A stretch of 64,000 nucleotides of DNA. Source: Pusillibacter faecalis (lineage in GTDB: Bacteria > Bacillota > Clostridia > Oscillospirales > Oscillospiraceae). Below, piece by piece: positions 1 through 64,000 of the stretch (position 1 is the stretch's first letter; every line of letters starts with the position of its first letter). The position numbers and the translations under genes were made by a program. The stretch is from the NCBI RefSeq assembly GCF_018408705.1, contig NZ_AP023420.1:558001-622000 (forward strand), in the 5' to 3' direction. The notes beneath the pieces are model-generated. The model was not told where the DNA came from. It searched no databases and saw nothing but the letters and a program-made list of their open reading frames with translations.

Positions 1-137
1 ACACTCGTCACACTGTTCTATCTCAACTACTCATGAGGTTGGGAGTGGATGAAAAGACCGCTACAGAAGATGCCTGTAAAATTGAACATGTTATTAGCGA
101 AAAATCTTTTGCGGCAATACAAAAATACTGGATGTAA
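1..137 (+). CDS. DtxR/MntR-family metal-dependent repressor, C-terminal end only (cut by window edge)
   Basis: The frame beginning at base 3 is open from the window edge to a TAA at 135-137 and encodes about 44 residues. They include LLMRLGVDEKTATEDACKIE followed by HVISEKSF, which is the metal-binding/dimerisation domain signature of DtxR/MntR/IdeR repressors (the D-A-C-x-I-E-H-V-I-S block carries metal ligands). Such proteins repress iron or manganese genes when loaded with Fe2+ or Mn2+. The DNA-binding half lies outside the window. Its presence matters because two metal-related clusters with GTTAG-N6-CTAAC operators lie 10-19 kb away, though a link is only an inference. The homology is by eye. 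Confidence 0.7.
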   Translation, partial: TRHTVLSQLLMRLGVDEKTATEDACKIEHVISEKSFAAIQKYWM

Positions 138-320
138 ATTTCTAATCACTTTGGGGCAAAATTTCATCCATGTGATATCAAGCATCACGCAAAAACAATT
201 CTTCCTCTTTGGGATGAGCCATCGGACGATTTTCTTCTCTCTATATTGAGGAATCACCAGAGTATTTGCGCTATACTGGTACTGGAAAGTAAGTCGAAAG
301 AAAGTCGTGTCTACAGCACG

Positions 321-494
321 AGTGAAAGGACCTATATCTGCTGTGATCTGAAAAGTCTTTATATTAGTATGGGTGTATTGCGTACAGTCTGGGCCCCATT
401 GGCCACCAATCTCACAGTCGCGTATCTGAGCCGCACAGAAAAGGCCATCGTCCTAACAGTCATTTCTTTCCGCATAAATCTAATTGAACAATAA
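321..494 (+). pseudogene. Remnant of a Y-family (UmuC/ImpB-type) DNA polymerase N-terminus
   Basis: This frame reads SERTYICCDLKSLY, then a degenerate stretch, then P-L-A-T-N-L-T-V-A and SRTEKAIVLTV before losing similarity and stopping at 492-494. It matches by eye the start of Y-family polymerases common on Firmicutes mobile elements (consensus near ERTYICIDLKSFYASVE, TNLVVAD, SRTEKTICLAV). The catalytic Asp region (the D of CDLKS) survives, but the ASVEC block is scrambled and everything after about residue 60 is missing. It is therefore a decayed fragment, probably left from an old mobile-element cargo. Bases 138-320 hold no other recognisable feature. Confidence 0.55.
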
Positions 495-536
495 TCAAAT
501 TTTTACACCCCTACACTATAAGGAGAGATGAAAATC

Positions 537-1388
537 ATGAAAACCATTCGCCTGCTCTATCCAGATCACTTGAGCGGCGGTCTGGATACCTATTACTTTG
601 GTGCCAACCTGCTGGCCCATATCCTGCCCGCCAACGAGAATCAGCCTCTATTGCGGGTCGAAATCGCACCGCCCGATGGAAAAGAGAGGACGGTGAAGGA
701 CGGTATCCGCGCCCGGGAGGAAGTGACCGAAGGCATCCGCCGGGCGGCACAGGTGATCGAGGCGGCCCAGCCGGACAAGATTATCACCATTGGCGGAAAC
801 TGCATCGTGTCTCAAGCTCCCTTTGACTATCTGCACGGGCGCTACAGCAATGTGGGCATCATCTGGATCGACGCCCATCCGGATGTTTCCACGCCGGCGG
901 ACGGATACCCCAATGCTCACGCTATGGTGCTGGGGTCCCTAATGGGGCACGGTGACAAAGAACTCTCCACGCTGATGAAGCACCCCAAGTTCCGGGCCGA
1001 TGAGATCTTATATGTCGGACTCCAGGGCCTCCACGATTATCAGGAGCGTTTTCTGAACGAGAGCGGAGTCACCTATAAGGTGCAGACAGAGGACTTTATT
1101 TCAGATGAGGAGATTCAATCCTTCCTGCGGCGTTTCGACCATATCCTGGTCCACCTGGACATTGACGTACTGGATCCCTGGCTGTTCCACTCCACCTATT
1201 TTGCCAATCCGTCTCTGACTGGGGATGGCAGCAGTGGAGGCCAGATGACAATGGAGCAACTCTCCCATATGCTGCACACTATCACCAGCCAGTCTGATGT
1301 GGTGGGCCTGACCATCGCGGAATATCTCCCCTTTGACGAAGAGAAATTACACAATGTTTTTTCGGATCTCCCTCTGTTTAGGGAATAA
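537..1388 (+). CDS. Arginase/agmatinase-family (ureohydrolase-like) protein
   Basis: Predicted metal-dependent ureohydrolase-fold enzyme of 283 residues, near the usual family length. The Mn-binding blocks are visible: DAHPD at residues 112-116 and DIDVLDP at 208-214. The first block, normally G-G-D-H, reads GGNC at 86-89, so the usual first-site His is Cys; this occurs in uncharacterised arginase-like branches, so the substrate (arginine, agmatine, formiminoglutamate or other) cannot be assigned. Start: AGGAG at 521-525 lies 11 bases before the ATG at 537 and only 2 bases before another in-frame ATG at 528, so 537 is preferred. It is a single gene followed by a strong terminator. Confidence 0.85.
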   Translation: MKTIRLLYPDHLSGGLDTYYFGANLLAHILPANENQPLLRVEIAPPDGKERTVKDGIRAREEVTEGIRRAAQVIEAAQPDKIITIGGNCIVSQAPFDYLHGRYSNVGIIWIDAHPDVSTPADGYPNAHAMVLGSLMGHGDKELSTLMKHPKFRADEILYVGLQGLHDYQERFLNESGVTYKVQTEDFISDEEIQSFLRRFDHILVHLDIDVLDPWLFHSTYFANPSLTGDGSSGGQMTMEQLSHMLHTITSQSDVVGLTIAEYLPFDEEKLHNVFSDLPLFRE

Positions 1389-1409
1389 CACGTGATGCCG
1401 AAGCACAAA

Positions 1410-1455
1410 AAACACCCGCAGATTTTTTAAATCTGCGGGTGTTTCTGTTTCTTTT
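1410..1455. terminator. Bidirectional rho-independent terminator
   Basis: A perfect 16-bp stem (1410-1425 with 1429-1444, arms AAACACCCGCAGATTT and its complement) has a 3-base loop. T-rich tracts follow on both strands. It ends the arginase-like gene on the plus strand and the convergent minus-strand gene island. Confidence 0.9.
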
Positions 1456-1530
1456 GTGGTATGCATTAAATCGAAGAAATCACATAGATAAAAGCACAAT
1501 CGCTTGACGTGTGACAAGCAACTGAAGCCT

Positions 1531-1707
1531 TTATGAGATTCCGTCTGAAAAATCCCACTCGACGTTATACTTTAGATCTTCACATAAAATTGTGTCCAAG
1601 AATTCATCAATGTATTCCTCCGCATCGCGGTCCTCCGGGATGGGAATAATCATCTCAATTTCTGGAGTAAAACAACTGGGCTTCACCCAAATCGTTCTTT
1701 TTTCCAT
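1531..1707 (-). CDS. Small acidic protein of unknown function (58 aa)
   Basis: Not recognised. The product starts MEKRTIWVKPSCF and is acidic (many Glu/Asp in the second half), with no membrane segment. The ATG at 1707 overlaps the TAA of the upstream gene by one base (TAATG) and has GGAGG five bases upstream, so it is very probably translated by coupling to its neighbour. The pairing suggests the two products work together, possibly as subunits or as a toxin/immunity-like pair, but nothing in the sequence shows this. Confidence 0.6.
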   Translation of the reverse strand: MEKRTIWVKPSCFTPEIEMIIPIPEDRDAEEYIDEFLDTILCEDLKYNVEWDFSDGIS

Positions 1708-1898
1708 TACTGCCTCCAACTTCTACGCAATTCTGCCTTTAGACTGGCATTGATTGTTTCTTCAACTACCAAGTCAAGCAACTGTATCCATCTTTCACTA
1801 TCCCTGATATAGCGAATTGCCTTGTCTACCACCTGTGCTTCAAAATCTTTGTGCGCCACTTCATCTTCCACCATATCCCGTAAATCAGGGACTTCCAT
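1707..1898 (-). CDS. Small acidic helical protein of unknown function (63 aa)
   Basis: Not recognised. The product starts MEVPDLRDMVEDEVAHKDFE and is mostly predicted helix with an acidic N-terminus and a basic C-terminus. AGGAGG lies five bases before the ATG. It is followed by a one-base stop/start overlap with the 58-aa gene, and about 50 bases separate it from the methyltransferase-like gene upstream. Its role is unknown. Confidence 0.6.
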   Translation of the reverse strand: MEVPDLRDMVEDEVAHKDFEAQVVDKAIRYIRDSERWIQLLDLVVEETINASLKAELRRSWRQ

Positions 1899-1949
1899 AT
1901 TTCCTCCTAGAAAACTGATTTCTTTGTAGATGGACGGCTAACATAAAAA

Positions 1950-2615
1950 CTATTTGATCAGCACCAGGCGGTCATGGATGCAATATGCAGATCTATATTC
2001 CCTGACCGCGTTTTGGAATTCGCTATCTGGTACAACAATAGCGGTTTCGAAGAATTTCTCATCTACTGTACAGCCACCGGCCCCCTCTCCGATATAAATC
2101 ATCATGGCCGTGGGGTTTATCTCTCGCATTGACATCAGAGAATGGTAGCAGGCGTCGTCAGTGTATGGCCAGCTGCAGAGAACCAACTCGACCTCTTTCC
2201 CATATTTTTGGATGGCTTCAACTGCACCGATCTGTTCAACGCTGGTCCAAGGGTGTTCATACCACCATTTATGTTGTTCCGACCAACTAAAATCATCTGT
2301 ACAGCGGATATCCACACCGAAATTTTGCAGCCCCTTGGAAAGTGCTCCAGATCCGCCCATAATTTCCAGGCACTTACGGGTACCGATCCAAGACGCGAGA
2401 GGCCGCAACCAGTTGTTAGATAAAAAGCAATAGCCCGCAAAATGTATGACATCGTCCCGAGCCAGCATAGACCCTTCATCCAGGCATGCATCTTCCCATG
2501 AGTATGAATCCTCCATCTTTGGTGGCCACGCTTCCGGAATGTTATGCTGCTTCAGCAGTCCTATCGCATTTGAGTACTTTGCTGCCTTCTCTTTAAAATT
2601 AAAATAATAATCCAT
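1950..2615 (-). CDS. Putative SAM-dependent methyltransferase-like protein
   Basis: This 221-residue protein has a candidate class I methyltransferase SAM-binding loop, EIMGGSGALS at residues 84-93 (motif I, E-x-G-x-G-x-G-like), followed about 17 residues later by an acidic TDD (motif II position). Further on, CSWPYTDDACYHSLM could be a motif IV region. The standard catalytic D/N-PP-Y of DNA methylases is absent, so a DNA target is not supported. The second glycine spacing is imperfect, so the protein may be a degenerate or divergent Rossmann-like member. It lies in a same-strand run of orphan genes; the upstream ribosome site is weak. Confidence 0.5.
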   Translation of the reverse strand: MDYYFNFKEKAAKYSNAIGLLKQHNIPEAWPPKMEDSYSWEDACLDEGSMLARDDVIHFAGYCFLSNNWLRPLASWIGTRKCLEIMGGSGALSKGLQNFGVDIRCTDDFSWSEQHKWWYEHPWTSVEQIGAVEAIQKYGKEVELVLCSWPYTDDACYHSLMSMREINPTAMMIYIGEGAGGCTVDEKFFETAIVVPDSEFQNAVREYRSAYCIHDRLVLIK

Positions 2616-2646
2616 TGTTATTTATCACTCTTTCTAAGTGAATTTA

Positions 2647-3165
2647 TCATTCTTCCTTTGCAGAATATAGTACCACATATCCATCTGCCTTTGAACCGAG
2701 GATGCTGATCTCGGCAGCCTTCCACTTCCTTGCCGGCTGGTAAAACAGTGTAATATGCTCCCCTAAGAATTCCTCCAGCTGTGGCGCGTCTGCAGATGTC
2801 AGTACAAGTTGCACCAAGCCCTCATCAATAGAGTAAGCGCGAATGCATGGCATGTCATTCAACGCACTTTTGTAAAGTTCGCATTCCAGTGTCACGGACC
2901 CTACGGCATATGCCGCATGTAAGCGAAGTAATTCTGCGTAAGATGGACAGACAGGATAAAAGCCCTCGATTGCGCTTTTGTCGTATACCAAGCCCCTGCG
3001 GCCGGAATAAATCTCAGCAATATCCCCTTGCGTTAAATGGAGCGCGCTGAAGATGTAGTCATCAGCATCTTTCCAATCCCTGTTCCTGAAATCGGAGGAG
3101 GTGCGCACCTCTTTACGTAGAAGTTCCAATACTTCGTAAAATAAATCTTTTTCGCGCTGCGTCAT
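2647..3165 (-). CDS. Hypothetical protein (172 aa)
   Basis: Not recognised. A soluble, mildly acidic protein beginning MTQREKDLFYEVLELLRKEV, with no membrane segment or catalytic motif that can be named. The ATG at 3165 is chosen because a very strong GGAGGAGGG sits five bases upstream, whereas the in-frame ATG at 3183 has no such site. The ATG overlaps the stop of the preceding 75-aa gene (ATGA), so the two are translationally coupled. Confidence 0.65.
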   Translation of the reverse strand: MTQREKDLFYEVLELLRKEVRTSSDFRNRDWKDADDYIFSALHLTQGDIAEIYSGRRGLVYDKSAIEGFYPVCPSYAELLRLHAAYAVGSVTLECELYKSALNDMPCIRAYSIDEGLVQLVLTSADAPQLEEFLGEHITLFYQPARKWKAAEISILGSKADGYVVLYSAKEE

Positions 3166-3389
3166 GTACTCCCTCCTCCACATGAGACCTGAGATACTTT
3201 CTTTTCCGGCAATTGACGGGGTTCATAGCGGCGTTCTTTGCGGGCGTTGGGTCCAATTTTTTGGAACAAGCGTGCTGTCGCCAACATGGGCGTGTCTTCA
3301 CAAATATCAAACTGCCATTGATTCTGCTGCACATCCCAAATGCCCCATTTCTTGCCGCAGAGTCCCTGATAATAAACACTTTGTTTCAT
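3162..3389 (-). CDS. Small aromatic-rich protein of unknown function (75 aa)
   Basis: Not recognised. The product begins MKQSVYYQGLCGKKWGIWD and has many aromatic residues in its first half and a basic, Arg/Lys-rich second half. AAAGG lies about 11 bases before the ATG. The stop overlaps the next start by four bases (ATGA), strong evidence that both are real and co-translated. Its start lies three bases after the end of the out-of-frame extension of the upstream gene (see 3521-4060). Confidence 0.6.
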   Translation of the reverse strand: MKQSVYYQGLCGKKWGIWDVQQNQWQFDICEDTPMLATARLFQKIGPNARKERRYEPRQLPEKKVSQVSCGGGST

Positions 3390-3520
3390 ATCAGCAAAAC
3401 CTTTCTTTGTAATTGAAATCTATGATTGTTCTGCAATACCTGCGGTGGCTGCTTTCTGCCTTTTTAGCGTTATACTCGATCCACGCAATGTATCTGCGAT
3501 GATGTTCGTCTTCTCCGCTC

Positions 3521-4060
3521 TTAGGGTATCATGATGATGTCTTCTGCCCGGATCAGCCTTGCCATCAAGTCACTGCTTGGATATTGCTGATAAATCCGAT
3601 CCACTATCATATTGTAGGTGGAGGGGTTCATCGGCCGCTTTTGATCCAGTTCTCTACAGTGTTGATGCAGATGTTCAGACTGTAGGTGGCCGAGTGAGAT
3701 TACCCGCATCTCTTTTAGTTCCCCACTTGCAGTATCCACCGCGCAGATGAGCATGGGCGCACCTTTCCCCTCCGGGATGTTTGTCTGGTAATCCAACTGG
3801 TTCATTTTAAACCGCGGTTCATAAGGTGCGTCAAACCAGGGATTGTTTCCGGCTTTGAGGAGAAAGAACAAACTGTCATTTATCCTGACAAAACCAAGCC
3901 GCAGCGGGCCACGGGTAATATCAGAAATTTCCTGCTCCGTTATGCCCGGATACCCCACCACGATCTGCCACCATGGGTCCAAGTAATCCGCTTGAACATA
4001 CTCCTGGCCTGTCCTCCACTCGGAACGGAAATCTCCCGCTTTATAATGTAAGAACTCCAA
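3521..4060 (-). CDS. Hypothetical protein, apparently frameshifted near its 3' end
   Basis: Not recognised; 179 residues from a TTG start at 4060, soluble, containing DPWWQIVVGYPG and a run of ordinary globular sequence. The frame stops at 3521-3523 just after a CCC. If one C is skipped there, an open frame continues for about 42 more codons (including HHRRYIAWIEYNAKKAESS) to a TGA at 3392-3394, three bases before the ATG of the next gene. That tight fit suggests the intact gene ran to about 3392 and that a one-base insertion, a natural frameshift or a sequencing error truncated it. Confidence 0.6.
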   Translation of the reverse strand: MEFLHYKAGDFRSEWRTGQEYVQADYLDPWWQIVVGYPGITEQEISDITRGPLRLGFVRINDSLFFLLKAGNNPWFDAPYEPRFKMNQLDYQTNIPEGKGAPMLICAVDTASGELKEMRVISLGHLQSEHLHQHCRELDQKRPMNPSTYNMIVDRIYQQYPSSDLMARLIRAEDIIMIP

Positions 4061-4138
4061 AACGAATCCATCCTTTCCTTGTTGTCTGCTCCATGTTTCT
4101 GTATCAGCTATCCGATAACACTGTTTTGCAAGAGGGAA

Positions 4139-4663
4139 TCACTTCGGCGTAACCCGCGCAATCAGATATGCCTCTGGATTTGCCTTGATACATGCCGCGG
4201 TATGCTCATCCACTATTGTCCTGAAAAATGGGTACCCAAACTCATTCTCCACATATACCGCATGGTCGGCAAAATCATACCACATGTCATCCAGTTCACG
4301 AGTTGCGCACACAAGTTGGTATGTCATGTCGGTATCCATCGGCAGTTCATCTTCTGGCGGAAGATGTCCCGCTCCTATACCGGGACACATGTTTTTGATC
4401 GCCCGCAAAAATTCGACTCTGATTTCGCGGTTCCATGCATCCAAACGCTCCAAAACTTTCTCTGGTTCATACAATCCAAAAATAATGTTTTCTGGCGCAA
4501 CCGTCTCGTACAAATATGCATCAGGATCAGAAGCCGTATTGCAGTAAGCATCCTGAAGCGCCTTGAGGACAGATTGGAAGTCCCCCTGTCTGAGCTGCGA
4601 AGCCTCTTTTGGCAAATTGCCAGGCTCCAAATTCAATGCGGTGAAAGAAGTAATAATTTCCAT
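4139..4663 (-). CDS. Hypothetical protein (174 aa)
   Basis: Not recognised. Soluble and strongly acidic, starting MEIITSFTALNLEPGNLP, with regions such as LDDMWYDFADHAVYVENEFG; no signal peptide or membrane segment. GGGAGA is about 9 bases before the ATG. Its composition (acidic, about 170 residues, single domain) resembles immunity or SMI1-like proteins of polymorphic-toxin islands, but no family signature could be confirmed. Confidence 0.6.
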   Translation of the reverse strand: MEIITSFTALNLEPGNLPKEASQLRQGDFQSVLKALQDAYCNTASDPDAYLYETVAPENIIFGLYEPEKVLERLDAWNREIRVEFLRAIKNMCPGIGAGHLPPEDELPMDTDMTYQLVCATRELDDMWYDFADHAVYVENEFGYPFFRTIVDEHTAACIKANPEAYLIARVTPK

Positions 4664-4729
4664 AACCGTTCTCCCTTATATCTGTTTTCTGGCCGCAAGA
4701 GTTTCCGGACATTGATAGTCGCAAGATTC

Positions 4730-5152
4730 TTATCGGGAAAAGAGTCCATACCCCACTTTACCGATGTGTCGGCCCTTATCATCAGCACCGCAAAATTGCA
4801 AATTGGGAATGTCATCATCTTTTATTTCCAGTTTCAATGATGGATCGGCCTTCTGCAAAAGAAAAATCCACAGTCGGGCCATCTCTGGCACATTGACAAT
4901 GCCTTCTCCCATCCCGGAACTGTTTTCAAACTGGAACCCCATATCTTTTAGAACTTGGACTGTTTCTGCGTCAATTTCATCTTCTCCGTATTCCGAGCAG
5001 ATGCTTTCAATATCAACCTCTGTAACTTCTGGGATCTTATAATGTGCTTCGCGCACTGTTTCCACAGGCGCATTAGACGCTACGGTGAAATCTTCGGATC
5101 GGCCATGACCATCACCGCTCCAGTCCCCAATGGATAAGTGAAACTGATACAT
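4730..5152 (-). CDS. Hypothetical acidic protein (140 aa)
   Basis: Not recognised. It begins MYQFHLSIGDWSGDGHGRSE, has a long acidic central part (repeated Glu/Asp around residues 40-65), and ends with GKVGYGLFSR. AGGAG sits 10 bases before the ATG. Soluble, with no membrane segment. Same strand and spacing (about 65-110 bases) as its neighbours, so it is probably in the same transcription unit. Confidence 0.6.
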   Translation of the reverse strand: MYQFHLSIGDWSGDGHGRSEDFTVASNAPVETVREAHYKIPEVTEVDIESICSEYGEDEIDAETVQVLKDMGFQFENSSGMGEGIVNVPEMARLWIFLLQKADPSLKLEIKDDDIPNLQFCGADDKGRHIGKVGYGLFSR

Positions 5153-5262
5153 ATTTTGTCAACTCCTATTGAATTTGATTGTTTGTTTCCATCTTTTCAG
5201 GTAGCAAGTTGAGCGTGCGATATTGCTTCCGCTATACAGCAGGCCCTGCCATATTTGGCGTA

Positions 5263-6390
5263 TCAAGCATGGCAGTCCAGCGATAACAACAGCGTATCGT
5301 CCGGGAGCGCATCAATGAAGCGATCAACTTTCTTGCGCCAGTTTTCCTCATCTGAAACTTCGGTGTCACTGTCGGACCAATCATCGCTGTAGTTGATCCA
5401 ACCATTTTCATCTACGCAGGCATGGGGCTCCATTTGGCACAGGTAATGCATATCAGAGCCGAACTGCTCCAGCGTTTCGCACCCTTGGAAGCATCCCCTG
5501 CCCCACTTTTTGATTGGGCCCTCATCCATTTGTACAAGCCGGCATTCCGCTGGGCCTCCTCCCTGCGCGCACCATGCCCCATATTGATGAAACTGCTCAA
5601 CTGGCACTTTCTCACGGTACTTTTTTAGAGCATCCCAGGCGATATTCCTCTTTTTTGCTCCGGCTACCCAACGATATCCTTCTGGTGTGTAGGTCTGCTC
5701 ATCGTGCTGATACTCAAAAACACCATAAGAGCCTGTGACCGCAAATGGGCAATCGACGGGGACCAGGAATTGATTTCGATATCGCCCTCCGACCACAAAT
5801 GAATTCCAGTAGCCCTGTGGATTGTAAAAGTAACCGCTCCGCCAATTAAGGAATTCGTTTCCGACGTATTGCAGGACATAGTCCACGAATGCGGGATAGA
5901 CTTTCTTGAAAGGACAGTCGAGAAGCAACTGCATCTTCTTGGCCTTTTTCGTTCGCTTTTCCCGCTGCAGCGGGCCAAACCTCCGTTTGCAGATTAGCCC
6001 GTCTTTCACGACATAGTCTTTAGAGAATCCATAATCGTATATAGGCACAATCCGGCCATTCAACAGCCGCACAAAGTCATCCCTTTTCGTCTCATATTCG
6101 CGTATGGCCGCCTCCGTTTCATCCTCAAACTCTTTCGGAGTTTGTTCGTTCGGAATCATACTATATGGGGCCATGATCTGATCGGATAGGGCCTCGGCCA
6201 AGCCCTCATAGCGATGTTGATCCGTGATAACAATATTTTCTAGGTCGAGATGTTGGTTCTGTACTTGCGAATAGTAGAGGCAGTGTTCCATAACCATTCC
6301 TTGCTTGATCACCTCATCCGGGATAGACCTAGCGGCCTCTTCAAGGTTCTCAGGTAATGCGATGGCTGCGATGACAGAAATGTGACTCAT
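5263..6390 (-). CDS. Hypothetical protein (375 aa), first gene of the orphan island
   Basis: Not recognised. Soluble, Tyr/Trp-rich protein with a basic stretch (REKRTKKAKKM) in the middle and an acidic C-terminus (DDWSDSDTEVSDEE). It contains several Cys in CAQGGGPAEC and CFQGC, possibly a metal site. Longer in-frame starts exist at 6420 and 6507, but GGGAGG lies 11 bases before the ATG at 6390 and no ribosome site precedes the others. It appears to be the promoter-proximal member of the minus-strand run down to 1531. Confidence 0.65.
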   Translation of the reverse strand: MSHISVIAAIALPENLEEAARSIPDEVIKQGMVMEHCLYYSQVQNQHLDLENIVITDQHRYEGLAEALSDQIMAPYSMIPNEQTPKEFEDETEAAIREYETKRDDFVRLLNGRIVPIYDYGFSKDYVVKDGLICKRRFGPLQREKRTKKAKKMQLLLDCPFKKVYPAFVDYVLQYVGNEFLNWRSGYFYNPQGYWNSFVVGGRYRNQFLVPVDCPFAVTGSYGVFEYQHDEQTYTPEGYRWVAGAKKRNIAWDALKKYREKVPVEQFHQYGAWCAQGGGPAECRLVQMDEGPIKKWGRGCFQGCETLEQFGSDMHYLCQMEPHACVDENGWINYSDDWSDSDTEVSDEENWRKKVDRFIDALPDDTLLLSLDCHA

Positions 6391-6995
6391 ATTATCAATA
6401 TCCTCCCTTTTGATCTTCATCGTTTTGCGTTCAATTTGCACGGTTCCTCCCGTCTTCAATGGACGCTGGAACAATGGTATGATCTGCTGTAACCCAGAGG
6501 GGCTCATAGCAGGTGCTCAAATTCCAGTGCCAAGAAATCAGGCATGTGGTTGCCATCCAGTGCTGCCATTGTGGTTCTGAATTACATATTGTTCGCACCT
6601 CATTTCTGTTTAGGATAGAAAAGATATATAAAAAGCACATGGATACGGCTTGAATCGATCCATGTGCTCTGTGGCCCGGTTATTATGTTTTTGATCTTTA
6701 TAAAAAGAAACAGCGTCCAAGGGCTCTCTGGCCTTCGGACGCTGTGCAACACTGAAACTATGCTACCACATGTTTGGTAAGCAGCAGATACTATGTGAGT
6801 TTATTATATATATTTTCCCGATGCATTGCAAGAGAAAATCCAAGGAATGGTTCACTTCATCAATTCTATTAAGAAATTGGTTGCTCCCCTCTTTACACTA
6901 TAGTATTGTTGCTTTGATCGAATAGATGGGATTTTAGAGAGGTTAAATATCGACTGGTCCGAGAGTCGCTGCAAGACACCTCTGTTATGGTTTTT
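6391..6995. other. Intergenic region of about 600 bases
   Basis: Holds the terminator at 6699-6744 and an AT-rich tract (6790-6960). Short open frames at 6431-6640 and 6504-6569 have no ribosome site and no recognisable product. They could be decayed upstream sequence of the 5263-6390 gene; no gene is called here. Confidence 0.5.
6699..6744 (-). terminator. Rho-independent terminator of the activase gene
   Basis: On the minus strand the stem CAGCGTCCGAAGG / CCTTGGACGCTG (one bulge) is followed by TTTCTTTTTATA. It lies 250 bases downstream of the 1288-aa activase gene. Confidence 0.75.
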
Positions 6996-9900
6996 CTATT
7001 TGCTCAGATAGTAGAGGAAAGAATTGAGCCTGGACCATGCGTTCTCATCCCAGTCGTAATCCATGGCCAGATGGAAGTGCGGTACACTGTCCAGCACACC
7101 GGTCATCTCCAGGATCGTGGCGGTATTTTCATACCTGGGTGCCATGGTCAGCACCCCGGCGCACCGTCCGCCCAGCTCCAGCCCCTTGACCAGCCGGTAC
7201 CGGCCATTGGCTCCGGCAAATCCGGGCAGAAGGCGGTCTGCGGAGGAGCGCAGAGACTCCAGTTCAGGGGAAAAACTGCTGCGGGGGCCCAGCAGACGGC
7301 CGAGTGCTTCTATGCGGCCCGCCCACTCCCGGCAAGTCTGGCTTCCCGCATCCCGCCAGAGAAGCCACAGATATTCGCTCAGCGGCGCCCGGAGCAGCCG
7401 CCAGCCCTCCTGTTCCAGCGTATCGGGGACGCCGTCATGAAGGTTGAAGAGGGTGAACGGCTCGCCCACGATCCCCAGCGGCCGTCCCTCCGCCGGAATG
7501 GCGCCGATGTGCGCCGCGAGGGCTTCCAGCTCCGCCCAACTCGGCACACCCGCCGGAGCCAGTGCGTCCCGCTGTTCCGGCGGAGCGCATAGCAGGAAAT
7601 CGCCGGCGAGGATCGCCCGGACCAGCAGATCCGGCTCCGGGCAGCGCTCCGGAATCGTCTCCAGCTCCGGCGCGATGACCTTCACACGGCAAAGCCCCCG
7701 GCGTTCCAGTACCGACTCCACGCCCCATGGGTATTGCCCGTCTGCCTCCGCGCCCTGGGTGGAGGGGAGAAGCACCTGAAACGGGCCGCTCTCCACTTCC
7801 GCCGCCGTCAGGATGCCGCCCAGCAGGGCCGGGAACGGCAGATACTCCTTGGAGCTGGTTTCCGCCCTCCCCAGCGGCAGGGTGGTACTGTCGAGCCGCA
7901 GGGTGCGCGTCTCTGTTTTCCAGGCCGCCTCACAATATGCGCGGAGATAAGCGGTAAACGGCGGAAGGTCAGGCACGAGCAGCGGCCCTCCGGTTCTCTC
8001 CGGCACGGCAGCCACCGCAGTAGGGCGGCGCACTACCGCGGCGAGGGAAAAGCCCGCCGGAAGCGGCTGGGCAGGGCGGCCCTCCAGGCTCTGGAGGAAC
8101 GCCTCGATCCGTGTGATCACGCCCACGGGAGAGAAATGCTCGTCCACTTCGATCTGCAGATAGGGCTTGTCCCCCATCTCCTTCCGAAACAGATAGGAGA
8201 GCATGGTGTCCGGGCCGCAGCCGTGATTGGTCAGGTAGACGGCATACAGGTTTGGATGGTGGGCCACGAGCTTGGCCCCGGACAGGATGTGCTGGCCAAA
8301 GGGCCAGTACAGATTGGGGTAGTCCTCCGACAGATCCAGGTCGTGGGCGGGCAGGTGGGACAGGGTGATGACCTTATGCCCGCGCTCCAGCAGCAGCCGT
8401 GGAATTCCCATGTTGAGCACCGGGTCGGAAAGGCCATAGTTCCGGGTAATGAGCACCAGCACCTTGTCGTCCGGCCTGAGGGATGCCAGCAGTTCCCGCC
8501 CCTGCTTCTCCACTGCCGCGGTATGCCGCCGCACCGCCTTGGCCCCGGACAGCAGGGCGGGCAGGCAGCGCGGCTTTGGTATTCCCAGCTGCTTCCCAAC
8601 GCCCAGCATGGCGGAGGCCATGGCCTCCTGCCCGAAGTCCAGGTCAAACACCGGGTTGAGCAGGGCGATCCCCCGCCGCTCCAGATCCAGGGCATTGGCC
8701 GCCAGCCGGGGCGCAGTCTGCATATAGACGCAGCCATAATTGTGCTCCACATGGGAGGACTCGTGCCTCATGGTGTGAACAGAGGGCATGAAGATATAGT
8801 CCACGCCCTGTTCCGCCAGCCATGCCATGTGGCCGTGGAGTAGCTTCGCCGGGTAACAGGTTTCCGCCTGGGCAGTCTGCTGGGCCAGCCGGATGATCTC
8901 CTCATTCGTGGGCGGGGAGAGCAGGACATTGAATCCCAAGTTCCGGAAAAACGCATTTGCCATGGGGAAGAATTTGTGGATCACCAGCGCATAGGGGACA
9001 CCCACCGTCTTTTTCCCTGGGACCCGGATGGGGTCATACCCCTCCAGCAGCAGCGCCCCCGCCCGCTGGTAGAAGGCGATGTTCTCCGCCACCCCTGGGC
9101 CGGCGGCGTGTTCCGCCCCGGTCGCTGTGTCAAATCCGTGGAAGCAGGACGGGCCGCGGACCGACTCCAGCGCCAGCAGGGCCGCTCCATAGGCGCCGCT
9201 GATGGGGAAACAGGGCGAAACCGTGAGCCGCTCCCCCAACTCCTGCTGAAACGCAGCCACAATCCCGGGATTGTAGGCGACGCCGCCCTGAAGCACCACG
9301 CGGCTCCCGACGGGCTTGGCCCCAACGACCTTGTGGAGGTAGTTGCGGACAATGGACCGACACAGGCCGGCCGCCACCTCCGCCTGGGAGGCGCCACGAG
9401 AGAGCGCAGACTGGATGGCTGTCTCGATAAATACCGTACACCGCTCTCCCAGCTCCACCGCGCTGGGCGCGCTGAGGGCCAGGGGACCGAACTCCGCCAA
9501 TGGGATGCCCATGCGCGCTGCCTGCTCTTCTACAAAGGAGCCGGTCCCGGCGGCGCAGATCCTGTTCATCTGAAAGTCGGCCACCTGTCCGCCCCGTAGG
9601 GAGATATACTTGGAGTCCTGCCCTCCAATCTCAAAGACCGTATCTACATCCGGCGACCAATGGACAGCCGCCCGGGCCTGGGCGGTGATCTCATCCCGCA
9701 CGGCGTCCGCCCCGATAAGACGGCCGATGCGCTCCCGGCCGGAGCCAGTGACGCCCACTGCCAGGAAGGACACCGGCCCAAAGCGTTCATGGATGGCGTC
9801 CAGGCCCCGGCGCACCGCCCCCTCCGGGTCCCCGGCTGTGCGGAGATACTGGTAGTCGATCAGCGTGCCGTCCCGGCCGGTGAGCACCAGATCCGTGCTG

Positions 9901-10862
9901 GTGGAGCCCACATCAATCCCCAGGACGCACCCATCCGGCGGGATGGTACCGGTGGCCGCGGGGACAGACGGAAGTGTACCGGGAAGCACACGCAGCGCCG
10001 GCTGACGGCACATCTGGTTCCCACCTTCCAGCGCCCCGCCGCATAAACTGGCCAGCAGTTCCCCCATAGAGCAGGTGGCGGTCTCCATGGCTGCCTCCGC
10101 GGCTCCAACGGCGCCGGCGTAAGGGAATTTCTCCGGCAAGATCAGCTCTGCTTCTGACAATCCGAAGACCTCCCGCACAGCCTGGATCACACCCTGATTA
10201 TGCCCGATGCCGCCGCACAGGGCCACAGGCTTTTCCACGGGAAGCCCCCGGACGATCACCGCCTTGTAGTTGCGCACCATGGCGTAGCAAAGGCCCAGGA
10301 GGATGTCCGGTGTGGGCACCCCCTCCTGCTGCCGGTGGATGATGTCCGTTTTGGCGAAGACCGCGCAGCGGCCGGAGAGCCTGGGGATGGAGCGGGCCTG
10401 CCCCACCAGGCGGGAGTAGTCCTCCAGTTTTAGTCCCAGCCGGGACATCTGATCCTCAAAAAAGGAGCCGGTACCTCCGGCGCAGTGTTCATTTACCGCA
10501 AACCGGGGCGGGGTGTTCTGATCCAAGCCGGTGAGGAAGCGGGCGCTCTGGCTGCCGATCTCAATGGCGGAGCGGGCTTCCGGGGCCAACAGCCGAACGC
10601 CGAGGTGGATGGCTGGGATCTCCCCCAGCACGGCCAGGGCATTGCACCCCGCTTTCAGCCGGTCGCCCGCGTTTCCGGTGATGACCACCGGGCAGCCGCA
10701 GGCCCCCGGGTCCGCGGCTAAAAGCTCCCCCAGCAGACGGCGGGCGCTCTGAACCACCGCTCCATAGTGGGAAGCCGTTTTTTCCCAAAGGAACGTTCCC
10801 TCTGGAGAAAGCAGGACGAGTTTCAATGTGGCGTTTCCACAATCCAATCCGATTCCGTTCAT
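6996..10862 (-). CDS. Double activase: 2-hydroxyacyl-CoA dehydratase activator (BadF/BcrA family) fused to DUF2229-type domain
   Basis: A 1288-residue fusion. Two ASKHA/BcrAD-BadFG ATPase modules lie in tandem (about 1-270 and 320-580). Each has the paired cysteines that hold an intersubunit [4Fe-4S] cluster in HgdC-type activators: Cys127/Cys166 (CAGGTGSF, GRCAVF) and Cys436/Cys475 (CAAGTGSF, GERCTVF), both 39 residues apart. The rest resembles the DUF2229/HgdB-like half, with conserved Cys in AETCYPAKLLHG, NYGCVYM and NHGCGPD. Such proteins use ATP to drive electrons to very low potential, either for dehydratases or for double-cubane cluster reductases; the physiological substrate here is unknown. 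Start at 10862: GGAGG six bases upstream. Divergent from the Crp/Fnr gene and sharing its control region. Confidence 0.85.
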   Translation of the reverse strand: MNGIGLDCGNATLKLVLLSPEGTFLWEKTASHYGAVVQSARRLLGELLAADPGACGCPVVITGNAGDRLKAGCNALAVLGEIPAIHLGVRLLAPEARSAIEIGSQSARFLTGLDQNTPPRFAVNEHCAGGTGSFFEDQMSRLGLKLEDYSRLVGQARSIPRLSGRCAVFAKTDIIHRQQEGVPTPDILLGLCYAMVRNYKAVIVRGLPVEKPVALCGGIGHNQGVIQAVREVFGLSEAELILPEKFPYAGAVGAAEAAMETATCSMGELLASLCGGALEGGNQMCRQPALRVLPGTLPSVPAATGTIPPDGCVLGIDVGSTSTDLVLTGRDGTLIDYQYLRTAGDPEGAVRRGLDAIHERFGPVSFLAVGVTGSGRERIGRLIGADAVRDEITAQARAAVHWSPDVDTVFEIGGQDSKYISLRGGQVADFQMNRICAAGTGSFVEEQAARMGIPLAEFGPLALSAPSAVELGERCTVFIETAIQSALSRGASQAEVAAGLCRSIVRNYLHKVVGAKPVGSRVVLQGGVAYNPGIVAAFQQELGERLTVSPCFPISGAYGAALLALESVRGPSCFHGFDTATGAEHAAGPGVAENIAFYQRAGALLLEGYDPIRVPGKKTVGVPYALVIHKFFPMANAFFRNLGFNVLLSPPTNEEIIRLAQQTAQAETCYPAKLLHGHMAWLAEQGVDYIFMPSVHTMRHESSHVEHNYGCVYMQTAPRLAANALDLERRGIALLNPVFDLDFGQEAMASAMLGVGKQLGIPKPRCLPALLSGAKAVRRHTAAVEKQGRELLASLRPDDKVLVLITRNYGLSDPVLNMGIPRLLLERGHKVITLSHLPAHDLDLSEDYPNLYWPFGQHILSGAKLVAHHPNLYAVYLTNHGCGPDTMLSYLFRKEMGDKPYLQIEVDEHFSPVGVITRIEAFLQSLEGRPAQPLPAGFSLAAVVRRPTAVAAVPERTGGPLLVPDLPPFTAYLRAYCEAAWKTETRTLRLDSTTLPLGRAETSSKEYLPFPALLGGILTAAEVESGPFQVLLPSTQGAEADGQYPWGVESVLERRGLCRVKVIAPELETIPERCPEPDLLVRAILAGDFLLCAPPEQRDALAPAGVPSWAELEALAAHIGAIPAEGRPLGIVGEPFTLFNLHDGVPDTLEQEGWRLLRAPLSEYLWLLWRDAGSQTCREWAGRIEALGRLLGPRSSFSPELESLRSSADRLLPGFAGANGRYRLVKGLELGGRCAGVLTMAPRYENTATILEMTGVLDSVPHFHLAMDYDWDENAWSRLNSFLYYLSK

Positions 10863-10886
10863 CGTCATCCTCCCATTCCGCGCTCG

Positions 10887-10915
10887 TTGACATTTGCCAG
10901 ACAAAGCGCTATAAT
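10887..10915 (+). promoter_or_regulatory. Perfect consensus sigma-A promoter of the Crp/Fnr gene
   Basis: TTGACA at 10887-10892 and TATAAT at 10910-10915 are separated by exactly 17 bases. The predicted start point (about 10922) falls inside the GGTTAG-N6-CTAACC operator at 10918-10935, so binding there should block transcription. Confidence 0.85.
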
Positions 10916-10917
10916 GC

Positions 10918-10935
10918 GGTTAGCATTTACTAACC
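10918..10935. promoter_or_regulatory. Operator GGTTAG-N6-CTAACC between activase and crp
   Basis: Perfect 18-base inverted repeat GGTTAGCATTTACTAACC. It overlaps the predicted start points of both divergent promoters. The same GTTAG-N6-CTAAC element recurs at 11734-11749, 18859-18874 and 18956-18971. Confidence 0.75.
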
Positions 10936-10974
10936 ATAGCAGTTTACAGCGCAGTTGTCGATTGCCACGGCAAC
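10926..10974 (-). promoter_or_regulatory. Activase promoter with Crp/Fnr-type site at -41.5
   Basis: On the minus strand a -10 TATGGT (10938-10933) predicts a start at about 10926. The palindrome ATTGCCACGGCAAC (10961-10974, half-site RTTGC, N4 spacing) is centred at 10967.5, exactly 41.5 bp upstream, the class II Crp/Fnr activator position. There is no good -35, as expected for an activated promoter. Confidence 0.7.
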
Positions 10975-10987
10975 ATGGAGGTATCTC

Positions 10988-11665
10988 ATGGACCCGATTA
11001 CTACGGTGATGCGTCAGTGCCGCCTGTTTGACGGCATCCCGGAAGAGAAATATCAAAATGTACTGGCCTGCCTTCGGGGAGAAACCAAATCGTTTCGTAA
11101 GGATGCCATCCTCCTCCAGATCGGCGAGTGCCAGAAGCGGCCCGGCGTTGTGATGGATGGGACGCTGCGGATCTCCCTGTATAGTGAGGACGGCAATTTG
11201 GTCACCATCGAACGGCTGGGGCGGGGGCAGGTATTTGGGGAGACTCTGGTGTGCTCCATGGCGGAGGACAGTCCCATCCAGATCGACGCGCTGACTGATG
11301 TGCAGGTGCTCTATCTGGATTTTGACCCGCTGCTTCTTCAGCAGGAATGCGCCTGTCCGCACAAAGCCCAGGTCACCGCCAACCTGCTCCGTGAAATGGG
11401 GCGGGGCGCCCTTTTTCTCAATCAGAAAATGCGGATCTTGGCCCAGAACCGGCTCCGAAACCGGATCAAGCTCTATCTCCAGATGCTCCCCGCCAAGCCC
11501 GGCGGCGAACTCCATCTGGACATGGGGCGGGGTGAACTGGCCGACTATCTGTGTGTAGACCGCAGCGCCCTCTCCCGGGAACTGGGGCGTATGCAGAAAG
11601 AGGGAATTCTCGCCTTTCAGGGCCAACAGGTGCGTATTCTGGATCAGAGCTTTCTCAGCGTATAA
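10988..11665 (+). CDS. Crp/Fnr-family transcriptional regulator
   Basis: 225 residues, typical of the family. An N-terminal cyclic-nucleotide-binding-like beta-barrel (about 10-120) contains GVVMDGTLRISLYSEDG and GQVFGETLV. A dimerisation helix follows, then a winged helix-turn-helix (about 160-215) with RGELADYLCVDRSALSRELG. Several Cys are present (CRLFDG, ACLRG, GECQ, ECACP) but not the N-terminal four-Cys set of enteric Fnr, so the signal cannot be named. Start at 10988: TGGAGG seven bases upstream; an ATG-less extension to 10955 has no ribosome site. It probably activates the activase, ABC and cupin promoters at RTTGC-N4-GCAAY sites and may be autoregulated. Confidence 0.9.
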   Translation: MDPITTVMRQCRLFDGIPEEKYQNVLACLRGETKSFRKDAILLQIGECQKRPGVVMDGTLRISLYSEDGNLVTIERLGRGQVFGETLVCSMAEDSPIQIDALTDVQVLYLDFDPLLLQQECACPHKAQVTANLLREMGRGALFLNQKMRILAQNRLRNRIKLYLQMLPAKPGGELHLDMGRGELADYLCVDRSALSRELGRMQKEGILAFQGQQVRILDQSFLSV

Positions 11666-11670
11666 ATTTT

Positions 11671-11707
11671 GCCTGCCCGTTGCCATGGCAACGGACAGGC
11701 TTTTTTG
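11671..11707 (+). terminator. Terminator of crp that contains a Crp/Fnr-type palindrome
   Basis: GCCTG-C-CCGTTGCC / GGCAACGG-A-CAGGC forms a 14-bp stem with one mismatch, followed by TTTTTT. The heart of the stem, GTTGCCATGGCAAC (11679-11692), is also the site placed at -41.5 of the next promoter, so one sequence appears to serve as RNA terminator and DNA operator. Confidence 0.8.
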
Positions 11708-11750
11708 CGGGTGCTATCATATCGCTGCAACAGGTTAGTTACTGCTAACC
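11679..11750 (+). promoter_or_regulatory. ABC-operon promoter: activator palindrome, -10 box and downstream operator
   Basis: GTTGCCATGGCAAC is centred at 11685.5. The -10 TATCAT at 11715-11720 predicts a start at 11727, exactly 41.5 bp downstream. A perfect GGTTAG-TTACTG-CTAACC operator follows at 11733-11750, just past the start point, a position fitting repression. AGGAG at 11764-11768 serves the first gene. Confidence 0.75.
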
Positions 11751-11776
11751 AAAAATTCTTGAAAGGAGAGTCGCAC

Positions 11777-12802
11777 ATGAAACGCGCTCTTGCATCCCTG
11801 GCAGCATCCGCGATGCTGTTGTTTGCCCTGGCTGGCTGCTCCAACGGAAATGGTCCGGCCGAAAATCCCTCCGCATCCCCCACATCCCCGCCGGCCAGTT
11901 CCACGCAGGCCGCCGAGCCGGTGACCATCTCAGTGGGTGTACCTACCGCGCCCCCGGCACTTCCCGTCCTGCACATGATGGAGGCTGGACTGCTGGGAGA
12001 GAATGTGACTATCGACCTGAATGTGTGGAACTCCCCCGAGGAGCTGCTGGCCATGGTCCAGGGCGGGGAGCACGACCTGTACGCTTTCCCACTCACTGTG
12101 GTTTCCACACTCTACAACAAGGGCCTGGATGTGCGCCTGATGAATGTGAATACCTGGGGCGTCACCTATTTCATGACCACGGACCCTGCGTTTGAAACCT
12201 GGGCCGATCTGGCCGGCAAGACCGTCTATATCCCCCTCCAGTCCTCTCCTCCGGACGCTCTGACCCAGTATTTCCTGAATGAAGCCGGGCTGACGGTGGG
12301 TGAGGATGTGGAAATCGTCTACGCCAGCACCGCCGAGGTGGCCGCCCTGCTGGCCTCCGGCGAGGCGGAATATGCCACCCTGATCGAGCCACAGGTCACA
12401 TCCGCGATGAACCAGAACAGCGAAGTACGCCGGGCGCTCAGCTTTGAAGAGGAGTGGCAGCGGGTCACCGGCACCGACACCATGATCCCCAACGCCGGCT
12501 TCGGCACCACCCAGAGTTTCATCGACGAAAATCCGGAGCTGACAGAGCAATTCCAGGCCGCCTACGCTGAGAGCGTCCAGTGGGTGCTGGACCACCCCGC
12601 CGAGGCCGCCGCTCTGGCCGAGGAGCACCTGGGCATGAAGGCCGCTGTGGTAGAGGCCGCGATCCCCAATATGGGCCTGACCTTCAAGAGCGCCCAGGAC
12701 GCCCGGGGAGAACTGGATACATTCTATAATCTGCTCAACGACTTTGACCCCTCGATGATCGGCGGAAAACTCCCCGACGACGGGTTATACTATGCGGGGT
12801 AA
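11777..12802 (+). CDS. ABC transporter substrate-binding lipoprotein (NitT/TauT/SsuA-like)
   Basis: 341 residues. An N-terminal lipoprotein signal (MKRALASLAASAMLLFALAGC, lipobox LAGC with Cys at about 21) is followed by a Ser/Thr/Pro linker and a periplasmic-binding fold of the NitT/TauT type (ISVGVPTAPPALPVLHMMEA, then DLAGKTVYIP and LLASGEAEYATLIEPQ). It would capture a small molecule outside the membrane for the permease and ATPase that follow. Family members take up nitrate, sulfonates or thiamine precursors; the ligand here is unknown. Start at 11777 is set by AGGAG. It overlaps the permease gene by 11 bases. Confidence 0.87.
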   Translation: MKRALASLAASAMLLFALAGCSNGNGPAENPSASPTSPPASSTQAAEPVTISVGVPTAPPALPVLHMMEAGLLGENVTIDLNVWNSPEELLAMVQGGEHDLYAFPLTVVSTLYNKGLDVRLMNVNTWGVTYFMTTDPAFETWADLAGKTVYIPLQSSPPDALTQYFLNEAGLTVGEDVEIVYASTAEVAALLASGEAEYATLIEPQVTSAMNQNSEVRRALSFEEEWQRVTGTDTMIPNAGFGTTQSFIDENPELTEQFQAAYAESVQWVLDHPAEAAALAEEHLGMKAAVVEAAIPNMGLTFKSAQDARGELDTFYNLLNDFDPSMIGGKLPDDGLYYAG

Positions 12803-13541
12803 GGCGGCCCTCTGGCTCCGCCGCGCCCTGGGCGTGGGCCTGCTGCTGGGTATCTGGCAGCTGGCCTCGCTCTGTTTCTCCCCTCTGGTGCTCCCTTCTG
12901 TCCCACAGGTGACGGGTACGCTGGCAGGACTGTTCCGGGAGCCGGATTTCTGGCCCACCATCGGCACTACTCTGCTGCGTCTGGCGCTTGGCCTGGGAAT
13001 CGGGGTTGCGGTGGGCACGGTGCTGGGACTGCTGTTCGGGCTGTGCCCCAAACTGGAAGATGTGGGGATGCCGTTCATCCATGTGCTCCAGTCGGTACCT
13101 CCGGTATGCTGGGTCGTGCTGGCCCTGGTATGGTTTGGGTTCAATGGCTGGCCCTGTGTATTCATTGTGGCGACATCCACCATTCCAACGGTGGTGATCA
13201 ACCTGAGCCATGGCGTGCGGAGTGTAGACCCGGAGCTTCTGGAGATGGCGAGGCTCTACCGCTTTTCCCGCAGGAAGATCCTGCTCCATGTGACGCTGCC
13301 CTCCATCCGCCCTTATTTCTTCTCCGCACTGGAGATCGTCGTGGGCGGCGGGTGGAAACTGGCGGTGATGGGAGAGGTCCTCACCACGAACAGTGGGATC
13401 GGCGGCGCCATCACCACCGCGAGGCTGAATATCCAGCCCGACGCGATCATCGCGTGGGCATTCCTGCTGGTGGCAGGATGCTTTATTACGCAGAAGCTGG
13501 TGTGCCTGCTTCTGTCCAGGAGAGGGGGAGCCCCATGCTGA
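12792..13541 (+). CDS. ABC transporter permease (NitT/TauT/SsuC-like)
   Basis: 249 residues with about six hydrophobic segments and the binding-protein-dependent transport fold. The EAA-like coupling loop for the ATPase lies around ELLEMARLYRFSRRKILLHV, followed by LPSIRPYFFSALEI. Length and composition match SsuC/TauC permeases. It overlaps the binding-protein gene upstream by 11 bases and the ATPase gene downstream (ATGCTGA), so the three are co-translated as one importer. Confidence 0.88.
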   Translation: MRGKAALWLRRALGVGLLLGIWQLASLCFSPLVLPSVPQVTGTLAGLFREPDFWPTIGTTLLRLALGLGIGVAVGTVLGLLFGLCPKLEDVGMPFIHVLQSVPPVCWVVLALVWFGFNGWPCVFIVATSTIPTVVINLSHGVRSVDPELLEMARLYRFSRRKILLHVTLPSIRPYFFSALEIVVGGGWKLAVMGEVLTTNSGIGGAITTARLNIQPDAIIAWAFLLVAGCFITQKLVCLLLSRRGGAPC

Positions 13542-14275
13542 GACTGAGCGGGCTCTGCAAGCGCTTTGAGGATCTGCCCGTACTCTCAAACCTGTCCCTC
13601 ACCCTGTCCCGGGGCGAGATTGTCGCCTTGATCGGCCCCTCCGGCTGCGGGAAAACCACGCTGCTGAACATCATTTCCGGCCTGACGGCGCCGGATGCCG
13701 GTACGGTGGAGGGTGCGGATGGCAGGCTGAGCTATATGTTTCAGAGCGCCCGGCTGCTGCCCTGGCGCACGGTGGAGGAAAACATCCGGCTGGTGCGGGA
13801 GGACGCGCCCGCCGAGGAAGTGCGCTCCCTCATCACTGCTGTGGGGCTGGAGGGGTTTGAACGCTATTATCCCGGCCAACTCTCCGGCGGCATGGCCCGC
13901 CGGTGCGCCCTGGCCCGGGCATTCCACTTCGGCGGTGAGATTTTCCTGATGGACGAGCCATTTCAGGGGCTGGACTACGGAATCCGCATGGAGATGCTGT
14001 CCATGCTGTTATCCATCTGGCAGCGGGAGCGGCCCGGGGTGCTTTTTGTTACACATGAGATCGACGAAGCGCTCACTGTGGCGACCCGCATCGCCGTGCT
14101 CGCTCCGCGCCCCACTGCAATCTGCCAGTGGTTTGACCTCCCCGGCCCGGAGGGGCGGGACGCCTCCGCCCCTGAACTGGCCCGACTGCGCCAAGAGATC
14201 ATCCGGCGAATCACTGGTTATAACCAGTCTGGTTGCCACGGCAATGGCGGCCCACAAGAAAAGGTGATATACTAA
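13535..14275 (+). CDS. ABC transporter ATP-binding protein (NitT/TauT/SsuB-like)
   Basis: 246 residues with complete nucleotide-binding motifs: Walker A GPSGCGKTT (about 36-44), signature LSGGMARRCALARA, Walker B IFLMDEP and the switch His in FVTHEIDEA. It powers the importer formed with the two genes upstream. The start ATG at 13535 overlaps the permease stop; GGAGAGGGGGAG lies just upstream. The last 20 codons contain the palindromes and -10 box of the cupin promoter, so the gene end doubles as a control region. Confidence 0.88.
   Translation: MLRLSGLCKRFEDLPVLSNLSLTLSRGEIVALIGPSGCGKTTLLNIISGLTAPDAGTVEGADGRLSYMFQSARLLPWRTVEENIRLVREDAPAEEVRSLITAVGLEGFERYYPGQLSGGMARRCALARAFHFGGEIFLMDEPFQGLDYGIRMEMLSMLLSIWQRERPGVLFVTHEIDEALTVATRIAVLAPRPTAICQWFDLPGPEGRDASAPELARLRQEIIRRITGYNQSGCHGNGGPQEKVIY
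14213..14273 (+). promoter_or_regulatory. Cupin promoter with Crp/Fnr-type site at -41.5
   Basis: The -10 TATACT at 14268-14273 predicts a start at 14280. The palindrome GTTGCCACGGCAAT (14232-14245) is centred at 14238.5, exactly 41.5 bp upstream. A separate perfect 16-base palindrome, ACTGGTTATAACCAGT, lies at 14213-14228, centred near -59.5; its half-site GGTTA echoes the other operators. All lies within the 3' end of the ATPase gene. Confidence 0.7.
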
Positions 14276-14303
14276 CTTTTAGAACACGGAAGGAGGCTCG
14301 GAA

Positions 14304-14639
14304 ATGGACATTCTCCGCAATCTGCCGGTTCAGCAGCCGGCGGCTCTGAGCGAACTCATCTCCATCCAGCCGGGGCGCGTGGTGAGCATGGCTCTTTCCC
14401 GTAGCGAGCACTGCCAAATGACGCTGTTGGCTTTTGGGGACGGAGAGAGTATCAGTGAGGAGCGCTACTTCGGCGACACGGTCTATTATGTGCTGGAGGG
14501 TGATATGCCTCTGCGCCTGGAGGGGCACGAGGTTTGTCTGGGCGCAGGGGATTGTCTGGCTGTGCCAGCGCAGACCACCCACGCCATTGGCGGGAACGGC
14601 CCCTTCAAACTGCTGCAAATTACCATCCAATCAAACTGA
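14304..14639 (+). CDS. Cupin-fold protein lacking motif-1 histidines
   Basis: 111 residues, one small beta-barrel cupin domain. The motif-1 region (ESISEERYFGDTVYYVLEG) keeps the Gly and Glu framework but has no His-x-His. Motif 2 has one His (PAQTTHAIGG). Metal binding, and so enzymatic activity, is doubtful; a ligand-binding or chaperone role is possible. GGAGG lies nine bases before the ATG. It is a tandem paralogue of the next gene (same length, similar N-terminus NLP...QP), so one probably arose by duplication. Confidence 0.8.
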   Translation: MDILRNLPVQQPAALSELISIQPGRVVSMALSRSEHCQMTLLAFGDGESISEERYFGDTVYYVLEGDMPLRLEGHEVCLGAGDCLAVPAQTTHAIGGNGPFKLLQITIQSN

Positions 14640-14650
14640 GGAGGATCTGT

Positions 14651-14986
14651 ATGGAACCGTTGATCAAAAACCTGCCCCATGCCCAGCCCTTTCCCCTGAA
14701 GGATCAGGTCGGGTACGAGCCCGGTAAAGTTGTCAGCCTGACCCTGGCCCAGCGGCCTGGTGTGGGGATGACGCTGTTCGCCTTTGATGCGGGCGAGGCC
14801 ATCAGTACCCACGCCGCCCCCGGGGACGCCATGGCCACCATCCTGGAGGGCACCGCTCAGATTACCATTGACGGTGTCCCACACACGCTGAACGCCGGGG
14901 AGGCTGTCATCATGCCGGCCGGCATCCCCCACGCGGTCCAGGCCGTGACCCCATTCAAAATGTACCTGGTGGTTGCGAAGGAGTGA
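14651..14986 (+). CDS. Cupin-fold protein, paralogue of the preceding gene
   Basis: 111 residues, single cupin domain: GEAISTHAAPGDAMATILEG (motif 1, with one His), then GEAVIMPAGIPHAVQA (motif 2 with His). At least two candidate metal ligands are present, more than in its neighbour. GAGGAGG, overlapping the stop of the first cupin, precedes the ATG at 14651. Co-transcribed with the first cupin from the promoter inside the ABC ATPase gene. Its function is unknown; the regulatory link suggests a role with the importer and activase. Confidence 0.83.
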   Translation: MEPLIKNLPHAQPFPLKDQVGYEPGKVVSLTLAQRPGVGMTLFAFDAGEAISTHAAPGDAMATILEGTAQITIDGVPHTLNAGEAVIMPAGIPHAVQAVTPFKMYLVVAKE

Positions 14987-15050
14987 CCCTTTCCCATCCA
15001 ATGCTCTGTGGACAGACCCAGGTGGGGACATGACAAATCACAGCATAAAA

Positions 15051-15094
15051 CACAGCCCCGTCTGACCGTATGAACAAGGTCAGATGGGGCTGTG
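15051..15094. terminator. Bidirectional terminator between cupins and P-type ATPase
   Basis: A 17-bp stem with one G-T pair (15051-15067 with 15078-15094; arms CACAGCCCCGTCTGACC and GGTCAGATGGGGCTGTG). On the minus strand TTTTATG follows, ending the ATPase transcript that stops at 15096. Confidence 0.8.
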
Positions 15095-15095
15095 T

Positions 15096-17183
15096 TCATG
15101 CTTTTGCTGGCGGCAACAGATTGGTCATGCTGCGCAGGCTGATGCCCAGAGTGGACAGGTTGTGGAGCGTGGCAGAGGTGGCTGGCGCTAGGATGCCCAG
15201 GGCTCCCAAGGCGATGAGTCCGCCATTGAAGCCGATGACAAAGCGGTAGTTAGACTGGATGCGGTTCATCAGGGCCACGGACAGCCGCCGCAGCTGCACC
15301 AGTTCGAACAGGTCGTTTGCCGCGATGGTGATGTCCGCGATCTCCCGGGCGATGGCGGCGCCATCGCTGATTGCGATGCCCACATTGGCAGCGGACAGAG
15401 CCGGGGAGTCGTTGATTCCATCGCCGATCATGACCACCGTGCGGCCCTGTGCGCGCTCGGCCTGCACAAAACGGGCCTTGTCCTCCGGCAGCACCTCAGC
15501 CCGGTACTCGTCCACTCCCACCTGGGCGGCGATGGCTGCCGCAGTGCGCTCACTGTCGCCAGTGAGCATGACGATCTTGCCCACCCCCAGGTCATGGAGG
15601 GCAGCTACCGCATCCACCGCCTCGACGCGCAAGGGGTCAGAGATACAGATAACTGCGGCCAGTACGCCGCCGACCGCCAGATACAGGTGGCTGTACTGCT
15701 TAGGCAGGGCGTCGAAGGCGTCCTGCTCTCCCGGCGGGACAGTGCAGCCCTCATCCTCAAAGACGAAGTGGGCACTGCCAATGATGACCCGCCTGCCGTC
15801 TACCGTGCTGGCGATGCCGTGGGCCACCAGGTACTCCACCTGGGAGTGCATCTCCTCGTGGGCAAGCCCCCGCTCCCGGGCGGCCTGGACCACGGCGTTG
15901 GCCATGGAGTGCGGGAAGTGTTCCTCCAGGCACGCGGCCAGACGGAGCATTTCCGGCTCCTTGTTCCCACCAAAGGGGATCACCTGGGCCACCACGGGGC
16001 TGGCATGGGTCAAGGTGCCAGTCTTGTCAAAGACGATGGTGTCCGCCTGGGCCACGGCCTCCAGGTACTTTCCGCCCTTCACGGTCACATGGAAGCGGCT
16101 GGCCTCGCTCATGGCGGAGAGAACCGCCAGAGGCATGGACAGTTTCAAAGCGCAGGAGAAGTCCACCATCAGCACAGACAGAGCACGGGTGACATTGCGG
16201 GTGAGCAGATAGACCAGTGCGCTCCCTGCCAGCGTGTAAGGCACCAACTGGTCGGCCAGATGTGCCGCGTGATTCTCCGCCGCGGACTTGAGCTGCTCCG
16301 ACTCCTCGATCATGGCTACGATCTTGTCATAGCGGCCCTCGCCGGACTGCTGGGTGACCGTGAGGACGCATTCGCCCTCCTCCACCACCGTGCCGGCATA
16401 GACGCTACTCCCGGGCCGTTTGGGGACAGGAATGGATTCTCCGGTGAGGGACGCCTGATTGACCATGACCTCGCCCTCCACGATGGTGCCGTCTAGTGGG
16501 ATCATGCCGCCCATGCGGACAACTACCTGATCCCCGGCCTGCACCTGATGGAGCGGGAGCAGTTCCTCTCCTTTTTCGGTTTTCATCCAGACCCGGTCGA
16601 TGTTCAGAGACATACTCCGAGCTAGGTTTTCCACAGACTTTTTGTGGGTCCACTCCTCCAGCAACTCGCCAAGCCGTAGCAGGAACATCACAGAACTGGC
16701 TGTGTCGAAGTCCCGCCGCGCCATGGACAAGCAGATAGAAATCCCGTCCAGCAATTCTACATGGAGCTGTCTTCGCAACAGACACCGGAGTGCTCGGAAC
16801 AGGTATGGAACAGCTTTCACAACAGCGTAGGCTGTCCGCAGCGGTGCCGGAAAAAACAGGGAGCGGACTGCCTTAAACGCGACCATACCCACCAGCTTTT
16901 CCTCATAGGCACGATTGAGCGCCCGGCTGCTGTGGAGCGGGACCAATTCCGCCAGCGCATGATTCTGATAAGAAAAACCGGCGAGGGCCCTTAGTAAATC
17001 CTGCCGATCTCCCTGATACTCAATCACCGCGCAGCGGGTCCGCTCATGGACAGACGCCCGCTCCACCTGCGGCAGAGTCAGCAGCCATGCCTCCAGCATG
17101 TCGGCCTGTTCCAGCGTCATGCGCTGCTGCATGGCCTGAACGCGGATTCGTCCGCGGCATTCGTGTTTAATTTGAAATTTCAT
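15096..17183 (-). CDS. P1B-type metal-transporting ATPase with SCA membrane motif (ferrosome FezB-like)
   Basis: 695 residues. The N-terminus has an Arg-rich start (HECRGRIRVQ, residues 7-16) in an HMA_2-like domain lacking a CxxC. The actuator loop TGES is near residue 246, the phosphorylation site DKTGT near 386, and MIGDGINDSPAL follows in the hinge. The metal-site helix reads DFSCALKLS (Ser-Cys-Ala at about 342-344) instead of the CPC/CPH/SPC of copper, zinc or cobalt pumps. SCA-type P1B ATPases with an Arg-rich N-terminus are, to my knowledge, the P1B-6 class found in iron-storing ferrosome loci. Start at 17183: GGAGG six bases upstream. It is the last gene of the HMA operon. Confidence 0.88.
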   Translation of the reverse strand: MKFQIKHECRGRIRVQAMQQRMTLEQADMLEAWLLTLPQVERASVHERTRCAVIEYQGDRQDLLRALAGFSYQNHALAELVPLHSSRALNRAYEEKLVGMVAFKAVRSLFFPAPLRTAYAVVKAVPYLFRALRCLLRRQLHVELLDGISICLSMARRDFDTASSVMFLLRLGELLEEWTHKKSVENLARSMSLNIDRVWMKTEKGEELLPLHQVQAGDQVVVRMGGMIPLDGTIVEGEVMVNQASLTGESIPVPKRPGSSVYAGTVVEEGECVLTVTQQSGEGRYDKIVAMIEESEQLKSAAENHAAHLADQLVPYTLAGSALVYLLTRNVTRALSVLMVDFSCALKLSMPLAVLSAMSEASRFHVTVKGGKYLEAVAQADTIVFDKTGTLTHASPVVAQVIPFGGNKEPEMLRLAACLEEHFPHSMANAVVQAARERGLAHEEMHSQVEYLVAHGIASTVDGRRVIIGSAHFVFEDEGCTVPPGEQDAFDALPKQYSHLYLAVGGVLAAVICISDPLRVEAVDAVAALHDLGVGKIVMLTGDSERTAAAIAAQVGVDEYRAEVLPEDKARFVQAERAQGRTVVMIGDGINDSPALSAANVGIAISDGAAIAREIADITIAANDLFELVQLRRLSVALMNRIQSNYRFVIGFNGGLIALGALGILAPATSATLHNLSTLGISLRSMTNLLPPAKA

Positions 17184-17197
17184 GATTGCCTCCATAG

Positions 17198-17235
17198 AAC
17201 GAGAGGGACCGCCTCCCGGCGGCCCCTCCCTCGTT
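17198..17235 (-). other. GC-rich hairpin between DUF6110-like gene and ATPase
   Basis: An imperfect 16-bp stem (AACGAGAGGGACCGCC and its partner) occupies the gap between the two genes, ending 15 bases before the ATPase start. It has no clear T-tract on the minus strand, so it is more likely an RNA-processing or stability element that sets relative expression than a full terminator. Confidence 0.5.
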
Positions 17236-17244
17236 TCTTACGCA

Positions 17245-17505
17245 TTACGCTTCAGAACACTCTACGCTGGCAGCCTCCTCCGCCTTCGCACGCTGCTCAT
17301 TGATTTCCTTGGCGGAGGCCAAGATATCAGCGGCATTTTCCTGGACAGAGGTGACCGTCTCCATCACGGACTCCTTTACCCGCAGAGCCGCGGCAGTGGC
17401 GTGTGTATAGGCTTTCTTCGCGTCCTTGCTGGACAGCAGCTTGAAGCCAGCAGAGCCGAACAGCACGCCGCTGGCGAACAGACCTACTCCCTTATAGATA
17501 TTCAT
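17245..17505 (-). CDS. Small membrane-anchored protein, DUF6110-like
   Basis: 86 residues. The first 25 form one hydrophobic Gly-rich segment (GVGLFASGVLFGSAGFKLL, with GxxxG spacing), followed by a long charged amphipathic helix (about 30-75) and a Cys near the end. I associate this architecture with DUF6110 proteins, which accompany HMA_2/P1B ATPases in Clostridia. The ATG at 17505 has GAGGTGAG upstream; a GTG nine bases earlier overlaps that site and is less likely. A role in organising or shaping the ATPase-containing membrane is inferred from context. Confidence 0.7.
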   Translation of the reverse strand: MNIYKGVGLFASGVLFGSAGFKLLSSKDAKKAYTHATAAALRVKESVMETVTSVQENAADILASAKEINEQRAKAEEAASVECSEA

Positions 17506-17521
17506 ATTGCTCACCTCGCAT

Positions 17522-17602
17522 TCAGCGGTGCCGGTATCCGGTAATGATGGCCATGACCATGCAGACGACAGCGCCCCAAGCCCAGAAACGGTGGTGTTTC
17601 AT
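17522..17602 (-). CDS. 26-aa single-pass membrane peptide (DUF6219-like)
   Basis: ATG at 17602, TGA at 17522-17524, with GGGAGGGA six bases upstream. The peptide starts MKHHRFWAWG, has a hydrophobic core (AVVCMVMAIIT) and ends GYRHR: a short basic-hydrophobic-basic membrane peptide. It lies between the AraC gene and the DUF6110-like gene, 8-17 bases before the latter. I recall similar tiny proteins ending TGYK/RH in Clostridia (DUF6219), but this needs a profile search. The strong ribosome site is the main evidence. Confidence 0.5.
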   Translation of the reverse strand: MKHHRFWAWGAVVCMVMAIITGYRHR

Positions 17603-17675
17603 TGGATAGTCCCTCCCTCGCCAGACATGGCACCTTATTTGAGCACACATAATAACATACGAATCTTAGACTTTT

Positions 17676-18578
17676 CTATCCGTTTCGGACGAAAACCGTT
17701 GCAAATGGATTTTTATTTGCATTCCGTCGAAATTGGGAGGGAGGCATATGGTAGCGCTGCTTGAACGCGATGCCGAACTGGCTGACGCTGGAATATCCTA
17801 CTGCTGTAGAGATCTGGAGCACGCTCTGGGTCGTAGTAGCGAGGAGTTCCGCGGCCTGGGCCATGCGCTGTTCCAGGAGATACTGGTGAATCGGGACTCC
17901 ATACACCTGACGGAAACAGGACTTCAACGCTGTGCCGGAGATTCGAAACTGTTGGGACAGTATCTGAATCGTCAGTCGCTCATCCAGGTGCCCCACCAAG
18001 TATTTCTGAATCTCGCGTATGGTTTCAATCTGACTATGTGTATGGTAATCACACTGCGGAGGTAAGGCCAGCCCCTCTCGCTGTGCATGGAGCAGGAACA
18101 AAACCTCCAGCGCCTTGATGACATAGTAATCTCCGATATGTCCCGGCTGCATATAGTCCAGGGCAGAAAACAGAGCTTCGCTCCAGAGTGCTGCCTTCAG
18201 CATACAAGGATCATTCCAGGCACGGGAGATGGACTCTCCCAAGTCGGAGTGCATAGCACGCAGGGCCGACCACGCGGCTTTCGCTTCCATCCGAATAAGG
18301 GCACCATAGAATGACTCCGAAGCAAACTGGCCCCGATACGCTTCTGTACGGACTGGGAGAAACAATACCTGATCGGCGCTAAGGCTAAGACGCCGGTGGC
18401 CGGCCCATTCCAAAATAAGCCCGCCTTTGCGGCAAAATAGGATCTCCAGAGCCTCCGACTCCTGGATAAACGGGAACTCTTCCGAGGGGGGTGCTCCCTC
18501 CAGTCGGAAGATAGCCGCCTGCTCCGCGGGCAACTGGGTGACGGTCCAGCCGTCCCAGGATAAAAGTGCATCCAGCAT
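17676..18578 (-). CDS. AraC-family transcriptional regulator
   Basis: 300 residues. The N-terminal cupin-like sensing domain (about 30-130, e.g. EILFCRKGGLILEW, LSADQVLFLPV) precedes a C-terminal AraC/XylS double helix-turn-helix (about 195-295: RLTIQILSQQFRISGTALK, and ISTAVGYSSVSQFGIAFKQR). It likely senses a small ligand or metal state and regulates its own operon. It lies five bases downstream of the HMA gene and upstream of the membrane peptide, DUF6110-like protein and ATPase. A regulator embedded mid-operon suggests local feedback control. Confidence 0.85.
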   Translation of the reverse strand: MLDALLSWDGWTVTQLPAEQAAIFRLEGAPPSEEFPFIQESEALEILFCRKGGLILEWAGHRRLSLSADQVLFLPVRTEAYRGQFASESFYGALIRMEAKAAWSALRAMHSDLGESISRAWNDPCMLKAALWSEALFSALDYMQPGHIGDYYVIKALEVLFLLHAQREGLALPPQCDYHTHSQIETIREIQKYLVGHLDERLTIQILSQQFRISGTALKSCFRQVYGVPIHQYLLEQRMAQAAELLATTTQSVLQISTAVGYSSVSQFGIAFKQRYHMPPSQFRRNANKNPFATVFVRNG

Positions 18579-18583
18579 GGCGC

Positions 18584-18838
18584 TTACTTTCGGAAGGAGA
18601 AGAGGCCCTTCTTCTCATAGGGGGCCGACTGGATGGAAAGGACCTGATAGCCTGTGGCGGAGATCGCACTGCGCAGGGCGTCCTCATCTAATCTGTTCTC
18701 ACACAGGATCTGCGTCTGCCCTTTGCTGTGGGACGAAGTGACCTTTTTAATGGGAAATGCCTTGCGGACTGCGTCGTTGACATGAGCTTCGCACATGGAA
18801 CAGGCCATTCCTTCCACTGCGATGGTGTATTGGAGCAT
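18584..18838 (-). CDS. HMA-domain metal-binding protein
   Basis: 84 residues. It starts MLQYTIAVEGMACSMCEAHV, the classic heavy-metal-associated beta-alpha-beta-beta-alpha-beta fold with the GMxCxxC metal-binding loop (Cys at 13 and 16). A short basic C-terminal tail (YEKKGLFSFRK) follows. CopZ-like proteins with this loop carry Cu+ or similar soft metals. Here it is the first gene of the operon ending in an SCA-type ATPase, so it may deliver metal to it or sense it. GAGAGGG lies eight bases before the ATG. Confidence 0.82.
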   Translation of the reverse strand: MLQYTIAVEGMACSMCEAHVNDAVRKAFPIKKVTSSHSKGQTQILCENRLDEDALRSAISATGYQVLSIQSAPYEKKGLFSFRK

Positions 18839-18858
18839 TACAGTTTCCCTCTCATCTT

Positions 18859-18971
18859 GTTAGTTTTTGCTAACTATTCAGTACAAATAAAATACCAGAA
18901 CCGCAGTTTGCCAGATACTTTTGCTTATCTGCACTCCTACCCCTGGCATTCAATAGTTAGCATTTACTAAC
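18859..18971 (-). promoter_or_regulatory. HMA-operon control region with two GTTAG-N6-CTAAC operators
   Basis: GTTAG-TTTTTG-CTAAC at 18859-18874 and GTTAG-CATTTA-CTAAC at 18956-18971 (extended to TAGTTAG...CTAACTA at 18954-18973), 97 bases apart. The second core is identical to the activase/crp operator. A candidate extended -10 (TGGTATTTT, TATTTT at 18894-18889) lies between them. Two sites far apart could support looping or two promoters. Confidence 0.7.
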
Positions 18972-18974
18972 TAA

Positions 18975-19473
18975 TAATACCACAAATTTTAATGCCCTGC
19001 AAGTCCCTTGAAAAAAAGAGTATTGTGTCACGTAGAAAATATCCATACGGTACGATATTTTTGTCAAGGAGTCCGCCTGTCACAGTCGATGGATATTCTC
19101 TTTTCACATGATACCGCTCCCACGGCTCCGAAAAGAGGTTGAGGGCACAGATGCTTGGGGCTTCCGTGCAATCCACTTGGTGGCGATCACCAATTAAGAG
19201 AAATCTAATTCTCTTTATCAAATAACCCCTCATAGCCTTGGCGGGCCTATATGTGGGTTCACTCATTCTGCTTCTATGGTCTTCTGAATGGTCGGGTATA
19301 TCATCTGACATTCAAAAAGAAAATCCAACTAGATCAATGCGTCGTGGAAAACTCTTGACAGTGGGATCTATCATTTGCCACCAAAAGTGCAACTTTATCC
19401 GATCTTCACAGCCCGGTTTGCAGTTGCCGTGACCTCAAAAACATGATATGATGCTTGAAAAGGGGGAATTGAC
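18975..19473. other. About 500 bases without a supported gene
   Basis: An open frame on the minus strand (18967-19311) has no ribosome site and no recognisable product. I see an imperfect inverted repeat (AATATCCAT near 19036, ATGGATATT near 19088) and nothing else that can be named. It may be decayed sequence at a boundary between the metal cluster and the next gene. Confidence 0.5.
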
Positions 19474-20595
19474 TTGGCACAGAAAGGACTCAGCCATGAT
19501 GTTATGGAGGCGGCCGCACCATTCACGGATCTGCAGAACTGTCTGGCGAGGAAAACTATCCCCCAATTGCGCCGCCTCGCGGCAAATCTCCATTTAAATG
19601 GTACCTCTAAATTGCGAAAAAATGAATTGATCGGCGTAATCCGCAACGACTTACTGCGGCCCGAGCGGTTAGAAGCGGTCCTGTACGGCTTAGAAGAACC
19701 AGAGTGGATACTTTTTCAAAAATGCGCGGCAGCCGATGCCTACCCACTAAAAACGGCTGCACAGGGGATGGAAGGCATTCTACCCTTCCTAGGATATCTT
19801 CAGGCCTTTCAGCATGAGAATCGTCAATTTTACGTTGTACCGAAGGATGTGCGTGCAATCTACCAGGAATTGGCTACCGCCAGTTTCCTGGCACGCAAGA
19901 AACGCGACAACCTGATCCATTCCTACGCCATGGCGGCGGTTAATCTGTATGGCGTGATCCGCCAGGATGACCTGATCACCATTTTCAACAGCCAGAACAG
20001 TAAGAAACTCGCGGAGGCGGAACTTTTCCCCACCCTGCTCCGGCACATCGCCTCAATGTGCGGTTATGTGCTATGGGAGGAATACTTAGTCCATCACGGC
20101 TTCGAGGAAAATGAATTCCGTGATGTTGCGGACCTTTTGACCAGGATTGGAAGCAAGCCGCGATACATTCCCCCGAAGCCCGAGTTCCTCAAGTATGCAG
20201 ATATCGACTACTATGAGGAAACCGCCGCCACACTGCTGATGGAGCAATACCTCCGACGTGATATGGGATTGAGCCACGAGGATGTGAATGCGGTCATGTC
20301 GGAACTCCACTTCGCCATGCTTCTGGAGGTACGCCCTGTTGAGTATCTGAATATTCTCCGTGACTGCAAGATATTTATTTCCCGGAAAGACCTGCAAATC
20401 GTTCTGGATATTCTGTCGGAAATGGCGAACAGCACACGGCTCTGGTCAAACAACGGGAGAACTCCGAACGAAATTTTTGAGTTGTACGAGCAGCCACGCC
20501 TCAATAAACTGCCATCCAAAACAGTAAAGGTCGGGCGTAACGATCTCTGCCCCTGTGGGAGTGGAAAGAAATATAAAAAGTGCTGCGGCAGATAG
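19474..20595 (+). CDS. SEC-C-motif protein of unknown function
   Basis: 373 residues from a TTG start with AGGGGGA seven bases upstream. The C-terminus ends in a SEC-C zinc motif, NDLCPCGSGKKYKKCC, as in the SecA tail. An N-terminal segment (about 25-70, KTIPQLRRLAANLHLNGTSK) looks like a SAP/Rho-N-like helix-extended-helix nucleic-acid-binding domain. The middle is helical and unassigned. Similar proteins in Clostridia are uncharacterised; the SEC-C motif binds Zn and often contacts ribosome- or nucleic-acid-related partners. It is monocistronic, followed by a strong terminator. Confidence 0.75.
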   Translation: MAQKGLSHDVMEAAAPFTDLQNCLARKTIPQLRRLAANLHLNGTSKLRKNELIGVIRNDLLRPERLEAVLYGLEEPEWILFQKCAAADAYPLKTAAQGMEGILPFLGYLQAFQHENRQFYVVPKDVRAIYQELATASFLARKKRDNLIHSYAMAAVNLYGVIRQDDLITIFNSQNSKKLAEAELFPTLLRHIASMCGYVLWEEYLVHHGFEENEFRDVADLLTRIGSKPRYIPPKPEFLKYADIDYYEETAATLLMEQYLRRDMGLSHEDVNAVMSELHFAMLLEVRPVEYLNILRDCKIFISRKDLQIVLDILSEMANSTRLWSNNGRTPNEIFELYEQPRLNKLPSKTVKVGRNDLCPCGSGKKYKKCCGR

Positions 20596-20976
20596 TCTAT
20601 TGCAGCATGAAACGAGGAATCCCCGCAGCAGATGTCATCATAGACTATATGATCCTGCAGGTATGCTGGCCCTCGTTGTCAAAGAAAGAGCGCATCGTCT
20701 TTGCAAAGAGTAGCCGGGCTCTAATTCCATACAGTTCCCTGTGGCTGCCCGCGGAAGAAGGCAATTCAGACGCCCCAGCTGGCTAGACAGATAAACTCAA
20801 TCATTCGTACCAGACAAGCAAAAACGGGCCCGCGGAAGCATTGCTCCCGCGGGCCCGTTTTTTCATGCTCGCAGCACGTTCATCAACTGATGCATAGACA
20901 GCCGAAAGCAGGACATGCTTCAGCCATTGTCTACCGGAACAGAGTCTAAAACAGCGTGCCATCCCTTTGGTGCAAA
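20596..20976. other. Gap at the left boundary of the conjugative region
   Basis: Contains the terminator at 20821-20863 and no supported gene; an open frame at 20580-20786 lacks a ribosome site and overlaps the SEC-C gene end. This is a plausible place for the left junction of the conjugative element, but I see no direct repeat matching the right junction near 51.5 kb. Confidence 0.4.
20821..20863. terminator. Strong bidirectional terminator
   Basis: AAAACGGGCCCGCGG pairs perfectly with CCGCGGGCCCGTTTT across a short loop; T-tracts flank both sides. It separates the plus-strand SEC-C gene from the minus-strand sigma-factor operon. Confidence 0.9.
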
Positions 20977-21537
20977 TCAGGAAAGCGCCCCCGAATACTC
21001 ATAGTCTCTCTGCCGTTTTAGGACCTTCCTCGCCTTAGCAACCCACGCTGTAACATAGTTGGCCGGTACGCCAAACAGTTCTCCAATCTCACGGTTGCTG
21101 TATCCTTCAGCGAGCAGCCGGATGGCCTGCATCCCTTTTGCAGCCACTCCGGTGGCGTCTGCCTCGGCTCGATCCAAAAAGTGAAGGAGACTGAGGCTTG
21201 CCTCCCGCTGTTCTGTGGTCTCATCGTCCAGTACCGAACACGGCATCTCATCTGGATCGGTGGCCACTTCCCTGCCCCGGCGTGTTGCGTACTCCAACTG
21301 TGTATAGATCTCATTGCGGATCAGGCGGTAGGCATAGGTCGAAAAGGCCACGTTATACCCTGGCTGGTCCGTCTGGGCGGCTTTACATAGGCCAATGCAT
21401 CCAATCTGGAACAGGTCGTCATAGTCATAGATGCAGCCCGTGCCCAATGTATGCACACAGTCCTGGATCACCTTCCCCACCAAGCCCATATTCTCCTCCA
21501 CCTTGATTTGCTGTTCATTCGTCAACGGCTTCAACAT
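20977..21537 (-). CDS. Sigma-70 family RNA polymerase sigma factor of the mobile element
   Basis: 186 residues. Region 2 is clear (about 40-85: DDLFQIGCIGLCKAAQTD, FSTYAYRLIRNEI), and a region 4 helix-turn-helix ends the protein (GYSNREIGELFGVPANYVTA). There is no regulatory N-terminal domain, so it resembles element-borne alternative sigma factors such as those of Firmicutes conjugative elements. It could direct polymerase to element promoters. The ATG at 21537 has GGAGG about eight bases upstream; the upstream gene ends at 21539. Last gene of the minus-strand element. Confidence 0.85.
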   Translation of the reverse strand: MLKPLTNEQQIKVEENMGLVGKVIQDCVHTLGTGCIYDYDDLFQIGCIGLCKAAQTDQPGYNVAFSTYAYRLIRNEIYTQLEYATRRGREVATDPDEMPCSVLDDETTEQREASLSLLHFLDRAEADATGVAAKGMQAIRLLAEGYSNREIGELFGVPANYVTAWVAKARKVLKRQRDYEYSGALS

Positions 21538-21538
21538 T

Positions 21539-22003
21539 TCATTCACCTCCAGATACCTTTCCTAACCGCTCCTTCTCTCCCATCCGTTCCTGATACAGTT
21601 TCCTGCTCTCCCGGATGACCACCTGACAGTAATACTCTCCCAGATGCCCAATATGGGCGTGAGCCATCGGTGCCTGCACAATCATGCCCAGCCACTGATA
21701 AGCATCACGCTTACTCATGATCCCTGACTGGTACAGACGGTTGAATTCCTTATGCGCGTTATAGCGTAGCCGCCTCAGTTCCGGTCCCGCCAAACTGCCC
21801 ATCGGCTTCAATGTCTTTGCATGTGCCATCACAAAGGAATCACAATCCGGATATCTGGAACAGACATAGGCCATCGCTCCCTCCTGGTGTACCCTGCATA
21901 AACCCTCCGCGCTGCGCAGAACCGCAGGGCTGCCGCAGTGGCAATGTAGGCGCCCACTACCCGGCAGTACACTATCCTTGCTGCGGTTTGATTTTCTCTT
22001 CAT
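21539..22003 (-). CDS. DUF3268 zinc-finger-containing protein
   Basis: 154 residues. Paired Cys motifs at the N-terminal part (CHCGSPAVL, and YVCSRYPDCDSFV) form a small zinc ribbon, followed by the conserved helical block LRRLRYNAHKEFNRLYQSG that I recognise from DUF3268 proteins on Firmicutes mobile elements. AGGAGG is eight bases before the ATG at 22003. The stop lies two bases before the sigma-factor start, so the two are coupled. It may act in nucleic-acid binding; its exact role is unknown. Confidence 0.75.
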   Translation of the reverse strand: MKRKSNRSKDSVLPGSGRLHCHCGSPAVLRSAEGLCRVHQEGAMAYVCSRYPDCDSFVMAHAKTLKPMGSLAGPELRRLRYNAHKEFNRLYQSGIMSKRDAYQWLGMIVQAPMAHAHIGHLGEYYCQVVIRESRKLYQERMGEKERLGKVSGGE

Positions 22004-22081
22004 GCTAAAATCCTCCTCTCGAAGTAATGACATATGACAGACTCGCATCAGCCTGAGCGGAACCGGGAAAAACGAAAAAGA

Positions 22082-22180
22082 CCGGAAGACCGCTGAAAAA
22101 AGACAATGCAGAGCCAAGCGCTGGAATAGTGGTGTCGCATCCAGCCATTGACTCTGCACTGTATTTCAGCGGCCTTCCGG
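22082..22180 (-). repeat. 99-base imperfect palindrome in the leader of the DUF3268-sigma operon
   Basis: Outer arms CCGGAAG-CCGCTGAAA (22082-22098) and TTTCAGCGG-CTTCCGG (22164-22180), and inner arms TGCAGAG (22107-22113) and CTCTGCA (22152-22158) and CTGG/CCAG, fold into a long hairpin. It lies between the promoter at 22325-22353 and the ribosome site at about 22015, so it would be part of the 5' leader RNA. Confidence 0.65.
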
Positions 22181-22324
22181 CCACATTCTTTTCAGACAAG
22201 ACCTGCGCGTTGTGGGGCCGCGGGACAGCGGCTCCGTAACGATTCCCCGCACCATTTCAGCAGGTCTGACGCCATGGCGCCCCGGCGTATCGAAAGCCTC
22301 TACGCAGTATCTTGCTATATTGGA

Positions 22325-22430
22325 ATTATAGCAGAATCCATCCAAAAAGTCAATAAAAATCACAAAAAACACAGTGATTTTCGCAAAAATCCCACTCATT
22401 TCAGTCTGGGAGTATCCATCTCAGTCTGGG
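22325..22430 (-). promoter_or_regulatory. Promoter of the DUF3268-sigma operon with upstream operators
   Basis: On the minus strand TTGACT (22353-22348) and TATAAT (22330-22325) have a 17-base spacer. Just upstream is an inverted repeat AAAATCAC-N10-GTGATTTT (22356-22381). Further upstream are two direct copies of TCAGTCTGGGA (22400-22410, 22420-22430), exactly 20 bases apart. The same 10-mer recurs inside the S1-protein gene. Confidence 0.7.
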
Positions 22431-22443
22431 ACAATTTCAGGGC

Positions 22444-22998
22444 TCAGTATTCGTCATCGTCCCCATCCTCCCAGTTATCACAAACCGACTGCTGGCGCCG
22501 TTTGGCAATGTAGAGCGCGGCCAGACCCGCCCCAGCGAGGGCCAAGCCGGTCAGGAACAGGATCAGCGTGCCGACTGGGATGCCGCCTGAGTTTGCATCA
22601 GGTTCTTCCTGCTGCGCCACATCCGCAGCGGCGTCTTGTGACGGCTCAGCCGGCTCCTGTACAGCCTGGCCTTGCCCCGTGAGCGGATCTGGGATAGGTA
22701 CCGTGGAATTGAGGCAGCTGAGGGTATAGGTCTTGCTGCCGCCCAAATCCATGGTCAGTACTCCGCTGCTGTCTACAACAATGGGGGCCGGGAATACTCC
22801 GGCGTCAGTGCGTAGTTCAAACTCTACACCCGCCCAGCGCGTTCCAAGCTGCAGAATCAGTTGATCTGGCTGCTGTGTCAGTTGTGGTTCTGTGCCATCG
22901 GTATCGGCCAAAGCCGCTGGACACAACACTGACATCAACATTACAATCACCAACAGAGACAGGCAGGCCCGTCCCGTTTTCTTTCTCGTTCTATTCAT
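22444..22998 (-). CDS. Exported single-pass membrane protein of the conjugative element
   Basis: 184 residues: signal peptide (about 1-31, ending SVLCPAALAD), an extracellular beta-rich part, a Gln/Glu/Ala/Pro linker (about 110-135), one C-terminal transmembrane helix (GTLILFLTGLALAGAGLAAL), then a charged cytoplasmic tail ending in Asp/Glu. The layout parallels the 323-aa protein at 47416-48387. It is probably a surface component of the conjugation apparatus. GAGGAG precedes the ATG. No family could be named. Confidence 0.7.
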   Translation of the reverse strand: MNRTRKKTGRACLSLLVIVMLMSVLCPAALADTDGTEPQLTQQPDQLILQLGTRWAGVEFELRTDAGVFPAPIVVDSSGVLTMDLGGSKTYTLSCLNSTVPIPDPLTGQGQAVQEPAEPSQDAAADVAQQEEPDANSGGIPVGTLILFLTGLALAGAGLAALYIAKRRQQSVCDNWEDGDDDEY

Positions 22999-23026
22999 CT
23001 TAGTTCATCTCCTCTTCGCAGAAAAT

Positions 23027-23065
23027 GAATCAGGGTGAACGCACCTCATGCGTTCACCCTGATTC
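23027..23065 (-). terminator. Perfect 17-bp intergenic hairpin
   Basis: GAATCAGGGTGAACGCA pairs perfectly with its complement across a 5-base loop, between the AAA-ATPase gene and the exported membrane protein gene. On the minus strand it is followed by ATTTTCT, a weak T-tract, so it may be a partial terminator or an RNA-processing element. Confidence 0.65.
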
Positions 23066-23082
23066 CAAGTGCTATCCAAATT

Positions 23083-24399
23083 CTACTGTGTTTCACCATC
23101 CAGCAGGAAATCCAGCGCATTCACGATCTTAATCCCGTTGATGTCGGTATCCAGCGGCTGATCCATCGTAATGACGACTTTCTCGTAGTTGTCCTGTACC
23201 GCCATCAGAGGCGCCAGTTCCCGTTTCCGTGTTTCAGAATCACTCATGGTTTCGGTCACTTGGATATATCTTTTGGGGCCGTTGCTGGTTGCGATAAAAT
23301 CGATCTCCTTATCGTCCAGTTTCCCAATCGCCACATCGTATCCACGCCGGAACAGTTCCAAATATATGATATTCTCCAGCAGATGGCCGGTGTCACCGCC
23401 CCGGTCACCCAGCAGGTAATTGCGAAGGCCAGTATCCACGATATAATACTTGCCCAGTGTCCGCAGATAATCCTTTCCCTTGATGTCAAACCGCTTGACC
23501 TCATAGAAGATATAGGACTCCAGCAGGGCGTCTATATAGGCCGAGATGGTCTGCACGGCTGGCTTGCTCTTACGGTTCCCCTCCTCCAGGAGGCCCTCCG
23601 TCACAAGCGTGTTGCCGATGGAGCGGATCGAGGTGTTGTTCCCAATGTTGTCGGACAGAAAGAGGATGATCTTCCGCAAAAGCAGTGCGTCTGTAATGGC
23701 CCGCTGTTCCTTCCGGCGGCCGCGCTCCAGGATGTCCCGCACTACCACAGCAGAGTAAATGCCATCCAGCAGCATATGGACCTTTTTTTGATCAAGCCCG
23801 GTTTCCGAAATGGCTGGCATCCCGCCGAAGCGGATGTATGCCTGAAACAGTTCCCGCAAATCCATCATTTGTCCCTGTTTGTCAATGGCCCGCTTCCGTT
23901 GGCCGCCTGCGGGAGATTGATATGACTCCACTGTGTACCCTTGAAAATCAAGGAATTCCGCAAAGGAGAGGGGCAGCATCTTCACTTCCACATATCGGCC
24001 GGACAGGTAGGTGGACAACTCGGATGAGAGCAAAAAAGCATTGGAGCCGGTTACATAGATGTCGCAGTCTAGGTCGATCCGAAAGGAGTTGACCGCATTC
24101 TGCCACTGGGGGACCTTTTGAACCTCATCAAAAAAGAGGTAAAGCCTCTTCCCCGCCAGTTTCCGCTCCATTACCGCTTGGTAGAGAGCCTTGCTATCCA
24201 TATCGGCGTACTGCATAGACTCAAAATTCATAGAGACGATCTGCTCCGCTGCCACACCGTTTTCCCTAAGGTGCTCTTCCATCAGTTCCAGCAGGCTGGA
24301 CTTCCCACAACGCCGAATACCGGTGACCACTTTTATGAGGTCTGTGTCCTGGAACGAAATCAATTGCTTTAAATACCGAGTACGGTTCCTGAGTTCCAT
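23083..24399 (-). CDS. AAA_14/DUF4143 ATPase
   Basis: 438 residues. An N-terminal P-loop ATPase has Walker A GIRRCGKS at 27-34 and Walker B LYLFFDEVQ near 105, then sensor-type VTGSNAFLLS. The C-terminal DUF4143 domain (about 240-430) ends in a nuclease-like region (VAIGKLDDKEIDFI, the D-K-E-I-D-F pattern). Members of this family are widespread, often taxon-restricted, and of uncertain role; they are common passengers on mobile DNA. GGAGGTGAG precedes the ATG. About 100 bases separate it from the S1 gene; it is probably expressed from its own promoter. Confidence 0.88.
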   Translation of the reverse strand: MELRNRTRYLKQLISFQDTDLIKVVTGIRRCGKSSLLELMEEHLRENGVAAEQIVSMNFESMQYADMDSKALYQAVMERKLAGKRLYLFFDEVQKVPQWQNAVNSFRIDLDCDIYVTGSNAFLLSSELSTYLSGRYVEVKMLPLSFAEFLDFQGYTVESYQSPAGGQRKRAIDKQGQMMDLRELFQAYIRFGGMPAISETGLDQKKVHMLLDGIYSAVVVRDILERGRRKEQRAITDALLLRKIILFLSDNIGNNTSIRSIGNTLVTEGLLEEGNRKSKPAVQTISAYIDALLESYIFYEVKRFDIKGKDYLRTLGKYYIVDTGLRNYLLGDRGGDTGHLLENIIYLELFRRGYDVAIGKLDDKEIDFIATSNGPKRYIQVTETMSDSETRKRELAPLMAVQDNYEKVVITMDQPLDTDINGIKIVNALDFLLDGETQ

Positions 24400-24506
24400 G
24401 AACTCACCTCCCAGTCATCATCTTATCACATCCCTTCTAAATTGTAAAGTTGATAATATCAATGTGACAAATTTCGATTTTTATTTTTTTTGTCACATCA
24501 AAAGCA

Positions 24507-26078
24507 TTATCGAGTTGTAGACATATGTGTGATCACACCCCAGATCCGGTTGTTCTCGTGGTTGATACCGAGGATGCGCACAGTCGCCCTGGCGCCCCGT
24601 GGCGGCCGGCCGCGCTTGGGATAGGTACATAGGCAGTCGACGCCTCCGTCCAGGGATACGAACACGCCGTTGAGGTCCACCATGCTGACGGTGCCCACGT
24701 AGCGGTTGCCCACCACATATTTCTTCAAGGCCTTTTCGTAGGGGTTTTCCATCGCCTGCTTTACCGATGCGGACACCCGAGGGTGGCTGCGGTCGCTGCG
24801 GTCCACCTCTAGGACCTTGACCAGCACGCGCTGGCCAGGCTGATAGTGCTGTGCGGCATCCACCCACCGCTGATAGGAAAGTTCCCGCAGCGGGATGTAG
24901 CACTCCGCGCCGAACAGGTCAATAAAGATGCCGGCCCGGATAACGGAGATAACCCGGGCCTCTGCACGGATTCCTTCATAGATCTGATAGTTGCCGTCCC
25001 GGTCGGTACGGAAATAATACTCCCGCCGCTTGAGTGCCATAGCCTCCAGACGGCTGGCAGCCACTACATTGTTTTCCTGGTCGACGCCCTTGACAATGTA
25101 GTCCACCTCCGCACCCAGTCTCTTATTGAGCAGATAGTGGAGTACATCACCCCGAGGCTGCCCGCGATAATCCTCCGGCTCCTCAATAGCCTCCAACACC
25201 GGAATGATCACTTTGAAGTCACCATGGTAGATGACCGCATAGGACATCTCCGGGTTGTCTGCCAGCCGCTCCACACCCTGGATTGTGCCGGTGAGTATCT
25301 TCTTACTTTTAAGGGATTCCACCAGATCCAGCAGATCGCTGCGCAGCCGGTCTGTATCTGTCTGCACGGTACGCTCGGCGTCAATGGAGACGACCCTCTG
25401 GCGGCGCCGGCCAGGCATCCGGAGTTTTTGGGACTGCCCTGTATTGGTTTCCTCCTCATCGGAGGCCTCAGCGTCAGAAGCATCGGATTTTGGTTCCGCC
25501 TCAGATACCTTCTTGCGGGTGCTCCTGCGGCGCCTTGCGGGCGGCGCGCCGGCCTCCGCATCCTGAACTGATTCCGAGTCAGTCTGGGGCGTATCGTCAT
25601 TTTCACCAGGCTGAAGCCGCTCATCGCAATCTCCTCCCGAATCAGACTCGGTCTGGGAATCGGAGGCACCTTCGCCAGGTTCGGTACCTGGTTGCCCGCC
25701 AGGCTGAGGCAGCTCATCCTGAAAATTATACTCAGTCTGGGGAACGTCATCAGGTTCCAAACTGGATTCTGTTTCAGTCTGGGAACCAGAGTCGCCTTCA
25801 CCAGGTTCAGCACCAGGCTGAAGCGATTCATCTTGGGATGCATCCCCATCATTCTCAGTCTGGGGATGCGGTGCCTGGCCATCCGCAGCTTCGCCCAAAT
25901 TCTCGTCAGTCTGGGAGGCATCCGGGTCCAATGTAGTCGCACTTGCCAGTTCCAGATCGATCATGCCCGCAGGCGGGCTCCCATCTGGGTACAATTCCGA
26001 ATCGGTCAGGCCGGCAGTAATGCCATCCTGCTTTTCTTCAGAGTTCTGTTCCTGAATCTCTTTCTTGGTTTTTGCCAT
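24507..26078 (-). CDS. Acidic-repeat protein with C-terminal S1 RNA-binding domains
   Basis: 523 residues. The first half is low-complexity and acidic with recurring P/S-Q-T-E/D motifs and QPG-E units, and a basic patch (PPARRRRSTRKKV). The second half carries OB-fold/S1-like domains (about 340-420 with GIFIDLFGAECYIPLRELS, and 450-520 with GTVSMVDLNGVFVSLDGG). Proteins of this design are conserved in Clostridial conjugative elements between virD4 and DUF4143-type genes. A nucleic-acid-binding role fits, perhaps at transfer. The DNA behind the repeats holds six copies of a TCAGTCTGGG-like word (25579-25916). Confidence 0.78.
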   Translation of the reverse strand: MAKTKKEIQEQNSEEKQDGITAGLTDSELYPDGSPPAGMIDLELASATTLDPDASQTDENLGEAADGQAPHPQTENDGDASQDESLQPGAEPGEGDSGSQTETESSLEPDDVPQTEYNFQDELPQPGGQPGTEPGEGASDSQTESDSGGDCDERLQPGENDDTPQTDSESVQDAEAGAPPARRRRSTRKKVSEAEPKSDASDAEASDEEETNTGQSQKLRMPGRRRQRVVSIDAERTVQTDTDRLRSDLLDLVESLKSKKILTGTIQGVERLADNPEMSYAVIYHGDFKVIIPVLEAIEEPEDYRGQPRGDVLHYLLNKRLGAEVDYIVKGVDQENNVVAASRLEAMALKRREYYFRTDRDGNYQIYEGIRAEARVISVIRAGIFIDLFGAECYIPLRELSYQRWVDAAQHYQPGQRVLVKVLEVDRSDRSHPRVSASVKQAMENPYEKALKKYVVGNRYVGTVSMVDLNGVFVSLDGGVDCLCTYPKRGRPPRGARATVRILGINHENNRIWGVITHMSTTR

Positions 26079-26120
26079 GGTATTGAGTCCTCCTTTGTTT
26101 TTTCATCGTGCTTTAATTAC

Positions 26121-28112
26121 TCAAAAATCCGTCGGCGGCCTAGCGCTCTCATAGAGGGTCTTGGGCCGTTTGGCGGGTTTTGACGGTTGTTCTGGCGGCG
26201 CAGCAGCCGGGGGCGCGCTAGTTTGAGCTGGAGCAGCAGGCTTCTCGCCCTGTTTTGCTGCAGACGCTCCGCGACCTGCTGTTTTCTCTTTTGCCGTCTT
26301 CTTTTTTTCCGGTGGTGGAGTTTCCTCCGCTTGTGGGTGGACCATCACCGGAGCGGGCTTCTCCTCAGGATGTGCAGGCTTGTAGTCCCGGATATGGGCC
26401 TTCACGCATTCTTTGGCATACGGGTGTTCCGTAAAGTCAAACTTCTTGGCCCGCAGAACCTTCTGTCCGCGGATGATGATGAGCAGTTCATCGTTGGGCA
26501 GGCGCAGCACCTCATCTGGAGTCAGTACGCGGCGGCGGCCGATTCCCTCTGTGTAGCGGTATTGAGGAATAACCTGCGCAAGGGCGATACTTTGTCGTGT
26601 GGTCATAGTGGAGTTGACTTCCACTGTCATGTCTCCGCTGCGGGCACTGAAGTATTGCGCCGACACATCATCAGTGGCTCCCAACATAACCTGCGTATCC
26701 GCGTTGCCTAATAGTTCCGCCCACAGATTATCGGGATACCGGTTCTGAAGCTGAGGCAGGCTCTGGCAGACCATCAAAATCTGCAGGGCCCTTGAGCGTA
26801 CTGTGCTGAGTCGCCGGCCAAAGTCAGGGATCACGCCAATGTTGTTCATCTCATCCAATATGATATTGACCGGCACCTTGCATCGCTGCTCCGGCATACT
26901 GTCCGCATAGCGCACCAACTTAATGAACAAAAATACAAAGAAAAGAGACGACAAAAACTCAAGAGATGAGTTTTGGTCGTCCAAGATGATAAAGTATGCG
27001 CATTTTTGTTTGCCCGGCAGTGACAAATCAATATCCGAGCGACGGGTAATCTGACGCACGGCTTCGCTTTGCAACACCTGAAGCCTGGTTCCAAGGCCAA
27101 GCACAATGCCAGCCCGTACTGCATCACTGCCTTGACTGAACAGGCTGTATGGAGCCTTAGCCGGATGGTCCAGCGGCAGCCGATCAAAAATCATAGTCAG
27201 TTCTTTTTCTGTGTTCTGGGTGATCATTTGATAGACGGCCGGCAGGTTTTTCTCCTCCGGTTTGCGGGTAGAGTCCATATCCACATAAAGGATCAGGCTT
27301 TTGAGCAGATTTGCCTCGCCATTATCCCAGAAATGATCACTCTCACCATCTCCCTTCGTGTTGGCGATGATGACATCGGTAAGCACCTGTGCCATGAGGG
27401 TGTCCCCGCCCAGGTCGAACATACAGTTCCAGGAGTCGCCAAGTTCCGGCTGTAACAGATTGTAGACCCGAACTAGATAGCCGTGCTTGCGAAACAGTTC
27501 TGCCGTGTCCGCATACATTTCGGATTTTGGATCTGAAATCACCACGGATTCCCCGCGCCGGATACTCTGGAACAGCGCCGGGCGGATGATTCCGCGGGAT
27601 TTCATTGTTCCGCTTGCGCCGAAGACGGCAATGTGCTTATTGAGCCGGGTATCCTCCGGCAGACAAATGACGGCTCCTTTCTCCGTCTTGCCTAAGATAA
27701 TCCCCTTCGCATGGCCGGGGCTGCTGATCTCCAGGATGGCACGCATCTCCTTGTCGCTCATCCACCCCGCTGTGCCATAGGTCCCCCGCTTACTGCGGGA
27801 GAAATTGCGAGGATCATAGTCGCCATTGCCAAATCGATCTTGGAAATGGATGAAAAGATATACACCACTGCCGATGACTGCCACAAGGGCAACGCATTTC
27901 AGACCGCTTGCGGTCATGGCGCTCCGCCAGCAGCACACCGGCGAAAAACAGATCGCGTCCATTGTGGCTTTGCCAGTGATCCCGCCCTCTGCAAGCCACT
28001 TCTGATAATTGAGGTTGAATTGGTTGACCAACCCACCTATGTAAAAAATCGCCGCCATACTCAGTATGACGGCGAGTACAATTCCTATTGTGCGAATATA
28101 CTTCGACTGCAT
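26121..28112 (-). CDS. virD4: VirD4/TraG-type conjugative coupling ATPase
   Basis: 663 residues. Two N-terminal membrane helices (about 7-28 and 72-90), Walker A GASGTMKS at 165-172, and a Walker B-like LDEMNNIG where most relatives have DEFANIG. TAGWMSDKEM and the C-terminal RGQKVLRAKKFDF are typical of TraG/VirD4. A Lys/Pro/Ala-rich disordered tail ends the protein. It recruits the relaxosome-bound DNA to the type IV secretion channel. GGGGGGA precedes the ATG. It lies directly downstream of the replication-relaxation gene. Confidence 0.92.
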   Translation of the reverse strand: MQSKYIRTIGIVLAVILSMAAIFYIGGLVNQFNLNYQKWLAEGGITGKATMDAICFSPVCCWRSAMTASGLKCVALVAVIGSGVYLFIHFQDRFGNGDYDPRNFSRSKRGTYGTAGWMSDKEMRAILEISSPGHAKGIILGKTEKGAVICLPEDTRLNKHIAVFGASGTMKSRGIIRPALFQSIRRGESVVISDPKSEMYADTAELFRKHGYLVRVYNLLQPELGDSWNCMFDLGGDTLMAQVLTDVIIANTKGDGESDHFWDNGEANLLKSLILYVDMDSTRKPEEKNLPAVYQMITQNTEKELTMIFDRLPLDHPAKAPYSLFSQGSDAVRAGIVLGLGTRLQVLQSEAVRQITRRSDIDLSLPGKQKCAYFIILDDQNSSLEFLSSLFFVFLFIKLVRYADSMPEQRCKVPVNIILDEMNNIGVIPDFGRRLSTVRSRALQILMVCQSLPQLQNRYPDNLWAELLGNADTQVMLGATDDVSAQYFSARSGDMTVEVNSTMTTRQSIALAQVIPQYRYTEGIGRRRVLTPDEVLRLPNDELLIIIRGQKVLRAKKFDFTEHPYAKECVKAHIRDYKPAHPEEKPAPVMVHPQAEETPPPEKKKTAKEKTAGRGASAAKQGEKPAAPAQTSAPPAAAPPEQPSKPAKRPKTLYESARPPTDF

Positions 28113-28130
28113 GGCAGTCCCCCCTTCCAG

Positions 28131-29339
28131 TCAGATCTCATCTGCCTGAGGTCCGATCCCCAGCGCCGCCTCCAAGTCAGTCATGCTGATTTCACGCAGC
28201 TGTGCCCGAGGGCCGATATACCCGTGCAGGAATGGGCATTGCCAGGGGAAACACATGATCTCATATGGGACCTTGCTGTGCTCCAGCGCCTGCCGCACCC
28301 GCACAAGCCGTGCGATGTCGCCGTCCAAGTGGGAGAGAATCAGGGTATTCCCGTTTTGAGCGTCATACTCCATCACGCCCGGTCCCACTGTACGCATCTG
28401 CTCCGGAAAGACAACTGACAGGACCCGCTCTTTCCAGTCTGGGAGCGTTAGGAGCCTCAGCAGTCGGATTCCCTGCTCTGTCATTGGGATAAAATGTACG
28501 TGTGGATAGATACGGTCAAAACGCAGTTCTATGCGGCCGCTTTTATCCGACTCCAGCAAGGTCTGCAGGGCCAAATCCATATTCTCTCCCAACAGAAGTG
28601 CATGGTCTGCCCGGGCGGGGCCTGCATTCATACGGGATAATTCTTCCAAATGCCGTGCTGTCTTGAACTCGCCCATACCGCTCCACTTCATCACTGCATT
28701 GCGCGTGTTATAGACAGCATAACAGTAACCAGGGCTGAAGAGCGCGCCCGTGAGCCGTGTGAAAATCGTCTTGTTCATTTCCGCATGGTCCAGCCGCTTC
28801 ACGGATTTTGCCGTGTAAAAACTCGCCCCATCCAGTACAACCTGCTGAATTGCCCGCCTTTGGAGAACAGGCAGTAGAAAAGGACGTGTCTCCACGTCCG
28901 CAACCAAGCACATCGCCACCGTCTCTGCGACTCGGTGGTTGCGCTCGATATGTTCCGCACTCCCAGAAAAACGATGATTTCGAGTGATGTCTAAATAGTG
29001 TGCGAGGGCTGCCGGATGGAGGGTCTGCAGGAGGGGGAGCGCACTCTTATACAGCCGGATTGTCCGCCGCTCGCCCCTCCCACTTGTGGTAATCATTTTA
29101 CAGGAGCCAAGGTCTGCCCCAGTGGAGGTGCGGAAGTCCTGCACATGCTCCAGCCGGTGGACAAGGTCCTCCAGCGTCCGGCTGCTGCCTAACAGATGCA
29201 GAGAGCGCATGGGGTATTCCCCAGCAATGGCCAGTAAAAGCAGCAGGCGGTAAACATGACTGCCCGGTCGCAGTGTGATCATTGGGACTGCCCGGTCGTG
29301 TCTGATTTTAAGGCATGGCTTTTCCTCTCTTTGCCGCAA
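28131..29339 (-). CDS. Replication-relaxation family protein (Replic_Relax-like)
   Basis: 402 residues from a TTG at 29339 (GGGAGG four bases upstream); the first ATG is 19 codons later without a ribosome site. It contains an N-terminal winged-helix-like part (HVYRLLLLLAIAGEYPMRSL) and the long mixed domain seen in replication-relaxation proteins of Gram-positive conjugative elements. No HUH motif or catalytic Tyr arrangement of classical relaxases is evident. It sits next to virD4, so it probably acts in DNA processing for transfer or in element replication. The family assignment is by context and feel. Confidence 0.6.
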   Translation of the reverse strand: MRQREEKPCLKIRHDRAVPMITLRPGSHVYRLLLLLAIAGEYPMRSLHLLGSSRTLEDLVHRLEHVQDFRTSTGADLGSCKMITTSGRGERRTIRLYKSALPLLQTLHPAALAHYLDITRNHRFSGSAEHIERNHRVAETVAMCLVADVETRPFLLPVLQRRAIQQVVLDGASFYTAKSVKRLDHAEMNKTIFTRLTGALFSPGYCYAVYNTRNAVMKWSGMGEFKTARHLEELSRMNAGPARADHALLLGENMDLALQTLLESDKSGRIELRFDRIYPHVHFIPMTEQGIRLLRLLTLPDWKERVLSVVFPEQMRTVGPGVMEYDAQNGNTLILSHLDGDIARLVRVRQALEHSKVPYEIMCFPWQCPFLHGYIGPRAQLREISMTDLEAALGIGPQADEI

Positions 29340-29447
29340 AACGCCTCCCTGTCACCTTGGGAAACCCTTGATTTTTCAGGTATTTTCCTGCGTTTCGGAT
29401 TTACGTGGAAAAATGGGGTGAAACTGGGCCTCAAATCCCGTACTTTT

Positions 29448-30137
29448 TTAGTCCCAAATTTCGCTCGTTTCATACAGTCTTTCCTCCTCCAAATCATTCG
29501 CCTGTTCTGCCGCCAGCCATGTGGGGAACCGGCTGGTTGGGATTACATAGACCTCCGTCTGATCCTCTGCCCCGGCGGCGCTGCAATAGTAGTGGGCGCA
29601 TCGCCGCGGCGCATCATCCGGAAGCAGGTACAGCGTGATGATGTCTGTCACCATGTTGACCTCAATGTTATCGTGGTCCCGATAGGCACGCTCCGGACGT
29701 TCCCGACAGTACACATGGCGGTAGGCCAGCACGCAATTTTGATAGAGAGCCGGCGGCTTTCCAGCAAAATAGCGCCGCAGCGCCGGGTAGAGATACTGCT
29801 GGATGTAGATGGGGGAGCCGGACTCCTTCTTCGGCAGCAGTGCAGGGATCTGCAAACGAAACCACCCACGCTTTGCATATCCCATCTCCACGGGGATCGT
29901 GTCCATCAGCATCTGCTCCTTCAGTTCCGCTGCCTTGGGATGTCCGGTATAGGCTGGCAGGACACGCGCAAGAAGCGCGAGTTTCTCTACCTCCGCGGAA
30001 AATGCGAATGCCGCCCCGAACGCACCGGCCATGTCCTCCCGCTCCAGCAAACGGCGAGTACGGGCTAATTCCACCGCCGCTCTTCCCGCCCGATGCTCCG
30101 CTGCTCCAAGCGCCCGCTCAAACTCAGACCGCGGCAT
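29448..30137 (-). CDS. DUF6100-like conjugative-element protein
   Basis: 229 residues, starting MPRSEFERALGAAEHRAGRA with a long charged N-terminal helix, then AFSAEVEKLALLARVLPAYT and a C-terminal mixed domain. I recognise this as the DUF6100-type protein that recurs in Clostridial conjugative elements; its function is unknown. The ATG at 30137 has GAGGGGG six bases upstream and overlaps the DUF5697-like gene by 14 bases. An upstream extension to 30269 lies entirely over that gene and is unlikely. Confidence 0.68.
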   Translation of the reverse strand: MPRSEFERALGAAEHRAGRAAVELARTRRLLEREDMAGAFGAAFAFSAEVEKLALLARVLPAYTGHPKAAELKEQMLMDTIPVEMGYAKRGWFRLQIPALLPKKESGSPIYIQQYLYPALRRYFAGKPPALYQNCVLAYRHVYCRERPERAYRDHDNIEVNMVTDIITLYLLPDDAPRRCAHYYCSAAGAEDQTEVYVIPTSRFPTWLAAEQANDLEEERLYETSEIWD

Positions 30138-30666
30138 AGGTGTCCCCCTCGCTTTCCGTAAAGAACCGTACATCCGGCGTCTCCTGTCCGTTGTAATCCA
30201 CAGTCGCAAACAGGTGAGGCGCAGATGGCAAGACCAGCTCCTGCGCCATGTTGATATGTGGCAGGACAAGGATATACCGCAGATCCTCCTGAGGCTGAAG
30301 CAGTCTGGTCAGATGCTGTTCGCCATCGTAGAGGACAACAATCTCATATCCAATATCTTCTTTGAGGAAGAAAATCTGGGACGGATAAGTAGCGGGATAG
30401 TGAGCCATAGGGTCCACCCTGTCAATGAACTGCAGCAACACCCATACGGCAAGGATCATGCGCTGATCCGGCTGGCACATGGGGTCCACCCCCAGATAGT
30501 ACCCGCCGGAGATTTCGTGGAGCATGACCTCGTTCTTGAGCGCACGAATAATCTTTTCTGCCGTCTTAGGCGGTTTGTCCTTCAGCATTCGGACAATTTG
30601 CGCTTTAGGCAGCGGCCCATACTCTGTCAGCCAATGGATGATATACTGTTCTTCCTGTAACAGCAT
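30124..30666 (-). CDS. DUF5697-like conjugative-element protein
   Basis: 180 residues. The N-terminal 45 residues (EEQYIIHWLTEYGPLPKAQI, then MLKDKPPKTAEKIIRALKN) look like a winged helix, followed by a globular domain with IGYEIVVLYDGEQHLTRLL. This matches my recollection of DUF5697 proteins that pair with DUF6100 in such elements. It may be a DNA-binding accessory factor. GGAGGG lies about nine bases before the ATG. It overlaps the HD-GYP gene upstream by 40 bases and DUF6100 downstream by 14. Confidence 0.68.
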   Translation of the reverse strand: MLLQEEQYIIHWLTEYGPLPKAQIVRMLKDKPPKTAEKIIRALKNEVMLHEISGGYYLGVDPMCQPDQRMILAVWVLLQFIDRVDPMAHYPATYPSQIFFLKEDIGYEIVVLYDGEQHLTRLLQPQEDLRYILVLPHINMAQELVLPSAPHLFATVDYNGQETPDVRFFTESEGDTYAAV

Positions 30667-31280
30667 AGTTTTGTTTCCCTCCTTCCTCTATGTGTATAAA
30701 TGGGAGAAATACGTATTTTGCAGGTTATACGTGTACTGTCCCGATATAGGGCCAATACCTGTGGAAGATTGTCCAGCAGCAGTCTGACAATGGCACCATC
30801 CAATTTCACGCCAGCGCACGATTTTAGGTAATCGCTGACTCGACGGATATCCCACGGACGCTTATAAGGGCGAGGCGAGATCAGGGCATCGAAAACGTCT
30901 GCCACTGCTACTATTTTTGCATGAGGGTGAATTTCAGCATCTTGCAGCCCCAAATAGCCGCTGCCGTCCAGCCGTTCATGGTGCTGCAAGGCCACAACAG
31001 AAGATGTCCCCAGCATCGTTCCGGTTTGTAGCAGCAGAAAATGTCCAATTGACGTATGTTTCCGCATTGATGACCGTTCTACTTCTGATAAACTGCCCGA
31101 TTTACAACGGATGCGCACCGGGATCATTGTTTTCCCAATATCGTGAAGCAATGCCGCCTGATACACTTCGTGTACTTCAGCCGAGTCATAATCCGCATGT
31201 TCAGCCAGTATTCTGCTGATCTCCGCAGTCCGCTTGCTGTGTGCGATCTCCTCCGCTGTCAACGAGGTGAAAATATCCAT
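30627..31280 (-). CDS. HD-GYP-type phosphohydrolase
   Basis: 217 residues. The HD dyad lies in ALLHDIGKTMIP (about 43-54), and the diagnostic HHERLDGSGYLG near 99 marks the HD-GYP subclass, whose proven members hydrolyse cyclic di-nucleotides. The domain occupies nearly the whole protein, with no sensor. The last 30 residues (after about 188) overlap the next gene and look unconserved. GAGGAG precedes the ATG, which lies inside the 3' end of the helicase gene (80-base overlap). On a conjugative element it might alter host c-di-GMP or another nucleotide signal at transfer. Confidence 0.8.
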   Translation of the reverse strand: MDIFTSLTAEEIAHSKRTAEISRILAEHADYDSAEVHEVYQAALLHDIGKTMIPVRIRCKSGSLSEVERSSMRKHTSIGHFLLLQTGTMLGTSSVVALQHHERLDGSGYLGLQDAEIHPHAKIVAVADVFDALISPRPYKRPWDIRRVSDYLKSCAGVKLDGAIVRLLLDNLPQVLALYRDSTRITCKIRISPIYTHRGRRETKLCCYRKNSISSIG

Positions 31281-33453
31281 TTCTGCAACTCCTCTCTTCT
31301 AAATTCTTTTTTGAATTTGATGCATTCCAAACCATACCCATCGCATCCAGTTTTGCGATCTGTTCCTGGGTGATAAACCCACTAGACGCAGTGCCCGCAC
31401 GAATTGCTCTCATTCGCTGAATGAATTTCCCAAGTTTGCATCCATTCTCCGGCACAATATAGTTCCCAGGCACCCTAATATGCCCCTCCCTCCGATAGTA
31501 TCGGAGCAGCTCCTCATAGTAAGTATCAAATGGCAATGGAGATGCCTGGACTTGCCAAACCATCCCTAAGTCATTGAGCATCTCAATTTGCCGGTCTGTC
31601 AGAACAATATCATGGCCCGTTCCCCTCTTTGCCTGCCTTACACAATTGATAAAGTTGCCCAAATGGCAACCAGTATCAGGATCAATAAACCTTGTGGGAA
31701 CTTTGATGTGCCCTTCTCGGCGGTAAAACTTTATCAGTTGCTGGTAATAATAATCGAAGTCCCGATATGGGTGCTCTCTTTTCACCCACTTCATGCCAAG
31801 AGCATTCAGTCTATTGATCTGGTCCTGCGATAAATGTCCCCTATCGGTCTTTTTTCTAATGTTGCGTAAACGTGTCAGATAAAGGCCCAGTTTACATCCT
31901 GTCGATGGATTTATGTATGATTGTGGAATATCAATGTGCCCTTCTCTCTCAAAGTAAACGAGCAATTCTTTATAGTAGTCATCGAATGTACGTCTGGTTG
32001 GTTGTCGTTCAATCAGAAAAGTCGACCAGCCAGGTAGCATCTCCAGCCTTTCCTTTCGGGCTACTGATAGACTGTTGTGCTGGATATATAGGATTTGTTC
32101 CGATAGCCACCTCCCTATTTTGATGCCTCGGTAACATGTGCGGCTATGCGGATATTGGCCGTATTCGTGGTAAAATTCCTGGAGGATGGAGTAGCAAAAA
32201 TCCCATCGTCCCGCCCGCGTAAATAGATGATCGAACTTCTCAAGGATGGCTTCGAATTGTGTGGGGACCCCAGACATGTAAAAGGGTATAGGCGTGTTCT
32301 TCCCTTTCCCACTGCTGGGATGGTGGGAAAACTCAATATTGAATACACGCTGACCAGACTCTTCAACACGTGCAGACTCATAGTTGTTGACCAAATCAAA
32401 AATTACCGGGGATGTACTACCATCCGAACTGCAGGCGAGACAGCGTCCAATCTGCTGTAAATAGACAATCGGGCTTATCGTAGGGCGTAACATGACAACC
32501 CCATCCACATCCTTGATGTGGATACCCTCATTCAGCATATCCACGCAGTAGAGCAACCGTATTGCATTCCTTTCATTATCCCCAGCAAAGGCGTTGAGTT
32601 CAATATCAGCGGCCTTTTCATCTGAACGGCAGACATACTCCCTGATTTTCTTACCTGGTCCCAGCCAACGGTGCATGTCTTCCCGACATTGCGCAATATG
32701 TTCAAGATTCCGGCAGAATACGATCAACTTTGCAAATCTATTGGGCATATGGCACTTAAATATTTCGTCAATTCCTTGCGCTTCTGCCATATTTCTTTTA
32801 AGGCTTTCTAACAATGAATAACCAGCAGTACGAGCCCTCCCATAAGAGGCAACCTGCGTTAATGCGGTTTCCAGAGAAGAGACCCTTTCGTTCATCAGGA
32901 TATCTCCCAATACATAGTGCGGCACCGGCAGGACCTTATCATTGATTGCATCTTGAAGGGTATAATAACTTGCAATACTTCCGTGAAAAAGTTCCTCAGA
33001 CATATCGCGTGTGCCGGCCTTATCCAGATACCGGACTGGGGTAGCTGTAAATCCAATTAAGAAGCATTCAACATACAAAGCGAGAAGATGGTCAACCGCA
33101 CTTCCCCAGTCATCCGCCCCACAGCGGTGAAATTCATCAAGGATAATGTAGTCCGGCTCCAGTTTCCCAAGTTCGTCCTCGTGAAGCAGGCAAAGTTTCT
33201 GATATGTCATCATGGTTGTATGGAGAAGCACATCTGTATGCCCAGCATGATGTTTCAGTTGATTGAAGATATGCGTAGATGGTGCGAGATACAAAAACGA
33301 GTTATTCGGCCGGCGTTCTATAAAAGCCAGCGCAACAAAACTCTTCCCAGTTCCAGTAGGCTGGATAACCGCAGCACGGCGTGTATACTTGAGGGCCTCC
33401 TCCAAATGGTTGAGTGCAGCTTGGTTATGTGGGTAAAGTTCAATCTTCGGCAT
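31201..33453 (-). CDS. DEAD/DEAH-box superfamily 2 helicase with repeated helicase-associated (HA) domains
   Basis: 750 residues. The SF2 core (about 1-390) has Walker A PTGTGKS at 32-38, DEFH (motif II), FTATP (motif III) and motif VI QQIGRCL. The C-terminal half has four HA repeats, each with an F-x-x-Y-Y-x-E/Q-L-...-REGHI-x-V/I-P pattern. HA helicases are common on actinobacterial and Firmicute mobile DNA; the substrate is unknown. The ATG at 33453 has GGAGGG five bases upstream and overlaps virB4 by 14 bases. The last 26 codons run into the HD-GYP gene. Confidence 0.87.
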   Translation of the reverse strand: MPKIELYPHNQAALNHLEEALKYTRRAAVIQPTGTGKSFVALAFIERRPNNSFLYLAPSTHIFNQLKHHAGHTDVLLHTTMMTYQKLCLLHEDELGKLEPDYIILDEFHRCGADDWGSAVDHLLALYVECFLIGFTATPVRYLDKAGTRDMSEELFHGSIASYYTLQDAINDKVLPVPHYVLGDILMNERVSSLETALTQVASYGRARTAGYSLLESLKRNMAEAQGIDEIFKCHMPNRFAKLIVFCRNLEHIAQCREDMHRWLGPGKKIREYVCRSDEKAADIELNAFAGDNERNAIRLLYCVDMLNEGIHIKDVDGVVMLRPTISPIVYLQQIGRCLACSSDGSTSPVIFDLVNNYESARVEESGQRVFNIEFSHHPSSGKGKNTPIPFYMSGVPTQFEAILEKFDHLFTRAGRWDFCYSILQEFYHEYGQYPHSRTCYRGIKIGRWLSEQILYIQHNSLSVARKERLEMLPGWSTFLIERQPTRRTFDDYYKELLVYFEREGHIDIPQSYINPSTGCKLGLYLTRLRNIRKKTDRGHLSQDQINRLNALGMKWVKREHPYRDFDYYYQQLIKFYRREGHIKVPTRFIDPDTGCHLGNFINCVRQAKRGTGHDIVLTDRQIEMLNDLGMVWQVQASPLPFDTYYEELLRYYRREGHIRVPGNYIVPENGCKLGKFIQRMRAIRAGTASSGFITQEQIAKLDAMGMVWNASNSKKNLEERSCRNGYFHLVDSGGDRTQQADCGDQQNTG

Positions 33454-36046
33454 CTTTTCCCTCCATTCCACCAGTCAAACCCGCAGAAGAACCATTGCTT
33501 CCGCTTTCCGCAATATCGGCTACCGCCTTTAATTCGTTGAGCATAGCCTCCAGTTCAGCCCGGTCGGTAGTGATCATCTGCTGCTCCTCCCGGGATGCCT
33601 TGATAATGACCGGCACTTTGTTGCTGTTGCTGGAGATCAGCGCCTCACCGCGCTCAAACTGTGTGATGCTGCGGATCTCAGTTCGAGTTAATTTCAAGAC
33701 ATCTTTCACATATTCTGCCTCGTCCGGCTCCAAGTTGAGGATGATTTTCGTCTTGGAATTATTCAGAATTGCTCTGCCATAACGGCCGTCCTCTAAGCCA
33801 AAAAAATCGGAGAGGTCCTGCGTTGCCGCAAGGGCGCCTCCTCCGTAGCCTCGAATAATTTTGAATATTTCCAGACAAAACTCCGCAGCCTGTTTGTTGG
33901 CCGCGCCGCCAATCAGTTTCCAGATCTCGTCGATAAACACCATTTTGCGTCTGGTACGGTCTGCCTTCACCTGGTCCCACACATAGTCCAACGCAATCAT
34001 CATACCTACCGGCAACAGTTTGCCCTTGAGTTCCGAGATGTCCAGCACAACATACTTATTGTCTAGGTTTACATTGGTCTGGCGGTTAAAACTCTGGGCG
34101 CTGCCTGTAACAAAGCGGCTGACTATGGTGGCCAGCCGGGTAGTCAGTGGATTTTCCTTGAGTATCTCATAGAGATCTCCCAGGATTGGCATAGTCTTGA
34201 TCTCTCCCCTGCTCTGGTCAACATAGATAGAATTGTTATCGTGGGTAATCCCGAACTTGGCGTAGGTCTTGACCAGGGCCTCGTCCAGCATCTGCTCCTC
34301 TTCATTATTCATATCGGGGATCAGAAGGGAGAAGAAAATCATCAACTGCTGGATCTTTTTTGCCAGCATGGAGTCGATGTCGTTGTAATCCAATTCGTCG
34401 ATCAGTTCCATTTCCGGTGTGAGTGTAGGACGAATCTCCATGACGTTGATGCAGGCGCTGGAACCCGGGGCCAGTTTGATATAGGTACCGCCAATTTTGT
34501 GGCAGGCACGCTTGAACTCATGGCCTTTGAGCGGAGCAATAATATAGCACTGGACGCCGCGCATCCGAAGCCTGAGCGCCATCACCTGCATGGTAAAGGT
34601 CTTACCGGCGCCAGATGTCCCGCAGATAGTAAAATTGGCATTCTTATTGACTTTTGTATTAAATGGATCGACAATACACAGCGAATTGTTATGCCGGTTA
34701 AGACCCAAGAGAATGCCATTGTCATCAGACAGTTCAAAACTGGTGAACATATAGGTCGAGGCCGCGCCTGAAGTAAGCACATTTCGTTTGGACTTGCGCT
34801 CCAGACCAGGATCGAGGTAGAGAAATGGCATGGTGGATCGCAGTGCCGCCTCCTGTTGAAACAGGCAGTCACCTACTTGGATGTCCATGGACTTCATCAA
34901 GTCACTCATCTGCTGCTTACGCCACTGCAGTTCTTCGTAGGTAGGGGCAGATATCGTAATGAGCACCGACATATAGAACAGGTCCTCATTCCGGCTGGAG
35001 AGTCCCTGCTTGATGTAGTAACCGGCCTGGATAGAGCCAGCCAGTTCCTCATAGTCAGTGGAGGTGTCCTGCAGTTCTCGCAGTTTGGTGCGGTTGAGCC
35101 GGATGCGCTGGGCCACTCGATCAATGGTCTTACCACGGATCTCGCGGTGCAGATGCAGATCCACATCTACGCCCTCGCCTGCATTGATGAGTGAAGACAT
35201 CCAACCTCCCCGCACCTGCTGAGGAAATCCGTTTTTGCGAATATATAAGTAGGTATAGTAGGTCCCATCCATAATAATGTAGCCAGCATGACTCAAGTCA
35301 AGGCCGCGAGGGGCCACAAAGTTGGATGTCCGGATCTTCGGGACTGGATCGATGCCGACAACTCGCCTTTTTGCCGCCATCGCATCCACCACCACGCGGT
35401 TGAGCCGACTCTGGAAAGGGTCCTCCACGCAGGAACGGCGATTGAAGTACATATACAGGATTTCAGCTACAAATGCGTCTTCATCTTTTGGCTGTACAAT
35501 ACTGTTGCCGCATTGGGCGAAATAGGTCTTGGCATTCTGCGTCACCGTCTGCAACGCTGCGTAGACCTCACCATAATCGTTATCGGACTGGCGGCGCACC
35601 GCCTCGTATTGAAAAATCAGGAAAAACCGGCGGGACAATGCCTCACGGCTACCTTCCTCCCGGATGAACTGGATAGTACCACGCCCCAATTCCCGGCAGG
35701 CCGTTACGTCCTCGCTCTCAATGTCCGCCTCCAGTCCCGCCACATACTTGTCAGAATCCGCTTTGCGGGTTACGGACTTAAACTGCAGGCGCATGGGCGA
35801 AATTTTAAGCCAGCTGGCAAACGTAGAGATAATGCCCCACTGCTCCTCATTGGAGCGAAGCAGAAAGTTGATGGGTTCAATTTCCAGGATTTTGAGGTAC
35901 CGGCCATCTGTAGTTTCAACGATCCCGTTTCTGATCTCTTTGAGGGGAATGTAGTCCTGTACGAACTCCAGACGGGCGGCTGCTTTTTTCCGACGGCCTG
36001 GGCTTTTGTGCCGACGGGCGTTTCCTGTGTGTGACTGTCGTGCCAT
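33440..36046 (-). CDS. virB4: VirB4-type conjugation ATPase
   Basis: 868 residues. N-terminal VirB4/CagE-like domain, then a P-loop ATPase with Walker A GTSGAGKT at about 475-482 and Walker B MVFIDEIWKL near 700, followed by GGALAATQDLSDFF (arginine-finger/motor region). VirB4 energises assembly and DNA translocation of the type IV secretion channel at the inner face of the membrane. It lies directly after prgI, as in Gram-positive conjugative elements; the two genes overlap by about 130 bases. AGGAGG is about 12 bases before the ATG. Confidence 0.93.
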   Translation of the reverse strand: MARQSHTGNARRHKSPGRRKKAAARLEFVQDYIPLKEIRNGIVETTDGRYLKILEIEPINFLLRSNEEQWGIISTFASWLKISPMRLQFKSVTRKADSDKYVAGLEADIESEDVTACRELGRGTIQFIREEGSREALSRRFFLIFQYEAVRRQSDNDYGEVYAALQTVTQNAKTYFAQCGNSIVQPKDEDAFVAEILYMYFNRRSCVEDPFQSRLNRVVVDAMAAKRRVVGIDPVPKIRTSNFVAPRGLDLSHAGYIIMDGTYYTYLYIRKNGFPQQVRGGWMSSLINAGEGVDVDLHLHREIRGKTIDRVAQRIRLNRTKLRELQDTSTDYEELAGSIQAGYYIKQGLSSRNEDLFYMSVLITISAPTYEELQWRKQQMSDLMKSMDIQVGDCLFQQEAALRSTMPFLYLDPGLERKSKRNVLTSGAASTYMFTSFELSDDNGILLGLNRHNNSLCIVDPFNTKVNKNANFTICGTSGAGKTFTMQVMALRLRMRGVQCYIIAPLKGHEFKRACHKIGGTYIKLAPGSSACINVMEIRPTLTPEMELIDELDYNDIDSMLAKKIQQLMIFFSLLIPDMNNEEEQMLDEALVKTYAKFGITHDNNSIYVDQSRGEIKTMPILGDLYEILKENPLTTRLATIVSRFVTGSAQSFNRQTNVNLDNKYVVLDISELKGKLLPVGMMIALDYVWDQVKADRTRRKMVFIDEIWKLIGGAANKQAAEFCLEIFKIIRGYGGGALAATQDLSDFFGLEDGRYGRAILNNSKTKIILNLEPDEAEYVKDVLKLTRTEIRSITQFERGEALISSNSNKVPVIIKASREEQQMITTDRAELEAMLNELKAVADIAESGSNGSSAGLTGGMEGKDAED

Positions 36047-36368
36047 AGTGGTATCCTATCCTCCTGTAATGCAATCGGCGGCGCCGTACCCAAAACAGAA
36101 CCATATTGGTGACAAACCGGAGCAGAGAGTCCCCGCCAATGCCCATCAGGGCGAAGACGCCCAGTGGCAACAGCGTCACGGTCATCACAACAACTTTTGC
36201 AGTAGCTGGAAGATGCATCCACATCAATTCCGGATAGCCCACAAGCAAAAGCAGAATGCATGCCTCTACTGTATTTCGTGTCTCCAGTAGACCGCCCAGC
36301 AATTTTCCAGAATCAGTGTAGTTTGGCGGGATAGTATAGACATTGCTGAACTCTCGATCATCCGCCAT
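35916..36368 (-). CDS. PrgI family (VirB3-like) membrane protein
   Basis: 150 residues. It begins MADDREFSNVYTIPPNYTDS with two hydrophobic helices (about 37-55 and 60-78, e.g. VVVMTVTLLPLGVFALMG), the PrgI/VirB3 layout, then a basic tail rich in Arg/Lys/Pro/Ser. It anchors VirB4 to the membrane. The start ATG at 36368 has GGAGGAG seven bases upstream; a TTG two codons earlier is too close to that site. The stretch after about residue 106 lies over the virB4 5' end and may be just an unterminated tail. Confidence 0.82.
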   Translation of the reverse strand: MADDREFSNVYTIPPNYTDSGKLLGGLLETRNTVEACILLLLVGYPELMWMHLPATAKVVVMTVTLLPLGVFALMGIGGDSLLRFVTNMVLFWVRRRRLHYRRIGYHYGTTVTHRKRPSAQKPRPSEKSSRPSGVRTGLHSPQRDQKRDR

Positions 36369-37842
36369 ATCCAATCTCCTCCGTGATGTCTGCCAAGGGC
36401 AGATCTCCTTCTAAATCAATATCATTCCTGCGTCGGTATTGGGTCACATAGTCTGGGGAGTTCAGCACCACGCCAGTGCCGCTGGCACAGTGGACCCATA
36501 GTTTGGTTCCGTCGGCATCCTCTCCCGCGTAGAGCAGTACATGGTTGACTGGGACTGTACCGGGCACCGCCATGAAGCCGAGGTCGCCGGGCAGCAGTTC
36601 GTCTTCTGAAATGGCATGCGTGGCATCCCACTGGTTCCAGGACCCATCATACAGTGTCACGCCTAACGCTGTCTGATAGACCCATTCCGTGAATCCGGAA
36701 CAATCGAGTCCATAGGGGCGGATCGTTCCTGTGCTGCTGGACCCCGCCGCAGTGACCAGTTTGGGGGTGTTCCACTCCTCATTCCAACCTGGCGCGCTCT
36801 TCCCGCCCCAGAAATATGGGACGCGGCCCACCAGTGAGAGGGCACAGCGCATCAGTTCCTTGCGTTTCCCGCTGCAGTCCAGGCTGGCCAGAAACAAGTT
36901 CAGTTCCGCGTCGCTGATAGGCGGCACGCTCCCGTTACTGGCGGTCCCATACATAGTCATCTTCAGCGCATTAGACATATTGAGGATCGCATCCCCATAG
37001 GAGATCTGGAACTGATCGTATGTAGCATCCACGTCCACGTCAAAGGCCTTCAGGATAATCGACTGGTCAAATGGGTGGATCGTACAGGCCACATACTGCA
37101 CCGTTTCCTGCGTCTCCCCATCGCCCCCTTCATTCTCTACCGGGACTTGGGTACTCTTCACCTCATAAGTGACAGTATACATTTGGTCGGTGACGGCGTT
37201 GAGTTTACTCTGCAGATCTGCCTTAGTCGTTCCGCGCTGGCCCATGGAGGCAGAGTAGGCAGCCAGGATATAGCAGGTATCGTAGTCCATAGATACTAAG
37301 GCATTATTGACCAATGCCTCCATGGACAGGTCATAGTCATAGCCCCCATCGGCTATAATCTCATCTACCTCCGCCAAGGCGGCATCATACCCAGCCTGAA
37401 TACAATCGGCCACAGTAGCGGAGAGGTCATCGAAGATGGCTGTCATCTCAGTTGGGCCATTTGGATCAACGGTAGTCGGGTCAGTGTGGAAGATATTATT
37501 GAATACGATGGACGGCAGGGACACTACGGTAATGATAATGAACAGCAGGAACAAGCAGAGAAACACCAAGACCTTAAAGAGCGTGTGGCGGAGAGACCAC
37601 GCCGCTGAGAGTACGGCACCCCACGGCCCGCCAGCAGCCGTTCCGACGGCGATCTCTGACGCCGCTTTGCCAGTCTCCATACCGGCTTGCACTGTAGCTG
37701 CGGCCGCGTTGGCCGTCGCTTCACCAGCCGCCGTGCCAACTGAACCGGCGGCGGAACCGGCTTGTTTAGCCGCCTCTGCCGCACTGCGTATCCCCTGCAG
37801 GTAGTTGTCCTGGCCTTCGCCAAACTGTCGGTCGTCAGACAT
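36358..37842 (-). CDS. NlpC/P60 cell-wall hydrolase of the type IV secretion system (VirB1/CD1107-like)
   Basis: 494 residues. A cytoplasmic Ala-rich N-terminus is followed by one strong transmembrane helix (VLVFLCLFLLFIIITVVSL, about 90-110). The extracellular part ends in an NlpC/P60 domain with catalytic Cys in YGLDCSGFTEW (about 385) and His in PVNHVLLYAG. Such enzymes cut peptidoglycan cross-links so the conjugation channel can pass the wall. GAGGTGAT lies five bases before the ATG. The stop overlaps the PrgI start region, and trbL lies upstream after a hairpin. Confidence 0.88.
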   Translation of the reverse strand: MSDDRQFGEGQDNYLQGIRSAAEAAKQAGSAAGSVGTAAGEATANAAAATVQAGMETGKAASEIAVGTAAGGPWGAVLSAAWSLRHTLFKVLVFLCLFLLFIIITVVSLPSIVFNNIFHTDPTTVDPNGPTEMTAIFDDLSATVADCIQAGYDAALAEVDEIIADGGYDYDLSMEALVNNALVSMDYDTCYILAAYSASMGQRGTTKADLQSKLNAVTDQMYTVTYEVKSTQVPVENEGGDGETQETVQYVACTIHPFDQSIILKAFDVDVDATYDQFQISYGDAILNMSNALKMTMYGTASNGSVPPISDAELNLFLASLDCSGKRKELMRCALSLVGRVPYFWGGKSAPGWNEEWNTPKLVTAAGSSSTGTIRPYGLDCSGFTEWVYQTALGVTLYDGSWNQWDATHAISEDELLPGDLGFMAVPGTVPVNHVLLYAGEDADGTKLWVHCASGTGVVLNSPDYVTQYRRRNDIDLEGDLPLADITEEIGYGG

Positions 37843-37873
37843 AGAGATCACCTCGCTTGTACCGAAATATGAA

Positions 37874-37904
37874 GGCAGGCATACCCGTTCCCAGGTATGC
37901 CTGC
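37874..37904 (-). other. Intergenic hairpin between trbL and the NlpC/P60 gene
   Basis: A perfect 12-bp stem GGCAGGCATACC/GGTATGCCTGCC with a 7-base loop lies in the 70-base gap. No T-tract follows on the minus strand, so it more likely stabilises or processes the operon RNA. Confidence 0.5.
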
Positions 37905-37911
37905 CCGATGG

Positions 37912-40059
37912 TCAATGTTTTTTTCTGTTTGGCGGCTTACGCTCTGTGACTGGTCTCTTTTTCGGCTCGGAGTACCGGGCAGGAGTAGACTTGTAGCGTA
38001 CCGTCTCCACTGTAAATGTTTGAAGTTTGTCATTTTCATAGAGCGGTTTCCCGTCCTCATAGACGGGCCGACGCTCCACGGCAGGAGTGCCATGAATGGC
38101 ATACCACTGGCTGCCACCGCTGTCTTCGTACACATGGTAGTCGCCGCGTGGAGCCTGATAAACAGCGCGGTCATAGAATGCGGTACCACTTCCGTCCTCA
38201 TGCCGCACCTCCAGAATACCATCCCCAGCTCTGGAACTATCCACAGACACCACTGGCTGGTCAAAACCAGGCATAAACTGGCCAAAGAGCGCCTGGTTGT
38301 ACCGCTCCGCCGCTCCGCTTCCACCATCTGGTACCGGCTCAAATTGCGGCACAGATGCTGCAGGAGTCATCGCATACCAACTCAAACCGTCGGCGCCCTG
38401 GATTGTTTCATGGGGCGCATCCGGCTCCTGGAAATAGGCGCTGTTGTACCAGAGACTATTGCCGCCATCCGGGTAAATGGCCTCCAGCGTACTCTCATCA
38501 ACCTGCCGCAGCAGAGTGCCGTCCGGTGCGCTTGGGAACGCTTCAGACACCTGCGCCGCCTCGGATACATTTCCGGTGAATGCGGGGGTGGCATAGAACG
38601 CACCCATTCCCTCCCCAGAGGCCACCTGATACCATTGGCTCCCATCTGCAGCAGTAACAACGGTGTGGGGGGTGGTGGGCACATCATGCTGGGCCGTGTT
38701 GTAAAAGTCCACCTTGGCCTGCCGCCCATCCGGTCCTACTGCATTGGTGCTGATGTGGCCGCCAGTAATCTCTGTATCAGCGTAGGTCATCCCGGCGGCT
38801 TTGCCGCTTGTCAGGTGCGGCATATAACTGTTGAGGCTACGATTGGCAATGTCCCCTGCAATTGTTCCGGATACGTTGGGCATCCGTGTTGCCACTGATG
38901 ACACCGACTCCGGGGTCAATGTTGCACCATTTCGGGCTGCCATTCCTCCGAATACCCGGCCAACAAAGCCGACACCGCCACCAACTCCCATGCGTTTTCC
39001 GCCGTCCACAACGGCATCACGCACAAAACTGTTGGGCTTCACGTGGCTCATAAAGCCGGACAAAATACCGCCTGTGGTGACACCGCCAGCCGCACCGGCG
39101 GCAGCCCCGGCCCCGCTCTTCGCCGCGCCTCCAAACACGGAGGCAGCGCTGCTGCCGCCTTTGGAGAAACCAGTCAGCGCCCGGGCAGCCATCAGCATCT
39201 CTATTCCCATGCTGCTACCCGTCTGTGCCACAGATAGGCCCATAGCCGCCAGATAACTGTCGCATCTCTGGGCGATTTTCAGAAGTGCCAGTGCGCAGAA
39301 AAGCCACAAGAAGACGCTGCCTTGACCACTGCTCAAAGCACCACCATTCGCAATGAATTGGCCAACGGACGAGTCAAATGCCCGTAGGAACCACACATTC
39401 AGAACCAGCAGTAGAAGTTGGGAGCCAACCATTCGGCACCAACTTTGAAAGACCCGGGAAGTCGCCTTAGAAGCCCCCATCGAATATGCCAGCGGAGATG
39501 TATAGCAAAGGACGCCTACCAGGACATATCGCTCCACGGTTTCCAACAGCAGTTTAAAGTAGTTCCATGCCAAAGCGATCATGAAAATGATCAACAAAAT
39601 CAGTCCTACCACCGTGGCTACAGATACGATGGTAGCCAACCCATTGGTAAGAGTCTGCTGGATTCCCGCAAATGTAAAGTCGCCCGGGTCCATAGTCTCT
39701 TCCATGAGCGCTGTATAAGGCGCTCGTGCAATGTCCAGAACGAGACTGAAAATGGGCTTTGCATATCCAATCAGGATCGCAAAGATTGCACCTCGGGCCA
39801 GCAGAGCGAGCGGCTCCTCTGTTTCGGACAGGGGACCGCTGAACGCACGGAATAACTGCCATACCACCACCAGAAAAAGCACTGCCCACGCTGTGTATTG
39901 GATAACCGTATAAGCACTGACGGCAAACGGGAAGTACTCTTCCATTGCGGTCATATCGGTGCCAAGCGCGTCAAGAAACACCCCGGATATAGCATCCATG
40001 ATCTGTGTCATCACGCTGGCCACCCAGTTCGCTATCCCCTCAAAAATCCAATCTAACAT
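37912..40059 (-). CDS. TrbL/VirB6-type polytopic membrane protein
   Basis: 715 residues. The first 310 hold about six to seven transmembrane helices (e.g. YTAWAVLFLVVVWQLFRAF, VVGLILLIIFMIALAW, QLLLLVLNVWFL), the VirB6/TrbL channel core. Then follows a long soluble Gly/Ala-rich and repeat-containing C-terminus (about 330-715) with recurring SLWYN/QWY/AFYDRAVYQ units, possibly substrate- or partner-contacting repeats. It forms the inner-membrane part of the conjugation pore. It lies between the adhesin and NlpC/P60 genes, with hairpins at both junctions. Confidence 0.85.
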   Translation of the reverse strand: MLDWIFEGIANWVASVMTQIMDAISGVFLDALGTDMTAMEEYFPFAVSAYTVIQYTAWAVLFLVVVWQLFRAFSGPLSETEEPLALLARGAIFAILIGYAKPIFSLVLDIARAPYTALMEETMDPGDFTFAGIQQTLTNGLATIVSVATVVGLILLIIFMIALAWNYFKLLLETVERYVLVGVLCYTSPLAYSMGASKATSRVFQSWCRMVGSQLLLLVLNVWFLRAFDSSVGQFIANGGALSSGQGSVFLWLFCALALLKIAQRCDSYLAAMGLSVAQTGSSMGIEMLMAARALTGFSKGGSSAASVFGGAAKSGAGAAAGAAGGVTTGGILSGFMSHVKPNSFVRDAVVDGGKRMGVGGGVGFVGRVFGGMAARNGATLTPESVSSVATRMPNVSGTIAGDIANRSLNSYMPHLTSGKAAGMTYADTEITGGHISTNAVGPDGRQAKVDFYNTAQHDVPTTPHTVVTAADGSQWYQVASGEGMGAFYATPAFTGNVSEAAQVSEAFPSAPDGTLLRQVDESTLEAIYPDGGNSLWYNSAYFQEPDAPHETIQGADGLSWYAMTPAASVPQFEPVPDGGSGAAERYNQALFGQFMPGFDQPVVSVDSSRAGDGILEVRHEDGSGTAFYDRAVYQAPRGDYHVYEDSGGSQWYAIHGTPAVERRPVYEDGKPLYENDKLQTFTVETVRYKSTPARYSEPKKRPVTERKPPNRKKH

Positions 40060-40082
40060 GCTTTTGTAACCTCAAAAGGGGT

Positions 40083-40106
40083 GGGGGCGACCCATCGGCC
40101 GCCCCC
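40083..40106 (-). other. Hairpin between adhesin and trbL genes
   Basis: A 7-bp GGGGGCG/CGCCCCC stem lies just downstream of the adhesin stop on the minus strand. The following sequence is not T-rich, so it may attenuate or protect the RNA rather than fully terminate. Confidence 0.45.
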
Positions 40107-40123
40107 ATCAAAGTCGGATACCA

Positions 40124-43100
40124 TCAATAGCCTGTCCTGGGCAGAGTGGGGACAGGACCGCCGCGGTAGATGATAGTCACCCAGCGGTCGGTCGCCTGCA
40201 CCCACTGGTTTTGCCACATGCCGCCCACATCGCATTTGTTGGCAAACCGGTATTCGTGAGATAGATTGGACAGGACATCGCAGTAAATATAGGGCGTCTC
40301 CACCTGTTTGAAGCCGCCCGGGACACGCCCGAACAGGAAGGTGACCTGAGTCACATACTCATTGGAGGCAAGTCCTAGAGCCGCAGGAGAGGCGTCCAGC
40401 GTATAGTTCTTTTGTGTGTTCAGGTTGTCGGCCAGTACGCGCTGCGTATCGTTCAAATTGGTTTGGAACACGACTTTGTAGTTCAGCCGGGCCGAGTAGG
40501 TGCCAGTGATGATCTTATCCAACCGGACGGCGTCTGTGGGCAGCGTATCACGCCAATAAAAGCTGTCCAGCGGGACTGTGGAGTTGTTCCCGATATCCTT
40601 GAAGGTATAGCGGATCTCCTGGCCAGGTACGACCTGTGTGTAGCCGCTCTTGCTGATAGACACATTGGTATAAACGCTCTCATTCAGGTACTCAACCTGC
40701 ACGATTTGGCCTTCATGCTCCAGATAGACCGTCACCTCTTCATCGCTGACCGAGTAGAACTGGGGGCTGGAAATCTCTTTCACGGTATAGCGGCCCAAAG
40801 GCAGCGGCTTTGAAACCGCCAGGCCCCGGCTGTCGCTCTCAACGGTGTCTACAAGGGCATTGGCCTTGTTATAGATTCCAAATACCGCACCCTCCAACGG
40901 AGTACCGGCAGGGAAACCGTTGATCGGATTATCGTCAGCAGACTTCTTCCAAATCTGGATCTGTCCAGTGATCGCCGTATTGACCCACTCGATTTCCGCC
41001 GTGCGGCCTGGGCGCACATAGACGGTCTTATACTCCTCGTCTAAGATGTAGCCCTCCGCAGCCTCCAGTTCACGCAGATAAAACCGGCCACTGGTGTTGG
41101 CACCATCCGGCAGGTCGTCGGCTGTGATATAGACCCACCCCTCGTCATCAGAGGTAAATTCCCCAATGGGATTACGGTCTTCGTCGTAGAGCAGGAACTT
41201 GACGCCATAGATTCCCTCGCCGGAGGTGTCCACCTTATGGATCAAAATACCGGAATTGGCCTCATTTTTGATTCGCAGGGTGGTCACTTCCCCGTTTTTG
41301 ACCTCGAAGTAATGAGGGGTATCATCCAATACGAAGTCCGGATTGGCCTCGACTTCAAGCGCGTAATAGGAGCCGTCCTCCAGGGAGAGATAGGCCCTGC
41401 CGTTCCGGTCTGTGGTGATGGTATCCACCAGAGCGTCATCCATGCGGCGGATCTCAAAGGTGGTATCGGGAATTCTTTCGGATGTCTTGCTTGCGTTGAC
41501 CTTGATAATTTCAATGCCGCCTATAGGGTTGTTGTAAAAATACAACTCCTGTGTATCATTGGGATTGATCACCACGGTTTGGGACTGCGTATTGGGGTCA
41601 ATCGTATAGCCCGGGATGCTTTCCACTTCCGTTACCACCACTGTGCCCGTGAGGCCGGAAAGAATAATCTGACCTGCCGAGTTGCTCCAATACAGGCCGT
41701 TGCTGGAAAGCTGCCCGCTGTCGGCATCCACATAACTTCCGTCGGAGTATGTGATTTTGAACTGTACCCCTTCAAGCGGCGTTTTCCTGTCATCACCAGA
41801 GAGCTTGTGGATAATGAGCTGTCCTGTGGGTTGATTCCGGAATTCGAGGGTAACAGTTTGGCCGGCCTTAATTTGGGCAGTCTGGGGTGTGTCGTCCAGA
41901 AGGAACCCATCTTTCGCCCGGGTTTCTTTGACCACGAGTGTGGTGCCGGGGTCGATACCCTCAATGAGGATGGTCCCCGCGGAATCGGTAGTGAAATAGC
42001 CGTTGCTGTCACCCACCACCGTTCCGTCGCTTTCGGTCACAAAGAACTGAACATCAGAAATCGGAGAGTTGTCGGCACTGGACACCTTTTTGATCAGCAG
42101 CGAGCCCTTGGGACTGTTGCCAAAATAGACCTGAACAACCTCCTGATCTTCGCCGGAGAGGTACACCGTCTGAGGCGGGGTGTCGATCACATGAGAGCCA
42201 TCACTGGAGAGCTCTTCGATGATGTAAGTGCCGGCCTTGCAGCCCGTGACGGTGAAAGAGCCGTTTACCGAAGTGCGGTAGGTACCGATGACCGTTCCGC
42301 CGGTGCCGGAGGTGTTGCCGGAGAGATACCGGACCTGGAACACAGCCCCCTCAATAGCGGCCCCGGTCTCACTGTCATATTTCCATACGGAAATGGCCGA
42401 GAGAGGCCGGTTGCTAAAGCGGAATGTGTGCCCCTCGCCTGCGGCGATAAACGCCTCCTGCGTGTCCGGGTCCGCCAGAGCAAATCCCGGCGCCGGCTCC
42501 AGCTCCTTTACCCGAAACCAACCATCACGGAGGGAGAGGTCCGGGTCGGAGAGCACGATACGACCCTCTTCATCGGTGTAGAAAACGCCCAGGTCGTTGT
42601 ACTCTCCGGTAGCAGTGTTGTTGGAGGCATACCAGACCTGGAACGGCACATTTTCGATTCGATCATGTGTGATTGAATTTTCCTTGATGATCTCGATGGT
42701 GGGGCGCTTATAATTTTGGAAATAGACATCCCGATCCCGGTTGGGGAACAGTGTCACCATCTGAGAATCCTCGGCCAGCAGGTAGGGCTCCGGGACTGAC
42801 TTTTCGATGACCTCCACGACGCCGGGCAGCAAGTTCTCCACCACAGCGACGCCGTTTTCGTCCGTCTCCACTTCCGCAATGGAGTGGCCGTCTGCACCTT
42901 TCACCAGATAGACCGTGTGCTCAATAGGCTCCCCGGTGTCGGCGTCGGTTTTATGGATATAGAGGTTGGGGCGCTTGTCGTTAGTCAGAGTGATCGTGCT
43001 GGTCTGGCCGGGAAACAGCTCTACATGGTGCTCGGTATCGTCCGGGATGTGGTCCTGCACAGAGGACAATTCACGCACAGAATAAACGCCAGGCTCCAAA

Positions 43101-45340
43101 TCGGATACCAGGATCTCACCTGTGGAACTGGTGGTGCGGTCCAGGTAGTGGCTGCCATCCTCGATCTTGGCGATGCGGAACGTGACACCGGCCAGCCGGG
43201 AGCCATCGCTGCTCAGCTTGATGAGCTGCAAAGAGGGCTTGATATGATTGGTGAAAACGAACTGGGCGTCTTCATTGGGCTTCAGCTCGATGATACGCTG
43301 GGCCTCGTCGATCACATAGCCATCGCAGGATTTTTCAGTCACTACATAGGAGCCAGGGGGGAGCATGGAAAGGTCGATCTCTCCATTTTCGTCCGTCCGG
43401 AACTCCTGGGGGCCATAGGTCCCCTCCACCGATTTGATCTCGAATACAGCGTTTGGGATGACCTTGGAGGGGTCATCTGAATCCACCTTCACCAGCCGCA
43501 ATCCGGGCTTGACATCGTTGAAGAACAACAGCTCCTTAATGCCGTCCCCAGCATGGAGTTCCACCTCCTGGGGGGTGGTGTCCAGAATGTGCCCTTCATC
43601 GCCGGTATCTACCTCAAACGCCCGGTAAGTCCCCGGCTCTGCATCGGCAATCAAGATTTCACCAAATTGATCTGTCTTGAAATTGCCTAAAAATTCGCCG
43701 TCCCGATAGACGGCGAAGGTGACATTGGGCATGGCGACCATATTTTTTCGATCATACTTGATGATCCGCAATCCCGGTAACTCCTCGTTAATGATAGGGA
43801 TTGTAGTGGTCTCGCCAGCAACCACCGTGGCGGTGTAGACGGTATCATCCAACTGCCAGCCCACCGGGGCAGTCTTCTCCTGAATCCGGTATGCACCCAA
43901 GGGAATCTCATCGAAAATAGCAACGCCTGCACTTGATGTCGTAGCGGTAAAGGTCTGTCCCGACTCAATATGCTCGACGGTGATGACTGCCCCCGGCAGG
44001 TTCATGCCGGTGTTGGATTTTTTCTCAATACGCAGAGTACCGTAGGGGTCATTAAAAAATGTCACCTCGGCTACTTCATCGTAGACGACGGTGACATTCT
44101 GGGCAGGCTCCTCGCTGATCATATAATGCTGTGGAGCTTCCCGTTCAATTACGGTATAATTCCCGCTTTTGCTAAGGGGGATCTCGATGCGGCCGTCCCC
44201 ATTGGTCACAAAAGTACCGACGGAATCGCCGTCAGGACCAACGACTTCGAAACGAGCACCACTAATCGGGATTTCCGTCCCCGTTTCATACTTGATGATC
44301 CGCAACCCGGTATCGTATTCCTCTACCGGCTGGTCGGCGTAGTTGCTGAAAGTGGAGAGGTCCATTTCCGTGGTCGGGTCCGTATCGACTACATAATTTT
44401 GGAGTTCACCGTATTCATCCTTCTCTTGGCAAATTGCATAAAATACGGCGTATTTATAGACATCTGTACGGAAAGAGAGTTGGACGCTGCCGGTTTCTCC
44501 TTCAACGCTCTCTAGCGGATACAGGACCTTGAATTTGCCCGCATAGCCATCACCAGTACCCTCAGTGGTAATTGTGGTGATGTCCCGGTTGTTCATATCC
44601 ACGATACGGGTGCCCCGGGGAACAGAACCGGGGTCAGTAAAGGAAACCTCAACTGCATAATCACACACCCAGGTTTTTGACCAGAATGTAAAAACCTGCT
44701 GTTTGTACTGCTTGCCGTCGATAGTGACCTCGTAGGCAGTATCCCGATCCGGCGTACAGGTCACTTCAGGGGACAGGACTTCATTCCATGCTGTGCCGCG
44801 GGCATAGATGTCCTTTGCCGCAGCGAGCATCTTCTGTGCGCGCTGCAGTTCCACGCCACTGAGCGCCGAATTGACCTTGAGGTTGTTGATGTCCCAATTA
44901 CTGAGGAGATAACACCACAACGCCATTTTAGTCGCGTAATAGCCTTGGTATTTATTCTCAAGGCCCAGTTCTTCCAGCGAACGAGTCGGATATCCATTGG
45001 CCACAATGCCAAGCACTTTCGGATCCGACGTTTTCTCCTCAGCCAAGTATTCGATGCTCTCCCCAACGTCAACCGTTTGCGGCACACCGGTAGTATTGGG
45101 ATTGACGCAGTAGGCCGGAATCTCTTTAATTTCTCCTTTGGCGTTGACGTAGTTATAGTAGGTATAGATCAGGGTTCGGACGCGGCCATTGATCATCAGG
45201 TAGGAAAGTTCCTGCCCGCCGTTATAGATATCGATCTCTCCGAGGGCTTCCTCAACCGAACCCGCCGCCAGCGATGCCGTCGGCAAAATTGAAAAAGCCA
45301 TGACCATGGCCAACAGAATACTTAGAAATCGTTTTTTCAT
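40124..45340 (-). CDS. Giant Cna-B/SpaA-type surface adhesin with N-terminal thioester-like domain
   Basis: 1738 residues. Signal peptide (MKKRFLSILLAMVMAFSILP), then a domain with AYCVNPNTTGVPQ that resembles the Cys of thioester adhesin domains (about 30-300). Thirteen SpaA/Cna-B repeats of about 85-95 residues follow, each opening with a L-x-I-x-K strand (e.g. GLRIIKYETGTEIPISGA) and many ending in a F-x-N pattern typical of isopeptide-forming folds. A unique domain precedes the end, PTLPRTGY. This LPxTG-like motif is the last thing in the protein: no hydrophobic anchor or basic tail follows. It probably extends from the cell to bind mating partners or host surfaces. GGAGG precedes the ATG. 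Confidence 0.9.
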   Translation of the reverse strand: MKKRFLSILLAMVMAFSILPTASLAAGSVEEALGEIDIYNGGQELSYLMINGRVRTLIYTYYNYVNAKGEIKEIPAYCVNPNTTGVPQTVDVGESIEYLAEEKTSDPKVLGIVANGYPTRSLEELGLENKYQGYYATKMALWCYLLSNWDINNLKVNSALSGVELQRAQKMLAAAKDIYARGTAWNEVLSPEVTCTPDRDTAYEVTIDGKQYKQQVFTFWSKTWVCDYAVEVSFTDPGSVPRGTRIVDMNNRDITTITTEGTGDGYAGKFKVLYPLESVEGETGSVQLSFRTDVYKYAVFYAICQEKDEYGELQNYVVDTDPTTEMDLSTFSNYADQPVEEYDTGLRIIKYETGTEIPISGARFEVVGPDGDSVGTFVTNGDGRIEIPLSKSGNYTVIEREAPQHYMISEEPAQNVTVVYDEVAEVTFFNDPYGTLRIEKKSNTGMNLPGAVITVEHIESGQTFTATTSSAGVAIFDEIPLGAYRIQEKTAPVGWQLDDTVYTATVVAGETTTIPIINEELPGLRIIKYDRKNMVAMPNVTFAVYRDGEFLGNFKTDQFGEILIADAEPGTYRAFEVDTGDEGHILDTTPQEVELHAGDGIKELLFFNDVKPGLRLVKVDSDDPSKVIPNAVFEIKSVEGTYGPQEFRTDENGEIDLSMLPPGSYVVTEKSCDGYVIDEAQRIIELKPNEDAQFVFTNHIKPSLQLIKLSSDGSRLAGVTFRIAKIEDGSHYLDRTTSSTGEILVSDLEPGVYSVRELSSVQDHIPDDTEHHVELFPGQTSTITLTNDKRPNLYIHKTDADTGEPIEHTVYLVKGADGHSIAEVETDENGVAVVENLLPGVVEVIEKSVPEPYLLAEDSQMVTLFPNRDRDVYFQNYKRPTIEIIKENSITHDRIENVPFQVWYASNNTATGEYNDLGVFYTDEEGRIVLSDPDLSLRDGWFRVKELEPAPGFALADPDTQEAFIAAGEGHTFRFSNRPLSAISVWKYDSETGAAIEGAVFQVRYLSGNTSGTGGTVIGTYRTSVNGSFTVTGCKAGTYIIEELSSDGSHVIDTPPQTVYLSGEDQEVVQVYFGNSPKGSLLIKKVSSADNSPISDVQFFVTESDGTVVGDSNGYFTTDSAGTILIEGIDPGTTLVVKETRAKDGFLLDDTPQTAQIKAGQTVTLEFRNQPTGQLIIHKLSGDDRKTPLEGVQFKITYSDGSYVDADSGQLSSNGLYWSNSAGQIILSGLTGTVVVTEVESIPGYTIDPNTQSQTVVINPNDTQELYFYNNPIGGIEIIKVNASKTSERIPDTTFEIRRMDDALVDTITTDRNGRAYLSLEDGSYYALEVEANPDFVLDDTPHYFEVKNGEVTTLRIKNEANSGILIHKVDTSGEGIYGVKFLLYDEDRNPIGEFTSDDEGWVYITADDLPDGANTSGRFYLRELEAAEGYILDEEYKTVYVRPGRTAEIEWVNTAITGQIQIWKKSADDNPINGFPAGTPLEGAVFGIYNKANALVDTVESDSRGLAVSKPLPLGRYTVKEISSPQFYSVSDEEVTVYLEHEGQIVQVEYLNESVYTNVSISKSGYTQVVPGQEIRYTFKDIGNNSTVPLDSFYWRDTLPTDAVRLDKIITGTYSARLNYKVVFQTNLNDTQRVLADNLNTQKNYTLDASPAALGLASNEYVTQVTFLFGRVPGGFKQVETPYIYCDVLSNLSHEYRFANKCDVGGMWQNQWVQATDRWVTIIYRGGPVPTLPRTGY

Positions 45341-45437
45341 GTTGTTCCTCCAAAAATGGGCAGAAAAAAACCGCGCCCCCGGCTCAATGGCATTCGGGTT
45401 CACGGCATTCTTCTTTGATTTATTTTGGAAATTAAAA

Positions 45438-45489
45438 AAGCGGTATACTCACGTATACCGCTTGTCCGCTGTAATCTTGGTTACAGCGG
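45438..45489 (-). terminator. Terminator between SLH protein and adhesin
   Basis: On the minus strand a CCGCTGTAA/TTACAGCGG hairpin (45466-45489) is followed by AAGCGGTATAC/GTATACCGCTT (45438-45463) and TTTTTTAATTT. It should end transcripts of the SLH gene and partly insulate the adhesin gene. Confidence 0.8.
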
Positions 45490-45490
45490 C

Positions 45491-46636
45491 CTATCTTACA
45501 TGGATGTTGTACTCCGTCCGCTGGAAGATGCCGTCCTTGTAGACATCCCACGCCTCCATGCGGTATGTTCCCGGCGGACAGGAGTTGAACAGGTCAATGA
45601 TTTGATTTGCGCGCCATGGCCAGAACACTCGCGGGTTCAGTCCATCGTCAATACTCAGATAGATTTGTACCTTTGGGGCCCCACTTGGGTGGGACACGGG
45701 CGCACCGTTCTGCCATGTCTCTGGATTATCCCCAATGGCGTTATAAAGCGTGTAAAGCATTCGTCGGGTCTCATAGAGATTTCGCACGAAAAGGTACTCA
45801 TGATCATTGATGGAATAATGCCGGGCCTCTGGTGCCGGTAACTCAACCTGGGGCATCAAAGACCAATCACAGGTCGGCTCAGGCAACTCGCCCACTGGTC
45901 CGGAAGCAAACATATTTTTGTCCCACCGGCTTACATCGGTGATGGTGTAATTGGTACCATCGTCGCAGCGGATCACATCGCCTTCCTGAGGCACATATTG
46001 AGAGCCGTCTGCTGGCAAATTGATGGAGCCATCTGTGTTCCTGCTGATTGTTCCCTCCGGTTCTTCCGTAACGGTACTACCTTCAAAATCGGTATTGCCC
46101 AGCGCCCGATAGAGCATGATTGCCAAATCGCCGCGGGTAATCTCAGTTTTAGCCACAGCCTCCGCTGTGGTCAGCCCTTGGTCAAGAGCCGTCTGGCAGG
46201 CGGTGTTGTAATCCCATTGAATATCTGGAAGATCCATGTACCGTAGAACAACCGTACAAGCCGCAGCAGGGGTCACGCCGTCATCAGCGCCAAAGGCCCC
46301 AGTATCGTAGCCGACCATCAGGCTGTTGAAATAGCAATAGCCTACATAGAGTCTGGCCCATGCCGGGACATCCGGGAACTTGCACTGGCTGATGTAAAAT
46401 TCCTGTTCCGCCTGCACATGTTCCTGATTCCCATTTAGTCGCGTCAGAACTGCGGCCAACTGCGCCCGGGTCAGACCGGACGCGAGGTTCATGTCTCCGT
46501 TTTGGTCTCCTTCCAGAATCCCCTGTTCTTTCAGATATTCCGCTGCAATTTCCTCTTCTGAGGACGTTGCCAGGGCCGGACAGGCGAGTACCACGGCCAA
46601 GGTGATGCTTAGAGCCACCAAACATAGTTTTTTCAT
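45491..46636 (-). CDS. S-layer-homology (SLH) domain surface protein
   Basis: 381 residues. Signal peptide (MKKLCLVALSITLAVVLACP...ALATS), then SLH-like repeats over about residues 25-180 (AAEYLKEQGILEGDQNG, LTRAQLAAVLTRLNG, FPDVPAWARLYVGYCYFNSL, ITRGDLAIMLYRALG). The C-terminal 200 residues form an unrecognised domain with several Trp. SLH repeats bind secondary cell-wall polymers, so this would anchor non-covalently to the wall next to the sortase-linked adhesin. GGAGGC precedes the ATG. Confidence 0.85.
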   Translation of the reverse strand: MKKLCLVALSITLAVVLACPALATSSEEEIAAEYLKEQGILEGDQNGDMNLASGLTRAQLAAVLTRLNGNQEHVQAEQEFYISQCKFPDVPAWARLYVGYCYFNSLMVGYDTGAFGADDGVTPAAACTVVLRYMDLPDIQWDYNTACQTALDQGLTTAEAVAKTEITRGDLAIMLYRALGNTDFEGSTVTEEPEGTISRNTDGSINLPADGSQYVPQEGDVIRCDDGTNYTITDVSRWDKNMFASGPVGELPEPTCDWSLMPQVELPAPEARHYSINDHEYLFVRNLYETRRMLYTLYNAIGDNPETWQNGAPVSHPSGAPKVQIYLSIDDGLNPRVFWPWRANQIIDLFNSCPPGTYRMEAWDVYKDGIFQRTEYNIHVR

Positions 46637-46712
46637 ACTGACTGCCTCCTCTCATGTATCTTTGCTTATATTCTACCGGACAGAGAGGAATTTTACAACA
46701 AAAGTTTGGTAG

Positions 46713-47498
46713 TCAGGTGATTTCCCGGGCCTGGACACACCAGCGCATCTCCGGCACATTCCGAACGCAAGTAATCAGTGTGATCATATTTTCGCTTGTC
46801 CGACCGAGTCTTGAAAAGTCTGTTTCCTCGATCTGCCCCACAAAAAATACCTCGTAGGTCCTGGTGCCCAGTTTGGTGGTATAGGTGATTTTGTCACCGT
46901 TCTCCAAAGTATGGATCTTTCCGAAATGGTTTGCCACACCGCGATTATGACCAGCAAGCCCCACATTTCCATCCCAGCAGGAAGTAGACTTAAAGTGGCC
47001 GGCCCCTTTGGCGAGGTTCTCAAGACTCTCATTCTCATAAACTTTGACGGACAACCCCAAAACAGGGATTTTTAGCCGACCAATGCTCCCATCTGTATAG
47101 TAGAGCCCATCAGGAAGCGTAAATTTGGTGCTGCTCAGGCTCGTGTCCTCTGTGGGAGTACCATCCACATAAGATGCAGGGGGAAGGTAGACTGTATCAC
47201 TGCCACCCGTGTTCCCTGTTGCCGTGGATGCCTGTGGGATCAGAACCGTACCAGCTCCGGGCTGGTAGGATTCCGGGCTGCCAAAAGGCGGCGCGATGAT
47301 AGCAGTGTTCTTGCTGCGGTCAATATTGCTGCTCTCAGTCACCCCTCCACCGACCACGATCACTTGGTCAACTGAGGTGGGAGGTGCGTACATGCCGCCG
47401 TCCGGTGCATCAAACTCATAATCCGCCGCTAGTGCCGGCGTCATCATCATCGCCGTGATGCCCAGCAACAGCGCCATTGTTCTCACCCAGTTCTTCAT
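46713..47498 (-). CDS. Sortase of the conjugative element (class D-like)
   Basis: 261 residues. Signal/anchor segment at the N-terminus (about 1-24), a 100-residue low-complexity linker, then the sortase barrel: catalytic His in GLAGHNRG (about 175-182), Cys in MITLITCVRN (about 240) and Arg in CVQAREI near the end. It would cleave LPxTG-like signals and attach substrates; the most likely partner is the LPRTG-ending adhesin three genes away. GGAGCG precedes the ATG. It overlaps the upstream membrane-protein gene by 83 bases. Confidence 0.87.
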   Translation of the reverse strand: MKNWVRTMALLLGITAMMMTPALAADYEFDAPDGGMYAPPTSVDQVIVVGGGVTESSNIDRSKNTAIIAPPFGSPESYQPGAGTVLIPQASTATGNTGGSDTVYLPPASYVDGTPTEDTSLSSTKFTLPDGLYYTDGSIGRLKIPVLGLSVKVYENESLENLAKGAGHFKSTSCWDGNVGLAGHNRGVANHFGKIHTLENGDKITYTTKLGTRTYEVFFVGQIEETDFSRLGRTSENMITLITCVRNVPEMRWCVQAREIT

Positions 47499-48387
47499 AC
47501 ATTTTTCGCTCCTTCCGCTTCATAAAGAAATATGCTCCGCCTGCGCCAATGCCGAGAGCACCCAGTGCCGGCAGTAACACCATCAGCCAACTTGTTATTT
47601 CCCCAGCATCCTGCGTTTCTTCTGATAAAACCGGCTCAATCGGAGTACCTGTGAAAATAACCGTATAACGGATTACCGTGACGCCAGTGCGGTAAACCTC
47701 GCCCGTATAGTCAGCCGTTGTGGTATAGCCGGTCACATAGCTGACTGTTTTGCTGCCGCCATAGGTACAAACCGCAGTAAAGCGGTCGCCGATCTCATAG
47801 TCGTCGGCGTTATAGGTGTTATCCGTTTGCCATTGGACATCTTGCAGATTGAGCGTTCTGCCCCCCTCCGTAATGCTCTTTGGCAGGTGGTTGATATCTT
47901 GGCTTGCCAAGTTTGGATAGGTGCGCGTAGCGGTCACCGGCTTGGTAGAACTTCCATAGCCGGCTGGCTCAGTTTTGATACTGTCCAAATCCAGGTGCAG
48001 AGTCCCGGAAAAGTCCTCTTCTGTGGTAACTTCCTTTTCCTGTGGCAGAAGCGATAAAATCGTCTCCATATCTTTCTTGTCGCTTTCCACCGTTTCCGTC
48101 TGCGTAATCACCTGCGTTTCGCTGCCGATGATGACCTCACGCAACACATCTGTGCATTCATAGAGGAGGCCATCCCTTTCAAACTGCTGCATAGGCAATG
48201 TGGACGGATCGGTATTGGGGGAGAGATCGTACACTTTCCTGATTTCCCGATTATCTTGGTCAAGGATGATATCAACCGGGAGCATAGCGTCCGGATCTGT
48301 AACATCTACATTGGTTGCGTCAGCAGGGATGACCAACATAGTCAAAAGCAGGAGTGATGCAGAGATGGAAAAGATTTTTTTCTTCAT
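47416..48387 (-). CDS. Exported membrane protein of the surface module
   Basis: 323 residues. Signal peptide (MKKKIFSISASLLLLTMLVIP), a 240-residue extracellular domain with two similar halves of beta character (TVESDKKD..., TGYTTTADYTGEVYRTGV), one C-terminal transmembrane helix (WLMVLLPALGALGIGAGGAY) and a cytoplasmic tail with a His/Asp-rich end. Its order with sortase, SLH protein and adhesin suggests a structural part of the surface apparatus. GAGGAGG lies eight bases before the ATG at 48387. No known family recognised. Confidence 0.72.
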   Translation of the reverse strand: MKKKIFSISASLLLLTMLVIPADATNVDVTDPDAMLPVDIILDQDNREIRKVYDLSPNTDPSTLPMQQFERDGLLYECTDVLREVIIGSETQVITQTETVESDKKDMETILSLLPQEKEVTTEEDFSGTLHLDLDSIKTEPAGYGSSTKPVTATRTYPNLASQDINHLPKSITEGGRTLNLQDVQWQTDNTYNADDYEIGDRFTAVCTYGGSKTVSYVTGYTTTADYTGEVYRTGVTVIRYTVIFTGTPIEPVLSEETQDAGEITSWLMVLLPALGALGIGAGGAYFFMKRKERKMYEELGENNGAVAGHHGDDDDAGTSGGL

Positions 48388-48445
48388 TGACAGGTCCTCC
48401 TCAATCATTTTGATGTAGCACTACTTGAGATCACGGTTTGGTGTT

Positions 48446-48807
48446 CAGTGACAAAAAATAGGTACACTGATTGCCTCAAATATGCAGGCTTTATTACAAA
48501 ATTTATATACACTGCGCCTGTTTCTGAGGCTTGGTAAAGATGGGTGCTTCTTCTGTCCGTGTGGTAAACTTACAAAATTACTGTACACTGAGTTTCTATG
48601 ATAAATCATAAAAATTCCCCTTTCCATAAAAAAGCAACCGATGCACTGTCGATTGCTTTTCACAAAATATCTCGTCAATGACCAGCAAGCCGAGTCCATG
48701 ATTCCACGCGATTTGTGCCATTCGCAGCATCATGGAATCCACGGTGGTTCGTGCAGCTTGGAATTTTGAGGAGCATAATTTTGTCTATTGTACAGTAATT
48801 TTGTCAC
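48446..48807. mobile_element. Degraded Tn7-like transposon remnant with end-type repeats and a TnsC-like fragment
   Basis: Three direct copies of an about 22-base repeat, (T/G)xACAAAA-N6-TACACTG, lie at 48446-48470, 48493-48515 and 48569-48591. An inverted copy, TGTACAGTAATTTTGTCAC, is at 48789-48807. Between them the minus strand has an ORF fragment (about 48767-48640) reading KFQAARTTVDSMMLRMAQIA then WNHGLGLLVIDEI, typical of the Walker B region of TnsC/TniB-type AAA regulators. Multiple same-direction sites near TGTACA ends are typical of Tn7-like and CAST transposon ends. The rest of the transposon is gone. Confidence 0.55.
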
Positions 48808-48810
48808 TTA

Positions 48811-49200
48811 TCATTTGGGGGGTGTGTACTTGCCGCCTTCGATGAGCGGCTGCAGGTAAGCAACAATGAATCCCAGGGTGTTCAGCACGATCCATGTCAC
48901 TACAATCCGTTTTAACCAACTCGTCGCCTCCGCTACAGCTCGCTCATTGCGGGAAATCATGCGTACTAACAAGGCTACCGCAGCTGCCGTGACGGCAACA
49001 ATTGTGGAGATTCCCAGCAGTTCGCCGTAAACATTCGCTATAATCTCTGAAAACCGCGTCCACATATCATCGTCTGCCGCGGCAGCAGGCTGTACGAACA
49101 GCACAGCCATATAGCAGGCGATCATCGCCATATGGAGCCAATCCCCCAAACGCCGGTGGACCCCACTCCGTAGGTCTTGCTTCTTCTCGTCGTTCGCCAT
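48811..49200 (-). CDS. VirB2/TrbC-like small membrane protein
   Basis: 129 residues. A long basic N-terminus with a hydrophobic segment ending AVLFVQPAAAADDD (possible leader cleavage), then two transmembrane helices (ISTIVAVTAAAVALLVRMI and VVTWIVLNTLGFIVAYL) separated by a short charged loop. This two-helix layout after a leader matches conjugative pilin-like VirB2/TrbC proteins that line the secretion channel. GAGGAGG lies upstream of the ATG. It is the first gene after the leader-peptide/terminator region. Confidence 0.7.
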   Translation of the reverse strand: MANDEKKQDLRSGVHRRLGDWLHMAMIACYMAVLFVQPAAAADDDMWTRFSEIIANVYGELLGISTIVAVTAAAVALLVRMISRNERAVAEATSWLKRIVVTWIVLNTLGFIVAYLQPLIEGGKYTPPK

Positions 49201-49238
49201 TTGCGTACCTCCTCATTTTTTGTTTTGACAGCAAAACA

Positions 49239-49277
49239 GCCGCCTCAAAGCGACCAGTAAAATCGCTTCAAGGCGGC
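49239..49277 (-). terminator. Terminator/attenuator upstream of the secretion genes
   Basis: On the minus strand a 15-bp near-perfect stem (GCCGCCTTGAAGCGA with TCGCTTTGAGGCGGC) is followed by TGTTTTG. It lies between a possible 11-codon leader peptide and the VirB2-like gene, so it could be read through conditionally. Confidence 0.75.
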
Positions 49278-49286
49278 TTCTTGCCG

Positions 49287-49322
49287 TCAGGTCCAGTTTT
49301 GGACGATATCAGGATAGCACAT
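49287..49322 (-). CDS. Possible 11-codon leader peptide
   Basis: ATG at 49322 with a very strong AGGAGGAG five bases upstream encodes MCYPDIVQNWT, stopping at 49287-49289, just before the terminator hairpin at 49239-49277. Short leader with strong ribosome site, then terminator, then operon is the classic attenuation layout. Whether it is real depends on translation data. Confidence 0.4.
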   Translation of the reverse strand: MCYPDIVQNWT

Positions 49323-49392
49323 TTGTACTCCTCCTGTCAGCCGCACCGACCTTGCCATTTTTCCGCCACTTTTCTGCCATCGTTCCTGCCAT
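49309..49392 (-). CDS. Possible 27-aa coupled small protein
   Basis: An ATG overlaps the stop of the sigma-like gene (TGATG at 49394-49390), with GGAGGG just upstream. It encodes a basic 27-residue peptide (MAGTMAEKWRKNGK...). The coupling is suggestive, but the length and lack of a known family leave it uncertain. Its end overlaps the 11-codon leader frame. Confidence 0.3.
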   Translation of the reverse strand: MAGTMAEKWRKNGKVGAADRRSTNVLS

Positions 49393-50018
49393 CAGCCCTC
49401 CAAGAGTGTCAGGATCTCAAGCCAGGCGTCTAGGCACCCCTGTGGAGCTGTCCACAGGCGTATGGAGAGGATATTCACTGCCTGCTGACGCAGGCGGTAG
49501 TAGTGACGTTCAGAGATATCCAATCGATACAGAATTTCCGAGTGACTAGGCTTGTCCGGCGTTATAAAGGTCTGGAAAATGATATTGTACAGCATTTCTC
49601 CGTTTCCAGGCTTATGGCGTAGCACCGTCAGCGCTTCGTTGATTCGGTCCAGAAGCAGCCGTGACTTACGGATGCTGAGCAGGCGGTGCTCCAGTTTTGC
49701 ATTTCCCATAGCAATCTGAGCGTCTACCGCACTGAGAAGCGCATCCACATCCTTCAAAGGCTGTTCCAGTTCCTGGGCAGTCTCACCGGGAAAGCATTCC
49801 AGCGCCCAAACGATATCACGATAGTTTTTAAGCATAACCTGCGTGTTGTGGTACATATTCCGGCGCAGTTCCTTTTCAGCTACCCGCGCTTTCTCATTTC
49901 TGATGCTGGAGTCTTCTATAAGCCCTCTGCGTTCCAAAAGGTCGCGCAGCAGTTTTTGAGAAGGGCCTTGTCCCTGATCTGACATTTCACCACAAGGGGA
50001 TGCCTTCAAATCTGTCAT
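49392..50018 (-). CDS. Sigma-region-4-like/ArpU-like DNA-binding regulator
   Basis: 208 residues. A long helical N-terminal and middle region (many Leu/Glu/Arg heptads) precedes a C-terminal helix-turn-helix (SEILYRLDISERHYYRLRQQ) of the kind seen in ArpU-like and sigma-70 region 4 regulators of phages and conjugative elements. The ATG at 50018 has GGAGG eight bases upstream and lies inside the end of the Rep-like gene (32-base overlap). It probably controls the secretion operon that follows. Confidence 0.65.
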   Translation of the reverse strand: MTDLKASPCGEMSDQGQGPSQKLLRDLLERRGLIEDSSIRNEKARVAEKELRRNMYHNTQVMLKNYRDIVWALECFPGETAQELEQPLKDVDALLSAVDAQIAMGNAKLEHRLLSIRKSRLLLDRINEALTVLRHKPGNGEMLYNIIFQTFITPDKPSHSEILYRLDISERHYYRLRQQAVNILSIRLWTAPQGCLDAWLEILTLLEG

Positions 50019-51078
50019 GTTCAATACCTCCGTTATCCTGATCCACAGGTCCGGCCCGAGGCAAAACACTGTGGAAAAATTCAAATCGCGCCATGCATGA
50101 AGTGACACCTTGGCAGTCCTCCCATACATACTCTAAAATCTTACACGGAGAAAAATACGCACGCGTATTATTACAGTCCGAATGTGCAACACGGCCCTCC
50201 ACCGCTGATGCTTGGCCAGTTTTTGTCTGCTCCTGCTGCAAAATGGTACGGCTATACCACGCAACCAGTTTGCAGAGTTGGGCATGGTCGCTTGATGTTT
50301 TGTTGCGCGCATTTCTGCCCAAAATACGTATTTCACTCAAAATACGTTCTATTTGATCCATGGCGGGCTGCGGTATTCTTTCACCGGTGGGATAAGCGGC
50401 ATTGAAGACCAGACATCCAAAGGAACCTGGCAGCTTATACAGCGGGAAGGCATCCGCGTGTTTTCTGAAAAAGCGCCAGACCTTCGTCTTTTCCCATCTC
50501 CAACGCCTGCCAAGGAACTCCAAGGTCAAAACCGCACCGTACTGCCCAAATTGGACTGACGGCGCCATATGAGAGAACACATTGCTCGGCTCCTGCCATA
50601 CCGTGTGGCACCAAAGGTCCAGCCATGCGTCTGACTCATCAAATGAATAGCCTTGCTCTACAAGGCGCTGTGTGACGTTTCTGGGCAGGCATAGGAAACC
50701 ATACCCCTCTGTCACGTAAACGGCCTCATGGCCCGTACAGGGCTCTCCAGAGCACCTTACAACCCAATCTGTGATCTTGTATGTAAGTTTCTTCGATTTT
50801 GGATCCAGTGTGTACCCAATATAGGAAAGATCTGCGAGACGGTCCATCATCTCCAAAGCCTGCTGCCGCCGCTTCATCCCCATGATGCTTTTAAGGCCTA
50901 CAATACCGCCAGCCCAGGTTCCAACCGTCACTTCGTTGATATAGCCGCAGTAGGTTGCCTTCCCACTTCGGAAGGCGGCCCTGGAAGCCAGGCGAGCCCA
51001 TATGCCCATGATGCCCTTTCCGGGCGGTAGTTGATTACGGGGGAGTTTGATCCACTGATATTTGAGCAAGCATTTCAT
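49987..51078 (-). CDS. Rep-like/winged-helix protein of the element (function uncertain)
   Basis: 363 residues. The N-terminal 110 residues (WIKLPRNQLPPGKGIMGIWA, RRQQALEMMDRLADLSYI) read like the winged-helix start of plasmid replication initiators, with a central Trp/Tyr-rich domain and Lys/Arg patches. There is no confirmed Rep signature, so DNA-binding replication or regulation is inferred only. AGGAAGGAGG precedes the ATG. First gene of the minus-strand element, downstream of the lysS junction. Confidence 0.5.
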   Translation of the reverse strand: MKCLLKYQWIKLPRNQLPPGKGIMGIWARLASRAAFRSGKATYCGYINEVTVGTWAGGIVGLKSIMGMKRRQQALEMMDRLADLSYIGYTLDPKSKKLTYKITDWVVRCSGEPCTGHEAVYVTEGYGFLCLPRNVTQRLVEQGYSFDESDAWLDLWCHTVWQEPSNVFSHMAPSVQFGQYGAVLTLEFLGRRWRWEKTKVWRFFRKHADAFPLYKLPGSFGCLVFNAAYPTGERIPQPAMDQIERILSEIRILGRNARNKTSSDHAQLCKLVAWYSRTILQQEQTKTGQASAVEGRVAHSDCNNTRAYFSPCKILEYVWEDCQGVTSCMARFEFFHSVLPRAGPVDQDNGGIEHDRFEGIPLW

Positions 51079-51103
51079 CGCACCGGCCTCCTTCCTGTCT
51101 AAA

Positions 51104-51153
51104 TTGAAAAAAGCCTCGCTCCGTGCTATACTTTAGTCACGAAAGCGAGGCTT
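51104..51153 (+). promoter_or_regulatory. Promoter of the zinc-ribbon gene inside an inverted repeat
   Basis: TTGAAA (51104-51109), 17 bases, then extended -10 TGC-TATACT (TATACT at 51127-51132). Arms AAGCCTCGCT (51111-51120) and AGCGAGGCTT (51144-51153) flank the -10. On the minus strand the same repeat is followed by TTTTTT, so it can also act as a terminator ahead of the Rep-like gene. Confidence 0.7.
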
Positions 51154-51160
51154 GATATGG

Positions 51161-51319
51161 ATGATTTATGCGTGTGATAATTGCCATTATCTCTTTTCTG
51201 AAACAAATGTGGTGGCCTGTCCTGATTGCGGGAAGACTATGGTCCGTCCAGCAACACCGGCAGAACAAGAAGATTTCGAAAACCGCTCAAACGAGAATCT
51301 ATGGATGGACGAAACATAG
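51161..51319 (+). CDS. 52-aa zinc-ribbon protein
   Basis: ATG at 51161, TAG at 51317-51319, with GAGG about nine bases upstream and a good promoter. The peptide starts MIYACDNCHYLFSETNVVAC followed by PDCGKTMVRP: a CxxC-x14-CxxC zinc ribbon with an acidic tail. It is the only plus-strand gene in the element's right end, and it is followed by a terminator. Small zinc ribbons often regulate or adapt DNA/RNA machinery; its function here is unknown. Confidence 0.65.
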   Translation: MIYACDNCHYLFSETNVVACPDCGKTMVRPATPAEQEDFENRSNENLWMDET

Positions 51320-51379
51320 GCGCAGTTTTAATATCCGCGATGTCGCTCATGTTGAATACTTATACGCAATTCCTAAAAA

Positions 51380-51409
51380 AATGCCCATGACTCAATCGTC
51401 ATGGGCATT
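51380..51409. terminator. Bidirectional terminator after the zinc-ribbon gene
   Basis: A 12-bp perfect stem, AATGCCCATGAC/GTCATGGGCATT, with a 6-base loop; TTTCTC follows on the plus strand and TTTTTTAGG on the minus strand. Confidence 0.85.
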
Positions 51410-51438
51410 TCTCATGTGGCATTCTCTTCAATTAGTTT

Positions 51439-51503
51439 GGGGGTAAATTCTGGGGGTAAAACCGCCCCCTCTTTTCAGTCAATGGGGGTAAAACGGGGGT
51501 AAA
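51439..51503. repeat. Four GGGGGTAAA direct repeats at the lysS-proximal junction
   Basis: GGGGGTAAA occurs at 51439-51447, 51452-51460, 51484-51492 and 51495-51503. They lie between the element and the lysS 3' end. Such repeats could be arm-type recombinase sites or the relic of an integrase gene end; I cannot decide which. Confidence 0.6.
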
Positions 51504-51521
51504 ACCGGCCTTCCTTGTGTT

Positions 51522-51555
51522 GAAAAAGCCTGCAACCCCTTGCGCTGCAAGGGTT
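51522..51555 (-). terminator. Terminator of lysS
   Basis: On the minus strand AACCCTTGC-AGC-GCAAGGGGTT is followed by GCAGGCTTTTTC, directly after the lysS stop. Its position makes this stretch a candidate attachment site for the neighbouring element. Confidence 0.7.
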
Positions 51556-51557
51556 TC

Positions 51558-53057
51558 TCAATCGAGGGGCTTCATCGTGGGGAACAAAATGACTTCCCGA
51601 ATGCTGTCAGAGCCTGTCAGCATCATCACGCACCGATCAATGCCGATGCCAAGCCCGCCGGTAGGGGGCATACCGTACTCCAGAGCGGTAATGAAGTCGT
51701 CATCCATCATGCCGGCCTCGTCGTCGCCTCGGTCCCGCAGCTCTACCTGCTTTTGGAAGCGAGCCCTCTGGTCGATGGGGTCGTTGAGTTCTGAGAAGGC
51801 ATTGCCCATCTCGCTGTGGCAGATGAAGAGCTCGAACCGCTCCGTCAGCCGGGGGTCCTTGGGAGAGCGCTTAGCCAGGGGAGACACGTCCACCGGGTGC
51901 ATGGTAATAAAGGTGGGCTGGATCAGCTTTTCCTCCACCTTCTGGTCGAAGCATTCATAGAGGGCGTTGCCCCAGGTCTTCTCCGCTGTCTCCAGCAGCT
52001 CCACACCGATGGCTTTGGCGGCGGCCACCGCCTCGTCGTCACTGTCAATGGTCATGAAGTCGATGCCGCAATACTGCTTTACCGCTTCATGCATGGGAAG
52101 ACGGGGCCAGCCGGGGGTCAGGTCGATCTTCTCCCCCTGCCATTCTACCTGATAGGTGCCCAAGAGCTTTTGCGCCGCAGAGGACAATAACTCCTCAAAA
52201 AGGTCCATCATGCCGTTGAAATCTGTGTAGGCCTGATAGAGCTCCACGGTGGTGAACTCCGGGTTGTGCTTGGGGTCCATACCCTCGTTGCGGAAGATAC
52301 GGCCGATCTCATATACCCGGTCCAGTCCGCCGACAATGAGCCGCTTCAAGGGCAGCTCCGTGGCGATGCGCATATACATGTCGATATCCAGCGTGTTGTG
52401 ATGGGTGATAAAGGGACGGGCCGTGGCGCCGCCGGAAATGGTATTCAAAACAGGGGTCTCCACCTCCATATAGCCGCGGCTGTCCAGGAACTCCCGTACA
52501 TGCCGGATGAACTGGGAGCGAAGCACGAAATTCCGCTTGACCTCTGGGTTCACCATGAGATCCACATACCGCTGGCGGTAGCGCAGCTCTGTGTTGGTCA
52601 GGCCGTGGAACTTCTCCGGCAAAGGCAGGAGCGACTTGGAGAGCAGGGTAATCGTCCTGGCCCGGACGCTCATCTCTCCCCGCTGGGTGCGGAATACCTC
52701 GCCGTCCACACCTACAATGTCACCGATATCATATTTTTTGAACTCCTGATAGGCGGCCTCATCCATCTCGTCCTGACGGGCATAAAGCTGGATGCGGCCG
52801 TCCCGGTCCTGGAGATCGCAGAAACTGACTTTGCCCATGCCCCGCTTGCTCATGAGCCGGCCAGCTACCTTCACACTCCGCCCCTCCATGGCATCAAAGT
52901 TCTCCTTAATCTGCCCGGAAGTGGTGTCCCAGTCAAAGCGGGTGGTCTGGAAAGGGTCTTTCCCCTGGTTTTGGAGCACAGCCAGCTTTTCCCGCCGGAT
53001 CTTCGTCTGTTGACCCAGATCCTGCTCGGCCTGGGGGTTGTTCTTTTGTTCAGCCAT
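51558..53057 (-). CDS. lysS: Lysyl-tRNA synthetase, class II
   Basis: 499 residues, the usual length. An N-terminal OB-fold anticodon domain (about 60-150, VKVAGRLMSKRGMGKVSF) precedes the class II catalytic core. Motif 2 is near FRNEGMDPKHNPEFT, and motif 3 is GIGIDRCVMMLTG near 470. It charges tRNA-Lys in the cytoplasm. GAGAGG precedes the ATG at 53057, 12 bases after greA, so the two form an operon from a perfect promoter at 53631-53659. The gene is intact up to the element junction. Confidence 0.96.
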   Translation of the reverse strand: MAEQKNNPQAEQDLGQQTKIRREKLAVLQNQGKDPFQTTRFDWDTTSGQIKENFDAMEGRSVKVAGRLMSKRGMGKVSFCDLQDRDGRIQLYARQDEMDEAAYQEFKKYDIGDIVGVDGEVFRTQRGEMSVRARTITLLSKSLLPLPEKFHGLTNTELRYRQRYVDLMVNPEVKRNFVLRSQFIRHVREFLDSRGYMEVETPVLNTISGGATARPFITHHNTLDIDMYMRIATELPLKRLIVGGLDRVYEIGRIFRNEGMDPKHNPEFTTVELYQAYTDFNGMMDLFEELLSSAAQKLLGTYQVEWQGEKIDLTPGWPRLPMHEAVKQYCGIDFMTIDSDDEAVAAAKAIGVELLETAEKTWGNALYECFDQKVEEKLIQPTFITMHPVDVSPLAKRSPKDPRLTERFELFICHSEMGNAFSELNDPIDQRARFQKQVELRDRGDDEAGMMDDDFITALEYGMPPTGGLGIGIDRCVMMLTGSDSIREVILFPTMKPLD

Positions 53058-53068
53058 CTTGGTACCTC

Positions 53069-53542
53069 TCAGCGCTCAATCTTCTTTAGCGTGTAGACCA
53101 CGGCACCCCGGGGGGCCTCCACGGTCACGGAGTCGCCCACCTTCGCGCCCAAAAACGCCTTGCCGAAGGGGGAATCCTCGGAGATCACGCCGTGCATGGG
53201 GTCTGCCTCCTGAGAACCTACGATCCAGTAGGGGGGCAGCTCCTTGCCGCTGGCATCCTCCACCGTCACCTTGCAGCCAATGGCCACCACATCCGTGCCC
53301 ATGCTGCTCTCATCCACGATGACCAGGTGTTGCACGATCTCCTCCAGCTCAGCAATGCGGGAGTACAGCTTGCCCTGCTCGTTCTTCGCCTCGTCATATT
53401 CACTGTTTTCGCTCAGATCGCCAAAGCCGCGGGCCACCTTGATCTGCTCCGCCACCTCGTCACTGCGGGTTGTTTTCAGATAGTTCAGCTCTTCCTGTAA
53501 TTCCTGAGCCCGTGCCGCACTCATTTTGTATTCTTTTTCCAT
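53069..53542 (-). CDS. greA: Transcription elongation factor GreA
   Basis: 157 residues. An N-terminal coiled-coil (about 1-75, AARAQELQEELNYL...) is followed by a C-terminal FKBP-like domain ending VEAPRGAVVYTLKKI. The acidic tip residues in DLSENSEYDEAKNEQ fit Gre factors, which rescue backtracked RNA polymerase by stimulating transcript cleavage. The ATG at 53542 has AAAGGA about nine bases upstream; an ATG six codons earlier has none. First gene of the greA-lysS operon. Confidence 0.96.
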   Translation of the reverse strand: MEKEYKMSAARAQELQEELNYLKTTRSDEVAEQIKVARGFGDLSENSEYDEAKNEQGKLYSRIAELEEIVQHLVIVDESSMGTDVVAIGCKVTVEDASGKELPPYWIVGSQEADPMHGVISEDSPFGKAFLGAKVGDSVTVEAPRGAVVYTLKKIER

Positions 53543-53630
53543 GTTGTTAATCCTTTCCACGGCATTTTGCAGGAAGAAAATGACGTTTTTCCCTACGGAT
53601 GCCTATTTTATTATATGATGACAGTGTAGT

Positions 53631-53659
53631 ATTATAGTGTCTGAATTTCAGAATGTCAA
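53631..53659 (-). promoter_or_regulatory. Perfect consensus promoter of greA-lysS
   Basis: On the minus strand TTGACA (53659-53654), a 17-base spacer, and TATAAT (53636-53631). It is 95 bases upstream of the greA start. Confidence 0.88.
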
Positions 53660-54013
53660 GGGTCGTTCCCGGAAGACCGCCACCTCTCCCTGCATCCGTC
53701 TCTTCCCCGTCTGTATGATCCCATCATCATTTTGATCTCATTCCAGCGGAAGCTTCCCTATGAAAATGTCAAAAACCCTCTGGATGCCATCAGGATATAT
53801 GGTACGCCCCTCCTGCCGCAGCTGCATAGCAGATTTCTTCTAGGTCTTTGCCTACTCTTGCATAGAAAATGATATTCCAGAGAGTCCAACACGCAACTCT
53901 CACAGAAAAACAAACGGAACCTGCTGCTGACCGAGACTGTCGAACCTCCGTCAAGAACGATATCACCGTCATGTGCCTCCCTCACCACAGGGACGAGACA
54001 ATATGTTGGTATG
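53660..54013. other. About 350 bases without a supported gene
   Basis: Open frames on the minus strand (53758-54348, 53790-53972) lack ribosome sites. The fragment EEICYAAAAGGAYHIS could be a decayed coding end, but it is not recognised. Nothing else visible. Confidence 0.45.
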
Positions 54014-54036
54014 AAAAAAGCGGGCCAAAGGCCCGC
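54014..54036 (-). terminator. Terminator of the 54038-54760 gene
   Basis: On the minus strand GCGGGCC-TTT-GGCCCGC is followed by TTTTTT, starting two bases after the stop codon. Confidence 0.85.
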
Positions 54037-54037
54037 C

Positions 54038-54760
54038 TTACGATCCGACAGAGATCTGTCGAATACTTCCCGCCTCCCGCAGGACTGATAAGAGCTGTCC
54101 CCGATTGACGCCGTCGGGCAGCTTTTCCTCCAGAGCCGGCGGCAGTCCCAGAGGCGGCAGCGGCTCTTTTTCATCGTACAGCAAGATCCGTCCGGAGCCG
54201 CGGCAGTCTGTCCGCGGGTCAAAGAGCACCGCGGCCTCTGCGCCCTCCAGCTGTTCCTGCGATGGCCCCAGCAGCAGGGAGACTCCATACTCCCGCCGCA
54301 GCTGCCGGCAAAGATCCTCCCCGCCGTAGGGCAGGTCCAGCAACACATACCGGTGCCGTAGCACTAGCTCCGTCACCGTCCGCACCACCTCCCCCGTCAG
54401 TGATGCGGCACACACCGCCACCCTGGCCCCCGCTGTTGGAATCCCCCGTTCCAGCAGGGACCAGCGGACCCAGTCCGCCGCAATTGCCCGCCGCAGTGGG
54501 AGCGTGGACACCGGCCTCAGGCCACCCTTTGTCAGTTGATCCAGGTAGGGAAAATCCTCCGGCAGCACCACCTGCGTGATATTCTGTCTGCGCAGGCGCT
54601 TCACGGCGGACGCCACCCTCCGCCGCAAGGCAACCTCGGGCGTCTTGGGGCCCCTGGTGATTTCCGCGCAGAAAAACCGCGTGTGCAGAATGCTCCGCTC
54701 CCGAACCTGAACCGCTTTTTCCCGTTTTCCCGGGGGCTTCCAAAGCAACATACCAATCAT
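54038..54760 (-). CDS. Conserved-type hypothetical protein with Arg-rich N-terminal half
   Basis: 240 residues, not recognised. It begins MIGMLLWKPPGKREK, has an Arg-rich helix (RRRVASAVKRLRRQ) and a Rossmann-like C-terminal half (ARVAVCAASLTGEVV, YVLLDLPYGGEDLCRQ, AEAAVLFDP). It may be a nucleotide- or nucleic-acid-binding protein of Oscillospiraceae, but no signature can be named. The ATG at 54760 has GGGAGG eight bases upstream. It lies between greA and the M23 protein, on the same strand as both. Confidence 0.65.
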   Translation of the reverse strand: MIGMLLWKPPGKREKAVQVRERSILHTRFFCAEITRGPKTPEVALRRRVASAVKRLRRQNITQVVLPEDFPYLDQLTKGGLRPVSTLPLRRAIAADWVRWSLLERGIPTAGARVAVCAASLTGEVVRTVTELVLRHRYVLLDLPYGGEDLCRQLRREYGVSLLLGPSQEQLEGAEAAVLFDPRTDCRGSGRILLYDEKEPLPPLGLPPALEEKLPDGVNRGQLLSVLREAGSIRQISVGS

Positions 54761-54812
54761 GAGCAAAACCTCCCGTCCCATGATATGGGACGGGAGGCTC
54801 GATTATGATTCT

Positions 54813-56051
54813 TTAAGCTGATGCAGAGAGGGTATACCCGGTGAGGTAACCCATACGGGGCTCCGCACCATGGCCGCTCAGAGGATTCACCCGGACGCCG
54901 TTCTCCGTGACCTCAAAATGGAGATGAGGACCTGTGGAGTTGCCGGTGGAGCCGGTGATGCCAATCACATCCCCCTGATTTACATACGCCCCCACAGATG
55001 TTTTGATGCTGCTCATGTGGGCGTAAAGCGTGGTGTTGCCACTGCCGTGGGAGATAACCACATAGTTGCCGTAGGACTTGGAGTAGGTCGCCACAATCAC
55101 CGTGCCGGCCTTGGAGGCGTATACCGAGGAGGTGTAGCCCACCCGGCCGATGTCGGTGCCCTTATGGTTGGTGGAGCCGATACCGCCCGGAGAAGTTCGT
55201 CCGCCCACCGTGGAGGTGATATAACGGCTGCTTACCGGCCAGATATATCCGCCGGGGTTACTCTCCACTGGCTGACCGTTGGCCGCCTGCTGCGCCGCCA
55301 GCTCCCGGCTCAGGCGTTGAATCTCAGCCTGAATGGCCTCCTCTTCCGCCTCCATTTCGCTGAGGACAGCCTCTGTCTCGTTCTCCGTGGCTGTAAGCTC
55401 CTGGATCACTTTGTTAGCGGCGGTACGCTGCGCATCCAGCTCTTTTTTCTTGCTCACAAGGTCCGCCTTGGCAGCTTCCTCCTCCGCCTTGTTGTCCTCC
55501 AAAGAGGCTTTTGTCTCCTCAATTTGCTCCTGCAGGGCTTTCAAATCGTCGATCACCCGCTGGTCAGAGGCCATGATCTCATTGATGAAATCCACCCTGG
55601 AGAGCAGGTCCGTAAAGCTCTCCGCGTTGAAGAGAACAGACCAATAGGACACGGTGCCCCGCTTCTCCATTGCCCGCACCCGCTGACAAAACAGCTCGTA
55701 CTGGGCGGCCTCCTGCTCCTCCGCCTCCGCCAGCTCCTGCTCTTTTTCGCTGATCAGCGAGGCATATTTGGAAATCTGCGCCTCCACATTGCTGATCTGT
55801 GCAGAGGTATTGGCAATCTGCTGATCCAGCAGGTTCTTGCGCTCCATGGCGCTGCTCTTATCATCAGCCAGTGCATCCAGCTTCTTCTCGAGTTCCTTAC
55901 GCTGTGCGCTCAGATCGCCGGCGTCGTCCTTGAGGGCATCAATGTCCGCCTGGGTCACTGCCAAAACCGGCGACAGATTCACACTCAGGCTGCAAACCGC
56001 CAGCAGCAGAGCCACCAGCACGCGGCCCGTTCGTCTCCATCTCTTTTTCAT
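54813..56051 (-). CDS. EnvC-like murein hydrolase activator, peptidase M23 family
   Basis: 412 residues. Signal peptide (MKKRWRRTGRVLVALLLAVC... to about 30), then long coiled coils (about 35-255, Lys/Glu/Ala-rich), and a C-terminal LytM/M23 domain (about 285-400) with HKGTDIGR and HLHFEV metal-site motifs. M23 metalloendopeptidases cut peptidoglycan cross-bridges; with coiled coils and ftsEX next door, this is the EnvC/PcsB/CwlO-type hydrolase regulated by FtsEX. GGGAGG lies upstream of the ATG. It follows ftsX by 31 bases in one operon. Confidence 0.9.
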   Translation of the reverse strand: MKKRWRRTGRVLVALLLAVCSLSVNLSPVLAVTQADIDALKDDAGDLSAQRKELEKKLDALADDKSSAMERKNLLDQQIANTSAQISNVEAQISKYASLISEKEQELAEAEEQEAAQYELFCQRVRAMEKRGTVSYWSVLFNAESFTDLLSRVDFINEIMASDQRVIDDLKALQEQIEETKASLEDNKAEEEAAKADLVSKKKELDAQRTAANKVIQELTATENETEAVLSEMEAEEEAIQAEIQRLSRELAAQQAANGQPVESNPGGYIWPVSSRYITSTVGGRTSPGGIGSTNHKGTDIGRVGYTSSVYASKAGTVIVATYSKSYGNYVVISHGSGNTTLYAHMSSIKTSVGAYVNQGDVIGITGSTGNSTGPHLHFEVTENGVRVNPLSGHGAEPRMGYLTGYTLSASA

Positions 56052-56082
56052 AGTACCTCCCAATCCGCTTTGACAAGGCGGC

Positions 56083-56970
56083 TCATACCTGTAAAAACTT
56101 ACGAATTGCCGAGAGGCTGCCGCCCACGCCAATGAGAATCCCGGCACCAGCAAAGGTCCCAGCCACCACTGGCCACAGCTCCCGGAAAGGGATAATCCGG
56201 ATTAGCTGCAACGTGTCATTGGTGTCCACACCCTGGGCTACCGCCTCGTACAGCCCCCACTGCAGCAAAAAGGCAATCACCGCGCTGAGAAGCCCCAGCA
56301 TAAAGCCCTCGTAGACAAACGGCCAGCGGATAAAGCCATTCGTTGCGCCTACCATACGCATGATGGCGATCTCATCCCGTCGGTCAAAGGTCGTGAGCTT
56401 GATGGTGTTGGAGATGATGAATACTGACACCACAAATAAAATGGCAATCAGCGCCACACATACCACCGTGGCCACATTCCGCACGGTGATAAAGCCGCCT
56501 GCGATTTCCTCGTGAGCGTTGACATCGGAGATGCCCTCCACCGCCTTCACCAGCTCCACCGTCTGGTTCTGCTTGGTCAGATCCTTCACCTTGATGGCAT
56601 AACGGTCCTCAAAAATCTCTGGGTCTAAGTCCTGCAGCACCGCCTCATCCTCATACTGCTCCTCGAAACTGGCGGTAGCTTCTTCCTTGCTGATAAATGT
56701 AACAGAGGCAACATTGTCCAGCGCCTCCAATTCGCTTTGCAGCGCCCTGGCCTGCGCTCTGGTATAGCTGTCGTCCACGTAGGCCAAAATTTCATTTTCC
56801 TGCTCCAGGTCTGCCAGCAGCTCATTGGCATTCACAGCCACCAGAGTAAATGTTCCCATAATCAGCAGGCACGCCACCGTAATGCCAATCGCCGCAAAGG
56901 ACATGAAGCCATGGCTGAACATGTTGGAAAGGCCCTCATGGAAGAAGTATTTGAAATCGTGCTTACCCAT
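56083..56970 (-). CDS. ftsX: Cell-division protein FtsX
   Basis: 295 residues with four transmembrane helices: one near residue 25-45, then three at about 165-280 (VALIAILFVVSVFIISNT, LLSAVIAFLLQWG, and the C-terminal VAGTFAGAGILIGVGG). A large extracellular loop (about 50-160) precedes the second. It forms the membrane partner of FtsE and transmits ATP-driven change to the peptidoglycan hydrolase encoded next. GGAGG lies before the ATG at 56970, which overlaps the ftsE end by eight bases. Confidence 0.93.
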   Translation of the reverse strand: MGKHDFKYFFHEGLSNMFSHGFMSFAAIGITVACLLIMGTFTLVAVNANELLADLEQENEILAYVDDSYTRAQARALQSELEALDNVASVTFISKEEATASFEEQYEDEAVLQDLDPEIFEDRYAIKVKDLTKQNQTVELVKAVEGISDVNAHEEIAGGFITVRNVATVVCVALIAILFVVSVFIISNTIKLTTFDRRDEIAIMRMVGATNGFIRWPFVYEGFMLGLLSAVIAFLLQWGLYEAVAQGVDTNDTLQLIRIIPFRELWPVVAGTFAGAGILIGVGGSLSAIRKFLQV

Positions 56971-57655
56971 GAATCCGTCCTCCCACATAGCCGCCAATAC
57001 TGTCGTTGACCACCCGGCCAGCCTCAATCGTAACCACCCGCTTGCCAAACCGGTCCACCAGGTCCTTCTCATGGGTCACTACCACCACTGTGGTACCCAG
57101 CTGATTAATTTTCACCAACAGGCTCATCAATTCCAAGGACCGCTCTGGGTCCAGGTTTCCAGTGGGCTCGTCAGCGATGATGGTGTTGGGGTTGTTCACC
57201 AGTGCCCGGGCAATAGCAACCCGCTGCTGTTCGCCGCCGGAGAGTTCGGTCGGGTGGCTTTTGCTCTTTTGCTCCAGCCCCACCAAATTCAGCACGTAGG
57301 GAATCCGTTTTTTTATCTCCTTGGGGCTGGCACCCACCGCCCGCATAACAAATTCCAAATTTTCATACACAGTCTTTTTCTCAATCAGGCGGAAATCCTG
57401 AAAAATAACCCCCAGCGTCCGCCGCATCAGTGGAATCTGCCGGCCGGAAATGTTGCTCACAGAGAAACCGTTGATCATAATCCGTCCGGCACTGGGTTCC
57501 ACCTCACTGGTGAGCAGCTTAATAATTGTCGACTTTCCGGAACCGGAGGGGCCGACCAGAAAGACGAACTCCCCATCCTCAATGGTCAGACTGATCCCCT
57601 GGATCGCCCGTGTCCCATTATCATACTCCATCTCCACATCTTTCAACCGAATCAT
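56963..57655 (-). CDS. ftsE: Cell-division ATP-binding protein FtsE
   Basis: 230 residues. It begins [20 protein letters not shown], with Walker [10 protein letters not shown], signature [15 protein letters not shown], Walker B IIADEPT and the switch His in VVTHEKD. With FtsX it makes the ABC-like complex that controls cell-wall hydrolysis at division. GAGGTG lies five bases before the ATG; a good promoter is at 57733-57761. First gene of ftsE-ftsX-M23. Confidence 0.95.
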
Positions 57656-57732
57656 GCCCACACCTCGCATGCTGTCCCGGCTGGGGATTTTCCATCCTCC
57701 CGGCCAGTCGACATAATGTAATGACATTTTAC

Positions 57733-57761
57733 ATTATATCTGGTTTTTTGCCACAATGCAA
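57733..57761 (-). promoter_or_regulatory. Promoter of ftsE-ftsX
   Basis: On the minus strand TTGCAT (57761-57756), 17 bases, TATAAT (57738-57733), 78 bases upstream of the ftsE start. Confidence 0.78.
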
Positions 57762-58009
57762 CTATAGATTCTCTTTTTCCAGAGATCGTGGATCATGGGG
57801 GTTCATCTCTCCCTTGATCGCCCGAGACACTGGATTCCAGTGTCGAAAAAGCAGTGTTTCAACCGCCCTATCCAAGTCTCGTCGCCTATCTTCAATCTGT
57901 GACGGGATAATTTCACTGTCGCTTTGCCACCAAACGCCGCCGGCCAGCTGGAAATATCCGTATCAATCTGATATACTGAATGAAAATACGGGACATGCGG
58001 AGGTTGACT
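57762..58009. other. Divergent intergenic region ftsE / nitroreductase
   Basis: Besides a possible plus-strand promoter (TGGAAA 57949-57954, 17 bases, TATACT 57972-57977) for the nitroreductase gene, I see no feature in it. Confidence 0.45.
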
Positions 58010-58687
58010 ATGGATTTGAAAGAAGCGATGGAGCAGCGGCACACGGTTCGGTCTTATATCGATCGTCCGCTTCCGTCAGAGGTCATACGGCTCTTGGCAG
58101 AGCGCATCCAGAAAAATAACGAAGCCTACCGTCTGCACATGCAGTTGATAACAGAGAATATCGAAGCCTTTGGCCCTCTGCTCAGGCTGATTCTGGCTAA
58201 AGGAGTTCGCAATTATATCATTTTGTCCGCCCCCGCTGGTCCCACGGTGGAGGAGCGTCTGGGGTACTGCGGTGCAGACGTGATGTTGTATGCGCAGACA
58301 CTGGGCTTGAACTCCTGGTGGGTTGGCGGCACCTTTAACAAGAAGGGCGTTCAAAAAAACGCCGATTCTGCCGGAACGGAAAAAATCATTGGTCTAATTG
58401 CCATCGGCTATGGAGCTACTCAAGGCGTCCCCCACAAGTCCAAACGTCCGGAGGACATCAGCCATTACCATGGAAAAGCCCCGGACTGGTTTATAGAGGG
58501 TGTGCGTGCCGTGCTCCTGGCGCCAACCGCACTGAATCGGCAGGCCTTTCAGATTGAGGGTGACGGCGAAAGAGTCTCCATGTCTTACGGCAGAGGTGCG
58601 TTTGCCGACGTGGACCTTGGAATTGGAAAGTATCATTTTGAGATCGGTGCCGAAAGGGAGCATTTCATCTGGGCCGAACATTCCTGA
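58010..58687 (+). CDS. Nitroreductase-family protein
   Basis: 225 residues, starting MDLKEAMEQRHTVRSYIDRP, the FMN-binding Arg-Ser-Tyr opening of nitroreductases. The fold continues with GLNSWWVGG and IGYGATQGVPHKSKRPED. It probably reduces nitro compounds, quinones or flavins with NAD(P)H; the exact substrate is unknown. This subgroup (putative TM nitroreductase, PF14512) is common in Clostridia. GGAGG about seven bases before the ATG at 58010 sets the start. Single gene ending at a strong terminator. Confidence 0.88.
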   Translation: MDLKEAMEQRHTVRSYIDRPLPSEVIRLLAERIQKNNEAYRLHMQLITENIEAFGPLLRLILAKGVRNYIILSAPAGPTVEERLGYCGADVMLYAQTLGLNSWWVGGTFNKKGVQKNADSAGTEKIIGLIAIGYGATQGVPHKSKRPEDISHYHGKAPDWFIEGVRAVLLAPTALNRQAFQIEGDGERVSMSYGRGAFADVDLGIGKYHFEIGAEREHFIWAEHS

Positions 58688-58759
58688 GCCAAAATATGCC
58701 GGGCTGCGCGAAACGCACACTCTCACAGCGGCTCTGGTCTCATGGCGCAATATGCATGC

Positions 58760-58793
58760 AAAAAGGCGGCGGACTTTTGTCCGCCGCCTTTTT
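58760..58793. terminator. Bidirectional terminator between nitroreductase and CdaR-type gene
   Basis: AAAAAGGCGGCGGAC/GTCCGCCGCCTTTTT forms a perfect 15-bp stem with a 4-base loop. It ends both convergent genes. Confidence 0.92.
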
Positions 58794-59884
58794 CAGGATT
58801 CAATTCCTCTGGAAGTCAAATACTTCTTGACCATCAGCGCCACCTTAAAGGTGATCGCGTCGTCGAACTCCCGCAGGTCTAGACCTGTCAGCTTCTTAAT
58901 CTTTTCCAGCCGGTACACCAGCGTATTCCGATGTACAAAGAGCTTTCTTGCGGTCTCGGATACATTCAGGTTATTTTCAAAGAATTTATGAATGGTAAAC
59001 AGGGTCTCCCGGTCCAGCGCGTCAATGGGATTCTTCTTGAAAACCTCCTGAAGGAACATCTCGCACAACGTCGTCGGAAGCTGATAGATCAGTCGGCCAA
59101 TGCCCAGGTTCTCATAGTTGATGACGTACTTCTCCGTGTCAAACACCTTGCCCACCTCGATGGCAATCTGGGCCTCCTTATAGCTCTTGGCCAGATCCCG
59201 CAGATGGATGGCAATGGTTCCGATGCCCACCACTACCGTGCTCTCGCCTTCCACCCGGAGCGCCTCCTCAATGGAGACGGCAATCTTGTTCAGTTCCTTC
59301 ACATTGGAGCCCTCGGGCATCTGGCGGATCAGCGCCACATCTCCGTCCCCAACACTCAGGACAAAATCACTCTGCCGGTCAGGGAACAGTGCCTGCACCG
59401 TATCCGTGGGAACAGACTCCCCCTTTTTCAGCGAGCGCACCACAAAAACACCCCGTGGAATATCTGCGCCGACCCGCAGCTCCTTGGCCCGCATGTAAAT
59501 GTCGCCCAGCATGATATTGTCGGAAATGATATCCTTGATGAACGTTCCCCGGTCATGCTTTTCCTCATAATAGGCCTTGGCCGCGTTTAACGATACCGTG
59601 GCCAGCGCACACACAGTCTTGCTCACCTCATTGTCGCCAAAGGCAAACACCGCGTAATCGAATTGGTTTCCCCACCCAGCCAAGGCCTTGAACGTCTTCC
59701 CGTCAGAAGAAATCATACTGCCGGCAGCGCTGTTGACAACAGGCACATACTCCGCCCAGCGCTGACCAATCATGGACAGCTCGCTGCAAGCGATGACAAT
59801 ACCCTCGCCGTCAATCACACCAACAGTGCGGTCCGTATTTTCCTTTAACTGCAGCACCACGTTTTGAAAAATTCTCCCAGACAT
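58793..59884 (-). CDS. CdaR/PucR-family transcriptional regulator
   Basis: 363 residues. A sensory N-terminal part (about 1-130, TVGVIDGEGIVIACSELSMI), a GGDEF-like degenerate middle domain (about 150-290, VFVVRSLKKGES and VVGIGTIAIHLRDLAKSYKEA), and the C-terminal PucR helix-turn-helix (NNLNVSETARKLFVHRNTLV). CdaR/PucR proteins regulate sugar-acid or purine use; the ligand here is unknown. GGAGGG is six bases before the ATG at 59884, and a TTGCGT-17-TATAAT promoter is at 59943-59971. Confidence 0.9.
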   Translation of the reverse strand: MSGRIFQNVVLQLKENTDRTVGVIDGEGIVIACSELSMIGQRWAEYVPVVNSAAGSMISSDGKTFKALAGWGNQFDYAVFAFGDNEVSKTVCALATVSLNAAKAYYEEKHDRGTFIKDIISDNIMLGDIYMRAKELRVGADIPRGVFVVRSLKKGESVPTDTVQALFPDRQSDFVLSVGDGDVALIRQMPEGSNVKELNKIAVSIEEALRVEGESTVVVGIGTIAIHLRDLAKSYKEAQIAIEVGKVFDTEKYVINYENLGIGRLIYQLPTTLCEMFLQEVFKKNPIDALDRETLFTIHKFFENNLNVSETARKLFVHRNTLVYRLEKIKKLTGLDLREFDDAITFKVALMVKKYLTSRGIES

Positions 59885-59942
59885 GACCGCCCTCCATTCA
59901 ATCTCATCACTTATTCTCTTTGTGCAACTTGTCAACGCCTAT

Positions 59943-59971
59943 ATTATACCGGGACTTTTGACAAAACGCAA
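59943..59971 (-). promoter_or_regulatory. Promoter of the CdaR-type gene
   Basis: On the minus strand TTGCGT (59971-59966), 17 bases, TATAAT (59948-59943), 59 bases upstream of the start codon. Confidence 0.7.
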
Positions 59972-60041
59972 GACTTTTCTTCTCTTTTCAACAAAAAAAT
60001 TGTGGAATTTTTGTTGAAGTTTTATGTTTCCCTAGAAGGCG

Positions 60042-60761
60042 TTACAATTCCCTCAGCCGCTCTACTTCATAATCTGTCAAAAAGCGAAAGCTCCCCCGTG
60101 AAAGTGACGGGTCCAGGCACAGATTGCCCATTCGAATCCTCTCCAGATATACCACCGGGGTCCCCCGGGCAGCCAGCATTCGCTTTACCTGGTGGAACTT
60201 GCCCTCCCGCAGAGTCACACAGGCTTCGCTGCCGTTCCCTGCCGTCAAAATTTTCAACTCCGCCGGCTGGCAGACCAGCCCATCCTGCAAAACCATCCCG
60301 GCTGAAAAAGCCCGGCAGTCCTCTTCTGTCAAGCGCCCAGCCACCCGCACAAAATATTCCTTGTCCACATGGTGACGTGGAGAGAGCAGATGGTGCGCCA
60401 GAGCGCCCTCATTGGTCAGAAGCAGCAGTCCCTCCGTATCCTTATCCAGGCGTCCCACGGGAAAGAGGTTCTGACGCCGCAGCTCCGGTGGCAGCAAATC
60501 CAGCACCGTGGTCCCCCGTCCGTCCTCCGTGGCGGAGAGATACCCAGCAGGCTTGTTCAGCATCACCCAGGTAAACCGGCGGTAGAGCATAGGCTCTCCG
60601 TTTATCGTAATCGCCACTGTCTCTGGGTCTACCTGATCCTGGGCGGAACAGGCGGGCGCTCCGTCTACCCAAACCCGCCCATGGCGAATCAGGTCCTTGA
60701 CCTCCCGCCTGGAAAACCGGCCTGTCGAGGCGATGATCTTGTCCAGCCGCTGCTTCTCCAT
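60042..60761 (-). CDS. rsuA: 16S rRNA pseudouridine synthase (RsuA family)
   Basis: 239 residues. An N-terminal S4 RNA-binding domain (about 1-60, QRLDKIIASTGRFSRREV) is followed by the RsuA/RluB-type catalytic domain with FPVGRLDKDTEGLLLLTNEG, where the Asp of GRLD is the catalytic residue. It converts a uridine of 16S rRNA to pseudouridine. GGGGGA precedes the ATG. It is a single gene between the CdaR-type regulator and the divergent DUF4830 gene. Confidence 0.93.
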   Translation of the reverse strand: MEKQRLDKIIASTGRFSRREVKDLIRHGRVWVDGAPACSAQDQVDPETVAITINGEPMLYRRFTWVMLNKPAGYLSATEDGRGTTVLDLLPPELRRQNLFPVGRLDKDTEGLLLLTNEGALAHHLLSPRHHVDKEYFVRVAGRLTEEDCRAFSAGMVLQDGLVCQPAELKILTAGNGSEACVTLREGKFHQVKRMLAARGTPVVYLERIRMGNLCLDPSLSRGSFRFLTDYEVERLREL

Positions 60762-60840
60762 GACTCTGTCCCCCTTTTGTATTGTATTCTATCATATTCT
60801 TTCTCAGAATTGAATATGGAACTGACAGGAGGGATGCAAG

Positions 60841-61311
60841 ATGCTGATTTTCACCACACGGTTTTCCAAGAAAAAAGCTGTGTTGACTGTCATTGTCATT
60901 GGAGCAGTCATCGCAGCACTGGTCATTTTGGCCGGACATTTTCAAAAAGGCGGCAATGCCGATCTGCCCCAGCTCACTGACAATCCCCAACGGGTAGCCT
61001 ATCTGCAGTCCTTAGGCTGGGAGATCGAAACCGAGCCGTTGGAGACTCTGCAGTTCCTGCTGCCGGCAACATTGACGGAACCTTACCTTTCATACAATCA
61101 GCTGCAAAAAGAGCAGGGCTTTGACCTATCCGAGAGCTGTGGCAAACAGGTAGCGCGGTATACCTATGCTGTAACCAACTATCCCGGCCGGTCCACCGGC
61201 GTACAAATCAATCTGTATGTCTGCGAGGATCTTCCCGTGGCGGGAGATGTCTGCTGTCCCGGGTCTGACGGGTTCCAAGATATTCTGGCCTATCCGGAAT
61301 CGGATACCTAA
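60841..61311 (+). CDS. DUF4830-domain membrane-anchored protein
   Basis: 156 residues. An N-terminal transmembrane helix (AVLTVIVIGAVIAALVILAG, about 13-32) precedes an extracellular domain with RVAYLQSLGWEIETEPLE, the start of DUF4830, and ending YTYAVTNYPGRSTGVQINLY. The family occurs in sporulating gut Firmicutes; its function is unknown. GGAGGGATGCAAG before the ATG sets the start. Divergent from rsuA; it has its own promoter region at about 60780. Confidence 0.85.
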   Translation: MLIFTTRFSKKKAVLTVIVIGAVIAALVILAGHFQKGGNADLPQLTDNPQRVAYLQSLGWEIETEPLETLQFLLPATLTEPYLSYNQLQKEQGFDLSESCGKQVARYTYAVTNYPGRSTGVQINLYVCEDLPVAGDVCCPGSDGFQDILAYPESDT

Positions 61312-61439
61312 TGGTGGCATTTTGCAAAAGTCCCCGGCTCATGGCACCCATGGACCGGGGCATCCGCTGCCGGAAAAGCACAGCTTGTCCGCACAGCGGT
61401 CCTGATTCTCTGCGTTCATCCTGGGTCCGGGGAGAAGTC

Positions 61440-62074
61440 CTACACAGCCAGTTCTCTGTGATAGACCAGCGCATAAAACGCCAGCGTGCTCGCAATCAGG
61501 GCGAAGATATAAAGAGCTTCCTGTTCCTGGTCCTTCGATAAAACAAGGCTCCGAAGGCCAGCATACCCACGCCGTCCATCAGGAGCTGGAACAAGAATTT
61601 CTGATGACTTGAGAGGTAGATGGCAAGGGCAGCCGCCTCCGCGGCCAAAGCCCCCACCGGCAGTGCGTACAGAATGGAGCTGAGTTCTCGGTCCCTGTTC
61701 CAGTCGTAGAGAAAAAACGCCGCCATACCGCAGGGAATGGAGAGAAGGGAAAGCATCACGAACAGCGAAAACCGAAATCCCCCGGAAAGCAGAGGGATAA
61801 AAGTTCCAAGAACTGCCTGCAGCCCATAAAAGCTCAGTGTCATTCCAAACATATACAGAAATGAACTCTCTCCGGCGCAAAGATGCGAGGTGCTGAACAG
61901 CACAATCAAGGTATTGGTAATCACCCAGAAGCCCAACAGTGTCTGGATAGAGGAAAGGCTCCACAGAGTGTCTCCGGGGAAGTAATCGGCCAGCCGGCAT
62001 ATCCCGCCAATAAGCATGCCAATCAAAAAAATCTTGCCATAAGACCCTACAGTATGTTCCAGTCTTCGTGCCAT
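61440..62074 (-). CDS. Polytopic membrane protein, apparently frameshifted at its last helix
   Basis: Not recognised. From an ATG at 62074 the frame encodes six hydrophobic helices but stops at 61496 (ending NRKLFISSP). In another frame, entered near 61540 at a TTTT run, sequence continues as KDQEQEALYIFALIASTLAF YALVYHREL and stops at 61440. This is a typical last membrane helix, so the intact gene probably spans 61440-62074 and a one-base change separates the parts. It could be a real lesion, a polymorphism or a sequencing error. Confidence 0.6.
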
Positions 62075-62153
62075 ATCAGTTCCCGCCTTGACTCCTGTTT
62101 TTATGGCCTCATCATAACACACGGTCTCTTAGATTGTCCATCAGCGCAGGTAG

Positions 62154-62187
62154 AAAAAAAGACTGCTGCACAAGCAGCAGTCTTTTT
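62154..62187. terminator. Bidirectional terminator downstream of tuf
   Basis: GACTGCTGC-ACAA-GCAGCAGTC flanked by A7 and T5 on either side: a strong intrinsic terminator. It lies 18 bases past the tuf stop on the minus strand. Confidence 0.92.
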
Positions 62188-62204
62188 CAATTTGTGGGGA
62201 AAAA

Positions 62205-63410
<1,206 letters not shown>

Positions 63411-63532
63411 TTGAAAATCCTCCTGTCAGTTTTCAAAATACATTTGTAGCAATGCAATTATCAGCACTGCCTATTTTACCGTATATCGCAGAGAAAATCA
63501 ACAACGAAATATCCACATTTCGCCATGCCCGC

Positions 63533-64000
63533 TCAGCCCTGGGGCTTGGTGCGGGTCTCCACGATCTTATCCCGGATATTCTTGGGAATCTCCACGTAGT
63601 GACTGGGCTCCATCGTATACTGGCCGCGGCCCTGCGTACGGGAGCGGAGGTCGGTAGCATAGCCAAACATCTCGGCCAGAGGCACATTGGCGTCGATCTG
63701 CTGGGCGCCACTGCGGGCCTCCAGCTTCACGATCTGTCCGCGGCGGGCATTCAGATCGCCAATCACATCGCCCATATACTCGTCGGGCACGATGACACTG
63801 ACCTTCATGATCGGCTCCTGCAGTGTGGGGTCGGCCTTCCGGCAGGCCTCTTTGAAAGCCATGGAACCGGCAATCTTAAAGGCCATTTCAGAGGAGTCCA
63901 CCTCATGATAGGAACCATCATACAGCGTAACCTTCACATCCACCACCGGGAAGCCGGCCAGCACGCCGGCGTTCATGGCACCCTGGATACCAGCGTCCAC
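63533..64000 (-). CDS. fusA: Elongation factor G, C-terminal part (5' end outside window)
   Basis: The frame is open to the window edge at 64000. The 155 residues visible contain the domain IV loop [20 protein letters not shown] and the domain V segment [20 protein letters not shown], then [20 protein letters not shown] and [20 protein letters not shown], all EF-G landmarks. It drives ribosomal translocation by GTP hydrolysis. The real start lies beyond 64000. tuf follows 122 bases downstream. Confidence 0.97.

What the first reader, a model, noticed from the sequence alone, without database searches (positions are those of the whole stretch)
10887..14280. Three promoters with one Crp/Fnr-type palindrome at exactly -41.5
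RTTGC-N4-GCAAY palindromes occur at 10961-10974, 11679-11692 and 14232-14245. For each, the nearest downstream -10 box (TATGGT, TATCAT, TATACT) predicts a start point 41.5 bp from the palindrome centre, once on the minus strand and twice on the plus strand. That is the class II Crp/Fnr activator geometry, and a Crp/Fnr gene sits in the middle of the set. Together they define a regulon: double activase, ABC importer, two cupins. The agreement at three independent sites is unlikely by chance.
Basis: partly seen in the sequence, partly recalled or inferred. Interest (0 to 1): 0.85.

Follow-up and report, generated by a model that had tools for sequence, protein, structure and literature searches.

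The report
Crp/Fnr switch with three promoters
A gut bacterium carries one regulator gene and three matching DNA sites placed where such regulators usually switch genes on, and both the sites and most of the spacing are kept in related species, so this is very probably a real small control circuit, apparently with an iron-type switch laid over it.

Summary
RTTGC-N4-GCAAY occurs exactly at 10961, 11679 and 14232, each with a -10-like hexamer starting 36 bp after the palindrome's first base. In ten orthologous loci (three lineages) the palindrome is kept at site 1 in 10/10, site 2 in 10/10 and site 3 in 7 of 9 that cover it. Offset 36 is kept at site 1 in 10/10, site 2 in 7/10 (37 in L052-L054) and site 3 in 7/7.

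The same layout stands beside paralogous regulators: of 60 palindromes in 117 loci, 55 have a divergent -10 at offset 36, and 4 have one towards the crp gene. In 80 held-out loci the half-site's fifth base tracks the recognition helix (R185 with C 9/9, others 1/30), though independent events are few. So the 225-aa regulator very probably acts as a class II activator here.

The regulator is HcpR-like but lacks two of five Cys/His positions common in paralogs. Nothing was tested at the bench.

The parts
10961..10974 (.). Site 1, palindrome ATTGC-CACG-GCAAC; operator of the divergent activase promoter P1 (read on the minus strand), centre -41.5
   Evidence: conserved in 10 of 10 orthologous loci
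10956..10961 (-). -35-like hexamer TCGACA of P1
10933..10938 (-). -10 hexamer TATGGT of P1 (TATAGT in 7 relatives, TATGGT in 3), offset 36 in all
10887..10915 (+). Consensus sigma-70 promoter TTGACA-17-TATAAT of the crp gene; hexamers and spacing kept in all 11 aligned sequences
10918..10935 (.). DtxR-type box GGTTAG-N6-CTAACC over the start of the crp promoter and the -10/+1 of P1
10988..11665 (+). 225-aa Crp/Fnr regulator; recognition helix VDRSALSRELG (R185 in CRP numbering, assigned by eye)
   Evidence: PF13545, PF00027
6996..10862 (-). 1288-aa acyl-CoA dehydratase activase-like protein (two BcrAD_BadFG stretches + DUF2229), target of P1
11679..11692 (.). Site 2, palindrome GTTGC-CATG-GCAAC; operator of importer promoter P2
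11671..11700 (.). 15-bp-arm inverted repeat around site 2, RNA hairpin (-21.3 kcal/mol) followed by T6: terminator-like end of the crp transcript
11692..11697 (+). -35-like hexamer CGGACA of P2
11715..11720 (+). -10 hexamer TATCAT of P2, offset 36
11733..11750 (.). DtxR-type box GGTTAG-N6-CTAACC, centred about 15 bp after the predicted P2 start
11777..12802 (+). Substrate-binding protein, NMT1/SsuA-like
12792..13541 (+). ABC permease
13535..14275 (+). ABC ATPase; its frame runs through site 3 in the window (stop before it in L047 and the L048 lineage)
14232..14245 (.). Site 3, palindrome GTTGC-CACG-GCAAT; operator of cupin promoter P3
14268..14273 (+). -10 hexamer TATACT of P3, offset 36 (TATATT or TATCAT in relatives)
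14304..14639 (+). Cupin 1
   Evidence: PF07883
14651..14986 (+). Cupin 2
   Evidence: PF07883

Best explanation
The 225-aa regulator is an HcpR-like Crp/Fnr protein that binds RTTGC-N4-GCAAY as a dimer and, from -41.5, activates three promoters as a class II activator: P1 (activase, divergent), P2 (ABC importer) and P3 (two cupins). Its own gene is read from a consensus promoter that should need no activator. A DtxR-type metal-dependent repressor, probably iron-sensing, covers the crp start and P1 with one box and the P2 start region with another. When iron falls, the regulator is made and two of its three target promoters are freed at the same time: a coherent feed-forward loop. SHOWN by sequence: the sites, spacings, conservation, helix-operator correlation and boxes. 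INFERRED: binding, activation, the identity and metal of the repressor, and the effector. The loss of two of five Cys/His positions common in paralogs suggests that the effector differs from theirs.
For: Palindrome kept: site 1 10/10, site 2 10/10, site 3 7/9 orthologous loci that cover it. Offset 36 to the -10: site 1 10/10, site 2 7/10 (37 in the other three), site 3 7/7. In L051 about 720 bp more lie between the crp gene and site 2, yet site 2, its -10 and the box are kept. Palindrome+22+WANNNT over nine genomes: 25 of 30 hits are cluster sites (15 of 18; 10 of 12); reversed control 1 + 1. Sixty palindromes in 117 paralogous loci: divergent -10 at offset 36 in 55/60 (4/60 towards crp); at 5 of 6 matches 38/60 against 0/60. 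Held-out helix test: R185 with C5 9/9, others 1/30; GT-palindrome in 39/80 loci against 0.65% per locus in shuffles. Boxes: conserved at both places; ten DtxR-family proteins over the cut-off; other boxes just before FeoA, FeoB, DtxR-type and ZIP genes. In E. coli, 19 of 23 FNR-activated promoters with a known start have the site at -41.5 +/- 4 (PMC3688515, passages).
Against: No binding or transcript data. The ten relatives form three lineages, and the five of the L048 lineage are near-identical here. Site 3 is not found in L052 and L053, and site 2 spacing is 37 in L052-L054, where the region is TA-rich and other readings are possible. Site 2 conservation may partly reflect the RNA hairpin. 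On the paralog tree R185 changes only 4 times; two independent pairs on supported branches, sign test p 0.5. 17 of 26 held-out R185 loci have no exact GT-palindrome. The prediction fixed was borne out only in part: GTTGC for R185 7 of 9, GTTGT/GTTGA for A or N185 15 of 22, GTGGT for K or H185 0 of 1. Imperfect sites of A, S and K185 proteins can carry one GTTGC half. Offsets 28, 31 and 33 also score in paralogs. The two-mismatch scan for the iron box is below its control (56 against 89).
Confidence: 0.8

Rival explanations
1. The palindromes belong to this regulator, but it acts mainly as a repressor or roadblock (site 1 also lies 13 nt before the crp start codon), and the -41.5 agreement is a by-product.
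For: Site 1 is downstream of the crp start point, next to its ribosome-binding site.
Against: Exact offset 36 at three sites in two lineages and at 55 of 60 paralogous palindromes in one orientation; P3 is not found by the sigma-70 consensus scan, as expected for an activator-dependent promoter.
Confidence: 0.1
2. The DtxR-type boxes are the real control of the cluster; the TTGC palindromes are secondary, and at site 2 only the stem of a terminator or leader hairpin.
For: Boxes conserved at both places; one member of each of the three lineages was folded and site 2 is a stem in all three, with different outer stems.
Against: No inverted repeat of 6 bp or more is centred on sites 1 and 3; site 3 has no box; palindrome and -10 keep their spacing at all three; in L051 site 2 keeps its sequence although it no longer follows the crp gene directly.
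Confidence: 0.07
3. Chance: three TTGC palindromes and three -10 hexamers picked after the fact.
For: RTTGC-N4-GCAAY occurs 19 times in the genome (5 for the reversed control); the other 16 all fall in some open frame of 80 codons or more, which is weak evidence of coding.
Against: Conservation in ten orthologous loci; 25 of 30 hits of the joint pattern in nine genomes are the cluster sites.
Confidence: 0.02

Closest known systems
HcpR / HcpR2 regulators (Crp/Fnr family) of anaerobes, hcp-frdX regulon
   Same: Same protein family; palindromic 5-N4-5 operator; regulator divergent from a target; 15 of 24 paralogous loci read have a divergent 4Fe-4S frdX-like gene (by eye). Co-variation of helix positions 180 and 181 with the operator is published (PMC1274295, passages read).
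   Different: Targets here are an activase, an ABC importer and cupins, not hcp/frdX; operator RTTGC-N4-GCAAY instead of GTAACnnnnGTTAC; two of five Cys/His positions common in paralogs are lost; a DtxR-type box lies at two promoters.
E. coli FNR and CRP class II promoters
   Same: Dimer site centred at or near -41.5 (PMC3688515, passages read).
   Different: Half-site and register: FNR box TTGATnnnnATCAA and CRP-like wTGTGAnnnnnnTCACAw as quoted in PMC1274295.
Lmo0753 (PDB 7t8o)
   Same: Closest solved structure by sequence (E 8.4e-17); shares LSRELGRMQKE in the recognition helix.
   Different: Only overall similarity; no target or operator compared here.
DtxR/IdeR iron boxes (consensus recalled, from no call)
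   Same: GGTTAG/CTAACC half-sites; boxes lie just before FeoA, FeoB, DtxR-type and ZIP genes in this genome.
   Different: Spacer of 6 between the half-sites; which of the ten DtxR-family proteins binds is unknown.

Membership tests
Crp/Fnr transcription factor | cNMP-binding domain plus Crp-type HTH | tested here: met
   PF00027 5.5e-9 and PF13545 3.1e-10, both above cut-off
Class II Crp/Fnr-activated promoter | Palindromic site centred at about -41.5 of the start | tested here: met
   From predicted -10s only: offset 36 at three sites, conserved apart from 37 at site 2 in L052-L054; starts not mapped
Class II Crp/Fnr-activated promoter | Measured start point, binding and activation | not testable with these tools
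   needs bench work
HcpR regulator | Target hcp and/or frdX next to the regulator | tested here: not met
   Neighbours are activase, ABC importer and cupins, unlike 15 of 24 paralogous loci read
HcpR regulator | Cys/His positions common in the paralogs (C28, C89, C119, C123, H126) | tested here: not met
   C28, C89, C123 kept in 10/10 orthologs; 119 is Q and 126 is K or R in 10/10. That these are ligands is inferred, and that they define HcpR is not established
HcpR regulator | Operator of HcpR2 type GTAACnnnnGTTAC | tested here: not met
   RTTGC-N4-GCAAY instead; the 2005 paper reports other motifs where position 181 is Ser, as here
DtxR-type iron box regulon | Boxes in front of iron genes and a DtxR-family protein in the genome | tested here: met
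   iron genes picked by eye among 20 fetched regions
DtxR-type iron box regulon | Metal-dependent repression of this cluster | not testable with these tools
   needs bench work

The most novel reading that the evidence does not exclude
A lineage of HcpR-like regulators lost part of its Cys/His sensor, moved to a new gene set and was wired under an iron repressor, giving an iron-gated feed-forward loop. Across this clostridial Crp/Fnr family, residues 185 and 182 of the recognition helix set the fifth base of the half-site (R185 to C; G182 to A; N, S or T185 to T) while the -41.5 divergent promoter layout stays fixed, so operators and nearest targets of many uncharacterised paralogs could be predicted from the protein and its neighbourhood.
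Probability: 0.4. Interest if true: 0.65.

Novelty: new member of a known kind. Interest (0 to 1): 0.5.

Why it matters
It turns a reading of three short motifs into a testable circuit in Pseudoflavonifractor/Flavonifractor-type gut bacteria. It also suggests a rule, an operator at fixed -41.5 spacing beside the regulator gene with a half-site that follows helix residues 182/185, by which the nearest targets of many unstudied clostridial Crp/Fnr regulators could be predicted and checked with simple binding assays. It gives a first regulatory clue (iron limitation plus an unknown signal) to an activase/importer/cupin cluster whose substrate is unknown.

Tried and rejected
Chance was rejected on conservation. 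"Site 3 is just coding sequence" was rejected because L047 and the L048 lineage stop the ATPase before it. "Site 2 is only a terminator" was not fully rejected: a hairpin forms in the one member folded of each lineage, the T-tract is clear only in the window lineage, and -10 spacing is also kept. A wider regulon was sought: one further own-genome site with -10 at offset 36 precedes a rubrerythrin gene (L095) and one in G022 a lactate dehydrogenase (L103); neither recurs among the joint-pattern hits of the nine genomes, so both are left out of the regulon. A G022 site (L104) precedes an frdX-like gene (by eye) and may belong to a paralog. Two further G306 hits were not examined. The search with RTTGCCNNGGCAAY and two mismatches was too loose to use. 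The recognition code as a strict rule was softened: few independent events, K185 with GTTGC in L199, mixed half-sites at imperfect sites. The G182-A rule was seen only after the held-out data and is post hoc; R185-C was fixed before. Literature: listings, judged by titles and abstract starts, showed nothing describing this operator or cluster; passages of PMC1274295, PMC12915319 and PMC3688515 were read, no paper in full. No close plasmid copy of the regulator was found (best 34.1% identity).

In one search the site of the window and of L047 was entered by hand as GTTGC (their left half is ATTGC) and L046 was left out. One search read minus-strand loci on the wrong strand; one search repeats it oriented. 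My note says seven DtxR proteins left of the window; the recount gives six.
Full report
What is in the sequence. The window is G000:C1:558001-622000 of a 3.4-Mb genome. By the regulator protein the nearest named records are Clostridiales bacterium CCNA10 (L046, 100%) and Pseudoflavonifractor sp. Marseille-P3106 (L047, 98%). RTTGC-N4-GCAAY occurs exactly at 10961-10974, 11679-11692 and 14232-14245 and nowhere else exactly in the window. Genes: activase-like protein 6996-10862 minus (two BcrAD_BadFG stretches, DUF2229), Crp/Fnr regulator 10988-11665, NMT1/SsuA-like binding protein, permease, ATPase, and two cupins. The -10 hexamers TATGGT (minus), TATCAT and TATACT all start 36 bp after the first base of the palindrome, so the centre is at -41.5 of the predicted start.

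Is it more than chance? At the other 16 exact sites of the genome, -10-like hexamers turn up at 19 of 1312 oriented offsets other than 36 (1.45%). Three sites sharing any common offset would be expected at about 1e-3, before allowing for the motif having been chosen after the fact. Conservation is the stronger test. Ten orthologous loci (L046-L055; regulator 75-100% identical) form, with the window, three lineages: window, L046, L047; L048-L051, L055; L052-L054. The palindrome is present at site 1 in 10 of 10, at site 2 in 10 of 10, and at site 3 in 7 of the 9 that cover it; L052 and L053 lack it and the L054 contig ends first. From site 1 to the minus-strand -10 the alignment is gapless in all 11 sequences (TATAGT in seven relatives, TATGGT in three and in the window). 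At site 2 the -10 is at offset 36 in 7 of 10 (TATTAT, TATCAT, or AATAAT in five) and at 37 in L052-L054 (TATCAT, TATCGT), where the run is TA-rich and other readings are possible. At site 3 it is at 36 in all 7. One bp of play is normal: direct FNR targets of E. coli include -40.5, -41.5 and -42.5, and 19 of 23 activated promoters with a known start lie at -41.5 +/- 4 (PMC3688515, passages). In L051 about 720 bp more lie between the crp gene and site 2, yet site 2, its -10 and the box behind it are kept.

The joint pattern palindrome + 22 + WANNNT was run over nine genomes. In the window's genome and four relatives it gave 18 hits, of which 15 are the three cluster sites in each genome; the reversed control gave 1. 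In four further genomes it gave 12 hits, of which 10 are cluster sites (3, 3, 3 and, in L053's genome, 1 of 3), control 1. Site 3 looked doubtful because the window's ATPase frame runs through it, but in L047 and in the L048 lineage the ATPase stops before the palindrome.

The layout recurs in the family. I took Crp/Fnr genes of the same bacterial family in order of similarity (a capped list), plus more distant hits, and fixed a prediction before fetching 80 further loci. In 117 paralogous loci (orthologs of the window's gene excluded) there are 60 non-redundant exact GT[TG]GN-N4 palindromes within 200 nt of the regulator start. They show a -10 (4 of 6, A2, T6) at offset 36 in the divergent orientation in 55 of 60 and towards the crp gene in 4 of 60; at 5 of 6 the figures are 38 and 0. 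Offsets 28, 31 and 33 also score (28, 37 and 34 of 60 at 4 of 6), because the region reads like TATAGTATACT, but 36 is the peak. Among the ten with R185, six have the -10 at 36. Of 24 loci with longer flanks read, 15 have a divergent 4Fe-4S protein of the frdX kind, 4 another gene, 2 gave a wrong-frame reading, 2 no frame and 1 no palindrome; genes were named by eye. This places many of the paralogs in the HcpR setting.

The half-site follows the protein. In the held-out 80 loci, 39 have an exact GT-palindrome near the regulator start (0.65% per locus in shuffles), and 20 of the other 41 have an imperfect one with a divergent -10 at offset 36 (0.56% in shuffles). Among the 39, R at position 185 (CRP numbering, assigned by eye) goes with C as fifth base in 9 of 9, other residues in 1 of 30. 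G182 goes with A in 7 of 7, others in 0 of 32, but that rule was seen only after the data. The exact prediction was met for R185-GTTGC in 7 of 9 (the others GTCGC, GTATC), for A/N185-GTTGT or GTTGA in 15 of 22 (seven A185 have GTTGG), and for K/H185-GTGGT in 0 of 1. The window's regulator has R185 and RTTGC sites. Against this: related proteins are not independent. On a tree with the helix masked R185 changes only 4 times, and two independent pairs lie on supported branches, so no significance can be claimed after correction. 17 of 26 held-out R185 loci have no exact site, L199 (K185) has GTTGC, and imperfect sites mix halves. Rodionov et al. 2005 already reported co-variation of positions 180 and 181 with the operator, and other motifs where 181 is Ser (PMC1274295, passages). 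The passages read name 185 as a DNA contact in CRP but report no correlation for it.

A second control lies on top. GGTTAG-N6-CTAACC is at 10918-10935 and 11733-11750. The core GTTAG-N6-CTAAC is kept at the first place in 9 of 10 relatives (L052 has TTAG-N6-CTAA) and at the second in 10 of 10. The genome has seven exact copies of the full box. In 20 regions fetched around boxes, and 10 proteins picked from them by eye, boxes lie just before FeoA (two places), FeoB, two DtxR-type genes, a ZIP gene and two Trep_Strep membrane-protein genes; a ferritin gene follows one of the DtxR genes. Ten DtxR-family proteins pass the Pfam cut-off. The looser two-mismatch scan is below its control (56 against 89). 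The first box covers the start of the crp gene's own promoter (TTGACA-17-TATAAT, hexamers and spacing the same in all 11 aligned sequences) and the -10/+1 of the divergent activase promoter; the second is centred about 15 bp downstream of the predicted importer start. P3 has no box.

How it most likely works. When iron is plentiful a DtxR-type repressor shuts the crp gene, P1 and P2. When iron falls, the regulator is made from its strong promoter and, with its effector, activates P1, P2 and P3 from -41.5: a coherent feed-forward loop. The sites, spacing, conservation and boxes are shown; binding, direction, metal and effector are inferred. The effector probably differs from that of the paralogs: C28, C89, C119, C123 and H126 are common in 117 paralogs (104, 80, 99, 99 and 98), but in the 10 sequences of the orthologous group examined 119 is Gln and 126 Lys or Arg, while C28, C89 and C123 stay.

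Site 2 has a double life. In RNA it is the top of a hairpin in the one member folded of each lineage (-21.3, -32.5 and -24.8 kcal/mol in window, L053 and L048), followed by T6 in the window. It may end the crp transcript as well as serve as operator, so its conservation alone would not prove an operator.

Verdict. As a kind of thing it is known: a class II Crp/Fnr local regulon in the HcpR neighbourhood. The helix-operator rule and the altered sensor are the parts worth bench time.

Noticed in passing
window 18858-18875 and 18955-18972: Two DtxR-type boxes (TGTTAGTTTTTGCTAACT, AGTTAGCATTTACTAACT; two mismatches each to the full box) upstream of the minus-strand run HMA protein, AraC regulator, DUF6110, P-type ATPase.
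   Followed up: partly
G000:C1:497140-557957 (L202, L203, L204, L205, L207, L208): Six of the genome's ten DtxR-family proteins lie within about 61 kb just left of the window, interleaved with boxes and regulator and ABC exporter genes named by eye.
   Followed up: partly
L095:1481-1494 (G000:C1:1915680): GTTGCATTAGCAAC with TATACT at offset 36 before a rubrerythrin gene in the window's own genome; may be a fourth site of this regulator or of a paralog.
   Followed up: partly
L103:3926-3939 (G022:C12:53925): GTTGCAATAGCAAC with TATGAT at offset 36 before a lactate dehydrogenase gene in a relative.
   Followed up: partly
L048, L049, L050, L051, L055 around the second iron box: In the importer leader the GTTAG box is nested in a longer inverted repeat whose outer arms differ between strains but stay mostly complementary, suggesting an RNA hairpin.
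   Followed up: no
L051:8676-9418: About 720 bp more than in the other relatives between the crp gene and site 2; content not examined.
   Followed up: no
paralog loci L056-L062, L065-L067: Paralogs with [VIL]ER[ST]ALSK carry GTGGT-N4-ACCAC upstream; several sit divergent to a 4Fe-4S frdX-like gene.
   Followed up: partly
window 14213-14228: A 16-bp perfect palindrome ACTGGTTATAACCAGT just upstream of site 3, kept in L046, changed in L047 and absent in the L048 lineage.
   Followed up: yes
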